This document shows positions 1-63,300 of a stretch of 63,300 bases of DNA, one piece after another. The notes beneath the pieces were generated by a model that was not told where the DNA came from, searched no databases, and saw only the letters and a list, made by a program, of their open reading frames with translations. Each line of letters begins with the position of its first letter. Position 1 is the first letter of the stretch. This stretch comes from Alphaproteobacteria bacterium (GTDB taxonomy: Bacteria; Pseudomonadota; Alphaproteobacteria; Caulobacterales; Hyphomonadaceae), in contig JAGWYJ010000015.1 in assembly GCA_018969425.1 (NCBI GenBank), positions 2,501 to 65,800 on the forward strand, written 5' to 3'. The translations under genes were made by a program, and so were the position numbers.

Positions 1-107
1 GCAGCGATCTCCCGAGTCCCGGGACCAGGCGTCAAACCCGTCAGAAAGCCGCCGGCGAGTCCCACGCCGGCTTGAGAGCGGGACCGAAACAAGGCTAGCG
101 TGAGGAC

Positions 108-1019
108 ATGGAACCTTTTCCGTCCCCGACGACGCTCGCCATTCCGGCCTTTCTCGTCTCCCTCATCTGGGAGTGGTGGGCTGTTAAAACCGGACGCGCG
201 AAAGGCCGTTACGACACTCGGGACGCCCTGACCTCAATCGCCATGGGCCTCGGCAACGTCGCAACCGGTGCGGCGACCGCAGGCCTCTCCGCAGCGATGA
301 TGATGATGGTCTGGCCGCTTCGGGTTTTCGAAATGCCGGTATCAATCTGGAGCGGCGTTCTTCTCTTCGTGCTCTACGATTTCGCCTATTACTGGAAACA
401 TCGGCTTGCCCACCGCATCCGATGGTTCTGGACCGAACACGTCACCCATCACTCCAGTGAGCGCTATAACCTGACCACCGCGCTGAGACAGCCATGGTTC
501 GGTCCGCTGACAGGACTGATATGGATCGGATCGCCTCTGGTCGTGCTCGGGTTTCACCCAGCCTTCATAGCGTTTATCGCAGGGCTGAATCTTCTCTACC
601 AGTTCTGGATCCACACCGAAGCCGTCGACCGGATGCCGGTCTGGTTTGAAGCGGTCATGAACACCCCGTCCCATCACAGGGTGCATCATGCGACGAACCC
701 CCGGTATCTGGATTCGAACTATGCCGGGGTGTTCATCATCTGGGACAAGATGTTCGGCACCTTCGTGGCGGAAGTCCAGGCCGACCCGCCCATCTTCGGA
801 ATCGTCACGCCGGTGCGAAGCTACAATCCTCTTAAGATCGCCTATCATGAGCTGGTGTCGCTGATCTCCGATTGCGCGCGCGACGGACTTCGCCCGGTGA
901 CATGGGCGAAGCGCTTCGTTCAGCCTCCAGGATGGTCGCCCGACGGCCGACACATGAGATCAGAGGATATCCGGCGCACCTGGCGGAAAGCCGCCGCCGC
1001 TCGCCGGGAACCAGATTGA
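108..1019 (+). CDS. Sterol desaturase / fatty acid hydroxylase family membrane protein
   Basis: Integral membrane di-iron oxygenase of the fatty acid hydroxylase superfamily. The three histidine clusters that bind the two irons are visible: HRLAH near residue 100, HVTHH about ten residues later, and HHRVHH near residue 192. Hydrophobic segments lie at about residues 10-25, 50-75, 80-95 and 140-170. The length of 303 residues is usual for bacterial members. The family hydroxylates or desaturates sterols, hopanoids, carotenoids or fatty acyl chains, and the substrate cannot be read from sequence. The ATG at 108 follows a GTGAGGA ribosome site. It stands alone, and a short hairpin follows its stop codon. 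Confidence 0.85.
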   Translation: MEPFPSPTTLAIPAFLVSLIWEWWAVKTGRAKGRYDTRDALTSIAMGLGNVATGAATAGLSAAMMMMVWPLRVFEMPVSIWSGVLLFVLYDFAYYWKHRLAHRIRWFWTEHVTHHSSERYNLTTALRQPWFGPLTGLIWIGSPLVVLGFHPAFIAFIAGLNLLYQFWIHTEAVDRMPVWFEAVMNTPSHHRVHHATNPRYLDSNYAGVFIIWDKMFGTFVAEVQADPPIFGIVTPVRSYNPLKIAYHELVSLISDCARDGLRPVTWAKRFVQPPGWSPDGRHMRSEDIRRTWRKAAAARREPD

Positions 1020-1022
1020 TTC

Positions 1023-1039
1023 GCAGGCCGAAGGCCTGC
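1023..1039 (+). terminator. Short hairpin just after the hydroxylase gene
   Basis: Perfect 7-bp stem GCAGGCC/GGCCTGC with a GAA loop, starting four bases after the stop codon at 1019. There is no T-run after it, so it is at best a weak or Rho-assisted terminator or an mRNA 3' end. The 230 bases that follow hold no gene. They contain a very AT-rich patch (about 1156-1193) that probably contains the promoter of the next gene. Confidence 0.3.
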
Positions 1040-1271
1040 TGACCCGGTTCCAAAACGACGATGTCTATGTGTTAACGTGAGACACCTGAGGCGCGCAGCC
1101 GGTCCAATTCTCGCAATGAGCGCAGCGTCGGGAGACCTCTCTCACGCGTCAGGCGAAATAACTCCAATTTTAATTAACTTTAAACTATTGCCCCGTGGCC
1201 CGACCCTTGCGGAGCAGTTCGTATCGACGCCTGTGGGGGGGCGCCCGGGCATCATTGAACGGACGGTCGTT

Positions 1272-1808
1272 ATGCTTGAACTCAAGGCGCATCCTAACAC
1301 GCGCGCGGTAATCGACGCGTGGCGGAGCCTTGGCTCAGGCAAGCCTGCAGCGTCAGGCGCGAGCGCCGAAGACTATCCGGGACTGGTCGGCCGCCTTTTC
1401 GTGCTGCATCGACTGAGCAATGTCGATTTCTGCTTCCGCAGGGTCGGAGCGACCATCGATCAGCTTTTCGGACGCGTTCTCGCCGACCACAACTTCCTGT
1501 CTCTGTGGAAGGAGCCGGACCTGTCGCTTGTGTCCGCGGCTCTTGAAGCGGCTCGGGCGGACCGCGGCCCCGCCCTCATTCAGGCGCGCGGGGAAAGCCT
1601 TGATGGGAAGCGACTCAATCTGGAATTCGCCCTTGCCCCCCTTCTGGCCGGAGCAGAGCCCCCATCGCGATTTCTCGGCCTGTGTCAGTCTCTTTCACCT
1701 GAAAGAGCGCTCGGAGGCCGTCCGGTCAGGTCGATGAAAGTGGTCAGCCTGTATCCTCCGGCGCCGGCGCCTGATTACGCGTCCATCCGCCTCGTAAGTT
1801 CGCGATAG
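1272..1808 (+). CDS. PAS_5-type PAS domain protein
   Basis: A 178-residue protein resembling the alphaproteobacterial PAS_5 family (single PAS fold, no output domain). The stretch from LFVLHRL through SNVDFCFRRVGATIDQLFG to FLSLW (about residues 40-80) is the recognisable core. The reading frame is open from 1077, but the segment before 1272 is AT-rich and unlike the family, so I choose the ATG at 1272, which gives the usual length of about 175 residues. Role unknown; members are often linked to flagella or cell-cycle regulons. A PilZ protein follows 70 bases later, hinting at signalling. A 7-bp inverted repeat (1803-1809/1816-1822) spans its stop codon. Confidence 0.65.
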   Translation: MLELKAHPNTRAVIDAWRSLGSGKPAASGASAEDYPGLVGRLFVLHRLSNVDFCFRRVGATIDQLFGRVLADHNFLSLWKEPDLSLVSAALEAARADRGPALIQARGESLDGKRLNLEFALAPLLAGAEPPSRFLGLCQSLSPERALGGRPVRSMKVVSLYPPAPAPDYASIRLVSSR

Positions 1809-1880
1809 GACGACCCCTATCGATCCGGCGTGAAACCGGTTGTGAAGATATTTGCGATATTCAGACCGACGGGCGAGAGG

Positions 1881-2525
1881 ATGTGCGCTCGGAATTGGCT
1901 GGGAGCTATCGGGCGAATGAGTCTCGACGGCTTGATGAGTGGCGACGGGACCAAGCCCGGGTCCGGAGCGGATCGCAGGCGGCACCGGCGCGTCCCCTGG
2001 TCAGCGGGACTCAGAGGGGTCGCTCCGGGGGGGGTGGAGTTCCATGGTCGGACCATCGAAGTCGGCGCCCGAGGCCTGAGCCTTCGCACGCGACGTCGAC
2101 TTACGCCCGGAGACAGGGTGAGTCTTCATCTGGATGAAGTCGGTCGAATCGAAGCCGAGGTCGCATGGGAGCTGACCAGCACCGACTACACTCTGATTTT
2201 CAGATCGACCCCGGAAGAACAGGATCGGATCGCCGATCAGCTGACCTGGCTGATCAATCGGGACGGCCTCAGCCTTGAGGATGATCGTTCCGATCCGCGC
2301 CGAACAACCCCGGCCGACGTCACAGTCGCCTTCGACAACGGACAAGTGTCGACCTGCACGGTTCTGGACCTTTCGGTCTTCGGAATTGCGCTCTCCACCG
2401 CTGACCGGATTCCCGATTTGGGTGAAGTCGTACGAATCGGCGATCGTCTCGGAGAGTGCATCAGACACTTAGACCGCGGCTTCGCCGTCGGCTTCCATAG
2501 CGGAGCGCGACCGGCTCGTCCCTGA
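1881..2525 (+). CDS. PilZ domain protein (likely c-di-GMP responsive)
   Basis: About 214 residues. The basic motif RRRHRRVPW near residue 32 fits the RxxxR c-di-GMP-binding motif of PilZ domains, followed by a beta-rich stretch with GARGLSLRTRR, in the position of the usual (D/N)xSxxG motif, which is here degenerate. A second PilZ-like repeat (about residues 140-205) carries DLSVFGIAL, closer to the D/NxSxxG consensus. The product is therefore probably a tandem PilZ protein that binds c-di-GMP with at least one domain. Start uncertain: ATGs at 1881, 1917 and 1935 are in frame, and 1881 has GAGAGG directly before it. Confidence 0.65.
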   Translation: MCARNWLGAIGRMSLDGLMSGDGTKPGSGADRRRHRRVPWSAGLRGVAPGGVEFHGRTIEVGARGLSLRTRRRLTPGDRVSLHLDEVGRIEAEVAWELTSTDYTLIFRSTPEEQDRIADQLTWLINRDGLSLEDDRSDPRRTTPADVTVAFDNGQVSTCTVLDLSVFGIALSTADRIPDLGEVVRIGDRLGECIRHLDRGFAVGFHSGARPARP

Positions 2526-2579
2526 GCCCTGCCGTAAACGCCGTAATCCATCCCCGCGTGTCGCGCCTTTCCCTTCTGC

Positions 2580-2599
2580 ATGACCCTATATAGGGTCAT
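2580..2599. promoter_or_regulatory. Perfect 20-bp palindrome upstream of the cyclophilin gene
   Basis: Half-sites ATGACCCTAT and ATAGGGTCAT are exact reverse complements with no spacer. The element lies between the PilZ stop (2525) and the cyclophilin start (2632). Its centre CTATATAG could include a -10 box. The position suits an operator for a dimeric regulator. I do not recognise the regulator. Confidence 0.5.
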
Positions 2600-2631
2600 C
2601 TGGTCCGTCCGCTCCGGAGTTCGATGAGATC

Positions 2632-3579
2632 ATGCCTTATCGCCGCGCCCTTCTCCCCTGTCTCCTCGTTTTCGCGCTTGCGGCGGCATGCACGCCGGCT
2701 CCAACCCAGGACAAGGCCGGGGCGCCGGCTACGGCGATCCCGGAAGATCCCGGTACGCCAAGCCCGGCGGTCGCAGAAATTCTCGCAGCCTCGCCGGCGG
2801 ACCACTGGCGCAGACCGGACCCCAACAATCTGCTCTACATGGACTTTCCTGAGGGCCGTGTGATCATCGAAATGGCGCCGGCCTTCGCTCCCGCCCATGT
2901 GGACAACGTCCGAGCCCTCGCCCGAGAGGGCTATTTCCAGGGGGGCGCCGTCACGCGCGTTCAGGATAACTATGTTGTCCAGTGGGCGCAGGCGCTCGAC
3001 CCGCCTCGCCCGCCCAAAGTGGGCAAGGAAAAGCTCAAGGCTGAGTTCACCCGGCTCCGGGACGGATCCGTACCCTTCACTGTCCTGCCCGATCCGGACA
3101 CCTATGCGCCTGAAGTCGGATTTTCAGACGGCTTCCCGGCCGCTCGAGATGAAACGGAAATGTGGCTGACCCACTGTTACGGGACTGTCGGGGTCGGACG
3201 AGATAATGACGAAGATTCAGGCGGAGGCGGCGAGCTTTACGCAGTGATCGGCCAGTCCCCCAGGGGATTGGATAGAAATATCACTGTCCTGGGACGGGTC
3301 GTCCAGGGAATGGAGCATCTTGCGGCGCTGCCGCGCGGCACGGCGGATCTCGGCTTTTATGACGACCCCGGCAAGTACGTCCGATTTTCCGACATGCGGG
3401 TCGCTTCAGATGTTCCTGAGGCCGATCGAACGCCGCTGGAAATCCTCCGTACCGACAGCGAGACATTCGAGACCCTGATCAACTCCCGACGTTGGCGACG
3501 GGATGACTTCTACCATCGCCCGGTGGGTCGAATCGGGCTTTGCAACATCAATATTCCCTCTCGCTCGCCCTCCCCCTGA
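2632..3579 (+). CDS. Cyclophilin-type peptidyl-prolyl isomerase, lipoprotein
   Basis: Begins with a lipoprotein signal: basic MPYRR, a hydrophobic run and the lipobox LAAAC with the modified cysteine near residue 20, so it should be anchored in the periplasm. The cyclophilin fold follows from about residue 65 (LYMDFPEGRVIIEMAP, HVDNVRALAREGYFQGGAVTRV). Characteristic late segments are GELYAVIGQSPRGLDRNITVLGRVV. Family role: cis-trans isomerisation of prolyl bonds in exported proteins. A long insertion relative to PpiA-type enzymes (about residues 125-170) and a C-terminal extension of about 50 residues are unusual. It is not in an obvious operon and has a palindrome just upstream. Confidence 0.8.
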   Translation: MPYRRALLPCLLVFALAAACTPAPTQDKAGAPATAIPEDPGTPSPAVAEILAASPADHWRRPDPNNLLYMDFPEGRVIIEMAPAFAPAHVDNVRALAREGYFQGGAVTRVQDNYVVQWAQALDPPRPPKVGKEKLKAEFTRLRDGSVPFTVLPDPDTYAPEVGFSDGFPAARDETEMWLTHCYGTVGVGRDNDEDSGGGGELYAVIGQSPRGLDRNITVLGRVVQGMEHLAALPRGTADLGFYDDPGKYVRFSDMRVASDVPEADRTPLEILRTDSETFETLINSRRWRRDDFYHRPVGRIGLCNINIPSRSPSP

Positions 3580-3661
3580 TCATCCCGCTTGCCCTCGCCT
3601 CAAAGTAGCCCTACCCGGGCCCCCGACAGGCTTCCGAAATCGAACAAAGGATACGCCAGAC

Positions 3662-4168
3662 GTGACCCAGTCGCTCTCCGCCATGCTGAAGACTTCCAGC
3701 GCCCAGATGCTTCCCGCTCTTGGAAACATCCTGCGAAAGGGCGCCGAGTACGCCTCGGCGAGAAATGTGCCGGAGGACGTTCTCCTCAACAGCCGCCTCT
3801 TTCCCGACATGTTCGCCCTGACGCGGCAGGTCCAGATCGCATGCGACCAGGTCACGCGCGGAGGAGCCCGTCTGGCTGGCCAGGATCTTCCCTCCTTCCC
3901 CGACATTGAGACCAGCTTCGCGGAACTCATCGAACGAACGGCGCGGGCGAACGACTTCTGTCAGGGGCTGCCGACGGACTTAATCGATGCCCGCGCAGAC
4001 ACCACAATCACTATCCCGATCGGCGGGGGAAACGAGTTGACGCTTCCATGCGGACGCTTCTTCACGACCTTCCTGCTGCCGAATCTCTATTTCCACTCTG
4101 CGACGGCTTACAATATCCTCCGACATAGCGGCGTAGCATTGGGGAAGAAGGACTTCCTCCAGCCCTGA
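3662..4168 (+). CDS. DUF1993 family protein
   Basis: About 168 residues, matching the usual length of DUF1993, a four-helix family related to the DinB fold. Visible signatures are VPEDVLLNSRLFPDMFALTRQVQIACD and a C-terminal NLYFHSATAYNILRHSGVALGK, where a histidine precedes the final helix. Start chosen as the GTG at 3662 (VTQSLSAML), because family members begin with a similar short helix and AAAGGA lies upstream; the frame is open further upstream but overlaps the cyclophilin gene. Function unknown. Its 3' end faces the convergent LD-carboxypeptidase gene 13 bases away. Confidence 0.8.
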   Translation: MTQSLSAMLKTSSAQMLPALGNILRKGAEYASARNVPEDVLLNSRLFPDMFALTRQVQIACDQVTRGGARLAGQDLPSFPDIETSFAELIERTARANDFCQGLPTDLIDARADTTITIPIGGGNELTLPCGRFFTTFLLPNLYFHSATAYNILRHSGVALGKKDFLQP

Positions 4169-4181
4169 AGCGCTTCATCGA

Positions 4182-5045
4182 TCAGCCGAAGGGAACAATC
4201 TTGTTGTCGACATCGTGGCCGATGTCAGCCCGGCCGAGATAGGTCAGCCCTGATCGCCGACACCAGTGGGACGCTATCTCGTCCCCAGTGAACACGAAAT
4301 CGGGCTCATTGGGCGGAACCGGGGCAAGACGGCCGAGCCTGATCCCGGCGCAGCGCCTCACGGCGGCGCTTGAGGTCAGATGAAACATCGCGCGATCGAT
4401 CCGGTACATGTGCTCTCCAACATCCTCCAGCTGAAGAACCAGCCCGTTTAGATCCGGCTCCAAAGTGGTTCCGAGGAGGTGAGACAAAACTGTGATATTG
4501 AAGGCGATCGAGGGGCGCCCGTCGGCTGCGTCCGGCTCCAGGCCCTTCCGATCATCATCAACGAGCCACGACAGTGCTCGTCGGACCGCCTCCTCCCCAC
4601 CCTCACGAATAAGGTCGACCGGCATCGGTCCGTGAGCAAGACGACGGAACCCGGCCTTGAAAAGGCCGGCGAGCAGAAAGCCTGCATCCGAATACCCCAG
4701 CCACTTCTTTTGGGATGCGTGGACGTCAAGACCCGAGAGCACCTCCTCCGCGATCCGGCACGCGCCATACCCCCCTCTGGCGAACCAGATCGCATCCAGA
4801 GACGGATCATTGGCGAGCTCCAGAACCGCCCCCTTACGCTCATCGTCTGATCCGGCGAAATGACCGCTCGAAGCGAAGCATTGAGGATGAAAGACGAGTT
4901 CGACCCGCCGACCATAGGTATCGTCGGCCACCCGGACCGCGCGCTCGGCGAGATCGGGAGTAAGCCTCCCCCCCGGAGCGCACAAGCCGATACGAACCTT
5001 CTTTTCACTTGACCCGCGGGCCGGCGAGACCAGATTGCCGTTCAT
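4182..5045 (-). CDS. ldcA: Peptidase S66 LD-carboxypeptidase
   Basis: A 287-residue serine peptidase of family S66 that removes the terminal D-alanine from murein tetrapeptides in the cytoplasm during cell-wall recycling. The catalytic triad is visible: Ser119 in GYSDAG, Glu207 in LQLEDVG and His277 in GRADIGHDVDN. The ARGGYG turn near residue 89 is also typical. ATG at 5045 is preferred because GAGGA precedes it at good spacing; a GTG at 5069 is possible. It is divergent from the Mur ligase gene and the two ATG codons overlap by two bases. The product tripeptide would be the natural substrate of an Mpl-type ligase, which supports a shared recycling role. Confidence 0.88.
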   Translation of the reverse strand: MNGNLVSPARGSSEKKVRIGLCAPGGRLTPDLAERAVRVADDTYGRRVELVFHPQCFASSGHFAGSDDERKGAVLELANDPSLDAIWFARGGYGACRIAEEVLSGLDVHASQKKWLGYSDAGFLLAGLFKAGFRRLAHGPMPVDLIREGGEEAVRRALSWLVDDDRKGLEPDAADGRPSIAFNITVLSHLLGTTLEPDLNGLVLQLEDVGEHMYRIDRAMFHLTSSAAVRRCAGIRLGRLAPVPPNEPDFVFTGDEIASHWCRRSGLTYLGRADIGHDVDNKIVPFG

Positions 5046-6489
5046 GTCAGATTCCTCGTCATCACCCACCGCAACAGATCCAACCCGAGCCTATTTTCTC
5101 TGCGGCGTCGGCGGTAGCGGAATGTTGCCGCTCGCGCTCATTCTTCGCGCCCGGGGCCATGAGGTGGCGGGCTCAGACCGATCCCTCGACGCCGGTCGGA
5201 CCTCGGAGAAATTCTCGTTTCTGGAGAAACGAGGCGTCCGGCTCTATCCTCAGGATGGAAGCGGGCTGACACGTCCAGACCAGATCCTCGTGACATCAGC
5301 GGCGGTAGAGGACACTGTTCCCGATGTAGCGGCGGCCGGAAGGCTGGGCTGCCGGCGCATGACCCGCGCAGAGCTCCTCGCCGAGCTTCTCAACAAGGCC
5401 CCGCTCAGCATTGCGGTCGCGGGAACGTCTGGAAAGTCGACGACGACCGGAATGATCGGTTGGATCCTCTACGCCCTGAGGCAGGATCCGACGATCATGA
5501 ACGGGGCGGTGATGAAGAATTTCGTATCGGGAGATTCGCCCTTCGCCTCGGCCATCGTCGGAGAAGGAAGGATTTTCGTGAGCGAGGTGGACGAAAGCGA
5601 CGGATCCATCGCGCTCTACTCCCCGTCTGTCGCCGTGCTCAACAACATCGCCCTAGATCACAAGACGATGGACGAGTTGAGACTTCTGTTCTCGGAGTTT
5701 CTGAAGCGCTCTGAAAAAGTCGTTCTCAATCTGGACAATGAGGAAACGAGGGCTCTCGCAGTCGGGCGGGACGCCTCCCATTGCCTGACCTACTCCCTCG
5801 AGGATCCGTCCGCCTCCCTTTACGGACACGACATCGTTTCAGCCCCGGACGGCATGTCATGCCTCGTGACCGAAGCAGAAACAGGTCAGGTGGTGAGGGT
5901 CTGCCTGCAGACGCCGGGACGGCACAACCTCTCAAATGGCCTCGCCGCTCTTGCAGCTGCGCGAGCCTGCGGAATCGGACTTCGGGATGCGGCGAACGCT
6001 TTGATGAACTTCACAGGCATTCGCCGTCGCCTGGAGATCGCGGGCGTGGCGCGCGATATTACGGTGATCGACGATTTCGCGCACAATCCGGACAAGATAG
6101 CCGCCACCCTCGCCACCCTTCGCACATTCAGGGCCCGCCTGCTCATCATGTGGCAGCCGCACGGCTTCGGTCCGCTCAGACAGATGAAATCGGCATTTGT
6201 CGAAGGCTTCCTGCGGGATATGGCGCCGCGCGACATCCTGCTGATGCCTGAACCTGTCTATCACGGCGGAACAGTGGATCGATCCGTCAGCAGTCAGGAT
6301 GTGACGGAAGCGATCTCCGCTGGAGGACGCACCGCCCTGGCAATGCCCGATCGCGAGGCCTGTCGGCGAAAGCTTCTGCAACTCGCCCAGCCTGGAGACA
6401 TCATTCTCATTATGGGCGCCCGCGACGACACCCTCAGCGAATTCGCCGCATCACTGGTCTCGGACCTGAACGATCCGACAGGAAGATGA
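5044..6489 (+). CDS. Mur ligase family protein (Mpl/MurC-like)
   Basis: About 481 residues with the three Mur ligase domains: N-terminal Rossmann GVGGSGMLPLALILRARGHEVAGSD (residues 21-45), ATP-binding P-loop GTSGKST at residue 127, a central VDESDGSIALYSPSVAVLNNI motif, and the C-terminal HNPDKIAATL region. By family it joins an amino acid or peptide to UDP-N-acetylmuramate. Beside ldcA the most likely role is Mpl-like reuse of recycled murein tripeptide. The P-loop has serine where MurC and Mpl usually have histidine (GTHGKT), so the substrate could differ. No good ribosome site is visible before the ATG at 5044. A TTG at 5035 is an alternative start. Confidence 0.75.
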   Translation: MSDSSSSPTATDPTRAYFLCGVGGSGMLPLALILRARGHEVAGSDRSLDAGRTSEKFSFLEKRGVRLYPQDGSGLTRPDQILVTSAAVEDTVPDVAAAGRLGCRRMTRAELLAELLNKAPLSIAVAGTSGKSTTTGMIGWILYALRQDPTIMNGAVMKNFVSGDSPFASAIVGEGRIFVSEVDESDGSIALYSPSVAVLNNIALDHKTMDELRLLFSEFLKRSEKVVLNLDNEETRALAVGRDASHCLTYSLEDPSASLYGHDIVSAPDGMSCLVTEAETGQVVRVCLQTPGRHNLSNGLAALAAARACGIGLRDAANALMNFTGIRRRLEIAGVARDITVIDDFAHNPDKIAATLATLRTFRARLLIMWQPHGFGPLRQMKSAFVEGFLRDMAPRDILLMPEPVYHGGTVDRSVSSQDVTEAISAGGRTALAMPDREACRRKLLQLAQPGDIILIMGARDDTLSEFAASLVSDLNDPTGR

Positions 6490-6530
6490 CCTGACCGGAC
6501 GCCCCATTTCGGAGCGCTGCTGCTGGTGTC

Positions 6531-7142
6531 TCAGCGTCCGCCAAGCTTTTTTTCAAGTTCTTCGAGACGGGCTCGCAACACGCTCAGCTCGTCAGCCTCC
6601 GAGGATTTCCCCTCCCCCTGAGATGGAGGTTCACGAGCCGGAGCGACAGGCTCGCCCCCCGCCGGCGGGCGCTGCGTCCAGGCCGACGGACCGGCAGCCT
6701 GGCTCCAAAGGCTCGCAAGACGCTGCTGATGCTGACGCTGAAGATCCTGCATGGCGGCAGGATCAAAGACCGACCATGGCTGCGAAAAACTGTTCGTCAT
6801 CTGATTGGTGATCTGCTCCTGCTGAGCGCGCATAAACGCCATGGACTGCTCAAAAAGTCCTGTCATCATCTCAGAGGCCTTGCTTTGGTGCATGCGGATC
6901 ATATCCATCATCAGATCAGACGACAGCATAGCCTGATCCGACCGGTTTTCCTGCTCCATGATAATCTGGAGAAGAACCTGACGGGTGACATCCTCACCGG
7001 TCTCAGTATCTTCGACACGAACCGTCGCGCCCTTACGAATGAGCTCAGCGACATCCGGCAAACGGACATAGCTGCTCGACGACTTATTGTAGAGCTTTCG
7101 GCTTGGATACCGCCTCAGCTCTATCGTGGCCTGATCCGTCAT
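6531..7142 (-). CDS. phaR: Polyhydroxyalkanoate synthesis repressor PhaR
   Basis: 203 residues. The N-terminal PHB accumulation regulator DNA-binding domain is clear (IELRRYPSRKLYNKSSSSYVRLPDVAELIRKG, residues 7-40), followed by the second conserved domain with QIIMEQENR and LMMDMIRMHQSKASEMM. The C-terminus ends in a short coiled coil (LSVLRARLEELEKKL). PhaR represses phasin and often its own gene, binds PHA granules and is released from DNA when polymer accumulates. It lies 34 bases downstream of the alpha/beta hydrolase gene on the same strand, divergent from phaC. Candidate operators are seen upstream of the phasin gene. Confidence 0.92.
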   Translation of the reverse strand: MTDQATIELRRYPSRKLYNKSSSSYVRLPDVAELIRKGATVRVEDTETGEDVTRQVLLQIIMEQENRSDQAMLSSDLMMDMIRMHQSKASEMMTGLFEQSMAFMRAQQEQITNQMTNSFSQPWSVFDPAAMQDLQRQHQQRLASLWSQAAGPSAWTQRPPAGGEPVAPAREPPSQGEGKSSEADELSVLRARLEELEKKLGGR

Positions 7143-7176
7143 ATTCGCCTCTCCGTGCGCCCGTTCTGCGACCCGC

Positions 7177-8028
7177 TCACCGCGTCAGCCAGTCGCCTAC
7201 AGCTCCGTAAAACTGCTGAGGCTGATCTAGCATAAGATAGTGTCGGGCGTCATCGATCCTGAGGCGCCGGCAGTTCGGATGACGTGCGTAAGACGAGAGA
7301 TACGTCTGATCCAGAACCGCTCGCGGCACAGGCGCCCGCCCATCGTGCGCATAGACGACATCCAGACTGGCTCTCATCGACGCAAGATCCGTGCGCAGAT
7401 CAGTGACCATCACCTCCGCCATCACATCCGCCACCATCATCCGGTCTGACGCGAGGCTCCAGCCCGCCACACGCTCCCTCATCTCAGGCGCAGTCACGAG
7501 ACGCTCGCATGTGCGCCGAAGACCCTCGGCATACATATCCGCGTCAGCCGCCATGAAACGCCGTCGGGCGACATCAGCCAGACCAAGAGCCGTCGCAGGT
7601 GTCAGAAAAGGCGAGATCAGGGATGAAAAAAAAGCAGGCGTGTCAGCCACAAGAACCTGCTTGACGGCGTCGGGCTCGACAATCGCCGTCATCATGGCAG
7701 CCAAGCCTCCCATTGAGTGACCGACGATCGCAGCGTCTCCCGCGGTTCGCTCACGAATATAACTCGCGAGTTCTGCGGCCAGGGGTCGAAGAAAATCTCC
7801 GCGCCGCCGACCTGCCGGCGGCGCCAGACCTGAAAATCCGCGAATCTGAACCAGATGAACCCGCACCCCTGAGCCGAGGCGCTCCAGGGCGCCGTCCCAG
7901 CACTCGGCGGAAGCTGCGAGACCATGGACGAAGACCACATCCCGGCCGCGCCCCTCCGTGCGCACACGAAACAGATGTCCCTCGCGCCAATCCGCGTCAG
8001 GCTTCCGGAACCAGCTGAACAGCTTCAT
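7177..8028 (-). CDS. Alpha/beta hydrolase
   Basis: 283 residues with the alpha/beta hydrolase fold: oxyanion-hole VFVHGLAAS near residue 33, nucleophile elbow GHSMGG with Ser105, and a C-terminal histidine in DDARHYLMLDQP near residue 264. No signal peptide, so it is cytoplasmic. The first gene of a two-gene unit with phaR and divergent from phaC, so a role in PHB turnover (oligomer hydrolase, thioesterase) is plausible, but the sequence itself does not show substrate. AGAGG lies immediately before the ATG. Confidence 0.8.
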   Translation of the reverse strand: MKLFSWFRKPDADWREGHLFRVRTEGRGRDVVFVHGLAASAECWDGALERLGSGVRVHLVQIRGFSGLAPPAGRRRGDFLRPLAAELASYIRERTAGDAAIVGHSMGGLAAMMTAIVEPDAVKQVLVADTPAFFSSLISPFLTPATALGLADVARRRFMAADADMYAEGLRRTCERLVTAPEMRERVAGWSLASDRMMVADVMAEVMVTDLRTDLASMRASLDVVYAHDGRAPVPRAVLDQTYLSSYARHPNCRRLRIDDARHYLMLDQPQQFYGAVGDWLTR

Positions 8029-8177
8029 CCTCTCGTCCCGCCTACGCTCGGAGACGACCGCAGCGACGGCGGCGTTGCCGTTCCCTCCCTTAAGTCATCG
8101 TCGATAACTTTGGTATAGTTCTTTGAGCCTGAGGCGACGGATGGTACCATTCCGGCCTGACAGGGAGCCGGGCGTCC

Positions 8178-9953
8178 ATGGAGCACCAGGGGGGGATGAG
8201 CGCCTCAAACGCGTTCGAACTGGGACAGAATTTTCAGCGGATCAATCTTCTGCTTCAGCGTCTGGTGGTGGCCCTGTCACGCCGTGAGCTGCGCAACCCG
8301 GGTGTCGAGGGACCGGGACAGTCCTTTCTCATGAAAGCGGCGATGACCCAGGCCGCCAGCCTCTGGTCGAACCCGATGAAAGCCCTCACCGCCCAGATGG
8401 AGTTCTGGCGGAACACGGCGGACCTTTACGCTGAGCTGACCCAGGCCATGCTCAGCGGAGGACGCCATTCAGCGGCGCAGCCGGAAAAGGATGCACGGTT
8501 CAGCGACGAAGACTGGGAGCGTCACCCCTTTTTCTACTATCTGAAGCGCCAGTACCAGATCATGAGCGCTTATCTGGAGACCCTCGCCGAGGGAGCTGAA
8601 GATGAGGACGACCCCCACCATTCTGAACAGGTTCACTTCTTCACCCGGCAACTGGTCGACATGTTCGCCCCGTCGAATTTTCTCGCCTCCAATCCGGTCG
8701 CGATCCGAAAGGCCGTTGAAACAAACGGGGCGTCGCTGGTGGAGGGGCTTGAGAACCTGGTGAAGGACCTCGAGCGCTCCGGCGGCGATCTCCTTGTCAC
8801 GCTTTCAGACCCAGAGGCGTTCCGCGTCGGGGAGACGCTCGCCGTTTCCAATGGCGCGGTGGTGCACGAGACCGATCTGTTCCAGCTGATCCGGTATGAC
8901 GCGACCACGGAAAAGGTCTACTCACGACCGATCCTCTTCATACCTCCGTGGATCAACAAGTTCTACATTCTGGACCTGCAGCCTAAGACTTCGATGGTGA
9001 AATGGCTCACCTCTCAGGGCTTCACAGTCTACATGGTCAGCTGGCGTAATCCGGGTGAGGAGATGCGCGACTGGGGCCTGGACACCTATGTGTTCGACGG
9101 GGTGCTCAGTGCGGCTGAAACAGTCGACAGGATTTCGGGCGGAGAGGGATGCAACATCGTCGGCTACTGCATCGGGGGCACGACGCTGGCCATCGCTCTT
9201 GCCTGGATCGGACGGAACCCCGCCTCCTCTCCGATCAAATCGGCGACCTTCTTCACGGCCCTTACTGACTTTGAGGACCCCGGTCCTCTCAAAGTGTTCA
9301 TCGACGAGAGCTTCGTCGGCGGGATCCTCCTCGAAGCGGGCAGAAAAGGGTATCTCGATCAGCGCATCATGGCGCGGACCTTCAGCTATCTGCGCCCCAA
9401 CGACCTGGTGTACGGACCCGCGGTTAAGGCCTATCTGCTGGGAGAGCCGCCGCCGAAATTCGATCTTCTGTTCTGGAATGAGGATTCCACCCGTCTGCCT
9501 GAACGGATGGCCCGCGAGTACCTGACCCATCTTTACCGGGACAATGACCTCGCGCTCGATCGCTTCCCGCTTAAGGAAAGCCGCATCGGCCTCGGCGACA
9601 TCAAGACGCCGCATTATGTGGTCGCATGCGAAAAGGACCACATCGCTCCGTGGAGGGCCTCGTTCAAGGGACTGGCCCGCGCTGGCGGCGACGGTCGTTT
9701 CGTTCTGGCCCAGAGCGGACACATCGCGGGCATCGTGAACCATCCCGATCGCCGGAAATATGGGTATTGGGTGAGTAACGACACCCCGAACGACCTCGAC
9801 GCATGGAAAGCTGGCGCGGAGCCCCATGAGGGCTCCTGGTGGCCGGACTGGACCCGATGGCTCTCCCGCAGATCCGGTCGCAAGCAGGCGGCGTCATGGC
9901 CCGAAACCCTGCCCCGTATCGAACCGGCGCCGGGTCGGTATGTAACGGAATAG
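8178..9953 (+). CDS. phaC: Class I poly(3-hydroxyalkanoate) synthase
   Basis: 591 residues, the size of class I PhaC. It polymerises (R)-3-hydroxyacyl-CoA into storage polyester on granules. The lipase-like box GYCIGG carries the catalytic Cys331, with the catalytic His515 in SGHIAGI and a downstream WWPDW typical of the family. The N-terminal regulatory domain (about residues 60-190) and the strand RPILFIPPWINKFYILDL are also diagnostic. ATG 8178 has AGGGAG about ten bases upstream; ATG 8196 is an alternative. It is transcribed away from the hydrolase-phaR pair and towards the phasin gene, which has its own promoter. Confidence 0.95.
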   Translation: MEHQGGMSASNAFELGQNFQRINLLLQRLVVALSRRELRNPGVEGPGQSFLMKAAMTQAASLWSNPMKALTAQMEFWRNTADLYAELTQAMLSGGRHSAAQPEKDARFSDEDWERHPFFYYLKRQYQIMSAYLETLAEGAEDEDDPHHSEQVHFFTRQLVDMFAPSNFLASNPVAIRKAVETNGASLVEGLENLVKDLERSGGDLLVTLSDPEAFRVGETLAVSNGAVVHETDLFQLIRYDATTEKVYSRPILFIPPWINKFYILDLQPKTSMVKWLTSQGFTVYMVSWRNPGEEMRDWGLDTYVFDGVLSAAETVDRISGGEGCNIVGYCIGGTTLAIALAWIGRNPASSPIKSATFFTALTDFEDPGPLKVFIDESFVGGILLEAGRKGYLDQRIMARTFSYLRPNDLVYGPAVKAYLLGEPPPKFDLLFWNEDSTRLPERMAREYLTHLYRDNDLALDRFPLKESRIGLGDIKTPHYVVACEKDHIAPWRASFKGLARAGGDGRFVLAQSGHIAGIVNHPDRRKYGYWVSNDTPNDLDAWKAGAEPHEGSWWPDWTRWLSRRSGRKQAASWPETLPRIEPAPGRYVTE

Positions 9954-9988
9954 GCGCACGACGCCGTCCGGAGACCCTATTATCGCAC

Positions 9989-10034
9989 TTGCGGCAAAAT
10001 TTCTCTTGCCTTTGCCGCGACGCGGCATTATAAG
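9989..10034 (+). promoter_or_regulatory. Phasin promoter with candidate PhaR operators
   Basis: A -35 box TTGCCT (10006-10011) and a -10 box TATAAG (10029-10034) are separated by 17 bases. Almost the whole spacer is a perfect 15-bp palindrome, TGCCGCG-A-CGCGGCA (10013-10027). A second, 9-bp palindrome TTGCGGCAA lies just upstream (9989-9997). PhaR proteins are known to bind TGC/GCA-rich dyads at phasin promoters, and phaR is 3 kb away, so repression by PhaR is the likely meaning. This is inferred from position and base pattern only. Confidence 0.65.
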
Positions 10035-10063
10035 TTGGCCAACGTCGCAAGAGGATGTCTGCC

Positions 10064-10489
10064 ATGAACCCGATGACCGAGATGTTCGACTTCAACAAGA
10101 ACATGGAGGCTTTCGCCAAATTCTATCCCGATATGGCGGGTGCGCCGCCGGTCAAGGCGATGGCGGACATGGCGGAAAAGTATCGGACAGTCACGCTCGA
10201 GGCGATGAACCGCAATATGGAGCTGACCACGGCCTGGATGCGGGACGCGGCGCGCGATGCTGCGACGCTCATGACCGCCGACACCAGCCCAGACGCATAC
10301 GCGAGGAAGGCCGGAGAAATGGCGACCAGCGCCATTCAGGACCTGCCCGCACGTCTCATGGCCTACGCTGATGTCGCTCGAAAGGCGCAGGCGGGTCTTA
10401 TGGAAACGGTTCTGCCCGCAGCCGCTCGACCGGCCGAATCGGCTTCGGAGGCTCCCAAGCCGGCTCGGCCCGCTCGGAAAACTGCTTAA
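10064..10489 (+). CDS. phaP: Phasin family protein
   Basis: About 141 residues, mostly amphipathic helix rich in Ala, Met and Glu (EAMNRNMELTTAWMRDAARDAATLM), ending in an Ala/Pro/Lys tail of the kind seen on granule-associated phasins. Phasins coat PHB granules and control their number and size. ATG 10064 is preferred: AGAGG ends nine bases upstream, whereas the ATG at 10055 abuts it. A strong promoter with internal palindrome precedes the gene and a rho-independent terminator follows, so it forms a single-gene unit. Confidence 0.85.
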   Translation: MNPMTEMFDFNKNMEAFAKFYPDMAGAPPVKAMADMAEKYRTVTLEAMNRNMELTTAWMRDAARDAATLMTADTSPDAYARKAGEMATSAIQDLPARLMAYADVARKAQAGLMETVLPAAARPAESASEAPKPARPARKTA

Positions 10490-10546
10490 GACGGTCTCCC
10501 CGGCCTCGGACCTGGTCCGGGCTCAGGGTGGCTCTCGACGCCGCAT

Positions 10547-10583
10547 AAACCGCCCGCGCCTAAACGGCCTCGGGCGGTTTTTC
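10547..10583 (+). terminator. Rho-independent terminator after the phasin gene
   Basis: Stem AAACCGCCCG (10547-10556) pairs with CGGGCGGTTT (10571-10580) around a 14-base loop, followed by further T residues. It closes the phasin unit before the convergent moaC gene. Confidence 0.85.
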
Positions 10584-10607
10584 CTTGTTTCGAGACAACC
10601 CGGATCG

Positions 10608-11084
10608 TCAGGCCGCGACGAAGGTCCCGCTTGCCCCTCCGGACTTCTCGACAAGACGGACATCCTCGATACGCATGGCTCGATCAACCGCCTTGAGCAT
10701 GTCGTAGATGGTCAGGCAGGCGATGGAAACGGCGGTCAAAGCTTCCATTTCGACCCCTGTAGGGCCTGTCGTGGCGACTTCGGCCTCAACTGTGAAGCCA
10801 TCCCCATCCGCGCTTTCATGGACCCGCACCTTGACGCTCGAGAGCAGAATAGGATGACACATAGGGATAAGGTCCGATGTCCGCTTCCCGGCCATTACGC
10901 CCGCAATCTCAGCGACCGCCCGAACGTCGCCCTTTCCCCGACCTGACCGTGCAAGATCGAATGCGGCCGAACTCATCCGGATACGACCCATCGCCCGGGC
11001 TCGTCGGTGCGTGGCGGGCTTATCCGACACATCGACCATCTTCGCGCGGCCATCGGCGTCGATATGCGTGAGTTGTCCTGTCAT
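10608..11084 (-). CDS. moaC: Cyclic pyranopterin monophosphate synthase MoaC
   Basis: 158 residues from ATG 11084. With MoaA it converts GTP to cyclic pyranopterin monophosphate, the first step of molybdenum cofactor synthesis. Diagnostic sequence: KMVDVSDKPATHRRARA at the N-terminus, the active-site IPMCHP segment, VEMEALTAVSIACLTIYDM and the C-terminal VEKSGGASG. The ATG at 11102 is an in-frame alternative; GGGG about nine bases before 11084 favours the shorter form. Divergent from moeA, so the two cofactor genes probably share the 130-base region between them. Confidence 0.93.
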   Translation of the reverse strand: MTGQLTHIDADGRAKMVDVSDKPATHRRARAMGRIRMSSAAFDLARSGRGKGDVRAVAEIAGVMAGKRTSDLIPMCHPILLSSVKVRVHESADGDGFTVEAEVATTGPTGVEMEALTAVSIACLTIYDMLKAVDRAMRIEDVRLVEKSGGASGTFVAA

Positions 11085-11215
11085 CTCGTCAGTCCCCGTC
11101 ATCTGAGGCTAGCATGGTCTGAACTTCCCCGGCGCGCCAGCCCCTCTGGAACCGGTCTGAGCCGCTAAACCCGTCCAGCGCCGCTGAAGCGGCTTCTTCG
11201 CGAGAGGATATAGAT

Positions 11216-12418
11216 ATGATCCGCATGGCCTCGCTCGATCGGGCTCAGACCCTGGCGATCGAACACGCGGCGCGGCGCAAGACCCCGGTGGAGACGATAG
11301 CTCTCACGAGGGCGGAAGGCCGGCGTCTGGCCCAACCAGTCAGAGCGGCCCTCTCCCAGCCCCCCGCGTCGGTCTCAGCAATGGACGGCTACGCAGTCCG
11401 CTTTCTCGACATGCAGCCGGGTGCGCGGTTGCAGGTCGTAGGCGAATCGAGAGCGGGCGCTCCATTTGAGGGAGCGATCGCACCGGGACAGGCGGTAAGG
11501 GTTTTTACCGGGGCCTGGACCCCCGCGGGCGCCGACCACGTCCTCATTCAGGAAGACGCCCAACGGAACGGCGATACCCTGATCGTCGCCAGCCCCCAGG
11601 GGGCTCCCGGATCGATCCGCCGTCGCGGCAGGGACTTCAGCGAAGGAGACGAACTTATTCCCTCAGGCTTTATGATGACCCCGGGGGCGATCGCCCTGGC
11701 GGCGGCTGGAAACGCAGCCGTTCTGGACGTGCACGCCAGACCTGTGATCGCCGTTCTCTCCACCGGAGATGAACTTACGCCGGTCGGTAGGACGCCCTTG
11801 CGAGGACAGATCATAAACTCCATCGCCCCCGCCTTGTGCGCGCTGATCGAACGCTGGGGAGGAAGCGCCTTGGAACTTGAAACCGCGCGAGATGAAGAAG
11901 GAGACGTTCGCCAGCGCCTTTCGACGCCGTGCGACCTCGTGGTGTCCATCGGCGGAGCCTCCGTTGGCGACTATGATATCGTCAGACCCGCCTTCGCAGC
12001 CGAAGGCTACGAGCCGATTTTTGAAAAAGTCGCTGTGAAGCCGGGCAAGCCGACATGGTTCTCCGCAAGACCCGATCGACTCGCCCTGGGACTTCCGGGG
12101 AATCCTGCAGCCGCCATGGTCACCGCTCAGCTGTTCCTTCGCCCGGTGATCGTGGCGATGACAGGCGGACATGAGCCGCGCCCGCCTGCAGCTCACGCCG
12201 TCCTCCAAGGCGACCTGCCAGCTGCGGGCGGACGCGAGGAGCTGCTTCGGGCGGTTATGTCATCGGATGCAGAAGGGCGACTTCATGTGCGTCCGGCGGA
12301 TGATCAGGACAGCTCGCTCCTGAACCCCTTCCTCGTCGCGGACGCCCTCATTCGTCGACAACCCGGACAGCAGGCCGCAAAAGACGGCGATATTGTCGAG
12401 ATCCTGCGACTTCTCTGA
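11216..12418 (+). CDS. moeA: Molybdopterin molybdenumtransferase MoeA
   Basis: 400 residues. MoeA inserts molybdate into adenylated molybdopterin, the final cofactor step. Visible features: SVSAMDGYAVRF near residue 53, the MogA-like domain with VLSTGDEL (about 180) and SIGGASVGDYD (about 245), KPGKP and GLPGNPAAAM near residues 280-300, and the C-terminal beta domain. GAGAGGA precedes ATG 11216. A small GCCGC/GCGGC hairpin (11180-11193) lies in the leader and has no known role. Divergent from moaC. Confidence 0.93.
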   Translation: MIRMASLDRAQTLAIEHAARRKTPVETIALTRAEGRRLAQPVRAALSQPPASVSAMDGYAVRFLDMQPGARLQVVGESRAGAPFEGAIAPGQAVRVFTGAWTPAGADHVLIQEDAQRNGDTLIVASPQGAPGSIRRRGRDFSEGDELIPSGFMMTPGAIALAAAGNAAVLDVHARPVIAVLSTGDELTPVGRTPLRGQIINSIAPALCALIERWGGSALELETARDEEGDVRQRLSTPCDLVVSIGGASVGDYDIVRPAFAAEGYEPIFEKVAVKPGKPTWFSARPDRLALGLPGNPAAAMVTAQLFLRPVIVAMTGGHEPRPPAAHAVLQGDLPAAGGREELLRAVMSSDAEGRLHVRPADDQDSSLLNPFLVADALIRRQPGQQAAKDGDIVEILRLL

Positions 12419-12475
12419 GCCCAACAGGCTCATCGCCCGCTGCCCAGGATTCTCGGGCGGCAAATTCCCAATCAT

Positions 12476-12493
12476 CGTTGACGGCTGTCAACG
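12476..12493. promoter_or_regulatory. Inverted repeat upstream of dodecin
   Basis: CGTTGAC-GGCT-GTCAACG is a perfect 7-bp inverted repeat with a 4-base spacer, 48 bases before the dodecin start. It contains TTGACG, which resembles a -35 box, so a promoter-overlapping operator is possible. No matching -10 box is obvious. Confidence 0.35.
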
Positions 12494-12540
12494 TCGCGAC
12501 GACGCGGAGAGGTCATCCTCAGCTTTTAGGAGGAGCCATC

Positions 12541-12741
12541 ATGTCTGTCGCCAAAGTGATCGAGATCTGCGCCTCATCCCCGAAGAGCATCGAGGACGCC
12601 GTTCAGGCCGGCATCAGCCGGGCTAGCGAGACTATCGAGCGAATCCAGGGCGTGTGGGTGCAGGATATAAAGGCTGAAATCGAAAACGGACGGATCGCTC
12701 AATGGCGGGTCAATCTCAAAGTGACGTTCGTGCTCAACTAG
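12541..12741 (+). CDS. Dodecin family flavin-binding protein
   Basis: 66 residues, the standard dodecin length. The sequence MSVAKVIEICASSPKS, then ISRASETIERIQGVWVQDI and the end RVNLKVTFVLN follow the family, including the tryptophan that stacks on bound flavin. Dodecins form hollow 12-mers that store or buffer FMN/riboflavin (in some species CoA). The strong AGGAGG six bases before ATG 12541 fixes the start and predicts high expression. Convergent with the membrane protein gene. Confidence 0.9.
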   Translation: MSVAKVIEICASSPKSIEDAVQAGISRASETIERIQGVWVQDIKAEIENGRIAQWRVNLKVTFVLN

Positions 12742-12763
12742 ATCCGGCTCGCCTAAGCGGTAT

Positions 12764-13903
12764 TCAGACGGTCGGGGCCCCGTTTGGCGGGGCGCTGCCC
12801 TCGGCGTTAGGCCCCCCAGAAGATTCCGCATGCGCCGCTTCCAGGGAAATCTTGTCGGCTGCGGCGGCGTCCGCCCAGATCTCGAGAGCGCGCATCATGG
12901 CCACCAGCCAGCTGATCAGGTCGAGAAACAGAGCGCTCGACCACACGAAGATGATGACGATCAGAAGACTTGAAAGAACGATCGCCGCCATCGCAGTCAG
13001 GCGCGCCTTAAGCCACTTGCCGGTCCAGAAGCCCTCGTTTTTTTTCTCCGCCAGCAGAGCCTCAACTTCGGCCTTCCTGTCCGAAAGAGCCTGCTCGGCC
13101 TGCTCGCGGGCCCCCTCGACAGAAACAGCTTCCGCTTCCGCGAGCTGAGCCGCGTCCGCTTTGGAAAAGCTCGTTCGGGCAAGGTCAATGTAACGCCCCA
13201 GCACCCGACGATAATCCTCGCAATCGGCCGTTTCGAAGCCGGTAAACTCGGGCCCCGGACAAAGAGAGAGTTCACCTTCAACCGTGCCTGCGATGGCATC
13301 GATATCTTCAAGGCTGACGGCTTCCTGAAGTTGCTGGATGATTCCGCCGCTGTAAGCAGCATTATCGGAAAACGCCTTCAACGCCGCACCCGCAGCATCG
13401 CTCTGTCGTCGAGCCTCTTCGGAAGCCTTTCGTGCGCGCTCCTGAAAGTCGGGTGCGGCCGTCTCAGCAACCTTTTCTTCGGCCTCGGTGATCGAAGCCT
13501 GAGCGAGCTTTATCTGTTCGTTCCGCTCAGCCTCGCGCTCAATTTCAGACTTCGGGTAGAGCGACATTACGCCCGCTGACGCTCCCGCTGCTACGATCAG
13601 CAGGCAGGCGATAAGAACAAGGAAGTAGTAGATGTCGCTGATCTTCTTGAGCGTGAAGACGCGCGAACCCGCGAGCGTCGCGTCGTCCGCTTCAGCTCCC
13701 AGGATGACATTCACAGCTCGCCGGAGAAAGATGAAAGGCGTCGTGAAGATGGCGCAGAAAACCCGCCACAGGGCGAGCAGGACCTCGATCATGCGCCCCT
13801 GGCTCAGAAGAGCGACAAACAGCGCCGCTGACACGAGGAACATGACGCCGGTCAACCAGAGATTATCCTGCGCCAGCTCGAAAATATCCGTCACCGTTTC
13901 CAT
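12764..13903 (-). CDS. Membrane protein with periplasmic coiled coil, function unknown
   Basis: 379 residues. Predicted membrane segments at about residues 10-30, 38-60, 90-115 and 300-330. Between the third and fourth lies a long hydrophilic region with strong coiled-coil character (AERNEQIKLAQASITEAEEKV, and again REQAEQALSDRKAEVEALL) around a small cysteine pair (SLCPGPEF, ETADCEDY). The C-terminus is a low-complexity Gly/Pro/Ala tail. I recognise no family. ATG 13903 is chosen because the upstream alternative at 13924 adds only a short polar piece. It is convergent with dodecin and nothing in the context gives a role. Confidence 0.65.
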   Translation of the reverse strand: METVTDIFELAQDNLWLTGVMFLVSAALFVALLSQGRMIEVLLALWRVFCAIFTTPFIFLRRAVNVILGAEADDATLAGSRVFTLKKISDIYYFLVLIACLLIVAAGASAGVMSLYPKSEIEREAERNEQIKLAQASITEAEEKVAETAAPDFQERARKASEEARRQSDAAGAALKAFSDNAAYSGGIIQQLQEAVSLEDIDAIAGTVEGELSLCPGPEFTGFETADCEDYRRVLGRYIDLARTSFSKADAAQLAEAEAVSVEGAREQAEQALSDRKAEVEALLAEKKNEGFWTGKWLKARLTAMAAIVLSSLLIVIIFVWSSALFLDLISWLVAMMRALEIWADAAAADKISLEAAHAESSGGPNAEGSAPPNGAPTV

Positions 13904-14272
13904 GACGCAGCCACTCCCCTTCAATGAGCGCCTGTCGCCGACGCTTCCTTCTGGATGACACTAGCGGGAACCCCGGCCCGGGGTCCAGAAGCGACCCGTA
14001 TCCCGCCTCTCCAGACGCCATAATGAGCCCTTGAGCAGCTGCACGCACTCACCGCCTCTGTGAGCGCGCCGCCCTGTCGGCAGGAGGCCGGCCAGGGACG
14101 TGGATAAACGTCGGTTATCTGGTGGGTTCGCCCGGCCGGTAGGAAAGTCACGTTTCGTTTGCGGGCCTCGACGTTCCCGAAAACCCGCCGGAGGACCGCC
14201 CGCCGCGCGAGATCTGGCGGGAGACATTCATCGGGTACATGCCCCGCAAGTCAACGAGCATGCGACCGGCTT
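13904..14272. other. Gene-poor stretch downstream of the split tRNA
   Basis: About 370 bases with no convincing gene. On the minus strand a short frame (ATG 14261 to stop at 14148, 37 codons, basic) begins just after the tRNA but has no ribosome site or recognisable product. No clear terminator for the tRNA-Leu transcript is seen. The left end should contain the promoter of the membrane protein gene. Confidence 0.4.
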
Positions 14273-14595
14273 TGGTGCGGGCGGCCGGAATCGAACCGGC
14301 ACGGGTCTCCCCTACGGATTTTCGTACCACTTCGACTTTCGCCGCCCCTGCCGTCGGGCCATCAGGCCCGGCGGCCGGTTCGTGGTCTGGACTATCCCTT
14401 CGCCTTAGTCGTCTCCGACCTTAGGCGCTGCCCGTCTAGTCTCTACACCTTCCCTTCAGCTCAGGAGCGAAGGGCTTGGCTCGGGATCGCCATCTGACAG
14501 GGTTCCCCGAATTTGAGCAGTTCTGCACCGGATGTTTCCAGCCGGGCACTCAAGTCGTTCAAGTCCGTTGCGTCTACCAGTTTCGCCACGCCCGC
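14273..14595 (-). tRNA. tRNA-Leu(UAA), interrupted by a group I intron
   Basis: Read on the minus strand, 14595-14561 is the 5' exon and 14322-14273 the 3' exon. Acceptor arms GCGGGCG and CGCCCGC pair perfectly and the genomic CCA is encoded (14275-14273). The anticodon stem ACGGA/TCCGT pairs, with loop C-T-T|A-A-A-A, giving anticodon UAA. A long variable arm (GGGG..CCC) and the T arm GCCGG-TTCGATT-CCGGC fit class II tRNA-Leu. The two exons join to an 85-nt tRNA after removal of 238 bases between anticodon positions 34 and 35. Without splicing the tRNA could not read UUA codons. Confidence 0.95.
14323..14560 (-). ncRNA. Group I intron (IC3-like) in tRNA-Leu(UAA)
   Basis: 238 nt with no internal protein gene. 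The 5' exon ends ACUU and an internal guide GAGU (just after GAACGACTT at the intron start) pairs with it, leaving the conserved U-G wobble at the 5' splice site. The last intron base is G. The catalytic core is readable: GATCCCGAGCCAAGCC, then the R element AGAGACTAGACGG and the S element GGATAGTCC; GACTA in R pairs with TAGTC in S to form P7. A GAAA tetraloop (GGCGAAAGTC) lies near the 3' end. From memory, the core closely follows the cyanobacterial/plastid tRNA-Leu(UAA) intron, including GAGCCAAGCC and AGAGACT-GACGG, and uses the identical insertion site. Expected to self-splice. Confidence 0.93.
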
Positions 14596-14604
14596 ACGGG
14601 CGTG

Positions 14605-14633
14605 TTTATACCCGCACCCGGCTCCTGCGCCAA
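14605..14633 (-). promoter_or_regulatory. Promoter of tRNA-Leu
   Basis: On the minus strand a -35 box TTGGCG (14633-14628) and a -10 box TATAAA (14610-14605) are 17 bases apart and end nine bases before the tRNA 5' base. The GC-rich bases between the -10 box and the start resemble the stringent discriminator of stable-RNA promoters. Confidence 0.75.
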
Positions 14634-14709
14634 TGGCGAGACCGCGGGGGAATGGAGGACTGAGCGGAAGAAGGGTTTTCGGATGTCGGCCGGGGAGCTA
14701 TAAACCTGC

Positions 14710-15126
14710 ATGATCGTCTCTCGCCCTCGCCGCCGTCTCTGTGCAGTCCTTCTAGCCGTGGCGTATCTCGTTCCTGCGGAAGGGCATGGACAACAGCCCT
14801 CCGCAACGCAGGTCGAGCCGAAACCGGCCCCATCATTCGAAAGCCTGATGGAACTTGCCGGCGTCCTGGGCGAGGCCCATGCGGCGCGATCGGCCTGCGC
14901 CGGCGAAGATGATCAGACCTGGAGAGGGTACATGCAGCAGATGCTCGACCTCGAAGGCCCCTCCGGATCAAATCGGGGAGCTCTTACAAGCGCCTTCAAT
15001 CAGGGCTACAGGCGCCAGATCCGGATCACCCCCTCATGCTCGCCGGAAACCCGGGCTCAGGAAGCGGCGATCGCCGCCCGCGGACGCGCGCTCTCGGACC
15101 GGATCGCACGCGACTATCTCGGCTGA
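14710..15126 (+). CDS. TIGR02301-type small secreted protein
   Basis: 138 residues with an N-terminal signal peptide (RPRRRLCAVLLAVAYLVPAEG). The mature part has the pattern of an alphaproteobacterial conserved family (TIGR02301): LMELAGVLGEAHAARSACAG, WRGYMQQMLDLE, FNQGYRRQIRITPSCSPETR and the closing LSDRIARDYL. Two conserved cysteines could form a disulfide in the periplasm. The function of the family is not known. The gene is divergent from tRNA-Leu and convergent with the TPP enzyme. Confidence 0.75.
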   Translation: MIVSRPRRRLCAVLLAVAYLVPAEGHGQQPSATQVEPKPAPSFESLMELAGVLGEAHAARSACAGEDDQTWRGYMQQMLDLEGPSGSNRGALTSAFNQGYRRQIRITPSCSPETRAQEAAIAARGRALSDRIARDYLG

Positions 15127-15144
15127 AACCGAGGCGCTCCGGGC

Positions 15145-16713
15145 TCAACCCGGAACCAGAGCGGCGATGAGCCTGGGTCCACGGGTGTTCATGGCTCTCC
15201 GGAAAGCGTCGTCAAACGCTTCTGCAGTCACAGCCTCCTCCGCGGGAACGCCCATAGCCTCCGCAAGCTTCACCCAGTCGATCTCCGGCGCATCGAGGCT
15301 CAGCATTCCGGAGGCGGCGGGTCCGGGCGCACCCGCGCCTGTTCGGGCGAGTTCGATCTTCAGGATCCGGTATGAGTGATTGACGCACACGACGGTGACG
15401 ATATCCAGCGCCTCTCGCGCCATCGTCCAGAGCGACTGGACCGTATACATCCCTGCCCCGTCACCCGTCAGACAGACTGTTTTCGCCTCAGGGCGAGCGA
15501 TCGCCGCACCGATAGCGACAGGCATGCCCTGACCGATCGCGCCGCCTGTCTGCGCCAGCCAGTCGTGGCGGGCTGCGCCGATGGTGGCGAGATAGACAGG
15601 AAGACCGGCTGTCACTCCGTCATCAGATATGACGGAGTTTTCCGGCAAATGCCTCGAAATGCTGGCGCCTATTGTGTGGGCGTTGAGTTTTCCTGAGGGC
15701 GCAGGCGAAATTGAGCGTTCAGGGGCCGGCGCGGCGGTATGAGCGCCGATCGCATCGGCCAGCCGCTGAAGGGTGTCCGCGCTGTCCGTATCGGGACCGC
15801 CGAGGTCAATGATCGTCGCCCCTTCAGGGGACAACGCTCCGGGAGTGTTGGGATAGGCGAAAAAAGCGACAGGAGGCTTGGTGCCGCTGATCACGAGGAG
15901 ATCAACGCCTGAAAGATCCTCAATCGCGGCTTCGGCAAAATATGGCAGGCGAGCAGGAGCAAAGCGTCCGGCGCCGCGAGCCTGCCTCCCGACAAATGTG
16001 TCGCACACAACCCGCACGCCACTCCCCTGGAGCCGTGCCAGAGCCGAGAGCCCGCTGTCCAGCAGAGCAGAACCGTTCACAAGAAGCGCTGGCCGTTTCG
16101 CACTGCGAAGGGCGTCAACCGCACGGGTGATCGCGCTCTCCTCCAGACGCTGCAGCGGTGCAGGGGTGCGGGGCGCTGCAAGTCTGGCCCCGCGGGTCCA
16201 GGCGATATCGGCAGGCAGGATCAGAGAAACCGGCCCAGGCGCAGGTCCGTAGCTCTCGGCAAACGCCTCGGCCGCCAGCTCGCCCGCATCTTCCAGTCGG
16301 TCGGCTGATCGCAGCCAGCGGGAGTTCGGCGCAGCGAGAGAGACTATATCCGAGGCCAGGGGCGCATCGAGCGCTCGGTGACCGAGCGCATGGTCTCCGA
16401 TCAGATTGATCATGGGGGTGAAAGCGCGCCGTGCATTATGAATGTTGGCCCCGCCGTTGAGATAGCCCGGCCCGAGATGAAGCAGAGTAACGGCCGGACG
16501 GCCGCTTACCCGCGCGAAACCGTCTGCAGCGCCTGTAGCGACCCCCTCGAAAAGACAGAGCACCGAGCGGATATTCGGCTCACGATCAAGCGCCGTCACG
16601 AGATGCATCTCGCTCGTGCCGGGGTTGGCGAAACAGGCGGTGACGCCGCATGCGGCCAGAGTTCCGACAATCGCCTCGGCTCCGGTAAGCTCTCCCTTAT
16701 CCGTCTCGCTCAC
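15145..16713 (-). CDS. Thiamine-diphosphate enzyme, acetolactate synthase-like
   Basis: 522 residues from GTG 16713, where TGGAGGA lies six bases upstream; the open frame extends further but lacks homology. All three TPP-enzyme domains are present: the PYR domain with ANPGTSEMHLV and the catalytic-glutamate segment CLFEGVATGAADGFAR (about residue 55), the central domain, and the PP domain with GDGAGMYTVQ and the metal-binding asparagine about 26 residues on (CVNHSYRIL). The NPGTSE form is typical of a subgroup annotated as acetolactate synthase large subunit but lying near benzoylformate decarboxylase. With no small subunit or ilv gene nearby, a 2-keto acid decarboxylase or lyase role is as likely as branched-chain synthesis. 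Confidence 0.75.
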   Translation of the reverse strand: MSETDKGELTGAEAIVGTLAACGVTACFANPGTSEMHLVTALDREPNIRSVLCLFEGVATGAADGFARVSGRPAVTLLHLGPGYLNGGANIHNARRAFTPMINLIGDHALGHRALDAPLASDIVSLAAPNSRWLRSADRLEDAGELAAEAFAESYGPAPGPVSLILPADIAWTRGARLAAPRTPAPLQRLEESAITRAVDALRSAKRPALLVNGSALLDSGLSALARLQGSGVRVVCDTFVGRQARGAGRFAPARLPYFAEAAIEDLSGVDLLVISGTKPPVAFFAYPNTPGALSPEGATIIDLGGPDTDSADTLQRLADAIGAHTAAPAPERSISPAPSGKLNAHTIGASISRHLPENSVISDDGVTAGLPVYLATIGAARHDWLAQTGGAIGQGMPVAIGAAIARPEAKTVCLTGDGAGMYTVQSLWTMAREALDIVTVVCVNHSYRILKIELARTGAGAPGPAASGMLSLDAPEIDWVKLAEAMGVPAEEAVTAEAFDDAFRRAMNTRGPRLIAALVPG

Positions 16714-16972
16714 AGCGTCCTCCAGAGGCGGTTTCGAACAGGCGGGAAGGTATACGCCGTGGACCAGCGCGCAAGCGACCCGGAGAAAACTTGAGACGGG
16801 TGCAAATCGACCCGGGGCCGACGCTGACTTGGGGAACGTCAACTCTTTCCGAACGCTGCGGGCTGAGGGAGCTCGGCCCTGGGGATTTCGGAACCAGGCG
16901 GCGCAGACTGATAAGCGCTGGAACGGGCCTCGCAGAACCCGAAAAGATAGATCAAAAGCGCGGACCCTGGAC

Positions 16973-17004
16973 AAAAAAAGGGCGGCCATTGAGGCCGCCC
17001 TTTT
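16973..17004. terminator. Bidirectional rho-independent terminator
   Basis: Stem GGGCGGCC (16980-16987) and GGCCGCCC (16993-17000), with a run of A before it and TTTT after it, so it can act on both strands. It lies between the TPP enzyme promoter region and the small protein gene at 17098, and would end that gene's minus-strand transcript. The 384 bases 16714-17097 hold nothing else that I can identify. Confidence 0.85.
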
Positions 17005-17097
17005 CCATCACCCGCGCCCTTGCAGAGCGTCTCTTCTAAACCTTGAACGGCCTGATGATCCGTATGTATCCCGCAACCTGCGAATACGACCGGAAGA

Positions 17098-17247
17098 TCA
17101 GACGTCGAACTCGTCGCCGTACATGTCCCCCATCAGGAACCCTTCGGCGGACGTGAACAGCTTGCAGACATAGACCAGCACAGCCCCCACGATCACGCTC
17201 CAGTGAAGGGTCGGCGAACTGGCCGCTTCAACCATCATGTCCCACAT
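17098..17247 (-). CDS. Small single-span membrane protein, 49 residues
   Basis: A short frame of 49 codons: MWDMMVEAASSPTLHW, then a hydrophobic span VIVGAVLVYVCKLF, then an acidic tail FLMGDMYGDEFDV. GGAGGAG lies at good spacing before ATG 17247 and a bidirectional terminator follows, so it has the architecture of a real single-gene transcript. The membrane anchor with an acidic tail suggests a regulatory or assembly peptide for a membrane complex. I recognise no family. Confidence 0.6.
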   Translation of the reverse strand: MWDMMVEAASSPTLHWSVIVGAVLVYVCKLFTSAEGFLMGDMYGDEFDV

Positions 17248-17449
17248 GTCCAGCTCTCCTCCCGCGGACTTGAGGTTGGTCTATCTCAAGCCTTTTAAGA
17301 AACCCTGACCCAAACCTTTCCAAGATATGACCTGAGACGAATTTATGGCCCGACAACGACGATTTCCCGTCGGCTCCGGCCGGTTTTCATATCCGCGTGC
17401 GCCAAGGATCCCCCTCAGGCGGTGAAGACTTGCGAGGCCTGGCCGAACA

Positions 17450-18133
17450 GTGGCAGTGGAGGGTCGTCGCAAGAGGAAGGTGAAATCCTTGGCCAGCGCT
17501 CCCGGAAGCCGCACGCGACCGACACGGATCGCCCCAGGGGCACCGCCGCGGGCGTGGCAGCGCATGCTCTCCGGGCGGCGCCTCGACCTTCTCAATCCGT
17601 CACCTCTGGACATTGAGATCGCGGACATCGCTCATGGGCTGGCGCGAGTGGCCAGATGGAACGGACAGACGAACGGGGATCACGCATTTTCGGTCGCTCA
17701 GCATTCAATTCTCGTTGAAAGCCTTCTGCCGGCGTTCTGGCCGCGCGCGAGCCTGAAGGATCGCCTCGGCGCCCTGCTTCACGACGCGCCGGAATACGTG
17801 ATCGGAGATATGATTTCTCCGTTCAAGACTGCGCTCGGAGTGGATTACCGGCGGTTTGAAGATCGCCTCGCCGGCGCCATTCGCCTGCGCTTCGGGCTGG
17901 CGGCAGACATGTCGGCGGACGCCCACTTGCGGATAAAGAAGGCTGACCGGGCGTCGGCTTACTATGAGGCGACGTCCCTGGCCGGATTCAGCTCGCAGGA
18001 AGCGGTCGAGTTATTCGGCTCCCCCCCTGCCGGTCCGGTTCCGGATATGACGCCCCTTTCCCCCGTAGAGGCGCAATCGGCCTTTCTCGAACGATTCAAT
18101 GAGTTGATGGTCGCCATCGACGCTGCAGGATAA
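17450..18133 (+). CDS. HD domain phosphohydrolase (YfbR-like)
   Basis: About 227 residues. The HD-fold metal ligands are visible in GDHAFSVAQHS (about residue 77) and LLHDAPEYVIGDM (about 110), followed by conserved FEDRLAGAIRLRFGL and IKKADR. Members hydrolyse nucleoside monophosphates or related phosphates. The PPRAWQRMLSGRRLDLLNPSPLDIEI leader is typical of alphaproteobacterial members, so the start must be upstream of residue 38; GTG at 17450 or 17480 are both possible. First gene of a likely operon with the tyrosine phosphatase (14-base gap) and nadQ. Confidence 0.8.
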   Translation: MAVEGRRKRKVKSLASAPGSRTRPTRIAPGAPPRAWQRMLSGRRLDLLNPSPLDIEIADIAHGLARVARWNGQTNGDHAFSVAQHSILVESLLPAFWPRASLKDRLGALLHDAPEYVIGDMISPFKTALGVDYRRFEDRLAGAIRLRFGLAADMSADAHLRIKKADRASAYYEATSLAGFSSQEAVELFGSPPAGPVPDMTPLSPVEAQSAFLERFNELMVAIDAAG

Positions 18134-18147
18134 GAAGGCTGACGTTC

Positions 18148-18684
18148 ATGACGATATGGGTGTCCTCACTCGCCAAGGTCCACGGGCTGGCGGAACGTCA
18201 CGCTCCGTCGATGATCGTGAGCCTGCTGAGCCCCTACGACGCCTTCCCGTCCTTCCCCGATCACGCGCCCGAACGCCATCTCAAGGTGGCTGTCCATGAT
18301 ATCGCCTCGGATATCGGCGACTGGAAAGCTCCAGGTCGTAGCGACGCGGAGCAGCTTGTCCGGTTTCTTGCTGAGTGGGATCTGCAATCCCCGCTCCTCG
18401 TGCATTGCTGGGCAGGCATCAGCCGCTCCAGCGCGACGGCGTTCATCGCAGCCTGTCTTCACAATCCGGGGGTTGACGAAGCGGATATCGCCAGAGCCGT
18501 CCGCGCGGCATCGCCGACCGCCTCCCCCAATGTCCGGCTGGTTGGGCATGCGGACGATATTCTGGGCCGTCAGGGTCGGATGAACGCAGCGGTGACGTCA
18601 ATCGGCAAAGGTCTGGCGGCGGAGGAGGCCCATCCGTTCTCCATCCCGTCGATCTTCTCCAGTCCATCAATCGGCCGTCCATGA
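18148..18684 (+). CDS. Protein tyrosine / dual-specificity phosphatase-like protein
   Basis: 178 residues. The CX5R phosphatase loop appears as HCWAGISRS near residue 90, with the general-acid region probably in HDIASDIGDW. The cysteine would form the phosphoenzyme. No signal peptide. The C-terminal 40 residues are serine/proline-rich and probably disordered. The gene lies between the HD hydrolase and nadQ; its stop overlaps the nadQ start (ATGA), implying coupled translation. Confidence 0.75.
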   Translation: MTIWVSSLAKVHGLAERHAPSMIVSLLSPYDAFPSFPDHAPERHLKVAVHDIASDIGDWKAPGRSDAEQLVRFLAEWDLQSPLLVHCWAGISRSSATAFIAACLHNPGVDEADIARAVRAASPTASPNVRLVGHADDILGRQGRMNAAVTSIGKGLAAEEAHPFSIPSIFSSPSIGRP

Positions 18685-19628
18685 CCACACCCCTCGCCGT
18701 CGGCCTCAATGCTGTCATCGTGGCGGCCGATACCGAAACGCCCTACGCGCTGATCACGCAGAACGCCCACGGCAGTCCCGGACTGCCTCACGGGCGGTTC
18801 GACCCTGCAGGCCATCGCACCTTTGAACGGGCCCTTCGCGAATGGGTCCAGGAACAGACCGGCTTCGAACTCGGCTACGTCGAACAGCTCTACACTTTTG
18901 GAGATTACGGACGCGAACTTCCACAGGCGGACCTCGAAGACGCGCCACCAAACGCGCGCCTCGTCTCTGTGGGCTATCTCGGCCTGACGCCCGAACGCAC
19001 CGACATATCGGCATTCAGAGCGGTCTGGCGGGACTGGTATCGCTTTTTCCCATGGGAGGATCATCGCAAGGGCCGGCCCACGCTGATCGCGGACACGATC
19101 GCGCCGGCCCTGGAATCATGGGCGGGAGGCGATGAGCAGCGAATCGACCGGATGCGCCTCGCATTCGGCCTTCATGGACGCCCCTGGATCGAAGAAAACA
19201 CCCTTGAACGTTATGAGCTCCTTTATGAGGCCGGCCTCGCAGGAGAGGCGGTCCGCGACCGATCGGCGCCTGAGAGCGCCGCTGGTCCCTCGCCCTCGGT
19301 TTTCGGGGAACCGATGATCTCAGACCATCGCCGAATACTCGCAACCGCGATCGGTCGGCTTCGGGGCAAGATCAAGTACCGTCCCGTCGTCTTCGAGCTC
19401 ACTCCGGAGACCTTCACCTTGTCCGAGCTTCAAAGGACGGTCGAAGCCCTTCTCGGCCAGCCGCTTCACAAACAGAACTTCCGCCGCGCCCTTGACCGTT
19501 CGGCGCTTGTTGAAGGGCTAGGCCGACAGTCCACCGCAACTGGCGGACGCCCAGCCGAACTCTTCCGCTTCCGACGCGAGACCGTGCGCAGAGGGATCGC
19601 TCTGGGCGTGCCCACACCGCGCGCATGA
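18681..19628 (+). CDS. nadQ: NadQ-type Nudix-related regulator of NAD synthesis
   Basis: 315 residues with two parts: an N-terminal Nudix-like domain (LNAVIVAADTETPYALITQ, LREWVQEQTGFELGYVEQLYTFGD), in which the canonical Nudix box is not intact, and a C-terminal winged helix (TPETFTLSELQRTVEALLGQPLHKQNFRRAL). This is the layout of NrtR/NadQ regulators. In alphaproteobacteria NadQ (COG4111 type) is known to repress nadABC and to sense the NAD pool. nadA begins 230 bases downstream on the same strand, and two related palindromes lie between them, which supports the assignment. Its start overlaps the phosphatase stop. Confidence 0.85.
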   Translation: MTTPLAVGLNAVIVAADTETPYALITQNAHGSPGLPHGRFDPAGHRTFERALREWVQEQTGFELGYVEQLYTFGDYGRELPQADLEDAPPNARLVSVGYLGLTPERTDISAFRAVWRDWYRFFPWEDHRKGRPTLIADTIAPALESWAGGDEQRIDRMRLAFGLHGRPWIEENTLERYELLYEAGLAGEAVRDRSAPESAAGPSPSVFGEPMISDHRRILATAIGRLRGKIKYRPVVFELTPETFTLSELQRTVEALLGQPLHKQNFRRALDRSALVEGLGRQSTATGGRPAELFRFRRETVRRGIALGVPTPRA

Positions 19629-19711
19629 AGAACCGGAACGAGCCGCATCCCTGATACGCGGTTAAGAGGCGCATCTGTCGCTCGGACCTTGACGCCGAGA
19701 CGGTTTTATGG

Positions 19712-19740
19712 CCTGTTATGCTCATTATGAGTTTAACAGG
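19712..19740. promoter_or_regulatory. NadQ operator 1
   Basis: 29-bp imperfect palindrome: outer arms CCTGTTA / TAACAGG are exact, the core is CTCA-TTA-TGAG, and 12 of 14 half-site bases match. It shares the CTCA-N3-TGAG core with the element at 19809-19829. Lying just upstream of nadABC beside nadQ, it is best read as a NadQ binding site. Confidence 0.7.
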
Positions 19741-19773
19741 CGCCGACGTCGCCGCCGCCTGTGGGAGTAGCGA

Positions 19774-19799
19774 GCCCCTCGCATGTGGGGCGTTTTTTT
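19774..19799 (+). terminator. Rho-independent terminator between nadQ and nadA
   Basis: Stem GCCCC (19774-19778) / GGGGC (19787-19791), loop of eight bases, then G and seven T residues (19793-19799). It could end the nadQ operon, or act as an attenuator if a nadA promoter lies upstream at operator 1. Confidence 0.7.
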
Positions 19800-19808
19800 A
19801 GGCCTCAT

Positions 19809-19829
19809 TTATACTCAAAGTGAGCATAA
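19809..19829. promoter_or_regulatory. NadQ operator 2 overlapping a likely nadA -10 box
   Basis: TTATACTCA-AAG-TGAGCATAA, with 8 of 9 half-site bases matching. It contains TATACT (19810-19815), a near-consensus -10 box, so bound protein would block RNA polymerase. The nadA start is 30 bases downstream. A good -35 box is not evident. Confidence 0.7.
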
Positions 19830-19858
19830 GTGACGCCTCACGGTACGGAGACCCGCTC

Positions 19859-20974
19859 ATGTCCCTGATCCTCGACGCACGCCCGGGCCGCATCAATCCT
19901 GCCGCCGAGCGAGGGCTCGTCTACGACGAGACAGTTCGCCAGCGCACCGACGCCCTTTATCCCCTGGTCAGCGATCTTGTGACCCCTATGGAATGGCCAG
20001 CCCTCGCGCCGCTCATCGACGGCATCCGCCGGCTGAAAGCCGAACGCGGAGCCGTGGTTCTCGCACACAACTACATGACGCCGGATATTTTCCGGCTCAT
20101 TGGCGACTTTCGCGGAGACAGCCTGCAGCTCGCCATGGAAGCGGCCGCCACCGACGCTCCGGTAATCGTCCAGGCCGGGGTTCATTTCATGGCGGAGACT
20201 TCCAAGATTCTGTCCCCGGAAAAGACAGTTCTGATTCCCGACATGCGCGCAGGGTGCTCCCTCGCCGCCTCGATCACTGGCGCCGATGTGCGGCTGATCC
20301 GGCAGGCATGGCCCGGAGTGCCGATATGCACCTATGTCAACACCTCGGCGGAGGTGAAGGCCGAAAGCGACATCACCTGCACATCCTCAAACGCCATCCA
20401 GGCGGCCGAGCACATCGCTCGCGAATGGGGAGTGAAGCGAGTGATCATGATCCCCGATGAGTTCCTCGCCCGGAACGTGGCCGCGAATACCGACCTTTCG
20501 ATCATCGCATGGCGCGGACGCTGCGAGGTGCACGAATCGTTTTCGGGGCGAGACATCGCCGAAATTCGGGCCGCCCATCCTGGGGTAACGGTTCTCGCAC
20601 ACCCCGAATGTCCGCCGGATGTGCTCCAGGAGGCCGACTTTGCGGGGTCAACCTCGGCAATCTCGCACTTTGTGAGAGAGCGCTCGCCACGTAAGGTGGT
20701 GTTGCTCACCGAATGTTCGATGAGCGACAACATCGCTGCGGATAACCCCGGCGTGGAGTTCCTTAAGCCATGCAACCTTTGCCCCCACATGAAGCGGATT
20801 ACAGCCGCCAACATCTACGATGCGCTGCACGACATGAAACATATCGTCGAGGTGGACGAGGACATCCGCATCCGGGCCCGGCGCGCAATCGAGGCGATGC
20901 TGGCCCTGCCGCGGCCGACCCGGCCGGCGGCCTTTCTCAGAGGCCGCCCGCCAGTCCCCGTGGAGCTGATATGA
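19859..20974 (+). CDS. nadA: Quinolinate synthase NadA
   Basis: 371 residues. NadA condenses iminoaspartate with dihydroxyacetone phosphate to quinolinate using a [4Fe-4S] cluster. Cluster ligands are visible: Cys133 in MRAGCSLA, Cys222 in GRCEVHE and the C-terminal CNLCPHMK pair (Cys305/Cys308). Other family marks are LAHNYM near residue 68, the TYVNTSAEVKAESD segment and HPECPPDVL. ATG 19859 has GGAGA upstream; the open frame before it overlaps operator 2. First gene of a four-gene unit that also includes the secreted protein, nadB and nadC. Confidence 0.95.
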   Translation: MSLILDARPGRINPAAERGLVYDETVRQRTDALYPLVSDLVTPMEWPALAPLIDGIRRLKAERGAVVLAHNYMTPDIFRLIGDFRGDSLQLAMEAAATDAPVIVQAGVHFMAETSKILSPEKTVLIPDMRAGCSLAASITGADVRLIRQAWPGVPICTYVNTSAEVKAESDITCTSSNAIQAAEHIAREWGVKRVIMIPDEFLARNVAANTDLSIIAWRGRCEVHESFSGRDIAEIRAAHPGVTVLAHPECPPDVLQEADFAGSTSAISHFVRERSPRKVVLLTECSMSDNIAADNPGVEFLKPCNLCPHMKRITAANIYDALHDMKHIVEVDEDIRIRARRAIEAMLALPRPTRPAAFLRGRPPVPVELI

Positions 20975-21489
20975 CAAAATCCAGCCGGCGGGGACATGCC
21001 AGTCGGGGGCGTATTCTGAGGACCGTCGCTCTTGCGGTCGGCTTGACCGTCTCGGCGGCGGCGCTGTCGCCGGCGCTGGCCGCGGACGACATCGCCGGAG
21101 ACTGGCTGTTCGACACCAGCAATTTCAACGGCGACTGCAAGATCAAAGGTTTCATGACCTTTCGTCCGACAGGCCTGCGCAACACGTACACCTGCACCTT
21201 CGAATCCGAGCAGATCTGCGGGAAGGAGAATTATGTGCAGTACATAAGAGTGCGCCAGTCATGCACCGCCCAGCGGGTCGGCAGCCGGGTAGCGATCAAG
21301 AGCGAAGTGGTCAAGGTCCTCGAACATAAACCCCCTCTGCCGGCGGGCGTTCCGCCCGAAGAGGTCTATCTCGCCGACAACTTCATCGTCTCCCTCTCCA
21401 AGAACCTGAAAGAGATGCTCGGCGGCCACTATGACGCCCAGCGTCAGCTGGCCGCGCGGTTCTGGCGCGACATCGACCTCATTTCCTGA
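20971..21489 (+). CDS. Secreted protein of unknown function inside the nad operon
   Basis: 172 residues. Basic N-terminus, hydrophobic core and AALSPALAAD cleavage site form a clear Sec signal peptide (about residues 1-38). The mature protein begins DDIAGDWLFDTSNFNGDCKIKG and has four cysteines in two likely disulfides (GDC..TYTC, EQIC..SC). The start GATATGA overlaps the nadA stop by four bases, so it is translationally coupled. I recognise no family; similar position in relatives would have to be tested. Why an exported protein is co-expressed with cytoplasmic NAD enzymes is not clear. Confidence 0.75.
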   Translation: MTKSSRRGHASRGRILRTVALAVGLTVSAAALSPALAADDIAGDWLFDTSNFNGDCKIKGFMTFRPTGLRNTYTCTFESEQICGKENYVQYIRVRQSCTAQRVGSRVAIKSEVVKVLEHKPPLPAGVPPEEVYLADNFIVSLSKNLKEMLGGHYDAQRQLAARFWRDIDLIS

Positions 21490-21532
21490 TCCGGAAAGCC
21501 TTCATGCCCGCCTCCCGCCACAGCGTTTCGTC

Positions 21533-23071
21533 ATGACCGGAGAGCCGGACATTCTGATTTGCGGAGGCGGTCTCGCAGGACTTTTCCTGGCCCTGCGCCT
21601 CGCGCCCCGGCGCTGCCGGCTGATCGCCCTGGCGCCCCTGGGCGAAGCGGCCGCAACCGCGTGGGCTCAGGGGGGGCTCGCCGCAGCTCTGGCGCCCGAG
21701 GACCATCCCTCGCGTCATGCTCTCGATACCGTCGCCGCCGGCGCAGGACTTGTAGACCCCATCGTCGCCAGACTGATCGCAGAGAGCGGGCCGGATCGTG
21801 TCCGCGACCTCCTCGCACTCGGCGTGCCGTTCGATCGAACAGCCGATGGCGAGCTGGCCCTGTCTCTGGAGGCCGCGCACTCATGCGCTCGGGTGGCGCG
21901 CGTGTCAGGCGATCTTGCGGGACGCGCGATTATCGAGGCCCTGATTTACGCCGCCGAAACGGCGTCCCATATCGAGATCCTCGCCCCCATGAAGGCGCTC
22001 AGCCTGCTTCAGGACGACAATGGGCGGATCTGCGGCGTCCTGGCCCAGGCGCCCGGCGCTGATCCGGTATCATTGCACGCCGCCGCGACGGTTCTGTGCG
22101 CCGGCGGTTCCGGCGGCCTTTACTCGATCACAACCAACCCGCGCACTGCGCGGGGCGACGCGCTGACCATGGCCTACAATGCCGGAGCGCTGATCCTGGA
22201 TCCCGAGTTCGTGCAATTTCACCCGACAGCCATCGACATAGGACGCGATCCGGCCCCGCTGGCCACTGAAGCTCTCCGCGGAGAGGGCGCTCGTCTGGTC
22301 CGCGCCTCCGGCCAACCGCTCATGCAGGGAATCGATGAACGCGGAGATCTGGCGCCCCGCGACATTCTCGCTCGCGCCATTCATTCGGCGCGGGCTGAAG
22401 GCGAGAAAGTCTTCCTCGATTGCCGCGCGACGGTCGGATCGCACTTCCCGGAAAGATTTCCAACCGTCTTTCAGTCCTGCCTGGGCGCGGGCCTGGATCC
22501 CAGGATCGAACCCATCCCCGTCGCACCGGCGATGCACTACCACATGGGAGGCGTTTCATCGGATCTATGGGGACGCTCCAGCCTCGAAGGGCTCTCGGTC
22601 TGCGGAGAGTGCGCCTCGACCGGCGCTCATGGCGCCAACCGCCTCGCCTCTAATTCGCTCCTTGAGGCGGTCGCCTTCGCAGAACGGATCGCGCAGCGAC
22701 TGAAACACAGCTCGCTGAAGCGGCCAGGGGACGGACGCGCCTTCGTCCAGACCGAACTTCCCGCGCCTGACCTCGAGACTCTTCGTCGGCGCATGTCCGC
22801 AGACGCTGGCGTGGTGCGGCATGAAACAGGACTTTCAAATACCCTCGACTGGATCGCAGAGACGGATCGGAAGCACCCTCACGCATCGGCCCTCACCGCC
22901 TCGCGGTTGATCGCCGAAGCGGCCCTCCACCGCCGGGAAAGCCGCGGCGGGCACTACCGAAGCGACTATCCGGCCTCCACAAAGCCATTTCGAACCGCTG
23001 TTATCCGGGGCGCCGGGGGCGAACCGATCATCCATTGTCTGCCGCAAACCGAGACTGGAGATTCCGCATGA
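21533..23071 (+). CDS. nadB: L-aspartate oxidase NadB
   Basis: 512 residues. FAD enzyme that oxidises L-aspartate to iminoaspartate for NadA. The FAD dinucleotide fold opens at DILICGGGLAGLFLALRL; GGSGGLYSITTNP, LDPEFVQFHPTAI, the substrate loop HMGGVSSDLWGRSSLEGLSVCGECA and TGAHGANRLASNSLLEAVAF are signature segments. ATG 21533 is chosen because upstream in-frame sequence overlaps the preceding gene and does not resemble NadB. The C-terminal helical domain is somewhat short. Its stop overlaps the nadC start. Confidence 0.95.
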   Translation: MTGEPDILICGGGLAGLFLALRLAPRRCRLIALAPLGEAAATAWAQGGLAAALAPEDHPSRHALDTVAAGAGLVDPIVARLIAESGPDRVRDLLALGVPFDRTADGELALSLEAAHSCARVARVSGDLAGRAIIEALIYAAETASHIEILAPMKALSLLQDDNGRICGVLAQAPGADPVSLHAAATVLCAGGSGGLYSITTNPRTARGDALTMAYNAGALILDPEFVQFHPTAIDIGRDPAPLATEALRGEGARLVRASGQPLMQGIDERGDLAPRDILARAIHSARAEGEKVFLDCRATVGSHFPERFPTVFQSCLGAGLDPRIEPIPVAPAMHYHMGGVSSDLWGRSSLEGLSVCGECASTGAHGANRLASNSLLEAVAFAERIAQRLKHSSLKRPGDGRAFVQTELPAPDLETLRRRMSADAGVVRHETGLSNTLDWIAETDRKHPHASALTASRLIAEAALHRRESRGGHYRSDYPASTKPFRTAVIRGAGGEPIIHCLPQTETGDSA

Positions 23072-23940
23072 GCGAACTCAACGTCGCCCCGGCGCATATC
23101 CCTCCCCTTCCTGATGTCGTTCTGGAGCCCATTGTTCGCCTGGCGCTTCTCGAGGATCTGGGAAGAGGCGGCGACATCACATCCGACGCCGTACTGGACC
23201 CGGACGCGCCTATGTCGGCGCTTGTTCGGAGTCGCCAGGAGGGATGTTCGGCAGGATACGACGCCGCTCGCCTAGCGCTGCGCCTGATCGACCCGTCGGC
23301 GAGCTGGATCAGTCTGCAGCCTGAAGGGGTCTCCTTTCGGGCAGGAGCCGGGCTGGTGCGGCTGGAGGGGCGCGCCTCCTCTCTTCTCGCCTGTGAGCGC
23401 GTGGCGCTGAATTTCATGGGCCGCCTTTCAGGCGTAGCGAGCCTGACCCAGGCCTACGTCAGGGCGGTGGACGGCTATCGCGCCCGGATCGTGTGCACGC
23501 GAAAGACCACCCCCGGTCACCGCGCGCTTGAGAAGCGTGCGGTCCGCCTTGGCGGCGGGGTCAATCACAGGCTGGGCCTCGACGACGCCATCCTGATCAA
23601 GGACAATCACATCGCGGCCGCCGGAGGCGTGCGTCAGGCCCTTGAGCGCGCTCGTGCGCACGTCGGGCATCTCAGGGCTGTGGAGATTGAAGTCGACACG
23701 CTCGATCAGCTGGAAGAGGTCCTCGCGACCCCGCCAGACGCTGTGCTTCTGGACAACATGTCTCCGGAAACCCTCGAAAGAGCGGTCGCAATGACCGCAG
23801 GTCGATGCAAGACCGAAGCCTCGGGAGGCGTCACCCTCGACACCGTGCGCAGAATCGCCGCCGCTGGGGTCGACTTCATCTCGGTCGGCGCGCTGACACA
23901 CTCCGCCCCCTGCCTGGATCTCGGCCTGGACATCGACTGA
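23068..23940 (+). CDS. nadC: Nicotinate-nucleotide diphosphorylase (carboxylating) NadC
   Basis: 290 residues. Converts quinolinate and PRPP to nicotinate mononucleotide with CO2 release. Signatures: LLEDLGRGGDITSD near the start, the RKTTPGHRALEKRAVRLGGG active-site region, HRLGLDDAILIKDNHI, EIEVDTLDQLEE, LLDNMSPE and the C-terminal EASGGVTLDTVRRIAAAGVDFISVGALTHS. ATGA overlap with nadB shows coupling. Last gene of the operon, facing the cell-wall hydrolase gene. Confidence 0.95.
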   Translation: MSELNVAPAHIPPLPDVVLEPIVRLALLEDLGRGGDITSDAVLDPDAPMSALVRSRQEGCSAGYDAARLALRLIDPSASWISLQPEGVSFRAGAGLVRLEGRASSLLACERVALNFMGRLSGVASLTQAYVRAVDGYRARIVCTRKTTPGHRALEKRAVRLGGGVNHRLGLDDAILIKDNHIAAAGGVRQALERARAHVGHLRAVEIEVDTLDQLEEVLATPPDAVLLDNMSPETLERAVAMTAGRCKTEASGGVTLDTVRRIAAAGVDFISVGALTHSAPCLDLGLDID

Positions 23941-23971
23941 CTGGAGCAAGGCCCTGTCGCCCCCCCAGGCG

Positions 23972-24922
23972 TCAGAGGGTCTTTCCCGCGACCGACGGCT
24001 CCGGTTCGATCTCTGCAGACACGGCGAACACGGGCAGGGATTTCAGAAGGTCGGTGTCGTCAACCGCCTCATCCGGAGCGTCTTCGGAATAACTGTCTTC
24101 AAGCGCCCTCAGGATGGAATCGTGCTCATGGCGAGCGTCAAGTGCGAGCCGGGCGCGCGACCACTCCGCCCCTCCCCGTGGGAAGCGATAGAAGATGTGG
24201 GTCCCGACAACGGTCGTCTCCACCATTCCAGCCGACCAGTAGGGATTCACGTAATCCGTATGATAGTGTGTGGCGTCATGGGTGACCGGCGTATTGAGAC
24301 CGAGCTGAACATGAAGGGCGACATCTCGCGCCCGATCCCATGCCGGGCCTCGGGGACGGTGACGAAGCGATCCGTCGCATGTGAAGGTGAACTGACAGCC
24401 CGTCGCCCGGTAATGGCCCTGATAAACCACATCGCAAATGGTTTTCGGAAACCTTGGGTCGCGAACACGGTTCATGACCACCTCCGCGACGGCCATCTGA
24501 CCGCGAACGTCTTCCGACCGAGCCTCGTAATAAACGGCCTGAGCCAGGCAGTCGATTTCCGATGTCTCCCGTTCGGCAAGATCGAGATGTCGGGCGCCGA
24601 ATGAAGCGAGATTGACCAGAGCGAGATCATCGCGCGCGCGGAGCCTGAGGCCATCGACTCCCTTGGGGCCGACGGCTCCGGGATCGTAGGAGACCGGCTG
24701 CATCCAGCCTCTGGGATCTCCGGGACCCGCAACTTCCCGCCAGTCCGCCTCTCCCGCGGCAAGACGATCGGCAAGCTCCTGCGCCTCGGCTCGGTAAGTC
24801 TCTTCGGATTTCTGGACCTCGAACCGATAACCGATCAGGGGACCGCCGACTGTCAGGGCCGCAGCGCATGCAGCCAGACTGACCGCTCTTTGCTGCGCCT
24901 GACGCTTTTCAACGTCCGACAT
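23972..24922 (-). CDS. Cell wall hydrolase, SleB (Hydrolase_2) family, membrane-anchored
   Basis: 316 residues from ATG 24922, which has GGTGGAG five bases upstream. A hydrophobic segment near the N-terminus (AVSLAACAAALTVGGPLIGY) acts as signal anchor. The catalytic domain, about residues 125-235, begins TSEIDCLAQAVYYEARSE with the catalytic glutamate, then GQMAVAEVVMNRVRDPRFPKTICDVVYQG and CQFTFTCDG. SleB-type enzymes are lytic transglycosylase-like amidases first known from spore germination; in alphaproteobacteria they act in peptidoglycan remodelling. A roughly 60-residue acidic tail follows the domain. Confidence 0.85.
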   Translation of the reverse strand: MSDVEKRQAQQRAVSLAACAAALTVGGPLIGYRFEVQKSEETYRAEAQELADRLAAGEADWREVAGPGDPRGWMQPVSYDPGAVGPKGVDGLRLRARDDLALVNLASFGARHLDLAERETSEIDCLAQAVYYEARSEDVRGQMAVAEVVMNRVRDPRFPKTICDVVYQGHYRATGCQFTFTCDGSLRHRPRGPAWDRARDVALHVQLGLNTPVTHDATHYHTDYVNPYWSAGMVETTVVGTHIFYRFPRGGAEWSRARLALDARHEHDSILRALEDSYSEDAPDEAVDDTDLLKSLPVFAVSAEIEPEPSVAGKTL

Positions 24923-25380
24923 GCCGCTCCACCAGTTCGCGACGACAGTCAGCGTCGCCCGGAAGCGAAGGAGTATAGGGCTTATTTCTTTACAGGAAGC
25001 TAACACCCAGGATTTCCTTAACGTGTATTAACGACAGGACGCCCGCGCGCGTCCAAAAGACACCTTCCGCTCACACCACTCTCGGACCTCTGCGGATCCT
25101 GATTTTTGCGCCCTAGGCCGCCCGAAACGGGCGCACAAGCCTTGACCTCGGACGGCTTTTAGGACTCGAAGGTCAGGTCAAGCGCCCCGAAATGGAACGC
25201 GATTCGCCCCCGGGGCGAGCCGTCACGCAAAGTTCTCAGCCAAAACGACCTAGTTTCAGTGATTTGGAGAAAGCCGCGCAGGAGAGCGCGAGCCGAAAGG
25301 GACCCCCGCTGCGCCTTTCATGAAAAAGCAGCAAGAAAGACGAAAAGTGCAGTTGCCGCTACGTCAACAACACAGACACA
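24923..25380. other. 458-base intergenic region between ppdK and the cell wall hydrolase
   Basis: Holds the 3' end of the ppdK transcript and the hydrolase promoter. Two TTAA boxes lie six bases apart at 25018-25031 (CtrA sites normally have seven between them, so this is only suggestive). A perfect 6-bp hairpin CGCCCG-AAA-CGGGCG is at 25119-25133 without a T-run. I see no gene and no riboswitch. Confidence 0.4.
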
Positions 25381-28065
25381 CTACCGCTTTCGTCTGAGTA
25401 CGGCGTGGGCGGCGGCCAGCCGCGCGACCGGCACCCGGTAGGGCGAACAGGACACATAATCGAGACCCGCCTCTTCAAAGAACAGGATAGAGGCCGGATC
25501 CCCGCCATGTTCCCCGCACACGCCCAGCTTGAGGCCGGGCTTGGCCTTTCGTCCACGTTCGCAACCCATGCGCACCAGCTCGCCGACGCCGTCCCGATCA
25601 ATGGTTGCGAACGGATCCCGATCATAAATGCCCCGCTCCTCGTAGACACGAAGGAAACGAGCCGCATCGTCACGGCTGATCCCAAGCGCCGTCTGTGTCA
25701 GGTCGTTGGTGCCGAACGAGAAGAAATCAGCCTCTTCCGCGATTTCGGCCGCACGCAGAGCCGCTCTGGGCAACTCGATCATGGTGCCGACCAGGTACTC
25801 GACCTGAGCCCTGCGCTCCTGAAAGACCCGCTCCGCAACATGAACCACACGCTCGCGCATCAGCTGAAGCTCGCGGCGGGTCGCAACCAGCGGGATCATG
25901 ACCTCAGGAACCGGGGCGGCGCCCGTCTCACGCGCCACATCGAGAGCCGCCTCAAAGATCGCCCGGGCCTGCATCTCATAGATCTCCGGATACGTGATCC
26001 CGAGACGACATCCGCGATGACCGAGCATGGGATTGCTTTCCGCGAGCTCGGCGATGCGGGCCCGCAGCCGCCCGGGCGCAATTCCCACCTGTCGCGCAAG
26101 GTCCGCAATATCCTCTTCCGTATGCGGGAGGAATTCGTGCAGGGGCGGATCAAGAAGCCGGATAGTGACGGGAAGCCCCGACATGATACGAAAGATCTGA
26201 GAAAAATCAGACCTCTGCATCGGAAGAAGCTTGTCCAGAGCCTTCCGTCGCTCCTTCTCCGTCTCCGCAAGGATCATCTCACGAACGACATTGATGCGAT
26301 CCGCATCAAAGAACATGTGTTCTGTCCGGCAGAGGCCGATACCCTGCGCGCCGAACCGTCGCGCCGTTTCGGCGTCAAGCGGCGTTTCCGCATTCGCGCG
26401 GACGTCGAGCCGACGAACTCGATCCGCCCACGTCATCAGATCGTCGAAATCCCCGGTCATGAGGGGTTCGACCATCTTCACCGCACCGACCAGAACCTGC
26501 CCCTTGCCCCCATCGACAGTCACCACATCGCCGCGCCGGAGCTCACGCGCCCCGACCCGGACCACGCCCTTCTCCATGTCGATCTGGAGAGAGCCGGCCC
26601 CGCAAACGCAAGGCCGGCCCATCCCACGGGCCACCACTGCGGCATGCGAGGTCATGCCGCCCCGCGCTGTCACGATCGCCCGCGCGGCATGCATCCCGCG
26701 AATATCCTCAGGGCTCGTCTCAACCCGGACAAGAATGACCGGAAGACCCGACTGCGCCAGCTGAACAGCCTCCGCGCTGTCGAAGACGATCTGCCCGACC
26801 GCCGCCCCCGGACTCGCAGGCAATCCCTTCACGAATACGTCCCGAACCGCATCCTCTGCGATCGCCGGATGCAGAAGCTGATCCAGCTGAGAGGGATCGA
26901 GACGCAGAACCGCCTCGTCCCGGGAAATGAGACCCTCCCGACACATCTCCACCGCCATCTTCATGGCCGCCTGAGCCGTGCGTTTTCCCGATCGGGTCTG
27001 AAGGACGAACAGGGCGCCCCTCTCCACGGTGAACTCGATATCCTGCATGTCACGATAATGAGTCTCGAGCCGACCCGCGAGCTCTGTCAGTCGAGCGTAG
27101 ATGTCAGGCATCGCCTCCTCAAGAGAGGGCTCATCCGAACGCAGCTGGAGTCTCCGGTCTCTGGAGATGGAGGCAGGGGTCCGAATTCCAGCCACCACAT
27201 CCTCACCCTGGGCGTTGACCAGAAACTCACCGTAGAACCGGCGTTCGCCCGTGGACGGATCACGCGTGAACGCAACCCCCGTCGCCGACGTCTCGCCCAT
27301 GTTTCCGAATACCATCGCCTGCACATTGACCGCGGTGCCCCAGCTCTGCGGGATATCGTTGAGACGCCGATAGGCCACCGCACGGTCATTCATCCAGCTG
27401 GAAAAAACCGCGCCGATCGCGCCCCAGAGCTGATCTTTCGGGCTGTCCGGGAACGGCGCTCCTCGCCGATGCTTCGCCACGGCGGCCTTGTAGAGACCGA
27501 TCACCTCGCGCCAACCCTCCGCCCCAAGCTCCGTATCGAGAATGAGGTCGTGGCTTTCCTTGTAGTCGTCCAGAATGTGCTCAAACACCGCATGGGGCAC
27601 TTCGAGCACCACATTCGAGTACATCTGTATGAAGCGTCGGTAGCTGTCATAGGCGAAACGCCGATCCCCGGAGAGGGCGGCGAGACCCTCGGCCGTCTCC
27701 TCGTTCAGGCCAAGGTTCAGGACGGTATCCATCATCCCTGGCATGGACGCGCGGCTGCCCGAACGCACGGACACTAGAAGGGGATTGGCCGGATCGCCGA
27801 ACCGCTTACCGGTCTTCGCCTCGAGGGTCTGCAGGGCGGCTTCGACCTGCGCCTCAAGACCCGTGGGATACTTGCGCCTGAGATCGTAGAAAACCGTGCA
27901 AACCTCGGTTGTCAGAGTGAACCCGGGAGGCACAGGAAGTCCGAGTCTCGACATCTCGGCCAGATTGGCCCCCTTCCCGCCAAGAAGGTTCTTCATGGAG
28001 GCGTCCCCATCCGAAGCGCCGCCGCCGAAGTCATACACCCACTTGTTCGACGCCTGAGGGCCCAT
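25381..28065 (-). CDS. ppdK: Pyruvate, phosphate dikinase
   Basis: 894 residues, the usual PPDK size. It interconverts pyruvate + ATP + Pi with phosphoenolpyruvate, AMP and PPi. Domains in order: N-terminal nucleotide-binding domain (LLGGKGANLAEMSRLGLPVPPGF, SVRSGSRASMPGMMDTVLNLG), central phosphohistidine domain (ARGGMTSHAAVVARGMGRPCVCG, catalytic His near 458), and the PEP-binding barrel (GIGLCRTEHMF, GHRGCRLGI, SFGTNDLTQTALGISRDDA, and GVCGEHGGDP with the catalytic Cys). ATG 28065 preferred; a TTG at 28074 is possible. It starts about ten bases after the glyS stop, so it is probably cotranscribed with the glycyl-tRNA synthetase genes. Useful for gluconeogenesis from C2 units. Confidence 0.95.
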   Translation of the reverse strand: MGPQASNKWVYDFGGGASDGDASMKNLLGGKGANLAEMSRLGLPVPPGFTLTTEVCTVFYDLRRKYPTGLEAQVEAALQTLEAKTGKRFGDPANPLLVSVRSGSRASMPGMMDTVLNLGLNEETAEGLAALSGDRRFAYDSYRRFIQMYSNVVLEVPHAVFEHILDDYKESHDLILDTELGAEGWREVIGLYKAAVAKHRRGAPFPDSPKDQLWGAIGAVFSSWMNDRAVAYRRLNDIPQSWGTAVNVQAMVFGNMGETSATGVAFTRDPSTGERRFYGEFLVNAQGEDVVAGIRTPASISRDRRLQLRSDEPSLEEAMPDIYARLTELAGRLETHYRDMQDIEFTVERGALFVLQTRSGKRTAQAAMKMAVEMCREGLISRDEAVLRLDPSQLDQLLHPAIAEDAVRDVFVKGLPASPGAAVGQIVFDSAEAVQLAQSGLPVILVRVETSPEDIRGMHAARAIVTARGGMTSHAAVVARGMGRPCVCGAGSLQIDMEKGVVRVGARELRRGDVVTVDGGKGQVLVGAVKMVEPLMTGDFDDLMTWADRVRRLDVRANAETPLDAETARRFGAQGIGLCRTEHMFFDADRINVVREMILAETEKERRKALDKLLPMQRSDFSQIFRIMSGLPVTIRLLDPPLHEFLPHTEEDIADLARQVGIAPGRLRARIAELAESNPMLGHRGCRLGITYPEIYEMQARAIFEAALDVARETGAAPVPEVMIPLVATRRELQLMRERVVHVAERVFQERRAQVEYLVGTMIELPRAALRAAEIAEEADFFSFGTNDLTQTALGISRDDAARFLRVYEERGIYDRDPFATIDRDGVGELVRMGCERGRKAKPGLKLGVCGEHGGDPASILFFEEAGLDYVSCSPYRVPVARLAAAHAVLRRKR

Positions 28066-28076
28066 GGAGCGCAATC

Positions 28077-30167
28077 CTAACCTTCAATCTTGGAAAAATC
28101 TGCCACCCGGCCCAGCGCGTCCCGGATCTGCGAGAGAAGCTTCAGACGCTCCGCCCTTGAGGCGACGTCCTCCACATTGACCGTCACCCTGGCGAAGAAG
28201 GCGTCGACAGGCCCCCGCAAACCCGACAGAGCCTGCATCGCCCCCGAATAGTCCTCCCGATCAAGAGCAGTCCCTGCCGCCGCCGCCGCGGCTCCCAGAG
28301 CCTCGGATAATACGCGGGCTTCGGGCGGATCGTCGGGGCCTACCTGACCGATGCCCGAATAACTGCGTCCGTCCTTCTTCTCTTCAGCCTTTAGGATGTT
28401 TGCGGCGCGTCGATAGCCGGCGAGAAGATTGCCCCCGTCTTCGGTATCGAGAAACCGGCCCAGAGCCTCCACTCGGCGGACGATCGAGACCAGATCATCT
28501 TCGCCCAGGGAGAAAACCGCATCGATCAGATCATGGCGGACGCCCTGTTCGCGCAGATAGACCTTGAGGCGATCCGCGAGGAAGGCCATCAGGGCCGCCT
28601 GCCTGGCGCTCGCCGACTTAGCGTTCGCTCCTGCGAGCCTCGAATAGGGGCCCGACGCAAGCGCAAGCTCCTGTCCGAGCGAAAGGCGGAACCCGCCCTC
28701 GAGGATGATCCTGATCACACCGAGAGCCGCCCGTCTCAGCGCATAGGGATCCTTGGAGCCCGTAGGCGTCTCATCGATCGCCCAGAACCCGGCGAGCGTG
28801 TCCAGCTTATCCGCCAGCGCGATCGTGGCGCTAAGGGGAGCGACCGGCGGGGCCTCTCCAGGCCCCTTGGGTCGATAGTGATCGCGTATCGCATCCGCCA
28901 CAGCTTCGGGCGCACCCTGAAGGCGGGCGTAATACCGGCCCATGACGCCCTCGAGTTCAGGAAACTCGCCCACCATGTCCGACACCAGGTCGCACTTCGC
29001 CAGACGTGCGGCCCTGGCGGCTGTCTCGGGATCAACTCCCGTGCGGGCGGCAAGCGCCTGAGCGAGCCCGGCGGTCCGCTCAGCCTTATCGCGCACAGAC
29101 CCAAGACGTTCGTGATAGACCAGATCTCCCAGCCGGTCGAAGCGATCCTCAAGCCGGATCCGACGATCATTATCCCAGAAGAAGCGGGCGTCGTTGAGAC
29201 GGGCCGAAAGAACGCGGGCGTTGCCCTGGGCGATCCTCGCTCCTCCGTCGGCAGCCAGCAGATTGGCGGTTACGATGAATTTAGGGGCCAGACCCCCATC
29301 GCTTCGCCTGGGGTCGCGGACTGCGAAATACTTCTGATGGGTCCTCATCGACAGCCGGATGACCTCAGGCGGCAAGTCGAGAAAGGCAGGGTCCATGTCC
29401 CCGATGAGAACTACGGGATATTCGGCAAGCCCGGCGACCTCCTCCAGGAGGCCCGGATCCTCGACCCACTCGAGCGCCTGCGCCTGACACAGCGTCCTGG
29501 CCTCGTGGGCGATCATCTCTTTGCGCTCATCGCGATCAAGTATGACCTGGCCGCGATTGCGGAGAGTGTCCTCGTAATCCTCAAAGCGCCGCACGCGGAA
29601 CGGCCCGCGCCCCATCACCCTGTGACCCTCGGTCAGATCCCCCGAGACGATCCCTCCGACCTCAAAGGGAACAACCTCTCCGTCAAAGGTGCAAAGGATT
29701 CGACTGATAGGCCTGACCCACCTCAGATCCCCATCGCCCCAGCGCATGGACTTCGGCCAGTGAAACTCCCGTATGATCGAGGGGATCATCTCCGCGATCA
29801 GATCTGTCGTCGCCCGCCCAGGACGCCGGACATGGGCCACATAGATCCGTCCCTTTTTGGGAACATCATGAATGTGAGCCTGGTCGATCGAAGCCAGTCC
29901 CGCCTTCCTGAGAAAACCCTGGATAGCCGCCTCGGGGGCGCCCTCTCTGGGACCGGGAATATCCTCGGAGACATCCGGCGTGCGAACCGCGAGACCCTCG
30001 ACAACGGCGGTCAGACGCCTCGGCCCGGAAAAGCCCTTGACCCCCGCCGGCAGGAGACCCGCAGCCGTGAACTTGTCCATCAGCGCCCGTTCGAGGTCGG
30101 CCTGGGCCCTCGCCTGCATACGGGCTGGAATTTCTTCGCTTAAGATCTCAAGAAGGAGCTGGGGCAT
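28077..30167 (-). CDS. glyS: Glycine--tRNA ligase beta subunit
   Basis: 696 residues. The beta chain of the alpha2beta2 bacterial glycyl-tRNA synthetase binds tRNA; it begins with the diagnostic LLLEILSEEIPARMQ. Further marks are GPRRLTAVVEGL, FHWPKSMRWGDGDLRWVRP, LSMRTHQKYFAVRD, the HD-like core SDMVGEFPELEGVMGRYYA and SKDPYALRRAALGVIRI, and the C-terminal anticodon domain. Encoded 1.6 kb downstream of glyQ on the same strand, with two lipoprotein genes in between and ppdK after it. Confidence 0.95.
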   Translation of the reverse strand: MPQLLLEILSEEIPARMQARAQADLERALMDKFTAAGLLPAGVKGFSGPRRLTAVVEGLAVRTPDVSEDIPGPREGAPEAAIQGFLRKAGLASIDQAHIHDVPKKGRIYVAHVRRPGRATTDLIAEMIPSIIREFHWPKSMRWGDGDLRWVRPISRILCTFDGEVVPFEVGGIVSGDLTEGHRVMGRGPFRVRRFEDYEDTLRNRGQVILDRDERKEMIAHEARTLCQAQALEWVEDPGLLEEVAGLAEYPVVLIGDMDPAFLDLPPEVIRLSMRTHQKYFAVRDPRRSDGGLAPKFIVTANLLAADGGARIAQGNARVLSARLNDARFFWDNDRRIRLEDRFDRLGDLVYHERLGSVRDKAERTAGLAQALAARTGVDPETAARAARLAKCDLVSDMVGEFPELEGVMGRYYARLQGAPEAVADAIRDHYRPKGPGEAPPVAPLSATIALADKLDTLAGFWAIDETPTGSKDPYALRRAALGVIRIILEGGFRLSLGQELALASGPYSRLAGANAKSASARQAALMAFLADRLKVYLREQGVRHDLIDAVFSLGEDDLVSIVRRVEALGRFLDTEDGGNLLAGYRRAANILKAEEKKDGRSYSGIGQVGPDDPPEARVLSEALGAAAAAAGTALDREDYSGAMQALSGLRGPVDAFFARVTVNVEDVASRAERLKLLSQIRDALGRVADFSKIEG

Positions 30168-30275
30168 GGCGTCTTTCGCATTCCGATGAGCAGGCAGTGC
30201 AGCGGAACGCCGCAGATTTCAAGTGTGCTCAGGGGTCCCTTTCATCTCACCGCCGCTGCCGCGCGCCCCGAGCCC

Positions 30276-31079
30276 TCAGGGCCGCGCCGCAGGCGGGACC
30301 GGACGGGGACCCGAAGGGGCGTGACGCGGCAAAGGCGTGAGAGACCCGACCATTCCATCCGGACGGGCCTTCGAGAGCATGCGCTGATAAGCCGGGCGGG
30401 CTTCGATCCGCGCCCGCCACTCTGCGATACGGGGGAACTGTTCCCGGTCGACGATGTTCAGCTGCGTGGCGAAATTGAGAGGAAAGAGCATCATGATGTC
30501 CGCGGCGGAAAACGCCGACCCGCCGAAATACGGATGTTGAGCCAGAAAGTCCTCCGCGAACTGGACGACCGCCTCGCTGTCGACGAGCGGAGAGCGGGCG
30601 CTTGGAGGCTGGATCATCCAGACGCGGTAATCGGCGATCGCCCTCGACGCCAGAGACCCCTCGGAATAGTGCATCCAAAGCAGATGATAAGGATAATCTC
30701 GGCTGGCCACAGGCGGCGCCAGCCGGCCGCCGCCATGCCTCGCCAGGATCATTTCGATAATGGCGCCCGACTCGACGAGAATCTGGTCTCCGTAGGCGAC
30801 CGTAGGCGCGACCGGCATGCCCGGATTGACCGCCCTGATGGACGCCATGGAGCCGGCGAGATCCCCGCGCTTGAACTCGAGCCGATAAGGCAGGCCGAGC
30901 TCCTCCATCAGCCAGACGAGCCGTTCTGAACGCCGCCCCTCGAGATGATAGATAACGATCTCCGGAACCGGCGTCATCGTCTCGCCGGCGCCGGCCGAAC
31001 CGGATTGGGGAACGACAACCGAGGCGCAGGCGCTCAATCCGAGAACGGCGGCGCAGAATAACGTCCTTAAAGCGATCAT
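30276..31079 (-). CDS. Glutathione S-transferase-like lipoprotein
   Basis: 267 residues from ATG 31079, preceded by GGGGAGG. The N-terminus is a lipoprotein signal (MIALRTLFCAAVLGLSAC, lipobox LSAC at about residue 18). From about residue 38 comes a GST fold: thioredoxin-like VIYHLEGRRSERLVWLMEELGLPYRLEF, NPGMPVAPTVAYGDQILVESGAIIEMI, then the all-alpha domain with FSAADIMMLFPLNFA and ARIEARPAYQRML. GSTs are normally cytoplasmic; export of this one is unusual. If ATG 30977 at MTPVPEIV were the start the product would be cytoplasmic, but the strong ribosome site favours the long form. It ends in a Pro/Ala-rich tail. Between glyQ and glyS, cotranscribed. Confidence 0.8.
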   Translation of the reverse strand: MIALRTLFCAAVLGLSACASVVVPQSGSAGAGETMTPVPEIVIYHLEGRRSERLVWLMEELGLPYRLEFKRGDLAGSMASIRAVNPGMPVAPTVAYGDQILVESGAIIEMILARHGGGRLAPPVASRDYPYHLLWMHYSEGSLASRAIADYRVWMIQPPSARSPLVDSEAVVQFAEDFLAQHPYFGGSAFSAADIMMLFPLNFATQLNIVDREQFPRIAEWRARIEARPAYQRMLSKARPDGMVGSLTPLPRHAPSGPRPVPPAARP

Positions 31080-31207
31080 AGCCGGAAACCTCCCCACACC
31101 CTCAGAAACCGACAATCGGATCATAACGCACCCCCGGGCCAAATCGTCTGGAACGAATGTCCGACGCCGCCGCTGACGCCTGTGCTAGCACGCAAGGAGC
31201 CAGGCGC

Positions 31208-31753
31208 CTAACTGTCGACCTCAGAGGAATCGCTCTCGTCGCCGAGAGGATCTTCTGAAAGAACGGATCGCAGCACCTCGGCCTGATCAGGGGGAAGACG
31301 GGGCAATAGCACACGGGTTGTGTAATGACCGAGAAGGTCCTCCTTCCGGAAAAAAGCCCAGTCCGTAATCGAAGCCTCCTCGAACATGACTTCGTCGCCC
31401 CGTTCGAGGGGAGCGAGATCCGGAAGGGTCTGGGCGAGACGGGCCCTCAGGGCGCCGTCCTCTTTCCGGTCAATCCGCTCGACCCACACTTCAGCCGCTT
31501 TCGTCCGCCCGGCGGTCGGTGTGAGTCTCACCTTAAGACGAAAATCGAATTCCTGTTCGGATGGAGCGCTCAAATGCTCCCAGAACACGGGAAGATGCCT
31601 GCGCGCCTCGCGACTCGCCTGTACGAGCTCACGTCTCAGCACAGCCTCATCGTCAGGTTGAGCGCCGCACGCGCCGAGAACCCAAGTCCCCGCCAGCGCG
31701 ACCAGTCCTGCGCATGCGGAAGCCAGAGCCCCCCCGGCGCGCCTTCCGGTCAT
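31208..31753 (-). CDS. DUF2314 lipoprotein
   Basis: 181 residues. Lipobox LGAC follows a hydrophobic signal. The DUF2314 domain is recognisable from LPVFWEHLSAPSEQEFDFRL through AEVWVERIDRK to the end signature GDEVMFEEASITDWAFFRKEDLLGHYTTRVLLPRL. Function of the family is unknown. The ATG overlaps the glyQ stop by one base (TGATG), so it is coupled to glyQ. An acidic serine-rich tail closes the protein. Confidence 0.8.
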   Translation of the reverse strand: MTGRRAGGALASACAGLVALAGTWVLGACGAQPDDEAVLRRELVQASREARRHLPVFWEHLSAPSEQEFDFRLKVRLTPTAGRTKAAEVWVERIDRKEDGALRARLAQTLPDLAPLERGDEVMFEEASITDWAFFRKEDLLGHYTTRVLLPRLPPDQAEVLRSVLSEDPLGDESDSSEVDS

Positions 31754-32679
31754 CACGACGCCGGCGACTGGCTGCGCTCCCACGCTTCCGCGCTGCCCTT
31801 CGCCAGATCACGGACACGAGCAATGAAGCTCTGACGTTCCGTGGGAGAAATCACGCCCCGGGCGTCGAGGAGATTGAAGATATGACTGGCCTTAAGGGCC
31901 TGCTCGTATGCGGGCAGCGGGAGAGGAGGATGAAGTCCCAGCAGACGGCGACAGGACACTTCGCAATCGGCGAACCACCGTTGGAGAGCCTCGGTATCCG
32001 CATGCTCGAAGTTATACGCCGACTGCTGCTTCTCGTTCTCGAGGAAAACATCCCCGTAGGTCAGCGGATGAGGACTGTCCGGATCGTTGAAAGGCAGATC
32101 ATAAACACGGTCGACCCCGAACACGTACATCGCCAGCCTCTCAAGTCCATAGGTCAGCTCGCCTGAAACAGGCCGGACATCCAGTCCCCCGACCTGCTGG
32201 AAATAGGTGAACTGCGAGACCTCCATCCCGTCGCACCACACCTCCCAGCCCAGCCCCCAGGCCCCCACGGTGGGGTTCTCCCAGTCATCTTCTACAAAAC
32301 GGATATCGTGCAGACTTGGGTCGATGCCGATCCTGTAAAGGCTCTGCAGATAGAGATCCTGGATATCCGGAGGGTTCGGCTTGAGGATGACCTGATACTG
32401 ATAATAATGCTGGAGGCGATTGGGGTTATCTCCATACCGGCCATCCCGGGGCCGTCGGGACGGCTGCGGATAGGCGGCCCGCCAGGGCCGCGGACCAAGC
32501 GCCCGAAGGGTTGTGGCCGGGTGAAGCGTGCCAGCGCCGACCTCCATGTCGTAGGGCTGAAGGATCGCGCACCCCTGGCCGGCCCAGTATGCGGACAGAT
32601 TGAGTATGATCTCCTGAAAGGATCGGGGGCGGTCCGCCTCGGGGCGCGCAGCCTTGGATCGGGCGGGGGCGCGTGTCAT
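31753..32679 (-). CDS. glyQ: Glycine--tRNA ligase alpha subunit
   Basis: 308 residues. Catalytic alpha chain that activates glycine. Signatures: [97 protein letters not shown] and [15 protein letters not shown] 32679 has GAGGAG nine bases upstream; the open frame to 32736 lies outside the family sequence. Heads the unit glyQ, DUF2314, GST lipoprotein, glyS, ppdK. Confidence 0.95.
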
Positions 32680-32830
32680 GACGTCGTACTCCTCAGACGC
32701 TACGGGCGAACGACGGGCAAAAGGCGCCGTCCGCACGCCCCGTCCCGGTTGGTCTCCGCCCCTTCAAAGGACAGACCGACCTACAATCTCTTACGAATAT
32801 CAGTCAGGGAACGCCAGCCTGAGCGCCCAC

Positions 32831-33025
32831 TCACTGGGACGTCGGAGGCTCATCTCCAGGAGGGCGCGGCGCACGCCTGTCCTCAAGCCGCTTGACCACC
32901 GCCTCTGCCGCAGCATCGGAGATCTCATCCCGCCGTCTTCGAGCCCGCTCCCGAATTGCCGGGGACAGAAGGACGAGGATCGCGAGGACCACAAGTCCGA
33001 TGAAGATAATCCCACCCATGACCAC
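32831..33025 (-). CDS. Small single-span membrane protein
   Basis: 64 residues (62 if the ATG at 33019 is used). An N-terminal membrane span GGIIFIGLVVLAILVLL is followed by a basic, probably helical segment RERARRRRDEISDAAAEAVVKRLED and a proline-rich end. It abuts the methyltransferase gene (33026), so it is probably cotranscribed with it. I recognise no named family. Confidence 0.6.
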   Translation of the reverse strand: MVMGGIIFIGLVVLAILVLLSPAIRERARRRRDEISDAAAEAVVKRLEDRRAPRPPGDEPPTSQ

Positions 33026-33769
33026 TTACCTCCAGTCCAGAGCCGCGCCGGTCATAATCCCCTGGGCGCGGTCAGTCGGCGCCCCCCCGGGCGACTGATG
33101 CAGAATGAGCCCTTCATAAAGCCTGACCGGCCCCCTGCGCAGCCCCTTGCGGGCCCGCACAAGTATTCGGCTTGCAGGCTCCCCAGGGGCGGATCTGACG
33201 GGAAGAACCTCTATCTCACCTGCTCGACGGTCGAAAAGCTCCAGCACCTCGGCCAGGGCCGCAGCACGATGGATCATGGTCACACGCCCCCCGGGACGCG
33301 TCACATGCAGCAGAAAAAGCGTCCAGGCTTTCAGAGGCGTGTGGGCGAGAAAAGCCGCCTCCTTCCCGGCCGCCGGCCGGCGCGTCTGGCCCGGCGGGAA
33401 GAAGGGGGGGTTGGCGAAGGCCTGATCAAATGAGTTTTCCAGATCGGCAGGACGCTCGGCGATATCGGCGAGGACGACTTTCACCCGGCCGGCCATCTCA
33501 TTGAGCGCGATACTGGCTCTCGCGAGATCAAGCATCGCCTCCTCTCGTTCGAAACCTGAAAAACAGGCCTCTTTCAGTCTTGAAGCCGCACACAGGAGCG
33601 CCCCGCCGGCCCCGCTGCCGGCCTCCGCCAAAGTCTCCCCCTCGCCCGCCGAGAGACTTGCCGCGAGAAGCACAGCGTCCAGACCCGCGCGATAACCGCT
33701 CGAAGGCTGAAAAAGCTGAAGACGGCCTCCAAGAAATCCGTCAGCCTCGATCCCGTCGAACGCTGTCAT
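33026..33769 (-). CDS. SAM-dependent methyltransferase, TrmN6-like
   Basis: 247 residues. The opening TAFDGIEADGFLGGRLQLFQPSSGYRAGLDAVLLAA is typical of the YfiC/TrmN6 group, which methylates N6 of adenine-37 in tRNA1(Val). SAM-binding motif I is ETLAEAGSGAGGALL, the acidic ribose residue is in FSGFERE, and the N6-adenine motif NPPFF is near residue 120. Cytoplasmic. Divergent from the polyprenyl synthase gene, a neighbourhood seen in many alphaproteobacteria. Exact RNA target is inferred from the family. Confidence 0.82.
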   Translation of the reverse strand: MTAFDGIEADGFLGGRLQLFQPSSGYRAGLDAVLLAASLSAGEGETLAEAGSGAGGALLCAASRLKEACFSGFEREEAMLDLARASIALNEMAGRVKVVLADIAERPADLENSFDQAFANPPFFPPGQTRRPAAGKEAAFLAHTPLKAWTLFLLHVTRPGGRVTMIHRAAALAEVLELFDRRAGEIEVLPVRSAPGEPASRILVRARKGLRRGPVRLYEGLILHQSPGGAPTDRAQGIMTGAALDWR

Positions 33770-33851
33770 CAGAGCCCGCCTCCGGCGGTCCTGTCGGATG
33801 CAGATCGCGACAACTTGCCGCGAAGGCCGGTAGAAGCGGGATTTCTCATTC

Positions 33852-33881
33852 TTGACCGTGTTCTCACGCGGTGAATATCGT
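33852..33881 (+). promoter_or_regulatory. Promoter of the polyprenyl synthase gene
   Basis: -35 TTGACC (33852-33857) and -10 TATCGT (33876-33881) with an 18-base spacer. Transcription would begin near 33888, which rules out the in-frame ATG at 33882 and supports translation from 33930. Confidence 0.6.
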
Positions 33882-33929
33882 ATGAATTGGCCGCGGCGTG
33901 AAGCGCGTCGGAGTGCCGGACCTGAGGGG

Positions 33930-34958
33930 ATGAACGTGGCTCTTCATGCTGAAGCTCAGCCGACGTCGGCCCCAGCCGGCAATCCTGTGGACCGGCTGTC
34001 AACCATGCTGCGCGCGGATATGCGCCAGGTAGAGACGCTGCTCGCGGAACGGGCGGCAAGTCCCGTGGCGACAATACCCGATCTGTCAGGCTACCTCATT
34101 TCAGCCGGAGGCAAGCGCCTTCGACCTCTGATCACCCTCGCCTCGGCCCGAGCCGTCGGAGGACGTGGGGACGCAGCGACCCACTGCCTTGCAGCGGCTG
34201 TCGAGTTTATCCACAGCGCAACCCTTCTGCACGACGATGTGGTGGATGACAGCGACCTCAGACGGGGCAAGCCAGCGGCGAAGAATGTCTGGGGAGCCTC
34301 CGCCAGCATTCTCGTAGGAGATTTTCTCTTCGCGCGCGCCTTCACCCTGATGGTGGACACGCGCGATATCCGCGTTCTCGACATTCTCTCTAGGGCCTCG
34401 TGCGTCATCGCCGAGGGAGAGGTGCGGCAGCTCGCGGCGCTGGGACAGGCGGACCTGTCCATTCCTGAATATATGGCGATCGCCGAGGCGAAAACTGCAG
34501 CGCTCTTCGAGGCGGCCGCACGCGCCGGCGCGCTGACAGGGTGTGACAACATATCGATCGCCGACAATCTTGGCGAATACGGGCGTCGCTTGGGCCTCGC
34601 CTTTCAGATCGTCGACGATCTTCTGGACTATGGCGGAATGACAAGCGTGATTGGAAAATCCGTCGGCGACGATTTCAGGGAGGGCAAACTTACTCTCCCG
34701 GTTCTCTTCGCCCGTGACCTTGGAGATCCGTCCGATCGCGCCTTCTGGCGCAGGACAATGAGCGACAGGGATCAGACGGACGCCGATCTGGCGACAGCGA
34801 TACGTCTCATCCGCACCTCAGGGGCCGCCGAACGAACCCTGGAAGCTGCCCGCGCAGAGGCCGACGCAGCGTGCGCCGCTCTTGCGCAGGCCGCAAGCGG
34901 CCCATTCGCGGACGAACTGGCGCGCCTCGCTGATTTCTGCGTCAATCGCGCCTGGTAA
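33930..34958 (+). CDS. ispB: Polyprenyl diphosphate synthase (octaprenyl/decaprenyl type)
   Basis: 342 residues. Trans-prenyltransferase that makes the side chain of ubiquinone. Both aspartate-rich motifs are present: first LLHDDVVDDSDLRRG near residue 110, second FQIVDDLLDYGG near residue 235, plus SAGGKRLRPLI at the allyl site and GKSVGDDFREGKLTLPVL. Chain length (C40 or C50) cannot be read reliably. ATG 33930 is within the predicted transcript; GAGGGG is very close to it. Divergent from the methyltransferase and convergent with the sugar-phosphate transferase gene. Confidence 0.92.
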   Translation: MNVALHAEAQPTSAPAGNPVDRLSTMLRADMRQVETLLAERAASPVATIPDLSGYLISAGGKRLRPLITLASARAVGGRGDAATHCLAAAVEFIHSATLLHDDVVDDSDLRRGKPAAKNVWGASASILVGDFLFARAFTLMVDTRDIRVLDILSRASCVIAEGEVRQLAALGQADLSIPEYMAIAEAKTAALFEAAARAGALTGCDNISIADNLGEYGRRLGLAFQIVDDLLDYGGMTSVIGKSVGDDFREGKLTLPVLFARDLGDPSDRAFWRRTMSDRDQTDADLATAIRLIRTSGAAERTLEAARAEADAACAALAQAASGPFADELARLADFCVNRAW

Positions 34959-34978
34959 GCTCCGCCCGACGAAAGCGG

Positions 34979-36025
34979 TCAGGCAAGTCCTCGCCCGACC
35001 AGTCCCGCACGGACGCCTGACGCCCGCACTCGAATATGAACCCAGATCGAGGCGCCTGCGAGGGTTAGAAAGGCCATAAGCGGAAACCAGCCGCCTGCGA
35101 TGCCGGCGACAAGCGACAGCCCCGCCGCATTGAGAGCCCAGACGGCATGGACCGCCGACACCTGCCAGTGACTGAGACCCGCCTTGATCGCAATCTGATA
35201 GGCATGGTCCCGATGAGCCGACAGCAGGTTCTTTCCATTCAGCAAACGCCAGCCGAGCGTCAGGATCACGTCAGTCAGAAAGGGCAGCATCAGCGTCGGA
35301 GCGAGACAAAGCCAGTCAGGTCGTCTTTCCACCAGCAGCAGAGACAATCCCGCCAGCAGGCCTCCCGTCATGAGGGCCCCAGCATCTCCAGCGAACAGTC
35401 GTCCAGGAACGTTCCAGACAAGAAAGCCGACCAATGCGCCGCAAAGCGCCCCTGCGCACAGAGCGATGTCGGAGGCTCCAGCCACGATCGCGCAAGCGCA
35501 AAGCCCTGCAGCTGCGATTGCGGCCATACCCATCGACAGACCGTTCGCCCCATCCATGAAGTTGACCGCATTCATCATCAGAATGATCCAGGCCAAAGCC
35601 CCCAGCGCGGCGAAAAACATCGGAAGAGGAAACTGCGCCCCCGGCCAGGGCGACAGGACATCCGGGCCAACCCCCAGAGCCGCAATCCAGATCCCCACCC
35701 CAATCAGCAGACCGAGCTTCAACCGGGCGCCGAGACCTCGAACATCATCGATCAGTCCGATGAGGAGAGCCCCAACCGAGGCGCCCAGAACGATCATCAC
35801 GCCCTTGGATAAAACCTGGCCTCCCAGGACGTACGCGATCATCAGAGCAATCGCGGAGGCGAGACAAACGCCGACGCCCCCCAGGGTCGGGACAGCCGTA
35901 AGCTGGGTCTTTCTCGGTTCGTCAGGAGCATCCCGGACCCCGACCGCCATAACCGCCCGGCAGAGGGCCACAGCGCCGGCGAACGAGACCAGGCACGTAG
36001 TCAGAAGCCATAAGCCGTCGGTCAT
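34979..36025 (-). CDS. Glycosyltransferase family 4 (WecA/MraY superfamily)
   Basis: 348 residues with about ten membrane spans. It transfers a sugar-1-phosphate from a UDP-sugar to undecaprenyl phosphate at the inner membrane, starting an envelope polysaccharide. Superfamily motifs: DEPRKTQLTAVPTLGGVGV, LIGLIDDVRGLGARLKL, the catalytic ILMMNAVNFMDGANGL, FAGDAGAL and the carbohydrate-recognition loop HRDHAYQ. The loop lacks MraY features, so a WecA-like role is more likely. ATG 36025 lies 13 bases after the ispE stop, and AGGA lies upstream, so it is cotranscribed with ispE. Confidence 0.85.
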   Translation of the reverse strand: MTDGLWLLTTCLVSFAGAVALCRAVMAVGVRDAPDEPRKTQLTAVPTLGGVGVCLASAIALMIAYVLGGQVLSKGVMIVLGASVGALLIGLIDDVRGLGARLKLGLLIGVGIWIAALGVGPDVLSPWPGAQFPLPMFFAALGALAWIILMMNAVNFMDGANGLSMGMAAIAAAGLCACAIVAGASDIALCAGALCGALVGFLVWNVPGRLFAGDAGALMTGGLLAGLSLLLVERRPDWLCLAPTLMLPFLTDVILTLGWRLLNGKNLLSAHRDHAYQIAIKAGLSHWQVSAVHAVWALNAAGLSLVAGIAGGWFPLMAFLTLAGASIWVHIRVRASGVRAGLVGRGLA

Positions 36026-36038
36026 CGCCGAAGGATCC

Positions 36039-36965
36039 TCATGACGCCCGCCCCCCCGAAGGGGAAGTCGAGGAACCGCGAAGAACAGTCGCCCGAACCC
36101 AGAAACGCGGCTCATCGACGGACAGTCTGGCGGCCGCCTCGATGGCCTCGCTCTCGGTGTCATAAAGAGCAAAACAAGTCGGCCCGCTTCCCGACATCCT
36201 CGCCAGGCGGCAGCCGTGCGTCGAGGACAGCGCAGTGAGAACGCGGCCGATTTCAGGACGCAGCGCCCGCGCCGCCTCCTCGAGATCATTGCTATAACTC
36301 GCGACCGCCAGAGCGAAGGAGGCCGCGTCCGCCCCCTCGGGCGGTGCGCGGTGCTCAAATGAACGAATCGCAGCCAGCTTGTCGAAGCGTTTGAAGACTT
36401 TTCGGGTCTCGAGCGGAACGCCTGGATTGACCAGAACCGCCGGCAGGTCCGGTGCGATCGCATCGATCAGCTGCTCGCCGGCCCCACGCATGACCAATGG
36501 GCGCGATCGAACGCAGGCGGGAACATCCGAGCCTATCTGAGCCCCCATCGTCTCGAGGGCAACCGACGAAAATCCAACCTCCCACATGGCGTTGAGCAGA
36601 CGGAGTGTGGCTGCAGCGTCTGCGGATCCGCCTCCCACGCCGCCTGCAGTGGGCAGATCCTTGTGCAGGACCAGAGACGCCCCGATCATGGTTCGCCCGC
36701 ACGCTTCGCGCAGAGCGTGAGCCGCTTGGAGAACGAGGTTTCCCTTCGGCGACTTCAGGGCGCGAGCCCCGGGTCCGGTCAGATGCAGATTGAGATGGGG
36801 AGCCTGACGCGCCCCGACCCGATCAGAGGCGCGCTTGTCAGCGAACATCACGAAGCTGTCGAGGGGGTGAAACCCTCCCGGTCCGAGCGGCCCCACATGC
36901 AGATAGAGATTGACCTTGGCCGGGGCCCACTCAGTCACCAGCGTAGGAGACGCGAACTCGTTCAT
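36039..36965 (-). CDS. ispE: 4-diphosphocytidyl-2-C-methyl-D-erythritol kinase
   Basis: 308 residues. GHMP-kinase enzyme of the non-mevalonate isoprenoid pathway. It begins with AKVNLYLHVGPLGPGGFHPLDS and contains the phosphate-binding loop PTAGGVGGGSADAAATLRLLN near residue 110 and the C-terminal RMSGSGPTCFALYD. The start overlaps the end of the upstream TPR lipoprotein gene by four bases, so translation is probably coupled. Products feed the polyprenyl synthase encoded nearby. Confidence 0.94.
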   Translation of the reverse strand: MNEFASPTLVTEWAPAKVNLYLHVGPLGPGGFHPLDSFVMFADKRASDRVGARQAPHLNLHLTGPGARALKSPKGNLVLQAAHALREACGRTMIGASLVLHKDLPTAGGVGGGSADAAATLRLLNAMWEVGFSSVALETMGAQIGSDVPACVRSRPLVMRGAGEQLIDAIAPDLPAVLVNPGVPLETRKVFKRFDKLAAIRSFEHRAPPEGADAASFALAVASYSNDLEEAARALRPEIGRVLTALSSTHGCRLARMSGSGPTCFALYDTESEAIEAAARLSVDEPRFWVRATVLRGSSTSPSGGRAS

Positions 36966-38692
36966 CGAAGCCTCCGCAGTCCAGTCGTCCCGGAAGAGCC
37001 TGCGTCAGGAAGGCCTCTCTCAATGCGCTGTCTCAGATCCGCCTCAAGAGACGGCGAAGGAGAAAGGGTCAGCGCGCGTCGCCACTCGTGATCGGCTTCC
37101 AGCCGGCGATCAGAACGCCAGTAGGCGTCGCCGAGATGAGCTCCGATAAGACTGTCAGCCGGCGCCAGCTCGCTCGCCCGCTCAAGCTGCTCGATCGCCT
37201 CCTCCAGCGCGCCCAGCCGATACAGAGCCCAGCCGAGACTGTCGATAATGTGAGGAGCCTCCGGATCGCGAGCAAGCGCACGACGAATAAGGCGTATCCC
37301 CTCTTCGGGGTTGAAACCCCGATCCACCCAGAAAAATCCAAGAAAGTTCAGAAGCTCTGGTTGATCCGGGGCTAACTCGACCGCTCTGAGAAGATCCCGT
37401 TCCGCATCACTCCAAAGTCCCTGGCGCTCCCGAACCCTCGCCCGCTCGAAAAGCGCCTTCCAGTCAGCTCGTCCTCCGGCTTCATCTCCAGCGATCATTC
37501 TGGAGAGAATCTCCTCCGCCAGAGCAGGCCGCTCAAGCGTCATATAGAGGTCCGCCAGACGGAAGGTGAGCGTGCGTCCGATCCGCATCGAGGCCAGCGT
37601 GGAGGCGACGCTCAATGCGTCAGGATCGCGCCCCAGACGATGAAGGAGAAAGCCGCCCTCCGCCTGGCCCGCAGCATAATAGGGAGAGCCCGGCGCGATT
37701 GCTGCGATCTGCATCAGAGCCTCTTCAATGCGGTTCTGATCCGTCAAAGCGGCGGCAAGATCCATGCGCGCCGCATCAAGGCCAGGATGCAAGCGAAGAG
37801 ACAGGTGAAGATAAATGAGAGCGAGCTGCGGATTAGCGGCTCGAAGATCGCCAGCCGACAGTGTGTAGAGCGCGACGCCTGCGCCCTGGCGCGTCGTCAG
37901 CCGGGGCGGAGGCGACGCCTTTCCGCCCGCAAGTTCCGCTGCAAACGCCTCTGTCTCGATGGCGGGACCCGTGTCGGCCGAATAAGCGGCGAGGATCGCC
38001 GCGGCTCTGTCGAAATCCCCTGACATGGCCAGCAGGCGTAAGTGGGAGTCGGTAATCACCCCAAGCCGAACGCCAAGACGCCAGGCCTCTTCGAACGCAG
38101 CAAGCGCCTGATCGCCGCGTCCTGCCGAGAGATGAATGAACGCCTGAATGGCGATGTCGTCGCCAGCGAACAGGCGCTGGCCGGCGACCGGCGAGAGACG
38201 ATCAATCCCGCCGTCCGGATTCGCTTCAGCCAGAACATAGGCGCCAAGATATCGCACTGCTGCAGCGTTCAGAGCATCCCCGGCAAGGGCCTGCAAACGA
38301 ACGCTGGCGCGTCGGTTACGCGCCTCGGCGATCTCCTCCACGGCCAGCACGAGGCCCGCGAAACCAGACGCCGCAGCGACCGACGGATCCGCTCCGGCGG
38401 CGAGCTTCTGAGCGGTCGGGACATCGCCCTCGATCAGAGCGCTCGCCACCGCGCGATCAAGAGCAAGAGCGTCTTCCGGAGTTCGGTCGAAGGCCTGCCG
38501 GTAGTAGGAGGCCGCAGCGCGCGTGTCACCGACCAGACCGGCGTATCGCGCAGCAAGATAATCGCCATACGCCTCAGGCGGGGTCGCCGTCGGTGTGGGC
38601 AGATCGGCGATGTCGAAGGTCACCGGAGACGACACCTCGGGCGCGCTTGCACACCCCCCGGATATCAGCGCGACGCTCACGCCAAGGACCAT
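36962..38692 (-). CDS. TPR-repeat lipoprotein, second of a tandem pair
   Basis: About 576 residues from ATG 38692. The signal ends in the lipobox SGGC (VALISGGCAS). The mature protein is built of tetratricopeptide repeats; the last two are clearest: HIIDSLGWALYRLGALEEAI and LIGAHLGDAYWRSDRRLEAD. Position directly before ispE and overall form recall Pseudomonas LbcA, an outer-membrane TPR lipoprotein that activates the CtpA protease; that link is an inference. The start is uncertain: the signal from 38692 lacks basic residues, and a GTG at 38704 or further upstream (RSHRRLP) is possible. Confidence 0.7.
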   Translation of the reverse strand: MVLGVSVALISGGCASAPEVSSPVTFDIADLPTPTATPPEAYGDYLAARYAGLVGDTRAAASYYRQAFDRTPEDALALDRAVASALIEGDVPTAQKLAAGADPSVAAASGFAGLVLAVEEIAEARNRRASVRLQALAGDALNAAAVRYLGAYVLAEANPDGGIDRLSPVAGQRLFAGDDIAIQAFIHLSAGRGDQALAAFEEAWRLGVRLGVITDSHLRLLAMSGDFDRAAAILAAYSADTGPAIETEAFAAELAGGKASPPPRLTTRQGAGVALYTLSAGDLRAANPQLALIYLHLSLRLHPGLDAARMDLAAALTDQNRIEEALMQIAAIAPGSPYYAAGQAEGGFLLHRLGRDPDALSVASTLASMRIGRTLTFRLADLYMTLERPALAEEILSRMIAGDEAGGRADWKALFERARVRERQGLWSDAERDLLRAVELAPDQPELLNFLGFFWVDRGFNPEEGIRLIRRALARDPEAPHIIDSLGWALYRLGALEEAIEQLERASELAPADSLIGAHLGDAYWRSDRRLEADHEWRRALTLSPSPSLEADLRQRIERGLPDAGSSGTTGLRRLR

Positions 38693-38741
38693 CGCCGACC
38701 CCACAGGAAGCCGGCGATGCGACCGCAGGAGCGGACGAACA

Positions 38742-40748
38742 TCAGATCTCGCTGGCAGGGCCACGACGGCGCTCAAGGGGGACTTCCGGCGTATCGCGCC
38801 GAACGGGGGCGGGCTTCGTAAGACCTGAGGCGATCTTGGAGGATATGGCTGGGAGCTCATGCGCAGGCGGCCGAGCCCTGACAGCCTCCCGCCAGCTGGC
38901 GCGCGCCGCTTCCTCATCACCCAGACGCCAGTGAATGTCGCCCATGTGATCATGCAGTTCCCAGTGGTCGAAGGGCTCGTAAGCGGCGATGGCGAGGGTC
39001 AGATACCGCTCCGCCTCCTTGAAATCCCCATACTGGTAATAAGCCCATCCCAGGCTGTCGAGCAGATTGGGCTCATCGGGCGACAGGCGACTGGCCTGCT
39101 TGAGCATCTTAAAGCCTTCCTCAAGCTCCTCCTCGCTCGCATAGCCGTCGATGAGAGAGTATCCGAAATTGTTCATCAATCCGACATCGCCGGGAGAATC
39201 AACCATCATCTCCCTCATGATCTGAAGCCCCTCAGGCCGCTGAGGCGACTTCACGAGCATGGACGAAAGGAACTGCTGGGTGGTGGGGTTGTCGGCAAGA
39301 GCGCGGGCCTCGCGGGCCGCAATAATGGCGGCCTGCACGTTCCCGCCCTGAAAGTGAGTCTGCCCCCGGGTCAGCAGGGCCGCCAGCTTTCGATCCTCAT
39401 CCAGACCGCCTCGCAGAGCCTGATCGATCAGCTGAAGCGCGCGATCAGTCCGCCCGGCATCCGAAAGCGCCGAGGCTGCCGACAATTTGGATTCCGGGCC
39501 AGCTTCAAGCGACAATGACCGCTCGACCAGAGCATTCAGCGCGTCCGGAGAGCCAAGCTGAAGGGCCGCAAGCCCTGCCGATGTGGCGAGCTGCGCAGCT
39601 TGCTCCCGACGAGGCGAACCCGCCTGAGCAACCCGGAGAGCCGCTTCGAAAAAACCGTTGCGATAAAGCGACCCAACCTCCTCCAGACGGATATCTCCGT
39701 TGTCGGGGTCAAGCAGCAACGCGCTCTGCCTCAGCGAAGACAGAAGCTGATTGAAAGGCGCCTTGGCGCCGCGACCGACCATCATGCCCATGATGGACTG
39801 GCGTTGCTCGACGACGTCGGCTTCATCAGCGATCGCCAGAGCCATCGCCTGACGAAGCGTTCGGGGCTTCGGAGCCGACTTGCCGGTACGGGTGTCGACC
39901 AGCCGCTGGGCCACGAAACCGTCATCCGGCGCAGCAGCCGCAAGTCGTTCAAGAAGCGACACGGCGTCAGACGCTCGGCCCGCAGCTCGCAGAAGCTCAG
40001 CCTGACGCAGAGCAAGAAGCCTCTGACCGTTGAACGCGATCGCCGACGCAAGAAAGCCAGGCGTGCCGGCGGTCCGCGGATCAGGCGGCGCAAACTCGTC
40101 CGGCGCCTCCTCATAGACCGCTAGAGCCCCGTCGATATCCCCCAGTCCTTCTGCAAGAAGCGCCCGGTGACCCAGAAGCGTCGCGCCGGGAAGCAGACGG
40201 CCCAGCTTGGCCATTTCCGAAGTCGCTGTTTCCGCGCGACCGGCGAACGCCATCACCCAGGGGCGGAGGTGGTCAGCGCTCAGAATCTCGGGCGCGGGTT
40301 TCTCCGCCATGCGGTCAAGAATGTCCTGAGCGCGCGGAACCTGATCGCCCGCCAGAGCGTCAACGATCGCGTATCCCCATGCCCCGGAATTCTTGTCTTC
40401 GGAATAGTCCGCCGCCACGCGTTCCATGAACGCCGCCATATCCGCCCGGGCGAGCATCTCCGAAGGTCCCGGATAGGGAGCTTCCGGCGCACTGGAGGGG
40501 CGCGTCGCCTCCGCTGCCGCTGAGACGCCGCCAGACGCCGCGACAGCCGCAAGGGTCGTCTGAATTTGCTCGCGCGGCAGCCCGCCGCAGGTTGAGACAG
40601 GCTGCACCACGCCTCCGCCCCCGGCGGATGGCGCAAAAATGAACACTGTCCGGCACCCTCCGGATCCCGAAAGACCATCCGTGGCGCAACCGCCAAGGAC
40701 GCCCAGGGCGGCGACGCCGCAAAGCAGGGTACGGATGTGTGACGTCAT
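38742..40748 (-). CDS. TPR-repeat lipoprotein, first of a tandem pair
   Basis: 668 residues. Lipoprotein signal MTSHIRTLLCGVAALGVLGGC. A glycine-rich, low-complexity segment follows, then helical repeats to the end. C-terminal repeats NLLDSLGWAYYQYGDFKEAE and ELHDHMGDIHWRLGDEEAARASWREAV align with the end of the downstream gene, so the two are paralogues. Probably located in the periplasm at the inner leaflet of the outer membrane, as a scaffold or adaptor. The unit TPR, TPR, ispE, GT4 is on one strand with short gaps. Confidence 0.75.
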   Translation of the reverse strand: MTSHIRTLLCGVAALGVLGGCATDGLSGSGGCRTVFIFAPSAGGGGVVQPVSTCGGLPREQIQTTLAAVAASGGVSAAAEATRPSSAPEAPYPGPSEMLARADMAAFMERVAADYSEDKNSGAWGYAIVDALAGDQVPRAQDILDRMAEKPAPEILSADHLRPWVMAFAGRAETATSEMAKLGRLLPGATLLGHRALLAEGLGDIDGALAVYEEAPDEFAPPDPRTAGTPGFLASAIAFNGQRLLALRQAELLRAAGRASDAVSLLERLAAAAPDDGFVAQRLVDTRTGKSAPKPRTLRQAMALAIADEADVVEQRQSIMGMMVGRGAKAPFNQLLSSLRQSALLLDPDNGDIRLEEVGSLYRNGFFEAALRVAQAGSPRREQAAQLATSAGLAALQLGSPDALNALVERSLSLEAGPESKLSAASALSDAGRTDRALQLIDQALRGGLDEDRKLAALLTRGQTHFQGGNVQAAIIAAREARALADNPTTQQFLSSMLVKSPQRPEGLQIMREMMVDSPGDVGLMNNFGYSLIDGYASEEELEEGFKMLKQASRLSPDEPNLLDSLGWAYYQYGDFKEAERYLTLAIAAYEPFDHWELHDHMGDIHWRLGDEEAARASWREAVRARPPAHELPAISSKIASGLTKPAPVRRDTPEVPLERRRGPASEI

Positions 40749-40817
40749 GCTTACTATCCTCTTGGACCAGCTTGACCTGATCTCGATAGCGACCTTAGCC
40801 GACCCCGAGGGGAAAAC

Positions 40818-42491
40818 CTACATGTTCGGATAGTTCGGCCCCCCTCCGCCCACCGGCGTCGTCCAGTTAATGTTCTGATTGGGGTCCTTGATATCGCACG
40901 TCTTGCAGTGAACGCAGTTCTGGGAGTTGATCTGAAGGCGGTGCTTGCCGGGACTGTCCTCAATCCACTCGTATACGCCCGCGGGGCAATATCGATTGGA
41001 CGGGCCGCCGAACACGCCCAGTTCGCTTGAGGCCTGAAGATCGAGATTCTTGACCTTCAAATGGATCGGCTGACCCTCTTCGTGATTGGTGAAGGAGTAA
41101 GCGACGCTTGTCAGACGATCAAAGGAGATGACGCCGTCCGGCTTGGGGTATGCTATTTTTCGATGCTTGGACGCGGGCTCGAGGGACGCGGCGTCGGTCT
41201 TTCCGTGCTTCAGCGTTCCAAACAGTGAGAAACCGCCCAGAAGGGTGGTGCACCAGAGATCGAAGCCGGTCATCATCACCCCGAGGGCGGTGCCCCAGCG
41301 GGACCAGAGGGGTTTCGCATTTCGGACCGCTTTGAGCTCCCGGGCGACCCAGCTGGCTTCGAACGCCTCCGGATAGGCCCGAAGCTCGTCGCCCTGACGT
41401 CCCTCAGCCACAGCGTCATAGGCGGCCTCAGCCGCCAGCATGCCGGTCTTCATGGCGTTGTGGCTGCCCTTGATCCGCGGCAGGTTAACAAATCCGGCCG
41501 AACAGCCGATGAGCGCCCCGCCCGGAAAGATCAGCTTGGGGATAGATTGCCATCCCCCCTCTGTGATGGCGCGCGATCCGTAGGAGATTCGAGTGCCCCC
41601 CTCGAGAAACTTCGAGACCTCGGGGTGATGCTTGAACCTCTGAAACTCCTCAAAAGGAGACAGCCACGGGTTCTTGTAGTTCAGATGCACGACCAGCCCG
41701 ATCGAGACGTAATTATCGCCGAAATGATAGAGGAACGTGCCCCCGCCGGTCTTGTTGTCGAGGGGCCAGCCAAAGGTATGCTGCACATAACCCGGGCGGA
41801 AATTCTCCGGGCGGATCTGCCACAGCTCCTTGATCCCGATCCCGAACTTCTGGGGCTGCCGTCCCTCGCTGAGCTTAAACTCGCTGATCAGCCTCTTGGC
41901 GAGGGATCCGCGAACGCCCTCTGCGATCAGGACATATTTCCCGTTAAGCTCCATACCTGGCTGGTAATCAGGTCCCGGCTGACCATCGCGATCGAGACCC
42001 ATCACGCCGGCCACGACCCCTTTGACTGAACCGTCCTCGCGATACGTCAGATCGGAGCAGGCGAAGCCGGGATAGATCTCAACCCCAAGAGCTTCCGCCT
42101 GCTGAGAGAGCCAGCGGCAGACATTTCCCAGAGATGCGATGTACATCCCATGGTTCTTTAACATCGGAGGCAGAGGGAAGGACGGCAGCGTCACAGACCC
42201 CTCGGGCCCCAGCACGAGAAACCGATCCTCGGAGACTTCGGTCTCGAGCGGGCAGCCGAGCGCCTTCCAGTCTGGGATAAGCTCATTGAGAGCGCGCGGA
42301 TCGATGACGGCGCCGGAGAGGATATGAGCCCCGACTTCAGACCCCTTCTCAAGCACGACGACCGAGAGTTCGCGACCGTCGCGGGCCGCCAGCTGCTTCA
42401 GGCGAATCGCCGCAGACAGCCCTGCAGGCCCGCCGCCGACGATGACGACGTCAAAATCCATGGACTCCCGTTCCACTGCGTCCGCTGTCAT
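40818..42491 (-). CDS. Electron transfer flavoprotein-ubiquinone oxidoreductase
   Basis: 557 residues. Membrane-associated enzyme passing electrons from ETF to ubiquinone. It contains the FAD fold DFDVVIVGGGPAGLSAAIRL near residue 12, GSEVGAHILSGAVIDPRAL, the quinone-binding hydrophobic plateau, and the C-terminal [4Fe-4S] ferredoxin-like domain with NSQNCVHCKTCDIKDP plus an upstream cysteine in RYCPAGVYEW. GAGAGG precedes ATG 42491. Together with etfBA (60.5-62.1 kb) and acyl-CoA dehydrogenases such as Mcd it completes the electron path to the respiratory chain. The lower strand continues with the TPR genes after a 70-base gap. Confidence 0.95.
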   Translation of the reverse strand: MTADAVERESMDFDVVIVGGGPAGLSAAIRLKQLAARDGRELSVVVLEKGSEVGAHILSGAVIDPRALNELIPDWKALGCPLETEVSEDRFLVLGPEGSVTLPSFPLPPMLKNHGMYIASLGNVCRWLSQQAEALGVEIYPGFACSDLTYREDGSVKGVVAGVMGLDRDGQPGPDYQPGMELNGKYVLIAEGVRGSLAKRLISEFKLSEGRQPQKFGIGIKELWQIRPENFRPGYVQHTFGWPLDNKTGGGTFLYHFGDNYVSIGLVVHLNYKNPWLSPFEEFQRFKHHPEVSKFLEGGTRISYGSRAITEGGWQSIPKLIFPGGALIGCSAGFVNLPRIKGSHNAMKTGMLAAEAAYDAVAEGRQGDELRAYPEAFEASWVARELKAVRNAKPLWSRWGTALGVMMTGFDLWCTTLLGGFSLFGTLKHGKTDAASLEPASKHRKIAYPKPDGVISFDRLTSVAYSFTNHEEGQPIHLKVKNLDLQASSELGVFGGPSNRYCPAGVYEWIEDSPGKHRLQINSQNCVHCKTCDIKDPNQNINWTTPVGGGGPNYPNM

Positions 42492-42598
42492 TGTACCTCT
42501 CTCCAGACCGACCCGGGCTCGGGGGCTGATTTCTCGCGCGTTCCGCGTTACTTAGACCACAGCCGGCGCAGTCAACAAGGTTGAGACCAGAGACTGTC

Positions 42599-43432
42599 AT
42601 GACGCACCCCCGCCACGACCGCCTCGCCAAGTCCCTGACCGATTTCTGGGTCGATATGCTGGGACCCGACCCGGATCTGCCCGAAACGCCCGTCCGACCG
42701 GCTCCGGTCGAGGCGAGGCCGGCCATTCCGCGACCCGTCGAAGCGAAGCCTCCGCCGGCCTCTCCGCCATCGCGCCCTGAACCGCGACGCCTCCAGACCG
42801 ACCCCTCCGCCGAGGCCCGGGCCCTGGCTCAGGCGGCTGGATCCCTGCCCGAACTGCGAGCGGCGGTCGAAGCGTTCGCGGGTTGCCCCCTGCGTGCGGC
42901 GGCCCGCTCCACTGTCGTCTGGGACGGGGCCGAGAGAGGATCCATCCTTGTGATCGACACCGGACCGGCAGACGATGAGGACGTGTCGGGACAACCGGTC
43001 TCGGGCCGGGCAGGACGCCTGTTCGACCGCATGCTTGCCAGCATAGGCCTCAGTCGGGAACGTCAGGTCTGCGTGACCGGACTGGTCTACTGGAGGCGCC
43101 CGGGAAACCGCCCACCGACCGCGTCGGAGCTGGAGCTGTGCGCACCGTTCCTGGCCCGACATGTGGACCTTCTTCGTCCAAGTTTGATTCTGACCCTTGG
43201 CGCCTTCGCCGCTAAGTCCCTGGAAGCGGCAGGAGATGACCTCATGCAGGCCCATGGCCGACGGACGCTTATATCCCCCCCGGGTTCGAGCGCTCCGATC
43301 GCCTGCATCCCCCTGCTCCATCCCGCCTACCTTCTCCGTCGCCCTCAGGACAAGGAGAAGGCGTGGCGGGACATGCTGGCCGTCGCAGATCTGTGCGAAG
43401 ACCTCCGTCTCACCCGCGATCGCGGACACTGA
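42599..43432 (+). CDS. Family 4-type uracil-DNA glycosylase with degenerate active site
   Basis: 277 residues. Proline-rich N-terminal region (about 1-65), then the UDG fold. Retained: GRAGRLFDRMLASIGLSR, VCVTGLVYWRRPGNRPPTASELELCAPFL and the His motif LLHPAYLLRRP. Lost: the catalytic GEAPG/GEGPG motif reads DTGPA (VIDTGPADDEDVSGQP), replacing the catalytic glutamate with threonine, and the stacking phenylalanine of PFVGR is valine (PVSGR). Cysteines of the N-terminal cluster pair are reduced to one (AGCPL). It may be inactive on uracil, use another substrate or bind DNA without cleavage. Divergent from ETF-QO. Confidence 0.75.
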   Translation: MTHPRHDRLAKSLTDFWVDMLGPDPDLPETPVRPAPVEARPAIPRPVEAKPPPASPPSRPEPRRLQTDPSAEARALAQAAGSLPELRAAVEAFAGCPLRAAARSTVVWDGAERGSILVIDTGPADDEDVSGQPVSGRAGRLFDRMLASIGLSRERQVCVTGLVYWRRPGNRPPTASELELCAPFLARHVDLLRPSLILTLGAFAAKSLEAAGDDLMQAHGRRTLISPPGSSAPIACIPLLHPAYLLRRPQDKEKAWRDMLAVADLCEDLRLTRDRGH

Positions 43433-43542
43433 GCCGAAAATCAGCCGGATCAGGCCCGACGGACGGCCTTGTCAGGATCGGTCTGGCAGTCTCATAATCG
43501 AGAGGAATTTCTGTCGCCCCTGCGATACGAAAGCGATGCCTG

Positions 43543-44037
43543 ATGACCCCGCTGAACCGCCTGCGTCTTTTGCACGTCCTCGTCGCGGCGCTCGCCATGT
43601 TCCTGGTCGGCTTTCTGACCTATGGGGTGGCGTTCAGAGACCTGTGGTCGCAACAGACTCTGATCGACAGGGGACTGGTTTCGCCGGCGGAGGCCGTAGG
43701 ATTGACCGGGGGGGCACTGACGGCGGAGCTGGCGCGGATTCCGAGCCAGCTGCCCCAGATGCAGTCGATCGCCCTGGGGTTCATCGTATACTTTCTGACA
43801 GCTGCAGGCCTTTCAGTGATGCTGCGCCTTGCGCGACCGGCCAGCCTCGCTGGAGCTGTTCGGCTCAGCTTCGTGATCTGGGCTGCGTTCGCGGCCACAA
43901 CGCTCGCTTACAACGTCGTTTACTCGTCCGAGAGCCGGATCCTGTTTATGCTGGACCTAGGGCATCTGCTGGTCGGCTATCTTCTCGCTGGCGTCATCCT
44001 GTTCAGTTTCGACAGATCGGCCGCAAAACGATCGTAA
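43543..44037 (+). CDS. DUF1761 family membrane protein
   Basis: 164 residues with four predicted membrane spans (about 10-28, 72-95, 105-125, 135-158). The first span ends in GFLTYGVAFRDLW, the pattern of DUF1761 (G-LWY...F...W), and the last begins SRILFMLDLGHLLVGYLLAG. Function unknown. No strong ribosome site before ATG 43543. It precedes ccrM by 140 bases but ccrM has its own promoter. Confidence 0.7.
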   Translation: MTPLNRLRLLHVLVAALAMFLVGFLTYGVAFRDLWSQQTLIDRGLVSPAEAVGLTGGALTAELARIPSQLPQMQSIALGFIVYFLTAAGLSVMLRLARPASLAGAVRLSFVIWAAFAATTLAYNVVYSSESRILFMLDLGHLLVGYLLAGVILFSFDRSAAKRS

Positions 44038-45355
<1,318 letters not shown>

Positions 45356-45372
45356 ATCGGCCCAGGCCCGCT

Positions 45373-46521
45373 TCAGCGACCCTCTTCGTCAGCATTGGCC
45401 GCCACGATCTTGCCTTCACGCTCCTGCTTGCGGGCGCCGGCGAGAATGCCCGGCATGGCGTAGTTGCCCTCGTGACAGGCGTATTCGTAGATGGGCTCCT
45501 TGGAGAGATTGAGCGCCATCTCACCCTTCCACGGCTGAGAATAAAGGGTCTCATCCTCCACCGTGAACTCGTAGGTGATCTGCGTGTCGGACCATCGGGT
45601 GAAGCGCTCAGTCAGCTTGCCTTTCGGCGAGAGATAGCCTCGCTGCATGGGATTAACGTTGCGGGTCTCGACCACGAGCGTGTCGCCCTCATACCAGCCG
45701 ATGGAATCCCCGAGCCAGGGCTTGATCACATCCGGTCTGACGCGCTCACGGCTAATGGGGATGATCCTCGCGTCATGGACCATCTCGACCAGGATCATCA
45801 CATGGTCGGGCGCCTGAACGATCTGATAGTGATTGTTATAGAGAACATTCGTCATCACCGGACCGCCGGTGTTGCCAAAACCGATCAGACAGCGATCTCC
45901 AAGCGGCCTCGTCTCCGGACCGTTATAGCTTCCATACCCTCCGCCTGCGTTTCGATCGACAGCGCCGGGCCCCTGGACGGAGATCTTACCCGGTGCGGTT
46001 GCAGAGGGCTTCGGCGTCGGCGAGGGAGCGGAGCTCGCAACAGGGGCCGGAGCAGGCCGACCGGGCGCCGCCTTGTACGGAATACGACCGTTGGCAGGCT
46101 CAACAATCCAGGAGGATCTCAATTGTCCCTTGACGGTCGCCACCTTGGTTCCCTGGTCGACCCAGAATGCGTTGTATCCGCCTCCTGAAAGCAGATCTGT
46201 CCCGTCCAGAAGCCGGGTGTCGTTAGGATCATTCGGCTTTGCGTCTTCCCGTGTCCGGTTGTTGTAATAGTCCGCACCCTCTTCCTCCGCAGCCTCCTGC
46301 TCGCTCAGAACAAGGTTCGGACGCTTGGCGTCCCGTTGCATGTTGGTGATGGAGGCGTTCGTCCAGGTGCCTTCGAGGTCAGGCCGACCGTCATTCAGCC
46401 GAGGCGGCGTATATCCCGGGGCAGACTGTGCGAACGCTGCTGGCGAGACGGCGCTCGCAATCGCGACCACGATCGCACACACCGCTCCGCTCCGGCGCAA
46501 ACGCCCTAAAACAACGTTCAT
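45373..46521 (-). CDS. Secreted protein of unknown function, paralogue A
   Basis: 382 residues with a signal peptide (LRRSGAVCAIVVAIASAVSPAAFAQ). The mature protein opens RPDLEGTWTNASITNMQRDAK, has a central Pro/Ser/Ala-rich insertion (about residues 150-190) and ends with RIIPISRERVRPDVIKPW, LGDSIGWYEGDTLVVETRNVNP, LTERFTRWSDTQITYEFTVED and YEYACHEGNYAMPGILAGAR. The same order of motifs occurs in the gene at 48602-49660. Similar uncharacterised proteins are common in sphingomonads, caulobacters and acidobacteria. GAGAGGA precedes the ATG. Divergent from mcd; they share a 288-base region. Confidence 0.75.
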   Translation of the reverse strand: MNVVLGRLRRSGAVCAIVVAIASAVSPAAFAQSAPGYTPPRLNDGRPDLEGTWTNASITNMQRDAKRPNLVLSEQEAAEEEGADYYNNRTREDAKPNDPNDTRLLDGTDLLSGGGYNAFWVDQGTKVATVKGQLRSSWIVEPANGRIPYKAAPGRPAPAPVASSAPSPTPKPSATAPGKISVQGPGAVDRNAGGGYGSYNGPETRPLGDRCLIGFGNTGGPVMTNVLYNNHYQIVQAPDHVMILVEMVHDARIIPISRERVRPDVIKPWLGDSIGWYEGDTLVVETRNVNPMQRGYLSPKGKLTERFTRWSDTQITYEFTVEDETLYSQPWKGEMALNLSKEPIYEYACHEGNYAMPGILAGARKQEREGKIVAANADEEGR

Positions 46522-46744
46522 GGCATCCTCTCCCTCAACTCTGTCATCCCGGGGGCGTCAGCTGACTGCGCCGCCTCTGTGGTCTGCCTTTGTGCAGGTG
46601 ATCGATCGCCTCGGCAAGTCGCGGGCGCAAGCAGTCATGCCGCCGTCGCACGACATCCATTGGGACCTGACGAAAACGTCAACCTGTCGCAGGTCGAGCC
46701 GGTCGTGTCCTGCGTACACAATAAGCAAAATTCCGCGAAGCGTC

Positions 46745-46761
46745 TTTGCCGCGCCGCGCAA
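46745..46761 (+). promoter_or_regulatory. GC-rich dyad upstream of mcd resembling the phasin operator
   Basis: TTTGCCGCGCCGCGCAA matches 14 of 17 bases of the phasin promoter element TTTGCCGCGACGCGGCA at 10011-10027. It includes TTGCCG, a possible -35 box, with TAATCA 16 bases on as a possible -10. The mcd start is at 46810 after GGAGA. Shared control is an inference. The rest of the 288-base gap shows nothing definite. Confidence 0.4.
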
Positions 46762-46809
46762 TGGTAATAATCATTAGGGGTTGCCCCCCCGCACAGGAGA
46801 CAGACCGCC

Positions 46810-48504
46810 ATGGACGGCATGACCACGGGTGTTGACGGCCTCTCCTCGGATCTGAGGGACACACTGCGACAGGCCGCCGCAGACGCCGAGGCCTATTTTC
46901 AGGCGCTCAGGGCGTCCGTGGCCTCCCGTGTCGCTCCCGGCGGAAAAGTCGACCGAAAGCTGATCGACAGCGAGCAGAGAGCCACCCATGGCCTCGCGTG
47001 GGTTCTGACCTACGTCGAAACGCTTAAGGAGACCGCGAACTGGGCGGAACGCCTCTCGGCGGACGACCGCTTCGGAGAAATCGAGCAACTGCTCTCAAAG
47101 ATCCTGTTCGGCGAATACCTGTCCCAACTGATCGGCGGCCTGCCGATGACGCAACTCGAAATCGTTCGCCCAGCCGACATGACGCAGGACCAGGGGGTGA
47201 TGGAGAAGCTCTTCACGCCGGCAATCACCGCCCTCGTCACCAGCGGCAATACGCCCGACGTCCGGCAGCGGGCGGCCGCCCTCATCCGCGACATGCAGGG
47301 GCGGGCGACGATAGAAAACACGGGCCTCGATGAAACTTTCGAAATGATCCGCGACCAGTTCCGCAAGTTCGGAGATGAGAAGGTCGTGCCGTTTGCCCAT
47401 CAATGGCACCTGGATGACGATCTCATTCCCATGAACGTGGTTCGGGAAATGGGAGAGATGGGCGTATTCGGCTTGACGATCCCGGAAGACTTTGGCGGCC
47501 TGGGCCTTGGCAAGACCGCCATGTGCGTGGTCTCTGAAGAATTGTCCCGGGCATATATCGGCGTGGGATCCCTGGGCACGCGCTCGGAAATCGCGGCCGA
47601 GCTTCTTCTGACAGGCGGAACCCAGGCGCAGAAGGATCGATATCTGCCGGGGATCGCCTCCGGAGACATCCTTCCGACAGCTGTTTTCACCGAACCCAAT
47701 ACCGGCTCGGATCTCGGCAGCCTGCGCACGCGGGCCGCACTTGACGGAGACACCTGGAAAATCACGGGTTCAAAGACCTGGATCACGCATGCTGCACGGG
47801 CCGACCTGATGACGGTGCTCGCGCGTTCAGTGCCCGGTACGGATAACTTCTCCGGCCTATCGATGTTTCTCTGCGAAAAGCCCAGAGGAACCGATGAGGA
47901 CCCTTTCCCGGCAAAGGGCATGACGGGTGGCGAAATCGAGGTTCTCGGCTACCGTGGCATGAAAGAATATGAACTGGCCTTCGATGGCTTCGAGACGCCG
48001 AAGGAGAATCTTCTGGGCGAAGTCGAGGGTCAGGGATTCAGGCATCTCATGGCGACGTTTGAGGGTGCGCGCATCCAGACCGCCGCACGCGCAATCGGTG
48101 TGGCTCAGAACGCGCTTGAACTCGGCCTTCGTTATTCTCTGGAGCGAACGCAGTTCGGTCGGCAGATTTTCGACTTCCCGAGAACGTCAGACAAGCTTGT
48201 GATGATGGCGGCCGAATTGGTCGGCGTTCGACAGCTGACCTACTTCTCCGCACGACAGAAAGACGCCGGAAAGCGGTGTGATCTTGAGGCCGGCCTCGCA
48301 AAGATGCTTGCGGCCCGCATCGCCTGGGGCGCCGCCGATAACGCGCTCCAGGTTCACGGAGGAAACGGCTTCGCACTCGAGTATCCGATCAGCCGCGTGC
48401 TGTGCGACGCCCGCATCCTTAACATCTTCGAGGGAGCCGGCGAAGTTCAGGCGATGGTCATCGCACGCAGAACGATCGACGAATACATCGGTGCAAAGAA
48501 CTGA
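46810..48504 (+). CDS. mcd: (2S)-methylsuccinyl-CoA dehydrogenase
   Basis: 564 residues. Acyl-CoA dehydrogenase with an extra N-terminal helical domain of about 170 residues (LRQAAADAEAYFQALRASVA, IDSEQRATHGLAWVLTYVETL), which distinguishes Mcd of the ethylmalonyl-CoA pathway from ordinary acyl-CoA dehydrogenases. The core follows: LTIPEDFGGLGLGKTAMCVV, AVFTEPNTGSDLGSLRTRA, GSKTWITHAARADLMTVLAR, the GYRGMKEYELAFDGF catalytic region, RTQFGRQIFDFPRTSDKL and ALQVHGGNGFALEYPISRV. It oxidises methylsuccinyl-CoA to mesaconyl-CoA, passing electrons to ETF. CAGGAGA precedes ATG 46810. Links PHB and acetate assimilation with the etf, ETF-QO and B12 genes in this window. Confidence 0.85.
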   Translation: MDGMTTGVDGLSSDLRDTLRQAAADAEAYFQALRASVASRVAPGGKVDRKLIDSEQRATHGLAWVLTYVETLKETANWAERLSADDRFGEIEQLLSKILFGEYLSQLIGGLPMTQLEIVRPADMTQDQGVMEKLFTPAITALVTSGNTPDVRQRAAALIRDMQGRATIENTGLDETFEMIRDQFRKFGDEKVVPFAHQWHLDDDLIPMNVVREMGEMGVFGLTIPEDFGGLGLGKTAMCVVSEELSRAYIGVGSLGTRSEIAAELLLTGGTQAQKDRYLPGIASGDILPTAVFTEPNTGSDLGSLRTRAALDGDTWKITGSKTWITHAARADLMTVLARSVPGTDNFSGLSMFLCEKPRGTDEDPFPAKGMTGGEIEVLGYRGMKEYELAFDGFETPKENLLGEVEGQGFRHLMATFEGARIQTAARAIGVAQNALELGLRYSLERTQFGRQIFDFPRTSDKLVMMAAELVGVRQLTYFSARQKDAGKRCDLEAGLAKMLAARIAWGAADNALQVHGGNGFALEYPISRVLCDARILNIFEGAGEVQAMVIARRTIDEYIGAKN

Positions 48505-48551
48505 CGGATTTAGCAGCGCCTTCGAATAACGCTGACGAGCTGACCTTGAGG

Positions 48552-48584
48552 GCCGGACAGACCGCGTGAGCGAGTCCGTCCGGC
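48552..48584. terminator. Hairpin between mcd and paralogue B
   Basis: GCCGGAC (48552-48558) pairs with GTCCGGC (48578-48584), extended by three more pairs across one mismatch. A weak T-rich tail (TTGTGTCTT) follows. Likely a terminator for mcd; it lies between convergent genes. Confidence 0.5.
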
Positions 48585-48601
48585 TTGTGTCTTCAGTCTC
48601 A

Positions 48602-49660
48602 TCAACGGGAGCTTTTAGCCTGCCGGGCTTCGCGCTCCTTCTGACGAGCGCCGGCCAGAATTCCAAACAGTCCGTAATTTCCCTCATGGCAGGCGTACTC
48701 GTAAACGCGACCGCTTGCCGGATGAAAACTGAGCTCAGCCTTCCAGGGCTGAGTGTAGCTGTCGGGGTCTTCCACACGGAATTCGTAGAAGATCTCCTTG
48801 TCGGCCGCCAGCGTGAAGCGTTCGGTTACCTTGGCCTTTGCTGAAAGCGGAAACGGATTGGCCTCAGCCTGCAGCGGATTGACGTTGATGGTCTCAACCA
48901 TCAGCGCATCTCCCTCCCACCACCCGACGCTGTCTCCCAGCCAGGGCTTGATGACGTCCGGCTTGTGACTGGCCTTCGCCGTTCCGGCGTCCTTGAAAAT
49001 GGGGATGACGCGAGCATCGTGCGCCATCTCCACAAGAATCATCAGATGATCGTCAGTCTGCACGAACTGATAGGTGTTATTGTAAAGAACGCTCAGCATT
49101 CCCGGACCGCCGGTCCCGCCGAACCCGATCAGACACCGTTCAGAAAGCGCCGTGGCCTCAGGCCCCTCATAGGGGTCGTTGCCCGTGACATATCGTATGA
49201 AGCCCGCAGCCTGCGCCTTAGCCACTCCTGCGGGATCTTTGTAAGGCAATTGCCCGCTGGGCGGATCGACAATGTTCGAGGTTCTGTACTGACCCTTCAC
49301 AAGGGCCAGCGTTTCCCCCGGAGCCACCCAGAAGGAATTATACCCTTTGAGACCGAAATCCCGTCCGCCCTTCTCCGGCGCTCCAAGGTTCGGATCGACA
49401 TAGTCCTCATTGCCGGCTTCCTCGGGAGCCACACCGGCCACCGCGGTCGCCTTAGCTATGCGATCAGCCTCCTCCTTGGAGACGACAAGGCCCGATACGC
49501 CCCGCGCGCGGCTCAGCGGCGTCAAGGATGCGTTCGTCCAGACTCCTGTGAAGTCCGGCCTGACGATCGCCGGGGAAGGGACATCGTCCGCCAGCGCGCC
49601 AGGCGCCAGGCCAGCAAAAGACAGAACGGCGGCGGCCGCCCCGGAAAACAAATGACGCAT
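48602..49660 (-). CDS. Secreted protein of unknown function, paralogue B
   Basis: 352 residues from ATG 49660 (GGAGATGGG upstream). Signal peptide MRHLFSGAAAAVLSFAGLAPGALAD. The mature part shares with paralogue A: RPDFTGVWTNASLTPLSRARG, YNSFWVAPGETLALVKGQYRTS, ERCLIGFGGTGGPGMLSVLYNN, MILVEMAHDARVIPIF, KPWLGDSVGWWEGDALMVET, and YEYACHEGNYGLFGILAGAR. It lacks the proline-rich insertion of A. The two face the same way with mcd inserted between. Function unknown; repeated tryptophan and DGD-like motifs suggest an extracytoplasmic binding or beta-rich protein. Confidence 0.75.
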   Translation of the reverse strand: MRHLFSGAAAAVLSFAGLAPGALADDVPSPAIVRPDFTGVWTNASLTPLSRARGVSGLVVSKEEADRIAKATAVAGVAPEEAGNEDYVDPNLGAPEKGGRDFGLKGYNSFWVAPGETLALVKGQYRTSNIVDPPSGQLPYKDPAGVAKAQAAGFIRYVTGNDPYEGPEATALSERCLIGFGGTGGPGMLSVLYNNTYQFVQTDDHLMILVEMAHDARVIPIFKDAGTAKASHKPDVIKPWLGDSVGWWEGDALMVETINVNPLQAEANPFPLSAKAKVTERFTLAADKEIFYEFRVEDPDSYTQPWKAELSFHPASGRVYEYACHEGNYGLFGILAGARQKEREARQAKSSR

Positions 49661-49801
49661 GATCCCATCTCCATCCCAAATCCAAAGGCCGATCTTGAGG
49701 CCCTCCCGTTGAGGAAACACTACCCGATAATTGAAGGCGAGCAATCGGCCCGGCCGCACCGATCGATAGAACCAGGGGGATAGCGGTCCGCCTCCTCCAG
49801 A

Positions 49802-50827
49802 TCAGCAGACCGGACGCATGATCTCAACATGTGCCGACGTATTGGTCCCGCTGGGCCGCTCGGCTCCGCCGAGTGTCCAGACCTCGGACCCAAATGCGAC
49901 CGCGCCGAGGCCATGCCTGGGGGTTGGCATGTCACCCGCCTTCTCCCAGAGATCAGCGCCGGGGTCATAGACCCAGACGCCTCGCAGGACACCGCCCGGG
50001 GGCGGGTCGAAGACTTCCCCCCCGAAAACGTATATCCGACCAGCGAGAACCGCTGCGGCCAGCCCGCCCGCCGCCGCCTCGCGGGGTAGCGGCGCCGCCA
50101 GCCTCCAGCGATCCTCTCGCGGATCATAGACCTCATGAGAGACGGACGGCCCATCGGTCACGCTTCGCCCGCCGACGACATGGAGCCGCCCGGAGAGCTC
50201 AACGCCCGCCGCACTGTTGCGGGAGGTCAGGGCTGGGGCCGCCGTCGACCAGGCGCCGCTGGCCGGATCAAAGACGAGATGATCGCTTGTATCGACATGA
50301 TCGCGATAGGCGAGGTTCGAGGCGCCTGACGGTCGTCGGCCGCCCACGAGGTGCGCGAGATCGTTCAACACGATGCAGACACACTCTGCATGCGGCGCCG
50401 GCGCGGCCGGACCGGGGACCCACCGACCGCCATGGCTATCGAGCCGCCAGGCGGCGTTGCTCATCCTCCAGGTGACGCCAGGACCGGGAGATTGAAATCC
50501 GCCAAGAAGCCAGAGCGAGCCGCCAACGCTCGCCAGCTGCGGATGGTGAACGGGGCCGGGAAGTGACACGTCCCGGCGCCAGCCTTCGGCGGAGGGTTCG
50601 CAAGACACAAGACGGTCGGAGGCCCCGATGACCCGTCCGCTTTCCCCTATAAGACCGCCGCCGACCCAGATACGGCCATCGTGGACGCACGGATAGATTT
50701 CCTGAACGGGGAACGGAAGGCTTCCCCCGGCTCGCCAGCAGACCGCCTCCGCCATCCGGGCCTGCGCGCGTGACGATCCATGCAGCGCGCTCGCTGAAGC
50801 CGCGGCAAGTACGCCTCTCCTTGTCAT
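49802..50827 (-). CDS. Kelch-repeat protein with Tat-like signal
   Basis: 341 residues. N-terminal MTRRGVLAAASASALHGSSRAQA has the twin arginine and mild hydrophobicity of a Tat signal. Five to six kelch repeats follow, each with the GG pair and distant Tyr/Trp (for example LASVGGSLWLLGGFQSPG, AGVELSGRLHVVGGRSVTDG, AVLAGRIYVFGGEVFD, VAFGSEVWTLGGAERPS), predicting a beta-propeller in the periplasm. Ligand unknown; some bacterial kelch proteins bind sialic acid or polysaccharides. A GTG at 50875 would add 16 residues. Confidence 0.75.
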   Translation of the reverse strand: MTRRGVLAAASASALHGSSRAQARMAEAVCWRAGGSLPFPVQEIYPCVHDGRIWVGGGLIGESGRVIGASDRLVSCEPSAEGWRRDVSLPGPVHHPQLASVGGSLWLLGGFQSPGPGVTWRMSNAAWRLDSHGGRWVPGPAAPAPHAECVCIVLNDLAHLVGGRRPSGASNLAYRDHVDTSDHLVFDPASGAWSTAAPALTSRNSAAGVELSGRLHVVGGRSVTDGPSVSHEVYDPREDRWRLAAPLPREAAAGGLAAAVLAGRIYVFGGEVFDPPPGGVLRGVWVYDPGADLWEKAGDMPTPRHGLGAVAFGSEVWTLGGAERPSGTNTSAHVEIMRPVC

Positions 50828-51011
50828 CTCGAAACGCCTGGCCGTGATCACGTGACGATCCTCATGGTCTTCCACATTAAGGAGAAATCTCGCGCGATCA
50901 GCCTCAGCTGTCGAGACTTGGGATACCGATCATCTGGGCCGCAGGAGGCCCCTTCCCACACCTCCCCGTCACATTGAAAAGCGGGGCGATCCTGATCGCG
51001 GGCGACTGCGT

Positions 51012-52001
51012 ATGACGTCCATGTCACACACAGCGATCATCGGCGCAGGAATAGCGGGACTGGCGTGCGCAAGACGCCTGTCAGAGGCTGGGCGAACCGT
51101 CCGGCTCTTTGACAAGGGCAGAGGGGTGGGAGGGCGAATGGCGACCCGCCGCGTCGAGACGCCGTCGGGCGTCGCTCAGTTCGACCATGGCGCTCAGTAT
51201 GTTGCGGTGCGCGACGAACGCTTTCGTTCCGCCCTGAACGCGACCGGACCCGCTGTGGCCCCTTGGGAAGCGGCCCGCACAGGTCTCGCGACAAGGAACC
51301 CGGCGGCCGGCCCGGGGGATACCCCCCTGGTTGGTTCGCCGACGATGAGCGCCATTCCGCGCGCCCTCGCCGCAGGCCTCGACACTCAGGTCTCGACCCG
51401 CATCGCCTCGATACTCCGCACCGCCAAAGGATGGGTTCTGGAAAAGGAAGACGGCTCAAGCGAGGGACCCTTCGAATCGGTGGTGATCGCAACCCCCGCA
51501 GAACAGGCGGGGCCGCTCTTATCGGCGCACAGCAAACGACTTGCCGAAGAGGCGGCTGAAGCGACCACAGCCCCTTGCTGGGCGGGTCTGTTCGCCTTCT
51601 CCGCCTCGCCAGGATCCGACCTGCAGGCGTGGAAGCCCGTCGATCATCCCGTCATCTCATGGGCGGCGTGCGACAGCGCAAAACCCGAGCGGCCGAACGC
51701 CCTCTCATGTTGGGTCGTCCATGCGCGGCCAGACTGGAGTGTGACCCATCTCGAGCGCCCAGCCGACGAAATAATCTCCCTCCTCCGGAAAGATCTTGAA
51801 GCGATGATCGGAAACGGCCCGGAGCTGGTTCTGGCCCAGGCGCATCGCTGGCGATACGCTCTGGTGGAGAAGGCGGCGCCCTCCCCCTTCGGATGGGATG
51901 CTGATCTAGGTCTGGGAACATGCGGCGACTGGCGGATCGGGGCGCGCGTCGAGGCGGCCTGGTTATCCGGCCACGAACTCGCGGGCGCGATGCTGGCATG
52001 A
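51012..52001 (+). CDS. Renalase-like FAD-dependent oxidoreductase
   Basis: 329 residues. FAD Rossmann motif AIIGAGIAGLACARRLSEAGRTVRLFDKGRG near residue 7, then the RVGGRMATRR-like GVGGRMATRRVETP and AQFDHGAQY, a pattern seen in renalase-type proteins. The C-terminal GTCGDWRIGARVEAAWLSGHELA is the second FAD contact. Bacterial renalases oxidise dihydropyridine isomers of NAD(P)H; others act on pigments. First gene of a coupled cluster with the photolyase (ATGA overlap) and SDR, so a role connected to flavin or light chemistry is possible. Confidence 0.8.
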   Translation: MTSMSHTAIIGAGIAGLACARRLSEAGRTVRLFDKGRGVGGRMATRRVETPSGVAQFDHGAQYVAVRDERFRSALNATGPAVAPWEAARTGLATRNPAAGPGDTPLVGSPTMSAIPRALAAGLDTQVSTRIASILRTAKGWVLEKEDGSSEGPFESVVIATPAEQAGPLLSAHSKRLAEEAAEATTAPCWAGLFAFSASPGSDLQAWKPVDHPVISWAACDSAKPERPNALSCWVVHARPDWSVTHLERPADEIISLLRKDLEAMIGNGPELVLAQAHRWRYALVEKAAPSPFGWDADLGLGTCGDWRIGARVEAAWLSGHELAGAMLA

Positions 52002-53545
52002 CGGTCAGCGCACTTCGTATCGTTCTGGGCGATCAGCTGACCCCCGACCTGTCCGCTCTTCAGAACGCGGATCCGTCTCAGGACATGATCCTGATGATGG
52101 AGGTCATGGATGAAGCGGTCCATGTCCGGCATCATAAAAAGAAGATCGCGCTGATACTCAGCGCCATGAGAGCGTTCGCAGATGAACTGCGGGACGCAGG
52201 TTGGCGCGTCGACTATGTGCGGCTCGACGATCAGGACAATACAGGATCGTTCACCGGGGAAGTCGAGCGAGCCGTCCGACGCCTGAACCCTGAGAGAGTG
52301 GTCACCACAGAAGCCTCCGAGCATCGCGTTCTCGGGTTTCAGCGGATCTGGCGGGATAATCTGGGAATTCCGGTAGAGATCCTGTCTGACGATCGGTTCA
52401 TATGTTCGAGGACGGACTTCCTGAAGTGGGCAGCGGACCGCAAGTCTTTAAGGATGGAGTTTTTCTATCGCTGGATGCGTCAGCGAACCGGACTCCTCAT
52501 GAATGGCGAGGAGCCCGAGGGCGGGCAGTGGAACTTCGATCATGACAATCGCAAGCCGGGCAAATCCGGCCTCAGCGCTCCGGAACTTTTCAAACCGGCG
52601 CCGGATGAACGGACGAACCAGGTCCTCAACCTCGTCAGATCCCGCTTCTCCGGTCACTTCGGAGACCTCGATCCGTTTGTCTTTCCGGTCACCCGCATCG
52701 ACGCAAGGGCGGCCGCCGAGCGCTTCATGACGTCCGGTCTGCCGCAGTTTGGGGACTTTCAGGACGCAATGGTCAGAGGGGAGCGATTCCTGTTTCACAG
52801 CGTTCTGTCGCCCCTGATCAATATCGGACTCCTCGACCCCTTAGAGCTGTGCCGACGCGCCGAGGAGGAGTACCGTTCCGGCCGGGCGCCCCTGAACGCG
52901 GCGGAGGGCTTCATCCGTCAGATTCTGGGCTGGCGCGAATTTGTCAGAGGCGTCTACTGGCGCGAAGGACCGGATTACATGAGGCGCAACCGCCTCGGCG
53001 CGACACGCCCCCTGCCAGCGATGTACTGGACCGGCGCTACCGACATGACCTGCATGGCTGAAGCGCTCTCGGCGACCCGGGAAGAGGCGTACGCGCACCA
53101 CATTCAGCGCCTCATGATTACCGGAAACTTCGCCCTTCTCGCAGGAATAGATCCGTTCGAGACGCACGAATGGTATCTCTCTGTTTATGCCGATGCGTTC
53201 GAGTGGGTGGAGGCCCCGAACACGATCGGCATGAGTCAGTTCGCCGACGGGGGCGTCGTCGGCTCAAAGCCTTACGCAGCGAGCGGGGCCTATGTCGCCC
53301 GTATGAGCGATTATTGTCGCGGATGCCGGTACGACGTGAAGCAGAAGACGGGCCCGGACGCATGCCCGCTCAACGCCCTCTATTGGGATTTTCTGGCGCG
53401 ACATCGAACGACATTCCAGACCAATCCCCGAATGGCGCAGATGTACAGGACCTATGACAAGCTGGCCCCCGATCATCAGAAAGCCCTTCATGACAGCGCG
53501 CGGGCGTTTCTGGATCGCCTGGACGCAAACGGAACCGACCAATGA
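51998..53545 (+). CDS. Iron-sulfur cryptochrome/photolyase (FeS-BCP, (6-4) photolyase type)
   Basis: 515 residues. Belongs to the bacterial photolyase group typified by Agrobacterium PhrB. N-terminal alpha/beta domain (LRIVLGDQLTPDLSALQNAD) and C-terminal FAD domain with GWREFVRGVYWREGPDYMRRNRL. Four cysteines fit the [4Fe-4S] cluster: Cys352 in MTCMAEAL, then Cys440, Cys443 and Cys456 in CRGC-x12-C, the same spacing as in PhrB. In that group the enzyme repairs UV (6-4) photoproducts or senses light. Start overlaps the renalase-like gene; its stop overlaps the SDR start. Confidence 0.92.
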   Translation: MTVSALRIVLGDQLTPDLSALQNADPSQDMILMMEVMDEAVHVRHHKKKIALILSAMRAFADELRDAGWRVDYVRLDDQDNTGSFTGEVERAVRRLNPERVVTTEASEHRVLGFQRIWRDNLGIPVEILSDDRFICSRTDFLKWAADRKSLRMEFFYRWMRQRTGLLMNGEEPEGGQWNFDHDNRKPGKSGLSAPELFKPAPDERTNQVLNLVRSRFSGHFGDLDPFVFPVTRIDARAAAERFMTSGLPQFGDFQDAMVRGERFLFHSVLSPLINIGLLDPLELCRRAEEEYRSGRAPLNAAEGFIRQILGWREFVRGVYWREGPDYMRRNRLGATRPLPAMYWTGATDMTCMAEALSATREEAYAHHIQRLMITGNFALLAGIDPFETHEWYLSVYADAFEWVEAPNTIGMSQFADGGVVGSKPYAASGAYVARMSDYCRGCRYDVKQKTGPDACPLNALYWDFLARHRTTFQTNPRMAQMYRTYDKLAPDHQKALHDSARAFLDRLDANGTDQ

Positions 53546-54282
53546 TCAGCATGAGCAGCCTCGCGGAAGGATATCGCGCCTGGGTCTTCGGAGCGAGCGG
53601 AGGGATCGGATCAGCCTTGACAGCCCTGCTTGAGGGCGACGCCAGATGTGCAGCTGTGCATTCCGGGGCCCGCAGCCCATTACCGGCAGATAGTAAGAAA
53701 CACCCATTCCTCTTCTCTCTGGAAGACGAAGAGTCCGTCAGGAGAGCCGTTGACACAGCGATCGTGGACGGTCCCCCGGACATCGTAATCGTCGCCACCG
53801 GCCGCCTGCACGGACACGGATTGCAGCCTGAAAAGTCGATGCGCGCCCTCGAAGCAGACGCTCTCATGGAATCCTACAGGATCAATGCGATCGGTCCTGC
53901 TCTCATCGCCAAGCATGTCCTCCCGAAACTGCCGCGAGACCGAAAATCCGTATTCGCGGCCCTCTCGGCTCGGGTGAGCTCGATCAGCGATAACCGGTCA
54001 GGGGGCTGGCACGCCTATCGCGCGTCAAAGGCCGCTCTCAACATGCTGATCCGCAACTGCTCCATAGAACTTGCCGTAAGGAACCGCAACGCCGTCTGCG
54101 TGACGCTTCATCCTGGAACCGTCGATACGAATATGTCGAAGCCCTTTCAGTCGCATGTGCCGAACGAGAAACTGTTCTCGCCTGCCGTCAGCGCCCTTCA
54201 TCTCCTTCGTGTGGCGAATGACCTCACCCCAGAACACACGGGCCGGCTGATTGCATGGGATGGTCAGGTCATCGATTACTGA
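53542..54282 (+). CDS. SDR family oxidoreductase (C-factor-like)
   Basis: 246 residues. Short-chain dehydrogenase fold: cofactor loop [16 protein letters not shown] near residue 15, [10 protein letters not shown], and the catalytic Ser and YxxxK in [10 protein letters not shown] and [15 protein letters not shown]-terminal [18 protein letters not shown] is typical of CsgA/C-factor-like members that often accompany photolyase genes. Substrate unknown. Coupled to the photolyase by ATGA overlap; its 3' end overlaps the DUF2256 gene by seven bases. Confidence 0.85.
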
Positions 54283-54455
54283 CGCGCCGCTCCGGAGGCT
54301 CTGCACCGGTCGGAGCAATATCTGACCTGTTCCCAGTCCCTCTCCCACTTCTTTCGCCATGCAAACGGTCGTCCGCACGCAACGCAGATCTTCTGCGGAA
54401 GATTATCCTTCCGGTAGCGCACAGGTTGCGATGATTTGGACGAGCTGCGACCCAT
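54276..54455 (-). CDS. DUF2256 protein (small, cysteine-rich)
   Basis: 59 residues, on the opposite strand to the SDR gene. The DUF2256 signature is exact: [19 protein letters not shown], then [13 protein letters not shown], a four-cysteine zinc-ribbon-like pattern. DUF2256 genes are frequent neighbours of cryptochrome/photolyase genes, which fits here; the function is not known. It converges on the SDR gene and overlaps its last seven bases. Confidence 0.85.
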
Positions 54456-54614
54456 ATCAGATCAAACCTGGTTGATGAAGACTTGAACGGACTGTCTACG
54501 CTGCGGAATGCGACCCGATCACGCGACGAGACAGGAATTTCTCCGCCTCAGAAAAAATCTACCGAAAATGTCCTCTCAACCAGTACCGTCCGCGCTCGGC
54601 GTGATCAGCTGAGA

Positions 54615-54691
54615 TGGCGCGCCCGAAGAGATTCGAACTCCTGACCCCCAGATTCGAAGTCTGGTGCTCTATCCAGCTGAGCTACGGGCGC
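54615..54691 (-). tRNA. tRNA-Arg(UCG)
   Basis: Acceptor arms GCGCCCG and CGGGCGC pair, CCA is encoded at the 3' end, the anticodon stem CCAGA/TCTGG encloses CTTCGAA (anticodon TCG, codon CGA), and the T arm contains GTTCGAATC. No intron. 77 nt. Transcribed on the minus strand towards the DUF2256 gene; the 159 bases between them show no gene. Confidence 0.95.
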
Positions 54692-54831
54692 CGACGAAGA
54701 TGACGAACCTGCCTACCGCCCATGATCATGAGACGCAAGTCATGTGATCAGGGTCGACGCGACCAACTTCCCATTCCTGGAGGATGGCGTAAGACCCTTA
54801 ATTCCTGAGCCCCAGCCCCTGGAGATCATTG

Positions 54832-55635
54832 ATGAAGCCGCGGTTCATCCTCGCCTCGATCGCCGCAATGATTGCAGGGTGCGCCCCTGCACCATCTCCT
54901 GCAGCGCCGACAGCTCCCGCGCCGGATGCGGTTGTCCTGGCGCCACTCCCTCCGAATGTCTCGTCGTGGCCCCGCCCAGCGGCGGATCTCTCTCGCGACG
55001 CTGTAAGAAAGCCGGACGAAATTCTCGCCTTTTCAGGAGTGCAGCCAGGACTGACTATTCTGGAGCTCGAAGCCGGAGACGGCTATTTTACCGAGTTGTT
55101 CTCTCATGCGGTCGGCCCGGGCGGTCGGGTTCTCATGCAGAATCCGCCTGAATTCCGTTCCCTTGTCAGGGACACCGTTAGCGCACGTCTCGCAGGAAAC
55201 CGACTGGCGAACGTCGTTGAGGTCTGGACCTCGTTTGGGACGCCGGGAGCACCTCCTGGCTCCGTCGACCTGGTGACCTGGCTTCAGGGCCCTCACGAGC
55301 TCTTCTATCGTCCCGACGGCGCCGCCAAAACCTTAGGCGTCCCCGACCAGGTCTACCCTGCCATCTTCCAGGCATTGAAGCCCGGCGGCTACTTCGTGGT
55401 CCTGGACCATGCCGCAGCGCAGGGAGCTCCAGTTGAAACAGGTCACAGTCTTCACCGTATCGATCCCGCCCGTGTTCGCGCGAGCGCAGCGGCCGCCGGT
55501 TTCATAATGGAGGAGGAAAGCGCTGCATTTTCAAACCCCGCCGATTCTCACAACCAGTCGGTCTTTGACGAGGACATCAGAGGCAGGACGGACCAGTTTC
55601 TGTTCCGTTTCGTGAAGCCTGGCTCTCCTCCCTGA
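54832..55635 (+). CDS. Exported methyltransferase-like lipoprotein, copy 1
   Basis: 267 residues from ATG 54832 (GGAG at spacing eight). Lipoprotein signal MKPRFILASIAAMIAGC. After a Pro/Ala linker comes a class I methyltransferase-like fold (COG4798 type): RKPDEILAFSGVQPGLTILELEAGDGYFTELFS (motif I with the acidic and glycine residues), GRVLMQNP, VDLVTWLQGPHELFYR, LKPGGYFVVLDHAA (motif post-I/IV) and TDQFLFRFVKP at the end. Exported, so SAM would not be available; its real activity is open. Paralogous to the next gene. Confidence 0.8.
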   Translation: MKPRFILASIAAMIAGCAPAPSPAAPTAPAPDAVVLAPLPPNVSSWPRPAADLSRDAVRKPDEILAFSGVQPGLTILELEAGDGYFTELFSHAVGPGGRVLMQNPPEFRSLVRDTVSARLAGNRLANVVEVWTSFGTPGAPPGSVDLVTWLQGPHELFYRPDGAAKTLGVPDQVYPAIFQALKPGGYFVVLDHAAAQGAPVETGHSLHRIDPARVRASAAAAGFIMEEESAAFSNPADSHNQSVFDEDIRGRTDQFLFRFVKPGSPP

Positions 55636-55733
55636 CCCTCACGCGAACGGAAACCGGCGCCCCCTTGTGCCCTTCGGTCAATAGTCGCAGGATCGACCAA
55701 ATCACCGGCGCAGACCGGCTAGGGAGACCTCCG

Positions 55734-56510
55734 ATGAAATCAGGATTTCGGCTGACCTTTTCCGCGCTGGCTCTTGTCCTTGCAACGGCGTGCGCCACAA
55801 CCCCTTCAGCTCCCCCCGCCCTCAAGGCCGCCGACTATGCGGCGATCCTCTCGGACCCTGCCCGAAGTGAAGCGGACAAAAAGGATGACGCCGCCAGAAA
55901 GCCGGCGGAGGTGCTCGATTTTGTCCAGGTGCGGCCGGGCGACGTGGTGCTGGAGATGGAAGTTGGTAGGGGATGGTTCACCGATATTCTGTCGGCCGCC
56001 GTCGGGCCTACCGGCAGGATCATCACTCAGAATCCTAAGGAGTTCGCCTATTCCGGGCCAGCCATGGCCGCCAGGAAGGCGACGGGCCGGCTGGCGAATG
56101 TGACGGAAACCACGACCCCGTTCGACAGGCTGGAAGCGGCGGACGGATCGGTTGACAAGGTTCTCTGGATGCTGGGCCCCCACGAACTCTACTACACGCC
56201 CAAGGACTCTCCCGGTCTTGGAGATCCGGCACGCTCCTACGCGGAGATAGCCCGGGTACTGAAACCCGGCGGGGTTTTCATCGCCATGGACCACGCCGCG
56301 GCGGCGGGAGCGCCGACAACGACGGGCGGAACAATTCACCGGATAGACCCAGCTGTGGTCCTTGCGTCGGCGGCGTCCGCCGGCCTCGTTCTGGAAGCCA
56401 AGAGCGATATTCTGGCCAACCCCGAAGATGATCGAAGCAAGATGGTCTTCGACGCAACGATCCGCCGTCATACAGACCAGTTTCTGTTCCGCTTCCGTAA
56501 GCCGAAATGA
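55734..56510 (+). CDS. Exported methyltransferase-like lipoprotein, copy 2
   Basis: 258 residues from ATG 55734 (GGGAGACC upstream). Lipoprotein signal ending LATAC. Same architecture as copy 1: RKPAEVLDFVQVRPGDVVLEMEVGRGWFTDILS, RIITQNPKEF, VDKVLWMLGPHELYYTP, LKPGGVFIAMDHAAAAGAP, IHRIDPAVVLASAASAGL and TDQFLFRFRKPK. In motif I the acidic residue is kept but the glycine pattern differs (VGRGW instead of AGDGY). 98 bases separate it from copy 1. Tandem duplication, with divergence at about half the residues. Confidence 0.8.
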   Translation: MKSGFRLTFSALALVLATACATTPSAPPALKAADYAAILSDPARSEADKKDDAARKPAEVLDFVQVRPGDVVLEMEVGRGWFTDILSAAVGPTGRIITQNPKEFAYSGPAMAARKATGRLANVTETTTPFDRLEAADGSVDKVLWMLGPHELYYTPKDSPGLGDPARSYAEIARVLKPGGVFIAMDHAAAAGAPTTTGGTIHRIDPAVVLASAASAGLVLEAKSDILANPEDDRSKMVFDATIRRHTDQFLFRFRKPK

Positions 56511-56597
56511 GCCTCCGCCCCCAGGGGCGCGGACAATCGGCCCACTCGGGGGACGGGACGCTTCTTGAACGCGACGCCAACTCTGGGAGGTGAATTC

Positions 56598-57137
56598 ATG
56601 ACGAAGAGACATCCTCGCCGCGAGGCGGTGATTGCGGCCGCAGCGGGTTTAGGCCTGATGTTGTCGGCCTGCTCGGAAAAAGAAACGGGAGTGATCCAGG
56701 GTGAACCGGGTGATCCGGTTCTTATCCTAAAGGAAGGCCCCTGCGAGGGAACCTGTCCGATTTACGATCTGACGCTGCATCCCGACGGCAGCTACATGCT
56801 CAACGCGGAAAAGTTCGTCAAACTCCAGGGTTTCAGCGAAGGGAATGTCGGAGAAGACAGCTGGGCGCTGGCGGAGGCCGTGCTTGAGGAGGTGAAATTC
56901 TGGACGCTCAAGGAGACCCAGACCTCCGATACGCTCCCGAATTGTCAGCCAGGCGCCCCAACCGTCACCATCACCTATCGGAACCAGGAAGGTCGGGAAA
57001 AAACCCTGACCTATGACGCCGGATGCGGCGTACCGAAGGTTCGCGCACTGGTCACCAGCCTCAGAGGGGCGATGGGGTTTGATACCCTCGTATGGACCGA
57101 TCAGAAGTTCGATCCGGTCACAGGCGAACCAAGATAA
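56598..57137 (+). CDS. DUF6438-type lipoprotein
   Basis: 179 residues from ATG 56598 (GGGAGGTG upstream). Lipobox LSAC near residue 20. The mature part holds the CEGTCPIYDLTLHPDGSYML motif typical of DUF6438, then FSEGNVGEDSWALAEAVLEEVKFW, ending with QPGAPTVTITYRNQEGREKTLTYDAGCG. Four cysteines probably form disulfides in the periplasm. It follows the two methyltransferase-like lipoproteins on the same strand. Function unknown. Confidence 0.75.
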   Translation: MTKRHPRREAVIAAAAGLGLMLSACSEKETGVIQGEPGDPVLILKEGPCEGTCPIYDLTLHPDGSYMLNAEKFVKLQGFSEGNVGEDSWALAEAVLEEVKFWTLKETQTSDTLPNCQPGAPTVTITYRNQEGREKTLTYDAGCGVPKVRALVTSLRGAMGFDTLVWTDQKFDPVTGEPR

Positions 57138-57198
57138 CATCCCGAACCGGGCAATCTGTCCCATGGCGCAGGGCGTAGAGACCGCATAGAGACACCCA

Positions 57199-57402
57199 AT
57201 GCAGTCGGTTTTGATTTATTCATTGTATGCCGTGATCGCGGTGTTGGCGGTTGTTCTGGCGATCGGTGTCCTCAATCTCCTGAAAACGGACAGCAAGGCC
57301 AGATCGCGATCCAATCGCCTGATGCGGTTGCGGGTGGCGGTGCAGTTTGCGGCCGTTCTGATCATTGTGGCGATCGGCTGGGCGGCGGGCGCGTTTCGCT
57401 AG
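57199..57402 (+). CDS. HIG1-type twin transmembrane protein
   Basis: 67 residues with two membrane spans (about 5-27 and 46-64) joined by a basic loop SKARSRSNRLMRLRVAVQ. This fits the short alphaproteobacterial members of the hypoxia-induced protein (HIG1) family, which in mitochondria associate with cytochrome oxidase. It precedes the PduO-type and etf genes, an arrangement common in alphaproteobacteria. AGAGAC lies upstream of the ATG. Confidence 0.8.
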   Translation: MQSVLIYSLYAVIAVLAVVLAIGVLNLLKTDSKARSRSNRLMRLRVAVQFAAVLIIVAIGWAAGAFR

Positions 57403-57447
57403 GCGCTCAGGCGCAGGGTTCTCTGCTAAAAATCATCCCAAATAGGA

Positions 57448-57469
57448 GATCGATGAAATTTCATCGATC
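57448..57469. promoter_or_regulatory. Perfect 22-bp palindrome
   Basis: Half-sites GATCGATGAAA (57448-57458) and TTTCATCGATC (57459-57469) are exact reverse complements with no spacer. It lies 46 bases after the HIG1 gene stop and about 100 bases before the next gene. It can be an operator or, in RNA, a hairpin. There is no T-run after it. Confidence 0.5.
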
Positions 57470-57571
57470 CCGTTGCCCAATCCTGAAGCTGCTTCAAGCA
57501 CAGTTGAGAGACGTCAACAGCGCCATGCGAGCGACATGGCAGTTGCAAGGCTCAGTTCAGGGATCTCGGTT

Positions 57572-57982
57572 ATGTTCGAGCGACGGGCGGGCGATCGAAA
57601 CGCCAAAAGGTTCTGGGCGTGGTTCTCGACAAGAAGCCAGAGCCTTGCCAATGGGCTCGAGGCCCTGTGCCGGGGAGAAGCGGACGCTTCGCAGCTGATC
57701 GGAGAGCTCAACGAACGGATCCGTCGTTTTGACCCGGGCCTTGAAGCAGACATCATGCGGACGCCGGACGGTTACTGTCAGCTGCTAGTGTCCGGCCCCT
57801 CTCACCTCTCGGGCGTTCAGCTCGCAGAACAGGCGCCCAAGATCCGGGGATGGAAGGTCTCGCTCGCCGAAGCCGACAACTGGCCGGCGCGGATTCCGTT
57901 CCGGCGAGCGCCAGGGGCGTCCATGGATCGCCTGTCGTCCGTTGAAGCCCGGCATGAGGCCTACGTCTCGCTCGGCGTTTGA
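57572..57982 (+). CDS. Hypothetical protein, FWxWF-type
   Basis: 136 residues from ATG 57572 (AGGGA nine bases upstream); TTG 57473 would extend it. The opening RFWAWFSTRSQSLANGLEAL, the middle LIGELNERIRRFDPGLEADI and APKIRGWKV resemble a widespread small uncharacterised protein type with the FW-x-WF ... P-L-E ... AP-x-L-x-W-V pattern. The similarity is weak. No signal peptide or membrane span. It precedes the cobalamin adenosyltransferase by 54 bases. Confidence 0.5.
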   Translation: MFERRAGDRNAKRFWAWFSTRSQSLANGLEALCRGEADASQLIGELNERIRRFDPGLEADIMRTPDGYCQLLVSGPSHLSGVQLAEQAPKIRGWKVSLAEADNWPARIPFRRAPGASMDRLSSVEARHEAYVSLGV

Positions 57983-58036
57983 AGGTATCGCCGGGCCGGC
58001 GTATTGACGGAAGGGCCGCCCGACGCAACATAGCTC

Positions 58037-58615
58037 ATGGTTACGCTGAACAAGATCTATACCCGCACCGGAGACGACGGCACCACGGGCCTCGCTACCG
58101 GGCAGCGAGTCTCGAAATGGCATACGCGTGTCGACGCTTACGGGTCGATTGACGAAACCAACGCTGCGCTCGGCCTCGCCCGTCTTCATACGGGAGAGGA
58201 TAAGGAGCTCGATGCGATGCTGATGCGCATCCAGAATGATCTTTTTGATCTTGGCGCAGACCTCGCGACGCCTGAAACCAATCCGCCGCCCTCCTGGGAG
58301 GCCTTAAGAATTCTTCCGGATCAGGTTCAACGTCTCGAGCGGGAGATCGACGCGATGAACGCTGCGATTCCTCCCCTGGACAGCTTCGTCCTGCCAGGCG
58401 GGAGCCCCCTTGCCGCCTACCTGCACCTCGCCCGGACCATCTCACGGCGGGCTGAGCGACAGATCGCTCTGCTGGCGTCGACTCCGGGAGAGATTGTGTC
58501 CGAGCACGCCCTGGCCTTCGCCAACCGCCTGTCGGACTTTCTCTTTGTCGCAAGCCGTCGCGCGAATGCCAACGGGTCCGCCGATGTGAAATGGGTCCCG
58601 GGAGCAAATCGTTAG
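58037..58615 (+). CDS. Cob(I)yrinic acid a,c-diamide adenosyltransferase, PduO type
   Basis: 192 residues. Makes adenosylcobalamin from ATP and cob(I)alamin. N-terminal LNKIYTRTGDDGTTGLATGQRVSK binds ATP, then VDAYGSIDETNAALGLAR and IQNDLFDLGADLATPE; C-terminal LPGGSPLAAYLHLARTISRRAER and NRLSDFLFVASRRAN complete the family pattern. Supplies the coenzyme for the mutases of the ethylmalonyl-CoA pathway. ATG 58037 is followed directly by the family start. Convergent with TerB. Confidence 0.94.
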   Translation: MVTLNKIYTRTGDDGTTGLATGQRVSKWHTRVDAYGSIDETNAALGLARLHTGEDKELDAMLMRIQNDLFDLGADLATPETNPPPSWEALRILPDQVQRLEREIDAMNAAIPPLDSFVLPGGSPLAAYLHLARTISRRAERQIALLASTPGEIVSEHALAFANRLSDFLFVASRRANANGSADVKWVPGANR

Positions 58616-58619
58616 GCGG

Positions 58620-59078
58620 TCACAGGCCGGGCGTCGATCCGCCTCCAGCCACTCGTTGTCGCGCCAACGCCGAATCCATCGGCGACAGCCCGAGGCGCTC
58701 GACCAGTTGTCTCATAAGGGAATCCTCGTGCGGATCCCGCGAGGCGTCAGCAAGCACGACCTTCCAAAGAGCCTCGACAATCGCTGTTCGGTCTTCGAGC
58801 GTGACCGCGAGGCGGATGCTTCGGGTGAACTGATAATGATCGATCGCTTCAGCCTCCGCCGCCTCCCCCTCGACCCTGAGACCGGCGGCCGCCGACGGAT
58901 CCAGTCCGTAACGGTCCGCCAGGACTTGATCTATCAGACGCTGCTCACGGCCCTCATAGGACCCATCCGCCCGAGCCGCCATCACGAGAATAGCGGCAAT
59001 TGCGCTCCTGGCGTCCTCCGCGGGCAGCGTGCGCACATCGGCTCCGCTGAAAAGTCGTCTTAGCCTGTCGAGAGCCAT
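58620..59078 (-). CDS. TerB family protein
   Basis: 152 residues from ATG 59078, with GGAGGA eight bases upstream; a GTG at 59084 is too close. All-alpha TerB fold: AIAAILVMAARADGSYEGREQRLIDQVL and TLEDRTAIVEALWKVVLADASRDPHEDSLMRQL, with the conserved acidic residues that bind metal. Members are linked to tellurite resistance and stress but act broadly at the membrane. Only four bases separate its stop from that of the adenosyltransferase. Confidence 0.8.
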   Translation of the reverse strand: MALDRLRRLFSGADVRTLPAEDARSAIAAILVMAARADGSYEGREQRLIDQVLADRYGLDPSAAAGLRVEGEAAEAEAIDHYQFTRSIRLAVTLEDRTAIVEALWKVVLADASRDPHEDSLMRQLVERLGLSPMDSALARQRVAGGGSTPGL

Positions 59079-59111
59079 CGACACTGTCCTCCGTCGGTCC
59101 GCCGGTTCTTA

Positions 59112-60200
59112 TCAGTTCCGCACACCGGGCGCAGCGATCATGTCATCGGTGATCGGCCCCCGATTTGTTGATCGCGATACAGTGTTGAAGAACATGAAGA
59201 TCTTTTCGAGATTCTCGCGACCCCGTCGGATCCAAAACTCATGATCCCGACCGGGAAACTCCAGATAAATGTGCTGAGCCCCGACTTTCTGAAGCTCCAT
59301 CGCCGCCCGTCGGGACGTGTTGGGACTGACCACCACATCGTCCGATCCATGAAGAATGAGAAGAGGAATGGATTTTAGGGCCTCGGCCGACGCATTCGGA
59401 CCTATGCCGCCTCCAGCGATTGGAGCCACTCCGGCCCAGATGCGATTGTGCTTGGCTCCGAGATAGAACGCGCCGAACGCTCCCATGGAATGGCCCATCA
59501 GATAGATCCGGTCATCGTCGATCGAATAGGTCCTGCGAACCCGAGCCAGAACCTCCAGGGCGTCAGCCTCCGAAAGCTCATGAACCGCATAGGGCGAACC
59601 AGTGGCCGGATTGACATCAGCGGTCTCAACAGGCCTCGGCGCTCCGCGCAGGGGTCCCCAGCCGCCCATTGTGGAGTAACCCAACGGCGCAACCACAATG
59701 TATCCGTCCCGCTGAGCGAAATCTGTCGTGCCGTCAAAAAGCATCTGCTGCAGGGGCTGAACCCCGGCCCCATGAAGATTGACGATCAGGGGATAGCGTC
59801 GCGCGGCGTCATATCCTTTCGGGACAAAGAGAACATAGGTCATAGGCTGGTTCGCCAGATCGAATTCGTAAGAGCAGACAAGAATACGTTGCTGGCTCGC
59901 GGTCAGAGGCGGTTGCGCCGAGCGGGGAATGTTGGCGCGAACAGCGATGGCGTCATTGGGGTCCGTCGAAGGAGCCGGCTGCGGATCGAGCCGGACGCCG
60001 GAATGGGTGACGTTGGGGATGCCGGCGCTGGCGGCGGCCTCCTCCGCAGTGATGAAACGGCAATCCTGACCGCGAGCGATCGCGGCGGCGGTCTCTTCGC
60101 CGATCGGCGAGGAACCGGACGGCCGTCCCGAGAGGCACCCCCCCAGCATCGCTGGCGAAACCAGGCAGATCGCGGACACGAGCCAGCTGCGAAGGAACAT
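59112..60200 (-). CDS. Esterase/dienelactone hydrolase-like lipoprotein
   Basis: 362 residues from ATG 60200 (AGGGAG seven bases upstream). Lipobox LGGC in MFLRSWLVSAICLVSPAMLGGC. The alpha/beta hydrolase domain starts near residue 120 with YVLFVPKGYDAARRYPLIVNLHGAG; nucleophile GHSMGAFGAFYLG; acid in ILHGSDDVVVSP; His in FPGRDHEFW. This resembles extracellular feruloyl esterases, PHB-depolymerase-like proteins and prolyl-oligopeptidase-like esterases. Substrate unknown. The N-terminal 100 residues are poorly conserved. Confidence 0.8.
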   Translation of the reverse strand: MFLRSWLVSAICLVSPAMLGGCLSGRPSGSSPIGEETAAAIARGQDCRFITAEEAAASAGIPNVTHSGVRLDPQPAPSTDPNDAIAVRANIPRSAQPPLTASQQRILVCSYEFDLANQPMTYVLFVPKGYDAARRYPLIVNLHGAGVQPLQQMLFDGTTDFAQRDGYIVVAPLGYSTMGGWGPLRGAPRPVETADVNPATGSPYAVHELSEADALEVLARVRRTYSIDDDRIYLMGHSMGAFGAFYLGAKHNRIWAGVAPIAGGGIGPNASAEALKSIPLLILHGSDDVVVSPNTSRRAAMELQKVGAQHIYLEFPGRDHEFWIRRGRENLEKIFMFFNTVSRSTNRGPITDDMIAAPGVRN

Positions 60201-60462
60201 GAGGCACTCCCTGAGGATCGAACGCCTGTTCGCCTCTCTCCTTACAAGAGAGCTCACAGGAAGGCCCGTCAATGCTTACGGACGAGCTGAAAGGCCGCCC
60301 CACAAGGCGCCTGCGCGCTAAAATGACGCGAGGAGGCTTCCGAAACTTGATTCTGCCCCTTCCGCTGCATAACAGGATCGCGAGATCTCCATAGCCACCG
60401 GCCGGGGGGGTCGTGTAGGGATGTCCGAACTGTTTTCGTGATCCGAACCGGAGATGTCGCAG

Positions 60463-61209
60463 ATGAAGGTGCTCGTACCCGTCAAGCGGGTGATCGACTA
60501 CAACGTCAGACCCCGTGTGAAACCTGACCAGACCGGGGTCGACCTCGCCAACGTTAAGATGGCGATGAACCCTTTCTGCGAGATCGCGATCGAGGAAGCT
60601 GTTCGCCTCAAGGAAAAGGGCATCGCAACCGAAATCGTCGTCGTTTCAATTGGGCCGGCGCAGGCTCAGGAAACGATCCGGATCGGTCTCGCCATGGGCG
60701 GAGATCGCGGCATTCTCGTTCAGACCGACGCACGGACAGAACCGCTCTCGGTCGCCAAGATCATCCGCGCGATCGCGGAAGAAGAAAAACCCGGCCTCAT
60801 CATCACAGGCAAGCAGGCCATTGATGACGACAATAATCAGACCGGTCAGATGACAGCGGCGCTTCTGGGCTGGCCGCAGGGAACCTTCGCCTCGGCAGTC
60901 ATCAAGGACGGCGACAAGCTCATGGTCACCCGCGAAGTGGACGGCGGGCTTCAGACCGTCGAGCTTTCAACCCCGGCGGTTGTAACAACGGACCTGCGCC
61001 TGAACGAACCCCGTTTCGCCTCGCTTCCCAACATCATGAAGGCGAAGAAAAAAGAAATCGCCATCAAATCGCCTGCTGATTACGGCGTGGACATCACGCC
61101 GCGCCTCTCAGTCGTCAAAGTGACCGAACCGAAGAAGCGGGAAGCCGGCGAGAAGGTCGCTGACGTTGACACGCTGATTTCCAAACTCAAGTCCGCTGGA
61201 GCGATCTGA
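60463..61209 (+). CDS. etfB: Electron transfer flavoprotein beta subunit
   Basis: 248 residues from ATG 60463, where GGAG is nine bases upstream; the ATG at 60454 touches it. Begins [27 protein letters not shown] and contains [48 protein letters not shown] and [27 protein letters not shown]. Pairs with EtfA to carry electrons from acyl-CoA dehydrogenases to ETF-QO. Followed by etfA after one base. Confidence 0.95.
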
Positions 61210-61210
61210 C

Positions 61211-62140
61211 ATGGCCGTTCTCGTCCTCGCCGAACACTCCAACTCCGCACTCAACGACGCCACGGGAAAGGTGCTGTCAGCAGCTCTGGCCTTCGGAGGC
61301 GATGTCGACATTCTCGTCGCCGGTGAAAACGCTCGCCCGGCGGCGGAAGCCGCCTCGAAGCTGGCCGGCGTCCGCAAGGTCCTCCTGGCCGATGGGGCGC
61401 CCTACGGCAAACCCGTCGCAGAAGCGCTCGAGGCTCTCATCGTCCCATTGATGGGAGCCTATGACGCACTCTTCGCCCCGGCCACGACCAACGGCAAGAA
61501 TGCGGCTCCTCGGATTGCTGCGCGACTGGACGTTATGCAGATCTCGGAGATCACCGCGGTGATCGACAAAGATACCTTCGAGCGGCCGATTTATGCGGGC
61601 AACGCTATTCTCACAGTGCGTTCGTCGGACGCCAAGAAGATCGTGACCGTTCGTGGAACGGCCTTCCCCGCAGCGGGCGCGGGATCAGGAGCGCCCATCG
61701 AGACGGTCGCCGTACCGTCCGGACCGTTCGCCTCAAAATTCGTCAGGGAAGAGCTTTCAAAGTCCGATCGCCCGGAACTGGCGTCCGCGAAGCGGATCGT
61801 GTCCGGAGGCCGCGCCCTCGCGTCATCTGATCAGTTCCAGCAGTATATCCTGCCCCTCGCCGACAAGCTGAAGGCGGGGGTGGGGGCATCCCGCGCCGCG
61901 GTAGACGCCGGATATGCGCCAAACGACTATCAGGTGGGGCAGACCGGAAAGGTCGTCGCTCCGGAACTCTACGTCGCGGTGGGGATCTCGGGCGCCATCC
62001 AGCACCTGGCCGGCATGAAGGACTCGAAGATCATCGTTGCGGTGAATAAGGACGAAGAGGCCCCTATTTTCGCCGTGGCGGATTACGGTCTGGTGGGCGA
62101 CCTCTTCAAGATCGTTCCCGAACTGACTGAAAAACTCTGA
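61211..62140 (+). CDS. etfA: Electron transfer flavoprotein alpha subunit
   Basis: 309 residues. FAD-binding subunit: [35 protein letters not shown], then the C-terminal FAD domain with [63 protein letters not shown] and [24 protein letters not shown]. Operon with etfB; a strong hairpin follows. Confidence 0.95.
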
Positions 62141-62149
62141 AGAACCAGA

Positions 62150-62180
62150 CGCGCCGATCGGCCTCCCCCCGGTCGGCGCG
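62150..62180. terminator. Long hairpin after etfA
   Basis: CGCGCCGATCGG (62150-62161) pairs with CCGGTCGGCGCG (62169-62180) over 12 positions with one G-U pair and a seven-base loop. No T-run follows. It lies between convergent genes, so it may serve both as 3' end or as a Rho-assisted terminator. Confidence 0.55.
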
Positions 62181-62221
62181 CGCCTTCAGAAGGGTCCCCG
62201 GAGCCCCGAGCAGACGATCCT

Positions 62222-63300
62222 CTACCTGCGGCCGGTCGCCAGCGTGCGGCGAGCGATAGCAAACAGAGCGACCGCTGCGACAAACAGCAGCCCGACGGCA
62301 ACCGCCGTCGCCTCGCCCTGTGAAACGGTGAGACCGAAGATCTCGATCTGAGACGGGCTCTGAACCTCAACGCCGACAGACGCCGGGCCGCTGGAGGCGG
62401 GAGCTGCCACGCTCTCCGGAACTGCGGCCTCCTGAGTGTTTGAACTCACAGGAACGTCCGTTGGAGGAGCCGAAGCTGCCGTGGAGCCGTCAGTGGAGCC
62501 GGACGGAGCCGGCGGTGCCGCGTCGCTCGGGGCCGCCGCTCCAGCCTCAGAACTCTCCCCCTGTGCGCCGCCCGGACCGACCCCCGGCGCCGCTTCGGCC
62601 AGCGGCTCCTGAGCGCCGCTCGATGGAGCTATGACGACGCCCTCGACGGGACCGCCCGGTACAGCCCCCTCTTCAGCGCTCACAGGCTCGGTGGCCGCCG
62701 GCGTTGAAGAAGCAGCCGGGTCTGACCCGACTGTCGTATCCTCCGGAGCTCCTCCGGCGCTGATGGCGATCGCTCCGACACCCGCCGCACCGCCAGCCGC
62801 CGCGGCACCTGCAGCGCTGGCTGTGCTGGACGGCGTGGGCTGCTCGGGCGGCAGACGCTTAAGGCCGTCTCCGGCCCGCGCTGGATCGAGATCCGGCGTA
62901 TCCGCCATGTCTTCGAGACAATCGCACATGCGGGAGAACACGGAACCGTCCACCGATCCCGATTGTGGAAGACCGATAGACTTCTGAAACGCCTTGACCG
63001 CCAAAGCGGTGCCCTGACCGTAAACGCCGTCGACCGCGCCCTTCAGATATCCCAGTCGCGCAAGGGCCTCCTGAATGAACCGATCGCGACCATTCGGTCC
63101 GGAAGCTGACTTGGGCGCGGCGAGGCCGAACTTCTGAGGATCAAGGCGTCGAAACGGATTTCCGGGAAAAAGATGGGCCCCAAAATCGAACGGGGTCAAA
63201 GGGTAGGCTTTTGCCGGGCGCACAACATCCAGCGGCAGCGCAAGATCCCAGTTGCCAGCGGCGATCAAGCGCTCGAATGTCGCCATCCGAACCGCGGTCG
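62222..63300 (-). CDS. Peptidoglycan-binding protein with C-terminal membrane anchor (possibly partial)
   Basis: Frame open to the window edge; the first ATG in view is at 63286, so the 5' end may be missing. From the visible ATG: an opening of unknown fold (about residues 1-65), a PG_binding_1 domain (IQEALARLGYLKGAVDGVYGQGTALAVKAFQKSIGLPQSG, about 70-110), then about 190 residues of low complexity rich in Ala, Pro, Ser, Gly and Glu, and a final membrane span (AVAVGLLFVAAVALFAIA) with a basic end. Probably an envelope protein that tethers to murein or carries an N-terminal hydrolase. Runs against etfA. Confidence 0.65.
   Translation of the reverse strand, partial: TAVRMATFERLIAAGNWDLALPLDVVRPAKAYPLTPFDFGAHLFPGNPFRRLDPQKFGLAAPKSASGPNGRDRFIQEALARLGYLKGAVDGVYGQGTALAVKAFQKSIGLPQSGSVDGSVFSRMCDCLEDMADTPDLDPARAGDGLKRLPPEQPTPSSTASAAGAAAAGGAAGVGAIAISAGGAPEDTTVGSDPAASSTPAATEPVSAEEGAVPGGPVEGVVIAPSSGAQEPLAEAAPGVGPGGAQGESSEAGAAAPSDAAPPAPSGSTDGSTAASAPPTDVPVSSNTQEAAVPESVAAPASSGPASVGVEVQSPSQIEIFGLTVSQGEATAVAVGLLFVAAVALFAIARRTLATGRR

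Follow-up and report, generated by a model that had tools for sequence, protein, structure and literature searches.

The window, by which we mean the whole 63,300-nucleotide stretch analysed here, carries a tRNA-Leu(UAA) gene split by a group I intron that, judged from sequence, belongs to a proteobacterial and acidobacterial pool and not to the cyanobacterial tRNA-Leu lineage. At many related loci, intron-bearing tRNA-Leu(UAA) genes follow a gene for a tyrosine-recombinase-like protein, and most of these lie next to native tRNA-Leu(UAA) genes that have been broken in the anticodon loop. We therefore suggest that such introns are carried by mobile elements which disable the tRNA-Leu(UAA) of their host and bring a replacement for it. 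To the explanation as a whole (a self-splicing intron in the sole UAA gene, drawn from the proteobacterial/acidobacterial pool, carried in an element-borne replacement and brought to the window by that route) we assign a probability of about 70%.

The interrupted gene and its ribozyme core

The gene occupies 14273–14595 on the minus strand. With introns allowed, ARAGORN reports a tRNA-Leu (class II, anticodon UAA) in which 238 nt of intron follow exon base 35, between U34 and A35. A preliminary description of this DNA was exact both in its coordinates and in placing the insertion at 34/35. ARAGORN and inspection by eye agree on a 35-nt 5′ exon (14561–14595, minus; last bases GGACTT, ending in U34) and a 50-nt 3′ exon (14273–14322, minus; AAAATCCGT...CCA). 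The perfect exon pairing claimed in that description is borne out by eye: the acceptor stem has 7 bp (GCGGGCG/CGCCCGC) and the anticodon stem (ACGGA/UCCGU) carries the loop CUU|AAAA, where the bar marks the intron site.

Default ARAGORN does not call the tRNA and an Rfam search at the gathering score does not call the intron, because the RF00028 match reaches 49.8 bits against a cut-off of 50. The covariance search that the preliminary description had proposed as a check nevertheless matches 14570–14379 (minus) over the full model (1–253) with an E-value of 1.2e-11, 0.2 bit below the cut-off, and this is the only RF00028 match in the whole genome. RF00028 is Rfam's one general family for group I introns; IC3 is the subgroup name used in the tRNA-intron literature.

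The intron itself (14323–14560, minus) ends in G. When 33 related introns are aligned, two-sided changes that preserve the pairing are seen at 25 of the 52 predicted pairs; the prediction leaves out P7, which is uninformative for covariation since its columns are invariant. The internal guide GAGU (14548–14551, minus) forms P1 with exon ACUU and places a U-G pair at the splice site, as read by eye and conserved in the alignment. P3 is formed by CUGCUC (14515–14520, minus) and GGGCAG (14428–14433, minus), according to the alignment and the predicted pairing, and P7 by GACUA (14437–14441, minus) and UAGUC (14390–14394, minus), paired by eye. The U-G at the 5′ splice site, the 3′-terminal G and the P7 reported earlier are all legible by eye, the P1 pair and the terminal G being conserved and the P7 columns invariant among related introns. 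At 238 nt the intron is too short for a homing (endonuclease) gene. In the pre-tRNA it is predicted to remove itself by two guanosine-dependent steps that join U34 to A35, and UUA decoding in this bacterium would then rest on the intron ribozyme.

The draft genome (3.245 Mb, 91 contigs, 99.98% complete) holds 41 uninterrupted tRNAs, whose Leu set comprises CAA, UAG, CAG and GAG; the search for another functional tRNA-Leu(UAA) among them found none, which leaves the interrupted gene as the sole UAA copy found in the assembly. Genes for Ile-GAT, Ala-TGC and Thr-TGT were not found among the 41 either, likely because of assembly gaps, and a second tRNA-Leu(UAA) could for this reason lie in an unassembled stretch. 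That the window gene is dead, its intron unspliced and UUA decoded via such a copy, would suit a 91-contig draft with these omissions. It is nonetheless most improbable in view of the intact exon stems, the invariant core and the covariation; moreover, the congener G340 likewise has no intronless UAA match, and UUA codons are in use (2 of 2702 codons in seven window ORFs).

Lineage and distribution of the intron

Cyanobacterial tRNA-Leu(UAA) introns share with that of the window the host gene, the U34/A35 insertion point and the kind of ribozyme core, and the preliminary description had called the window intron cyanobacterial-type. Comparison over 198 columns, in a sample of bacterial introns, does not sustain the label. 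Median identity is 77.3% to 45 alphaproteobacterial and 78.1% to 15 acidobacterial tRNA-Leu introns, but 55.3% to 19 cyanobacterial ones; over the same columns five tRNA-Lys and two tRNA-Thr introns of Alphaproteobacteria are ∼ 70% identical, and the two alphaproteobacterial tRNA-Arg introns compared are 60–64% identical. In the 198-column tree the cyanobacterial tRNA-Leu introns form one clade of their own (branch support 98/96), a separate lineage from that of the window; in another of the trees, tRNA-Ile introns form a clade distant from the window intron. Forcing the window pair into the cyanobacterial clade is rejected (AU p 0.014, 198 columns), whereas placing it beside that clade is not (AU p 0.41) on 127 core columns, a shorter alignment that lacked power. 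A single clade of all tRNA-Leu(UAA) introns is rejected on neither alignment (p 0.22 on 127 columns, p 0.087 on 198).

Tree sets of 197, 118, 109 and 138 rows were prepared by removing long or fragmentary rows and thinning large groups, the 138-row set also by excluding introns longer than 340 nt and as many as four named rows of the betagamma group; the bootstrap was unsettled in all four trees. In the 138-intron tree the window intron groups with that of G340 (L071), with L080 and with the recombinase-linked L051 and L067 (support 76/91). The row for the window in this tree and in the recombinase counts below begins 9 nt inside the intron (GACTT recurs), which does not affect the lack of a recombinase at the window.

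These data bear on two accounts of how the intron came to sit where it does. Had a tRNA-Leu(UAA) intron lately been acquired from a cyanobacterium, the common insertion point and general core would be explained, and the core columns tolerate such an event (p 0.41), but an identity of 55% against 77%, below even that to the tRNA-Lys and tRNA-Thr introns (70%), a cyanobacterial clade closed at 98/96 and the rejection on 198 columns make it extremely unlikely; the trees and AU tests rule out a cyanobacterial origin as the main reading. Of the horizontal transfer suggested earlier, the movement stands, with a linked tyrosine-recombinase-like vehicle (see below), and the cyanobacterial source does not. 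The other possibility raised, old inheritance from a common ancestor of Cyanobacteria and Pseudomonadota followed by many losses, agrees with the single tRNA-Leu(UAA) clade that neither alignment rejects and with the occupation of the same site in several phyla. However, the intron is patchy (two of 15 genomes in the genus, 36 of 398 in the order), the introns nearest to that of the window come from other families and from Gammaproteobacteria and not from the same-family loci L059, L061 and L062, and some of its kin are linked to mobile DNA; we consider descent of this kind improbable, though somewhat less so than the cyanobacterial transfer.

In the order Caulobacterales, RF00028 matches 36 of 398 genomes and all 36 matches are tRNA-Leu(UAA) introns at U34/A35 (ARAGORN miscalled L056, L070 and L082 and fused L063 with an upstream fragment; all four were read by eye). 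A pattern scan returns at least 118 tRNA-Leu intron loci from Cyanobacteria, Alpha-, Beta- and Gammaproteobacteria and Acidobacteriota, so the introns cannot be called rare outside cyanobacteria and plastids, as had been supposed. An intronless tRNA-Leu(UAA), confirmed by ARAGORN, is present in 13 of the 15 genomes of the genus; none was found in the window genome or G340. RF00028 matches 31 of 385 genomes of the class, 41 of 274 in the class of Niveibacterium, 25 of 79 cyanobacteria and 10 of 149 acidobacteria. Among the loci read, the host tRNAs in the first of these sets include Leu(UAA), Arg(CCU), Lys, Thr and Leu(CAA), and those in the second are mostly Ile(CAU). The further alphaproteobacterial hosts are Lys (L240, L246, L248, L258, L262), Thr-like (L257, L260) and Leu CAA (L247), assigned partly by eye, some being miscalled by ARAGORN. 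Two loci are at odds with their genome labels: the intron of L123 ('Tatlockia' MAG) groups within the cyanobacterial clade, and the tRNA-Leu of L237 (from G486, a member of the class) looks cyanobacterial by eye, though both genomes are labelled proteobacterial; both are probably misbinned contigs.

The tRNA-Leu intron pattern also occurs in 53 viral contigs of IMG/VR (L399–L451), 51 of which parse as tRNA-Leu(UAA) with an intron of 196–263 nt. Some of the intron-bearing contigs measure 328–347 kb, and other tRNA or tmRNA genes lie near the intron-bearing tRNA in eight of the ten examined. According to a 2014 review, the phage introns then known were all in protein-coding genes (PMC3984707).

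Recombinase-linked introns and split native tRNA-Leu(UAA) genes

At L360, in a genome of the window's family (G185), a tRNA-Leu 5′ half ending GGGGACTTAAAA is followed by a gene for a 436-aa integrase-like protein and then by an intron-bearing tRNA-Leu(UAA). A tblastn search from this protein, and then a profile made from the matches, located the recombinase upstream of the intron-bearing tRNA at 35 of the 137 distinct loci from outside the cyanobacteria, 34 times within 150 nt. The 137 are loci with at least 400 nt upstream, with 18 identical-intron pairs merged; five of 203 loci (L144, L252, L255, L304, L334) were dropped from the profile search. The recombinase was not seen at 102 of the 137 within the flanks available, and is decayed or partial at L057, L113, L168, L187 and L256. 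Cyanobacterial intron loci differ in this respect from the relatives of the window, with no profile match at any of 38; the profile likewise found nothing at 46 controls, where the tRNA-Leu match is uninterrupted, or at 39 loci whose introns lie in other tRNAs. The controls include five tRNA-Leu(CAA) matches (L207, L209, L210, L215, L220), two 5′ fragments beside intron-bearing genes (L227, L231) and a lone 5′ half (L345), and the first 30 of them have only ∼ 1.5 kb of flank each. No recombinase was found on the tRNA's strand in the 51 intron-bearing IMG/VR contigs.

The best recombinase ORF lies on the tRNA's strand in all 38 rows and ends 20–77 nt before the tRNA in 36 of them (L143, −145; L185, −3640). 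A native tRNA-Leu 5′ half, extending up to the anticodon loop CTTAAAA, is present in 27 of the 38 (five of the other 11 offered < 180 nt to inspect). In all 27, only one to four of the five anticodon-stem pairs form behind this half, which means that the native tRNA is not rebuilt; at L054, L129 and L241 it runs into the T-arm and CCA end of a different tRNA, whose acceptor strand is mismatched.

The association also holds across genomes of the order. Forty-four of 398 have a recombinase match at an E-value of 1e-20 or better, some of these matches being partial or 31–36% identical: 19 of the 36 genomes with the intron versus 25 of the 362 others (Fisher p 3e-11). The match lies within 6 kb of the intron in 13 genomes. 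Over the tree of 138 introns, presence of the recombinase changes 27 times in a scattered fashion, so there is no single recombinase-bearing intron lineage.

R263, K295, R359 and Y391 of the protein are invariant in 31 aligned rows (the reference and 30 others). They may be the catalytic residues of a tyrosine recombinase, in which Tyr356 would stand for the usual box-II His and a box-III His is not evident. Pfam PF13102 scores above and PF00589 below its cut-off, and there is no PDB sequence match. A phage origin of the recombinase finds no backing in 50,697 phage records, where tblastn gave no match; 23 plasmid records do match, and in four the alignment covers 80% or more of the query. One genome (G181) has four recombinase matches, two of which flank an intron-bearing tRNA-Leu on either side (L464). 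An acidobacterial MAG (L154) carries two intron-bearing tRNA-Leu(UAA) genes in tandem, ∼ 3.1 kb apart, each after CTTAAAAGTCCGATCGGGTCA and the first preceded by a full tRNA-Leu 5′ half; no recombinase-profile match lies in the 8 kb examined, and this may be a second type of element.

Both native tRNA halves are kept in three elements (L359, L454 and L459), where their acceptor stems pair and CTTAAAA stands at both ends. The L359 element measures 3.6 kb, and no recombinase was seen in it; that at L454 (G049) measures 14.0 kb and that at L459 (G290) 11.9 kb, the latter with its recombinase ∼ 3.6 kb before the tRNA. These are the only elements with both ends resolved, the right end of most others not being found within the stretches examined. 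Some relatives of the window thus combine a split native tRNA, a short shared core and a replacement tRNA of the same isotype, in full in these three and as the left half in the 27 rows above. Cargo at L359 (5966–8594) includes AbiEi-like and HipA-like genes; at L358, HipA-like and GajA/GajB-like genes lie beside the intron-bearing tRNA (5688–10090).

While the linkage and the split native genes in relatives are plain from the sequences, how the elements work is conjecture from their layout. We propose that they would enter the resident tRNA-Leu(UAA) by recombination at its anticodon loop, CTTAAAA, splitting the gene, and would supply behind the tyrosine-recombinase-like gene a complete, intron-bearing replacement. 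The replacement lacks a continuous core because its intron lies inside the same seven bases (CTT|AAAA), and it should hence cease to be a target.

The same recombinase family also precedes intact, intronless tRNA-Leu(CAA) genes, at six of 30 loci read (L377, L386, L393–L396) and at L465 in the congener G340, and an element of this sort therefore does not need an intron. Anticodon loop or stem is altered in four of the six replacements: loop base 32 is T, not C, in L377, L395 and L396, and the stem is altered in L386. The loop is the usual one in L393 and L394. A broken native tRNA-Leu(CAA) 5′ half is present at L386, L396 and L465. The intron would then be one of several ways in which a replacement can differ from its target. 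We tentatively speculate, with rather less confidence than we place in the explanation as a whole, that mobile DNA uses the group I intron to make its replacement gene immune, such that neither the element nor its rivals can recut the replacement, and that lone genes like the one in the window are leftovers of invasion.

Arrival at the window locus and relation to known systems

In all 13 genomes of the genus that have an intronless tRNA-Leu(UAA), it adjoins a moeA-like gene (names by eye), and the window locus is for this reason the native one. On the 5′ side of the tRNA the flank is native, with a DUF2385 gene (14710–15126, plus) matched at the same place in the intronless G229, and the 5′ exon is identical to that of the intronless congener G244. 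On the other side, the gap between the moeA-like frame and the tRNA is 4 nt in G244 and 79 nt in G229, and in the window an insert of 1.85 kb (12419–14272) extends from the tRNA 3′ end to the moeA-like gene. The insert is common to G340 only, with no blastn match in 14 stretches of 13 other congeners, and contains a 386-aa ORF (12764–13924, minus) without a Pfam or NCBIfam match. In the 3′ exon, the variable arm differs from those of all 13 intronless congeners and resembles the arms of intron-bearing genes in other families. Since the arm differs and the 1.85 kb occur only with the intron, more than the intron must have arrived.

We infer that the window intron arrived by an element of the kind described above, of which the 1.85-kb insert is a possible remnant. 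Most likely the recombinase was lost after such an arrival, or the intron-bearing gene was copied from an element into the native locus. If an element's two 35-nt 5′ halves recombined with each other, the recombinase would be deleted; cargo and an intron-bearing tRNA would remain beside a native 5′ flank, an arrangement that fits the window. A search of the window genome found no recombinase match anywhere, blastn detected no left-over tRNA 5′ half at the locus, the window contains no displaced native 3′ half (by blastn, and by local alignment that did not exceed shuffled sequences) and the insert contains no TTAAAA core.

Simple exchange with an intron-bearing gene fits the locus nearly as well. 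Reverse splicing, or homologous exchange of the resident gene with an incoming intron-bearing tRNA-Leu, could have brought the intron there with no recombinase element involved, which would account directly for the native synteny, the 5′ exon shared with G244 and the genome's want of a recombinase match; many other intron loci also lack a recombinase, and intron copies exist on viral contigs. Such an arrival sits less easily with a variable arm unlike those of the 13 intronless congeners and like those of intron-bearing genes in other families, with 1.85 kb beside the tRNA that are found only with the intron, and with nearest introns outside the genus that include the recombinase-linked L051 and L067. 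We regard it as a real possibility, though a doubtful one, and retain arrival by an element as the preferred reading. Elsewhere in the genus, a lone tRNA-Leu(UAA) 5′ half lies on one strand at ∼ 5021 of L345 (G361), the match being lost after the anticodon loop; no recombinase match lies in the 10 kb examined, an intact copy (L344) is found elsewhere in the genome, and the half may be the footprint of an integration of this type.

Some proteobacterial tRNAs are known to be interrupted in the anticodon loop by a group I intron, albeit in other tRNAs and at other splice positions: the tRNA-Arg(CCU) intron of Bartonella bacilliformis, which is reported to splice in vivo and in vitro (PMC7717549), and introns in tRNA-Ile(CAU) (PMC3984707, PMC8450103). 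Those portions of tRNA-intron reviews and a tool paper that were accessible name cyanobacterial introns in tRNA-Leu and tRNA-fMet and proteobacterial introns, the latter without tRNA-Leu (PMC4033280, PMC3984707, PMC8450103). In the open-access literature we recognised no report of tRNA-Leu(UAA) introns in Pseudomonadota or of a recombinase linked to them, which does not establish their absence from print. The window intron itself is of a known kind; what appears to be new is the recombinase-linked, intron-bearing replacement tRNA.

The closest known mechanism is tRNA-dependent lysogeny of actinophages, in which, as far as the accessible part of the report goes, the replacement tRNA is described with no mention of an intron (Guerrero-Bustamante and Hatfull, 2024, PMC10865867). 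The elements considered here differ in that their replacement has a group I intron splitting the core and in that the carriers are known from sequence, not as phages. The tycheposons of Prochlorococcus, tRNA-associated elements with a tyrosine recombinase, are similar by description. Randau and Soll proposed, in an archaeal context and as cited in a later paper, that disrupted tRNA genes guard against the integration of mobile elements (cited in PMC4390854). Their idea shares with ours that interruption makes a tRNA gene ill suited to integration; unlike in the archaeal setting, the integrating element here itself brings the intron-bearing gene.

For annotation, default ARAGORN and the Rfam cut-off together overlook the only tRNA-Leu(UAA) found in the window genome. 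If the proposed explanation is true, it would join tRNA-dependent integration and the protection of tRNA genes by introns, two ideas known apart, and would show what carries ORF-less tRNA introns and why selection favours them, so that their patchy spread, long a puzzle, could be understood.
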